DNA from: an uncultured Coprococcus sp.
Lineage (GTDB): Bacteria > Bacillota_A > Clostridia > Lachnospirales > Lachnospiraceae
Assembly (NCBI GenBank): GCA_900767685.1
Contig: CAAGAB010000314.1
Location: 1-6,026 of the forward strand
DNA length: 6,026 nucleotides
Reading direction: 5' to 3'
Notes under the pieces: generated by a model
Database searches by the model: none
Told to the model about the DNA's origin: nothing
Seen by the model: the letters and a program-made list of their open reading frames with translations, nothing else
Position numbers and translations under genes: made by a program
Shown here: in pieces, positions 1-6,026 of the stretch
Layout: each line of letters opens with the position of its first letter
Numbering within the stretch: position 1 is the first letter of the stretch

Positions 1-1
1 G

Positions 2-814
2 TGCGTAGACAAGGCAAATGCAGTGCTCGGACTTGACACAATGGACATAGATGGAAAGGAACTCAATCCGGAAAAATACGATATAGAAGTTAAGAATATA
101 GAGTTTTCATACGATAAGAGAAAGATAATTGACGGAATCTCACTCTCCATACCGGAGAAGACAACGACTGCGATCGTCGGACCATCTGGCGGTGGAAAGA
201 CCACGCTGTGCAACCTGATCGCCAGATTCTGGGATGTGGATTCAGGTGAGATAACCTTGGGCGGAACAAATGTTAAGGATTATAGTATGAACAGTCTCAT
301 GAACAACTTTTCATTTGTATTCCAGAACGTATATCTATTTGCTGATACTATCGAGAACAACATCAAGTTCGGAAGACCGGAGGCAACTCATAAAGAGGTT
401 GTGGAGGCTGCAAAGAAGGCGTGCTGCCATGACTTTATCAGCAAGCTCCCTGACGGTTACGACACTGTGATCGGTGAGGGCGGTGCAACCCTCTCAGGCG
501 GTGAGAAGCAGAGAATATCCATAGCCCGCGCCATCATGAAGGATTCACCTATCATCATCCTTGACGAGGCGACTGCAAATGTCGATCCTGAGAACGAGAA
601 AGAGCTTACTCTTGCAGTGGATGCCCTGACAAAGGAGAAGACGATCATCATGATCGCCCACAGACTCAAGACCGTAAGACATGCGGATCAGATAGTAGTG
701 GTGGATCAGGGAAGAATAGCTCAGAAGGGAACCCACGAGGAGCTCATGAAACAGGACGGTATCTACAGGAGATTTGTGGACTTACGAGAGCAGGCGGTGA
801 GCTGGAAGATATAA
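2..814 (+). CDS. ABC exporter, C-terminal ATPase domain (5' partial)
   Basis: The frame is open from the window edge, so the true start and membrane domain lie upstream; the first in-window GTG (23) is not a credible start. Counting from that GTG, the visible part is one complete ATP-binding domain: aromatic A-loop Tyr30, Walker A GPSGGGKTT (53-61), Q-loop Gln101, signature LSGGE (157-161), Walker B IIILDE with catalytic Glu182, D-loop NVD (186-188) and switch His213 (IAHRL). All catalytic residues are present, so this half is a competent ATPase. The linker before the domain (DKANAVLGLD) and the tail (GIYRRFVDLREQA) are typical of MsbA/MdlB-type exporters with fused membrane and ATPase domains. 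Substrate cannot be told. It may be the second subunit of a heterodimer encoded upstream. No terminator is seen directly after the stop. Confidence 0.93.
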   Translation, partial: CVDKANAVLGLDTMDIDGKELNPEKYDIEVKNIEFSYDKRKIIDGISLSIPEKTTTAIVGPSGGGKTTLCNLIARFWDVDSGEITLGGTNVKDYSMNSLMNNFSFVFQNVYLFADTIENNIKFGRPEATHKEVVEAAKKACCHDFISKLPDGYDTVIGEGGATLSGGEKQRISIARAIMKDSPIIILDEATANVDPENEKELTLAVDALTKEKTIIMIAHRLKTVRHADQIVVVDQGRIAQKGTHEELMKQDGIYRRFVDLREQAVSWKI

Positions 815-846
815 GGGGATATAAGAGACTGGTAATTTGGAGTTGA

Positions 847-1113
847 ATTTGGCTGGGAATTTTGTTACACTCAGACCAAATTAGGAGAGAGCTGCATAGG
901 ATAGTTACCGACATTAAGAAAGATGGAGAGGTAGGTCTTGCATATATGAAGAGTGTGGAGATAGAGAAAAGAATACGAGAAGAGGGCCGGTCTTTGATAG
1001 TTAGGGCTTTTAAATGCGCGAAGGTGAATGCCTACACAACAGTCAGTCAGCTGACCGAAGAGGGATATGACGAGGAGACGGCTGCAGCCGCTATAGATAT
1101 GCTAAATATTTAA
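847..1113 (+). pseudogene. Probable C-terminal remnant of an Rpn/PD-(D/E)XK-type protein
   Basis: This frame follows a stop at 844-846 and has no ATG until 946, where the upstream GGAGAGG is about 15 bases away, too far for good initiation. The only early starts are CTG 853 and TTG 862, with no ribosome site. The ~83 residues are soluble and charged. The order 'GEVGLAYMKS-EIEKRIREEGR' followed by a short helical tail (LTEEGYDEETAAAAIDML) resembles the C-terminal end of Rpn / PD-(D/E)XK nuclease-like transposase-family proteins. In those proteins a 'YMK...REEGR' stretch follows the nuclease core. No nuclease core is present and only 32 bases separate the ABC gene from this frame, so I read it as a decayed fragment. 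A small expressed protein starting at TTG 862 or ATG 946 is the alternative. The family assignment comes from memory of the pattern, not a search. Confidence 0.4.
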
Positions 1114-1148
1114 ATAAAACAGAATTTTAGGAAGCACAATTACTAATG

Positions 1149-1190
1149 AAACAACCACTTGATATCATGGTGTATATCAAGTGGTTGTTT
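1149..1190. terminator. Bidirectional Rho-independent terminator
   Basis: A perfect 17-bp stem (1149-1165 with 1174-1190) closes an 8-base loop. The arms begin with AA and end with TT, so each strand has a short U-run at the stem base (GTTGTTTTGG on +, GTTGTTTCATT on -). It sits between the plus-strand remnant ending at 1113 and the minus-strand small gene ending at 1237. It can therefore stop transcription from both sides. Confidence 0.85.
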
Positions 1191-1236
1191 TGGTGTTGAA
1201 GACACTTTGAAACTGCTATAGGAAGTGGATCACAGC

Positions 1237-1482
1237 CTACTCAAAATCGTCCTCGCCATAGTCGCAGTCACAGCCACAGCCGCTATCGCCGAAGTTGCCG
1301 TTGTATGAGCCGAATGTCTGATTCTTTCTAGGTGAACAGAGCATTCCGAGCACAAGTCCTGTGAGGAATGTGCAGATCGCGAAAAGGACTGCCTCTCTGG
1401 TTGAGTAATCTTTATCCTTTACAACAACAGTAAATTTGTTCCATCCGTCTTTGATTGTTTTAATTGGTTTTACAGTTTTCAT
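1237..1482 (-). CDS. Small single-pass membrane protein with Cys-rich tail
   Basis: This 81-residue protein has a strong ribosome site, AAGGAGGG (1496-1489), six bases before the ATG, which supports real translation. The N-terminus is basic (KPIKTIKDGWNKF). A hydrophobic segment at about residues 31-49 (AVLFAICTFLTGLVLGMLC) is followed by PRK. The acidic tail carries Gly/Asn and a CGCDCD cluster (Cys69, 71, 73), with further Cys at 37 and 49. The positive residues on both sides of the membrane segment leave topology uncertain. Similar short 'KDGW-KFT...one helix' proteins exist as uncharacterised conserved proteins in Clostridia, but I know no function. The Cys/Asp tail could bind a metal, which is speculation. 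It lies downstream of, and on the same strand as, the Crp/Fnr gene (83-base gap) and may be cotranscribed or use a promoter in the gap. The convergent hairpin at 1149-1190 terminates it. Confidence 0.8.
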   Translation of the reverse strand: MKTVKPIKTIKDGWNKFTVVVKDKDYSTREAVLFAICTFLTGLVLGMLCSPRKNQTFGSYNGNFGDSGCGCDCDYGEDDFE

Positions 1483-1551
1483 TAAAATCCCTCCTTAAAG
1501 TGCAGCGGGCGCATTTAAAGCTCCTGCCGTGGCGTCCGCGTCAATAAATAT

Positions 1552-1580
1552 ATAATACAATATTGTTATACATCAGTCCA
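1552..1580 (-). promoter_or_regulatory. Possible promoter for the small membrane protein gene
   Basis: On the minus strand, TGGACT (1580-1575, 4/6 match to TTGACA) and TATTAT (1557-1552, 5/6 match to TATAAT) are exactly 17 bases apart. The predicted start is near 1545, leaving a leader of about 60 bases. That leader can form a short GC-rich hairpin (1539-1532 with 1512-1505, one mismatch). The promoter would overlap the 3' end of the regulator gene. Read-through from that gene is the alternative. Confidence 0.35.
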
Positions 1581-2252
1581 CCCATGGGCAGGCGACTTAA
1601 GAATAAAATGAGATTTGTGAAAGTCGATCATACCTTCGTCCTTCATCCGACCAAGCTCAGTTGACAGACCGCTGCGGTCCACGGACAGAAAGTCAGCAAG
1701 CTGCTGTCTGGAAAATGGTATGTCAAATTCGTTGCTGCCGTGTCTGTGCATCTCAGATGACAGATAGGAAAGAAGCTTATCCCTTGTTGTTTTCTGGCTC
1801 ATGTGCTTTGATTTTTCGCCGAGTTTCAGATTTTTGCCGGCGAGATCGCACAGGAGATTTCTTATCATCTGATTGTGTTTGCCACACGTCACCGGACAGG
1901 TGGTGAGCATTTTCTGGACATTCAGAAACATTATAGAACTTGCGGCTTCGGCATATACGCTGACGTCAAGTACGGAGCTGGGGGTACAGGCGTATGATTC
2001 GGCAAATGTGTGCCCCGGCAGGATGGCGGACATGACGCTCTGACCGCCCCAGTAATCTTCCTGGATGACTATCGCCTTGCCGGTCAGCAGCAGGCCTATA
2101 TATTCAGTTGTGTTCCCTGCCATGAGAATGCATTCGTTCTTTTTATAATTTTTTATTATTGCTCCCAGACAGTCCAGCACGGAGTCTGTGTCCTCTGCGG
2201 ATATTCCGGAGAAGAGGCTGGATTTCAATAATATATCCATGTATTTATTCAT
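1566..2252 (-). CDS. Crp/Fnr-family transcriptional regulator (HcpR-like candidate)
   Basis: This 228-residue protein has the length and order of the Crp/Fnr family: a cyclic-nucleotide-binding-type beta-roll (about 13-125), a long dimer helix (about 110-145) and a C-terminal winged helix-turn-helix (about 176-217, FSRQQLADFLSVDRSGLSTEL). The phosphate-binding cassette is not conserved: LPGHTFAES (78-86) lacks the Arg-Ser/Thr pair of cAMP-binding proteins, so cAMP is unlikely as ligand. The N-terminal Cys cluster of Fnr is also absent. Scattered Cys at 28, 41, 88, 119, 123 and 135 remain, and C119-x3-C123 lies near the dimer helix. The start is supported by AAGAGG (2265-2260) seven bases upstream of the ATG. 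It is divergent from the ferredoxin-like gene at 2548, whose promoter carries a well-placed dyad, so it probably activates that gene. Heme or NO sensing as in HcpR is inference from gene context only. Confidence 0.88.
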   Translation of the reverse strand: MNKYMDILLKSSLFSGISAEDTDSVLDCLGAIIKNYKKNECILMAGNTTEYIGLLLTGKAIVIQEDYWGGQSVMSAILPGHTFAESYACTPSSVLDVSVYAEAASSIMFLNVQKMLTTCPVTCGKHNQMIRNLLCDLAGKNLKLGEKSKHMSQKTTRDKLLSYLSSEMHRHGSNEFDIPFSRQQLADFLSVDRSGLSTELGRMKDEGMIDFHKSHFILKSPAHGWTDV

Positions 2253-2410
2253 GTGAATACCTCTTATTTGCTAATTAGTGTATGTACATGATCTCAACTC
2301 AATTTCAGTGACGTTTTATTTTGTCAAATAAGGATTGTGAAGTGCACTGAGCAACCATGTCATAAATATAAGGTTTTGTGCGTTTTTATAAGGATAGTAT
2401 AACATTTTAA

Positions 2411-2428
2411 ATGTTGAAAATTCAACAT
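2411..2428. promoter_or_regulatory. Operator dyad, probable Crp/Fnr-type activator site
   Basis: ATGTTGAA-AA-TTCAACAT has perfect 8-base inverted arms around a 2-base centre. The centre (between 2419 and 2420) lies at -41.5 if the TATAAT box at 2449-2454 sets +1 at 2461. That is the classic class II position for Crp/Fnr activators. The half-site TGTTGA contains the TTGA core of Fnr-type sites, though the TTGA...TCAA gap is 4 rather than the 6 of the Fnr consensus. The most likely binder is the divergent regulator at 1566-2252. Confidence 0.7.
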
Positions 2429-2448
2429 ACACAAATGTCCCATCTGGA

Positions 2449-2454
2449 TATAAT
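2449..2454 (+). promoter_or_regulatory. -10 box of activator-dependent promoter for the iron-sulfur gene
   Basis: A perfect TATAAT sits here, but at the 17-base spacing the -35 position reads CATACA, which is far from consensus and abuts the operator dyad. A strong -10, no -35 and an upstream dyad together indicate a promoter needing an activator. The predicted start at about 2461 gives an 87-base leader. A weaker alternative is TTGTGC (2376-2381), 16 bases, TATAAC (2398-2403). Confidence 0.65.
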
Positions 2455-2501
2455 GACGATGAAAACAGGCAGGATCAGTAAAGAATCTGCTGAATATTAG
2501 A

Positions 2502-2523
2502 GGTTAGGTTCATATGAACTACC
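2502..2523 (+). other. Palindrome in the leader of the iron-sulfur gene
   Basis: GTTCATATGAAC (2508-2519) is a perfect 12-base palindrome, flanked by GGT (2502-2504) and ACC (2521-2523) that can extend it after a small bulge. It ends about 11 bases before the GGAGGA ribosome site. It could be a weak RNA hairpin or a second protein-binding site; chance is possible. Confidence 0.35.
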
Positions 2524-2547
2524 GACAAATGATTGGAGGAAACATAT

Positions 2548-3354
2548 ATGATAAGAAGAGTTATACAGATAGACGAGGACAAATGCAACGGATGCGGAGC
2601 ATGTGCAAATGCGTGCCATGAGGGTGCTATAGGCATGGTAAACGGCAAAGCAAAGCTGCTCAGAGACGATTATTGTGATGGACTTGGCGACTGCCTGCCG
2701 TCCTGTCCTACAGGAGCCATAACATTTGTGGAGAGGGAAGCGGCAGCGTATGATGAGGCGGCAGTCATTGCAAACAAAAAGGCGAAGAAACCGGTACACT
2801 CTGGCTGTCCTGGTTCTATGGCGAGAAGTATATTCAGAAGACCGGCAGCAGCTTCGGGCGGTGCGGACGCAGATGAGGCAGATAAAGCAGCGCAGACGGG
2901 TGCATATGGACATGAATCAGGCGGAACAGAACAGAACACATCTGATAAAGCGAACAATCACCAGACAGGTGGCTTTTATCAAGAGCGTCCAAGCCAGCTT
3001 TCACAGTGGCCAGTGCAGATAAAGCTTGCGCCAGTGAACGCACCCTACTTTGATGGCGCCAAGCTTCTTGTAGCGGCGGATTGTACAGCCTATGCATATG
3101 CGTCGTTCCACGAGAAATTCATAAAGGGACATGTGACTCTGGTCGGCTGTCCGAAGCTTGACAGCGTGGATTATTCAGAGAAACTTACGGAGATCATCAG
3201 ACGAAATGATATACAAAGTGTTACAATAGTCCGCATGGAGGTTCCATGTTGTGGAGGCCTTGAGATGGCAGCAAAGAAGGCACTTCAGGACAGCGGCAAG
3301 TTCATTCCATGGCAGGTTGCAACTATATCAATAGACGGAAAAATTTTAGACTAA
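2548..3354 (+). CDS. Ferredoxin-like iron-sulfur protein with C-terminal Cys domain (FrdX-like)
   Basis: The start is ATG 2548, seven bases after GGAGGA (2535-2540); an in-frame TTG at 2533 sits against that ribosome site and is rejected. The 268-residue product opens with a ferredoxin domain. Its first [4Fe-4S] motif is Cys13-x2-Cys16-x2-Cys19-x3-Cys23. The second is unusual, Cys43-x5-Cys49-x3-Cys53-Pro, with only three Cys. After Cys87 (SGCPGS) comes a hydrophilic linker (about 98-150) rich in Gly, Ala, Asp, Gln and Asn. The C-terminal domain (about 151-268) keeps Cys179 (VAADC), Cys201 (LVGCPK) and Cys234-Cys235 (VPCCGG), likely extra metal or redox ligands. No signal peptide or membrane segment is seen, so it should be cytoplasmic. 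Proteins of this type are found beside Crp/Fnr regulators and hybrid cluster protein genes (named frdX in HcpR regulon work, from memory). Electron transfer to an Hcp-type protein is therefore plausible. Confidence 0.88.
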   Translation: MIRRVIQIDEDKCNGCGACANACHEGAIGMVNGKAKLLRDDYCDGLGDCLPSCPTGAITFVEREAAAYDEAAVIANKKAKKPVHSGCPGSMARSIFRRPAAASGGADADEADKAAQTGAYGHESGGTEQNTSDKANNHQTGGFYQERPSQLSQWPVQIKLAPVNAPYFDGAKLLVAADCTAYAYASFHEKFIKGHVTLVGCPKLDSVDYSEKLTEIIRRNDIQSVTIVRMEVPCCGGLEMAAKKALQDSGKFIPWQVATISIDGKILD

Positions 3355-3376
3355 CATTTTTTTCACGGCACCGCAG

Positions 3377-3407
3377 GGGGACGGAGGGGACAGGTACCTC
3401 CGTCCCC
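3377..3407 (+). repeat. GC-rich hairpin repeat, unit A (long form)
   Basis: An 11-bp perfect stem (3377-3387 with 3397-3407) encloses loop GGACAGGTA. Its last 22 bases (3386-3407) are identical to unit B and to the complement of unit D. It lies just after the iron-sulfur gene. No U-run follows, so it is not a standard terminator, though it may stabilise or attenuate the transcript. Confidence 0.9.
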
Positions 3408-3449
3408 AAAACAGCAAAAATTGGTTAAATAAATGTGAAAAGCAAAAAA

Positions 3450-3471
3450 GGGGACAGGTACCTCCGTCCCC
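3450..3471 (+). repeat. GC-rich repeat, unit B
   Basis: This 22-base quasi-palindrome (GGGGACAGG...CCTCCGTCCCC) is identical to the 3' part of unit A, and starts exactly 64 bases after that core. It overlaps a CCCCATGGGG palindrome (3470-3479). It lies 24 bases upstream of the ribosome site of the next gene, so its folding could affect translation. Confidence 0.88.
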
Positions 3472-3507
3472 CCATGGGGCTCTGAAAAGATATGAAAGGT
3501 AAAGATA

Positions 3508-4023
3508 ATGGAAAATAAAAAAAATACAGCAGATGCCGGAAGTGATCTGGCCGGGGCTCTGATAGGGCTTGTGAGGGCCACGGATGGTATGGTTAATATG
3601 ACAGAGAACACGTTTAATATAATACTGGATGGATTACGTATGCTTGGCACCGATGAAAGGTCTGATAGTGATGAGATTCAGTCTATGATAGATAGGGTTC
3701 ATATAGACAAACACACACTGGTGCCTGATTGCAGCGTGTGTGGTTCTCCGTGTGGCAGAACTGAAGATTATGACTGGAAATCGGTTCGTAAGCGTGCTGA
3801 ATCAGGTTCTGAATTGGATGTCTATAAGCTGAAGGTTCTGGATATACTTCAGCGGTTGTCTGATAGCATAAAGATAGATGAATTAAAAGCAGATGATGCG
3901 ATGCGTTTCTTGATATGTCGCGCTGTGTTTTCTTTAGGAGAGCAGTGGTCAGGTATAGAAATGGAGACACTCATCAAGGAGTTAAAAACCATTAATATAT
4001 CAAAAGGGGACGGAGGTGCCTGA
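3508..4023 (+). CDS. Hcp N-terminal-domain-like protein (standalone or truncated hydroxylamine reductase)
   Basis: This 171-residue soluble protein starts at ATG 3508 after GAAAGG (3494-3499). It is mostly helical. Segments match, from memory, the N-terminal helical domain of clostridial hybrid cluster protein / hydroxylamine reductase: DLAGALIGLVRATDG (13-27), IDRVHIDKHTLVPDC (61-75), the Cys motif C75-x2-C78-x3-C82-GRTEDYD, and RFLICRAVFSLGEQW (133-147), which corresponds to the family's 'FFYKALFxxGxDW'. In full Hcp (about 520-550 residues) the chain then runs on into the domains holding the hybrid cluster. Here it ends after KTINIS with KGDGGA-stop, encoded by repeat unit C. Catalytic reduction of hydroxylamine or NO is therefore not expected; the three Cys could still hold part of an iron-sulfur site. 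It lies 153 bases after the FrdX-like gene on the same strand and is probably cotranscribed. An uncharacterised small family sharing this fold is the alternative. Confidence 0.7.
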   Translation: MENKKNTADAGSDLAGALIGLVRATDGMVNMTENTFNIILDGLRMLGTDERSDSDEIQSMIDRVHIDKHTLVPDCSVCGSPCGRTEDYDWKSVRKRAESGSELDVYKLKVLDILQRLSDSIKIDELKADDAMRFLICRAVFSLGEQWSGIEMETLIKELKTINISKGDGGA

Positions 4024-4032
4024 CCCCTTTTG
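4001..4032 (+). terminator. Possible terminator formed by repeat unit C
   Basis: CAAAAGGGG (4001-4009) pairs perfectly with CCCCTTTTG (4024-4032) around a 14-base loop, giving a GC-based hairpin with an A/U-rich base and a four-U run. It overlaps the end of the Hcp-like gene. A second hairpin follows directly (TTTTGCCG 4028-4035 with CGGCAAAA 4050-4057). The short U-run makes strength uncertain. Confidence 0.4.
4006..4027 (-). repeat. GC-rich repeat, unit C (inverted)
   Basis: This is the reverse-complement copy of the 22-base core, with two differences from unit B (T for A at core position 5, C for T at core position 10). It encodes the last residues GDGGA and the TGA stop of the Hcp-like gene. 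Confidence 0.88.
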
Positions 4033-4069
4033 CCGATTTCACGAAAAAACGGCAAAAAATGGCCCCTTG

Positions 4070-4091
4070 GGGGACGGAGGTACCTGTCCCC
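4070..4091 (-). repeat. GC-rich repeat, unit D (inverted)
   Basis: This is a perfect reverse complement of unit B, beginning exactly 64 bases from unit C. It is bordered by CCCCTTGGGG (4063-4072), echoing the CCCCATGGGG beside unit B. A short tandem duplication of CCCCATTCG (4088-4096, 4099-4107) overlaps its outer end. Confidence 0.88.
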
Positions 4092-4159
4092 ATTCGATCC
4101 CCATTCGGGCTCAGGTCTTTCGGTAGTTGGAAAACTCTTATATTATAGGTAGAAAACCA

Positions 4160-4188
4160 TTGAAAATATTAAAACGCAGGAGTACAAT
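4160..4188 (+). promoter_or_regulatory. Sigma-A-type promoter for the MATE gene
   Basis: TTGAAA (4160-4165), a 17-base spacer and TACAAT (4183-4188) match the housekeeping consensus at 5/6 and 5/6. The predicted start near 4195 leaves a leader of about 50 bases. A second candidate is the extended -10 TGG-TATACT (4216-4224), but it has no good -35 and would leave only a 14-base leader. Confidence 0.65.
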
Positions 4189-4244
4189 AGTCGAACGCAT
4201 CAAAAATATGGATAATGGTATACTAGTAAATAAGAGGTAACGAT

Positions 4245-5684
4245 ATGGGAAGTGCTACTACGGGCTTTGTAAAGAATAATAAAAAGGTGACATGGAAGGA
4301 ATTTGCCAGAATGTTGGCTGTTCTTGCCATGCCTATTGCGCTGCAGAATCTACTTGCGACCACTGCGAGTATGGTAGATACAATCATGATCGGAAGTGAG
4401 GGAGAGATAGCCGTTGCGGCGGTTGGCGTGTGCGCACAGATAGGATCACTTTTGTTTTCAACATATTGGGGATTTGTCAGCTGCTCCCTTCTGTTCATGT
4501 CTCAATACTGGGGAGCCAAGGATCCAGAGGGAATGAACAAGGCATTTGGTCTGGCGATCATATGTGCGGGAATATTTGGTATAGCATTTGCGGTGGTGAC
4601 TGTGGCTGCCCCGGGGTGGATACTTGGAATATATACAGATAAAGTAGAGATCATAGCACTTGCGAAGCCATATATGAGAATAGTTGGATGGTCGTATCCG
4701 CTTCAGGTATTTGCCGCAATAATTACAGCACTTCTTAAGTCAACGGAGAGGGTGAAGGTGCCACTGGTATGCTCCATCATCTCACTTTTACTCAATTTCT
4801 GTATCAATTTTGTGCTGATCTATGGTAGATTTGGTGCGCCAAAGATGGGAGTTGCCGGTGCGGCTATAGGTACACTGGTGTCTGGTATCGTGAACATAGC
4901 GCTGCTCATTCTCTATCTTGCAAAGAGCAGGCATGAGATAAAGTTCAGTGCGCGAAAAGCATTTGATATTGATATGGGATTTGTGAAGTCCTATGCGTCA
5001 AAGGCATTCCCGATCGTGTGTAACGAAATACTCTACGGTGTGGGACAGATGATAATCAATGTCGTCATGGGACATCAGAGCGATTCGGCCATAGCAGCCA
5101 TGGCAGCGTTCCGTGTGTGCGAGGGATTTGTATATGCGTTCTTTGGAGGTCTGGCAAATGCGTCAAGCGTTGCAGTGGGAAATGAAGTTGGCGCGGGTAA
5201 TCTGGACAGGGGACTTTCCTATGCCAAGAGAGCTGCACTGGTATGTCCTGCCATCACATTCACAATTGTGCTCATCACGATGCTGCTGCACAATCCGCTG
5301 TTCGGATTGTTCGGACTCGGAGCCGAGGCTATGATGTATACGAAGTACATGCTTATCATATATCTGTTCTTCGGCGCAGTCAGAACCTGCTGCTATATAC
5401 AGAACGAGTGCTTCCGTGCAGGCGGTGAGGCTATCGTTGGAACTGTTATGGAGATCTGTGGACTGATGTTGTTTTCGGTCCCGGCTACATGGATAGCAGG
5501 AATGGTGCTCAAGCTGCCATTTCTCGCAGTGTTCTCATTTGTTTACACGGATGAACTTCTGAGATTTGTCATACTGACACCGTACTTGTTAAAAGGACGG
5601 TGGATCAAACCTATGACGGGACCGGGCCGCGCGGCACTTGATGAGTTCAGGGGCAGGATGAAGCGAAAGAAGCATAGAGCGTGA
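4245..5684 (+). CDS. MATE-family multidrug/metabolite efflux transporter
   Basis: This complete 479-residue inner membrane protein has about twelve hydrophobic segments arranged as two six-helix halves, the normal MATE size. In the first half, PIALQNLLATTASMVDTIMIG (30-50) has Pro30 and Asp45, typical of MATE helix 1, followed by SQYWGAKD (86-93). The second half repeats the pattern with FPIVCNE (255-261) and VGNEVGAGN (311-319), the standard 'G-x-x-x-G-A-G' loop; FRAGGEA (390-396) is the late conserved 'RAGG' segment. The C-terminus is a basic cytoplasmic tail (RMKRKKHRA). Such proteins export cationic drugs or metabolites using Na+ or H+ gradients; the ion and substrate cannot be read from sequence. 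AAGAGG (4232-4237) seven bases before ATG 4245 supports the start. It has its own promoter and is probably unrelated to the upstream redox genes. Confidence 0.95.
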   Translation: MGSATTGFVKNNKKVTWKEFARMLAVLAMPIALQNLLATTASMVDTIMIGSEGEIAVAAVGVCAQIGSLLFSTYWGFVSCSLLFMSQYWGAKDPEGMNKAFGLAIICAGIFGIAFAVVTVAAPGWILGIYTDKVEIIALAKPYMRIVGWSYPLQVFAAIITALLKSTERVKVPLVCSIISLLLNFCINFVLIYGRFGAPKMGVAGAAIGTLVSGIVNIALLILYLAKSRHEIKFSARKAFDIDMGFVKSYASKAFPIVCNEILYGVGQMIINVVMGHQSDSAIAAMAAFRVCEGFVYAFFGGLANASSVAVGNEVGAGNLDRGLSYAKRAALVCPAITFTIVLITMLLHNPLFGLFGLGAEAMMYTKYMLIIYLFFGAVRTCCYIQNECFRAGGEAIVGTVMEICGLMLFSVPATWIAGMVLKLPFLAVFSFVYTDELLRFVILTPYLLKGRWIKPMTGPGRAALDEFRGRMKRKKHRA

Positions 5685-5692
5685 CAATCTAT

Positions 5693-5723
5693 GGGGACGG
5701 AGGGGTCAGGTACCTCCGTCCCC
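5693..5723 (+). repeat. GC-rich hairpin repeat, unit E (long form)
   Basis: The 31-base sequence differs from unit A at one base (loop GGTCAGGTA instead of GGACAGGTA) and forms the same 11-bp stem (5693-5703 with 5713-5723). It fills most of the 63-base gap between the MATE stop and the ABC ATPase start. It is followed by TGTTTTG, so it could act as a weak terminator or attenuator. Confidence 0.9.
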
Positions 5724-5747
5724 TGTTTTGAAAAAGGAGGAAATAAT

Positions 5748-6026
5748 ATGCTGCAAATAAAGAATCTCACAAAGAGATATGGGGATAAAGTGGCGGTAGA
5801 TAACCTGAGCCTGCACATAATGCCGGGGGAGATATATGGTTTCATCGGACACAACGGAGCAGGTAAGACAACCACTATAAAGGCGTGTACAGGAATCCTG
5901 AATTTTGAGGAGGGAGATATCCTTATAGATGGTGTGTCCATAAAGGAAAAACCGCTGGAATGCAAGAAACAGATGGCATATATTCCTGACAATCCAGATA
6001 TGTATGATTTCATGACCGGAATCGGA
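5748..6026 (+). CDS. ABC transporter ATP-binding protein, ABC-2 type (3' partial)
   Basis: The gene starts at ATG 5748, seven bases after a near-perfect AAAGGAGG (5733-5740), and is cut by the window end after 93 residues. The visible part has an aromatic A-loop Tyr11, a hydrophobic first strand, and Walker A GHNGAGKTT (34-42). A C-T-G-I-L segment follows, then the strand GDILIDGVSIKEKP. At the Q-loop position the sequence is YIPDNPDMY (78-86), with Asp81 where most ABC ATPases have Gln. This YIPD pattern occurs in a subgroup of clostridial ABC-2 export ATPases. The signature, Walker B and His switch lie beyond the window. A membrane permease gene is expected downstream. It may be cotranscribed with the MATE gene through repeat unit E. 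Confidence 0.92.
   Translation, partial: MLQIKNLTKRYGDKVAVDNLSLHIMPGEIYGFIGHNGAGKTTTIKACTGILNFEEGDILIDGVSIKEKPLECKKQMAYIPDNPDMYDFMTGIG

Follow-up and report, generated by a model that had tools for sequence, protein, structure and literature searches.

The locus and its features

The window, by which we mean the whole 6,026-nt stretch of DNA from an uncultured Coprococcus sp. analysed here, carries a divergent regulator gene, the ferredoxin-like gene frdX and a short ORF, mini-hcp, whose product (mini-Hcp) is a standalone domain I of the hybrid cluster protein (Hcp), an enzyme that detoxifies nitric oxide. The features that bear on its interpretation are listed below.

1566..2252, minus strand: divergent CRP/FNR-family regulator, HcpR-like (Pfam HTH_Crp_2 and PDB matches)
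2411..2428, plus strand: candidate palindromic operator ATGTTGAAAATTCAACAT (pattern)
2449..2454, plus strand: -10 element TATAAT (sequence)
2535-2540, plus strand: ribosome-binding site GGAGGA of frdX (sequence)
2548..3354, plus strand: frdX, ferredoxin-like, two 4Fe-4S motifs and a Cys-containing C-terminal domain
3377..3407, no strand assigned: interspersed palindromic repeat GGGGACGGAGGGGACAGGTACCTCCGTCCCC, between frdX and mini-hcp (repeat search)
3449..3471, no strand assigned: second copy of this repeat, also in the frdX-mini-hcp interval (repeat search)
3494..3499, plus strand: ribosome-binding site GAAAGG, 8 nt 5' of the mini-hcp ATG (sequence)
3508..4023, plus strand: mini-hcp, 171 codons, ATG start, intact frame
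3553..3585, plus strand: codons of GALIGLVRATD (residues 16-26), first helix of mini-Hcp (alignment)
3721..3774, plus strand: C-x2-C-x3-C loop VPDCSVCGSPCGRTEDYD, residues 72-89, with Cys codons at 3730, 3739 and 3751
4006..4028, no strand assigned: repeat copy supplying the last mini-hcp codons and the TGA stop (4021-4023) (repeat search)
4070..4091, no strand assigned: repeat copy 3' of mini-hcp (repeat search)
5693-5723: repeat copy with no mini-hcp-like cargo (repeat search)

Elsewhere in the window, positions 1149-1190 form a perfect 17-bp inverted repeat with an 8-nt loop, which is probably a terminator between convergent genes. The minus-strand frame 1237-1482 encodes a small protein that has a single hydrophobic segment and carries a GCGCDCDYGEDD tail at its C terminus, for which Pfam returned a chance-level match only (E 0.15).

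Anatomy of mini-Hcp and its kinship to Hcp

A preliminary description of this DNA had taken the 171-residue product for an Hcp domain-I-like protein with a VPDC-x2-C-x3-CGRT-x-DYD motif, the segment RAVFSLGEQW, a usable ribosome site and an end lying before the hybrid-cluster domains, and our analysis agrees with it on each of these points. The first motif occupies residues 72-89 and RAVFSLGEQW residues 138-147; the C-terminal end coincides with the domain I boundary of Hcp, and tblastn with five Hcp queries found nothing better than E 0.7 for domains II/III elsewhere in the window. Mini-Hcp thus consists of the outer and inner helices plus the Cys loop. The start differs from that of Hcp, the roughly 30 N-terminal residues that bind the cubane cluster being missing, and the cubane [4Fe-4S] Cys motif (FCxQC...C...C), present in full-length relatives, is absent from the ORF. 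In an alignment of 26 sequences, GALIGLVRATD is near-invariant across standalone and full-length relatives and the three loop cysteines are invariant. GLFTTxTNVNF, conserved in full-length Hcp, is lost in most of the aligned minis, as would be expected if the contact with domains II/III is gone. Because the parts with the ligands of both clusters are missing from the predicted protein, mini-Hcp would be unable to carry out NO or hydroxylamine reduction in the way that Hcp does. Since the loop offers three thiolates, it probably binds a site-open Fe-S cluster or forms some other metal site.

Four of the five full-length Hcp queries matched mini-hcp over domain I with 31-33% identity (tblastn, E 1e-16 to 2e-24); the fifth, which is loop-less, gave no significant match to the ORF. 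Profile searches gave a divided answer. The ORF itself had no match up to E 10 in a Pfam scan, leaving the gathering cut-off of Prismane (PF03063) unreached, and a single unrelated model (E 0.12) in NCBIfam. Among 22 standalone relatives, however, one matched Pfam Prismane (4e-7) and five matched the NCBIfam hydroxylamine reductase model PRK05290 (best 2.6e-10), and a profile built from 89 relatives, which include pieces of full-length Hcp, retrieved the Hcps of the PDB (8cnr, E 9e-12; 1e2u, 2e-6). The predicted model has the helical domain I fold of Hcp on structure comparison. With the ORF alone, phmmer against the PDB gave 41 matches, nearly all to ribosomal protein L37, with a best E value of only 0.057. 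A plasmid collection gave one weak match, annotated as hydroxylamine reductase, and a phage collection three weak ones.

In the profile alignment, a C-x2-C-x6-C stretch of the archaeal class I Hcp 8cnr aligns to the clostridial Cys loop. Judging from this aligned stretch, the loop may be older than the clostridia.

A family of standalone relatives

A phmmer search returned 172 relatives. The best 120 of these include 24 variants of 171 aa with 96-100% identity, three relatives at 80-87% and then many of similar size at 29-58%, with pieces of full-length Hcp appearing lower down. The FCxQC motif is absent in 104 of these best 120 proteins, a set that was picked by shared words, which biases it toward the loop, and that may include contig-end fragments; P0084 and P0105 extend into domain II. 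Standalone forms account for just four of 80 named genome loci (L001, L025, L057 and L076); the remainder are full-length Hcps or Hcps broken by contig ends or frame breaks (e.g., L055, L065 and L080). Within the family of L001's genome, 78 of 397 genomes have a match and 21 have a standalone form, called as an open frame of <265 aa and read by eye. Detailed comparison covered 26 loci, namely the window and 25 loci from 24 genomes. L082, L103 and L107 were left out as duplicates, and L022 as a fragment of a full-length Hcp at the end of a contig.

These results speak against the suggestion in the preliminary description that the ORF might be a recent truncation in one strain: relatives with similar boundaries occur at 29-54% identity, the near relative L001 has the gene order frdX - mini - MatE, and close relatives are not all full-length, as standalone forms occur in L001 and in 20 more genomes of the family. 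We regard the anatomy and the family of mini-Hcp as solidly established. The C..C...C loop is retained in 24 of the 26 standalone ORFs from the loci, and L129 and L131 lack the full motif. The minis have variable N and C termini and stand on long branches of the tree, indicating fast divergence, and dN/dS is low in L123/L124 (two contigs of one genome). Parsimony gives five changes for the origins of the minis and the well-supported branches force two; we do not claim a repeated origin, because a single clade survives the test (AU p 0.20). L129 (100-882) is a mini-like protein of 260 aa; by eye, its tail looks like the C terminus of Hcp, which would fit loss of the central part.

The operon and its regulation

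Mini-hcp lies directly 3' of frdX, the usual slot of hcp, in 16 of the 26 loci, starting -111 to 232 nt from the frdX end. FrdX is not adjacent in nine loci, and in a tenth, L114, it lies downstream. FrdX is present somewhere in 22 of the 24 mini genomes. This neighborhood, together with the conserved relatives of similar size, favors the other alternative of the preliminary description, a standalone Cys-motif protein beside an iron-sulfur protein. Among the 397 family genomes, 187 have FrdX: 19 of 21 with a mini vs 168 of 376 without (p 5e-5, uncorrected for kinship).

A divergent CRP-family gene stands upstream in 11 of the 26 mini loci. The regulator of the window matched Lmo0753 (7t8o, E 2.9e-14) better than Porphyromonas gingivalis HcpR (9day, E 2.1e-6). 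With the start site assumed 7 nt past the -10 element, the operator is centered at about -41.5, an activator geometry. The pattern TGTT-N8-AACA occurs within 200 nt 5' of frdX in 11 of 16 mini loci, against a mean of 0.11 and a maximum of 1 after shuffling; the count includes L114 and both L123 and L124 and excludes L120, in which FrdX is cut by the contig end. In all 11 loci with this strict operator, the distance from the operator start to a TATAAT-like element is exactly 37 nt. The same pattern precedes frdX in 28 of 72 full-length-Hcp loci, some of which are duplicates (shuffled 0.39, maximum 2).

The layout resembles the HcpR - frdX - hcp operon of Clostridioides difficile, Desulfovibrio and Clostridium, in which, according to the parts of PMC12915319 and PMC1274295 consulted, a CRP/FNR regulator and a shared operator accompany frdX followed by an Hcp gene; it differs in that the third gene of the window encodes a domain-I-only protein. 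The operator form TGTTG-N6-CAACA differs from every HcpR consensus given in the consulted part of PMC1274295, a comparison covering those other than the consensuses of C. difficile and C. thermocellum. For C. difficile, PMC12915319 reports a roughly 200-fold activation of frdX-hcp by HcpR in response to NO, and NO sensitivity after knockdown of frdX or hcp. By analogy the operon is probably NO-responsive, and regulation by an HcpR-type factor is likely.

The FrdX alignment contains a variable linker with GCPGS units, which are repeated in some relatives. The C-terminal domain of FrdX is strongly conserved, with GCPKLD and VPCCGG, and relatives carry the newer Pfam accession PF27217. The predicted model of FrdX is poor (pLDDT 52.6).

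We also sampled 20 FrdX loci (L239-L258), drawn from the FrdX places listed, in genomes that the search results gave as lacking both Hcp and mini. None of the 20 holds a mini beside FrdX, which means that FrdX has no need of mini-Hcp and works, or persists, alone; a CRP-family gene lies in the stretch around FrdX in 15 of them. In L241 and L247, FrdX is followed by a similar small ORF, cupin-like by eye, that also occurs near the minis of L121, L125 and L128.

The FrdX-only loci make slow decay a live rival, and the main one, of a function together with FrdX. The hcp of the frdX operon would have lost its catalytic domains and N terminus, with the fold-forming remainder lingering, along a path from full Hcp through the mini to FrdX alone. 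The long branches, the variable termini and the two minis without the full Cys motif fit this course; fast divergence and these two minis, together with the nine loci with non-adjacent FrdX, also speak against a partnership with FrdX. However, the Cys loop and GALIGLxRA are retained at about 30-50% identity, the 24 near-identical variants P0001-P0024 are every one 171 aa long, the dN/dS of L123/L124 is low, and the operator, the -10 spacing and the gene order have all been kept. We consider decay rather unlikely.

The Cys loop in full-length Hcps

A full-length Hcp is present in 13 of the 24 mini genomes and was not found in 11, G023 being a genome whose sole Hcp match is the mini itself. Fourteen Hcps were read in the 13 genomes, and none has the C..C...C loop, of which L141/L220 keeps a broken version; a mini and a looped Hcp thus coincide in 0 of 24 mini genomes. 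Six further Prismane matches in mini genomes are loop-less too; five of them resemble carbon monoxide dehydrogenases, and the sixth, L152, is an unclassified broken frame. Canonical QETA-type Hcps occur in 7 of the 13 genomes, none with a loop.

The family sample gave 82 EQT/QQT-type Hcps, found by DNA pattern at 83 places of which L200, a chance match of 13 aa, was dropped. An Hcp was scored as loop-plus when C..C...C lay at about residues 45-150; L168 and L220, scored loop-less, keep a partial motif. Among the main-type Hcps (n = 73, the nine NGK-type Hcps being left out), the loop is present in 0 of 7 in mini genomes vs 47 of 66 elsewhere (p 4e-4); with all types the figures are 0 of 7 vs 47 of 75 (p 0.0018). 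On the tree this anticorrelation comes down to 4 to 6 independent pairs, in which those that differ all do so in the same direction and the sign test is not significant. FrdX is adjacent to 22 of 46 loop-bearing vs 4 of 25 loop-less main-type full-length Hcps with enough upstream sequence (p 0.01), an association not significant in independent pairs. The absence of the loop from co-resident Hcps, as read from their sequences, suggests that the loop may work either in cis or in trans.

Another explanation would be that mini-Hcp is a trans-acting subunit or maturation partner of a co-resident loop-less full-length Hcp, a case of split-protein complementation. That none of the 14 Hcps nor the other Prismane matches of mini genomes is looped is in line with this proposal. 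Against it stand the 11 mini genomes in which no full-length Hcp was found, the completeness of the genomes being uncertain, and the seven with a QETA-type Hcp, where the loop may never have existed. As the explanation of the gene we hold it improbable.

A divergent tract flanked by repeats

Compared with L001, the window has a dS of 0.33 in MatE and 0.52 in FrdX vs a dS of 2.03 and a dN of 0.48 in mini-hcp; an ABC gene, whose frame was set wrongly in the window or in L001, does not enter this comparison. Divergence is confined to a tract spanning about 3373 to 4135, which contains mini-hcp and coincides with repeats on both sides. On this comparison, the tract suggests either allele replacement by recombination or transfer between close relatives or an unusually fast change. 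The palindromic repeat GGGGACGGAGGTACCTGTCCCC and its variants occur in both orientations, with pairs 64 nt apart on either side of mini-hcp; none of the 258 loci compared contains the exact form. The frdX-mini-hcp intergenic RNA is predicted to fold strongly (z -4.9). That mini-hcp is a mobile cassette carried by the repeats is a lead, to which the flanked divergent tract points and against which stands the copy at 5693-5723 with no such cargo.

Interpretation

Mini-Hcp shares helical domain I with class I Hcp, the clostridial hydroxylamine reductase, many clostridial members of which carry a VPDCxxCxxPCGRTxDYD-like loop and many of which follow frdX. Unlike these, it has neither the N-terminal cubane Cys motif nor the two hybrid-cluster domains, and the minis mostly lack GLFTTxTNVNF. 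The class III Hcp of Methanothermobacter marburgensis also deviates from class I in its N-terminal part (PMC10502027). It lacks the outer helices and linker and retains both clusters, whereas mini-Hcp has lost both clusters and retains the outer helices, the linker and the inner helices. Among the titles and abstract openings listed by searches of an open-access library, none describes a standalone Hcp domain I, and a description may exist in print beyond these. The clostridial Cys loop, found here both fused and free, has no mention in the consulted parts of PMC12915319, PMC1274295, PMC10210160, PMC10502027, PMC7000372 and PMC12750200. A linkage of Hcp and FrdX was proposed in 2005 (PMC1274295); according to PMC10210160, it is unknown what donates electrons to class I Hcp, and PMC12915319 calls the exact function of FrdX unclear.

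We tentatively favor the reading that the ORF is a genuine gene encoding domain I of Hcp as a free-standing protein without catalytic capacity, and we infer that this product serves FrdX as a non-catalytic partner in redox or NO chemistry; work together with FrdX is our best guess from the genomic context. Under nitrosative stress, an HcpR-type regulator would turn the operon on. FrdX, which is presumed to be the electron carrier that partners Hcp, would dock on the helical bundle of mini-Hcp as on domain I of Hcp, and the C-x2-C-x3-C loop would take up or relay electrons, or react with NO. In cells that also have a full-length Hcp, the loop missing from that Hcp may be provided in trans by mini-Hcp; in cells that have none, mini-Hcp and FrdX alone might act as a redox relay, an NO buffer or a sensor.

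The chemistry might instead be that of NO and thiols rather than an electron relay, with the loop nitrosated directly or via a metal, passing the NO group on or signaling, and FrdX restoring it. The NO-type operon layout, the invariance of the three cysteines in the 26 aligned sequences and the place of protein S-nitrosylation among the roles of Hcp (introduction of PMC10502027) are compatible with this chemistry, but the motif is equally suited to a metal site, and we regard thiol chemistry as quite unlikely.

A broader generalization, that Hcp carries domain I as a detachable module whose loop gut clostridia retain either inside Hcp or in a free protein, the free form being an NO-induced FrdX partner that needs no hybrid-cluster enzyme, is unlikely on present evidence. 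If true, the Cys loop, and not the cubane cluster, would be the defining contact between Hcp and FrdX. Lacking both Hcp clusters and still standing beside frdX in an NO-type operon, mini-Hcp would separate docking from catalysis, and it may serve as a small handle for probing the role of FrdX.
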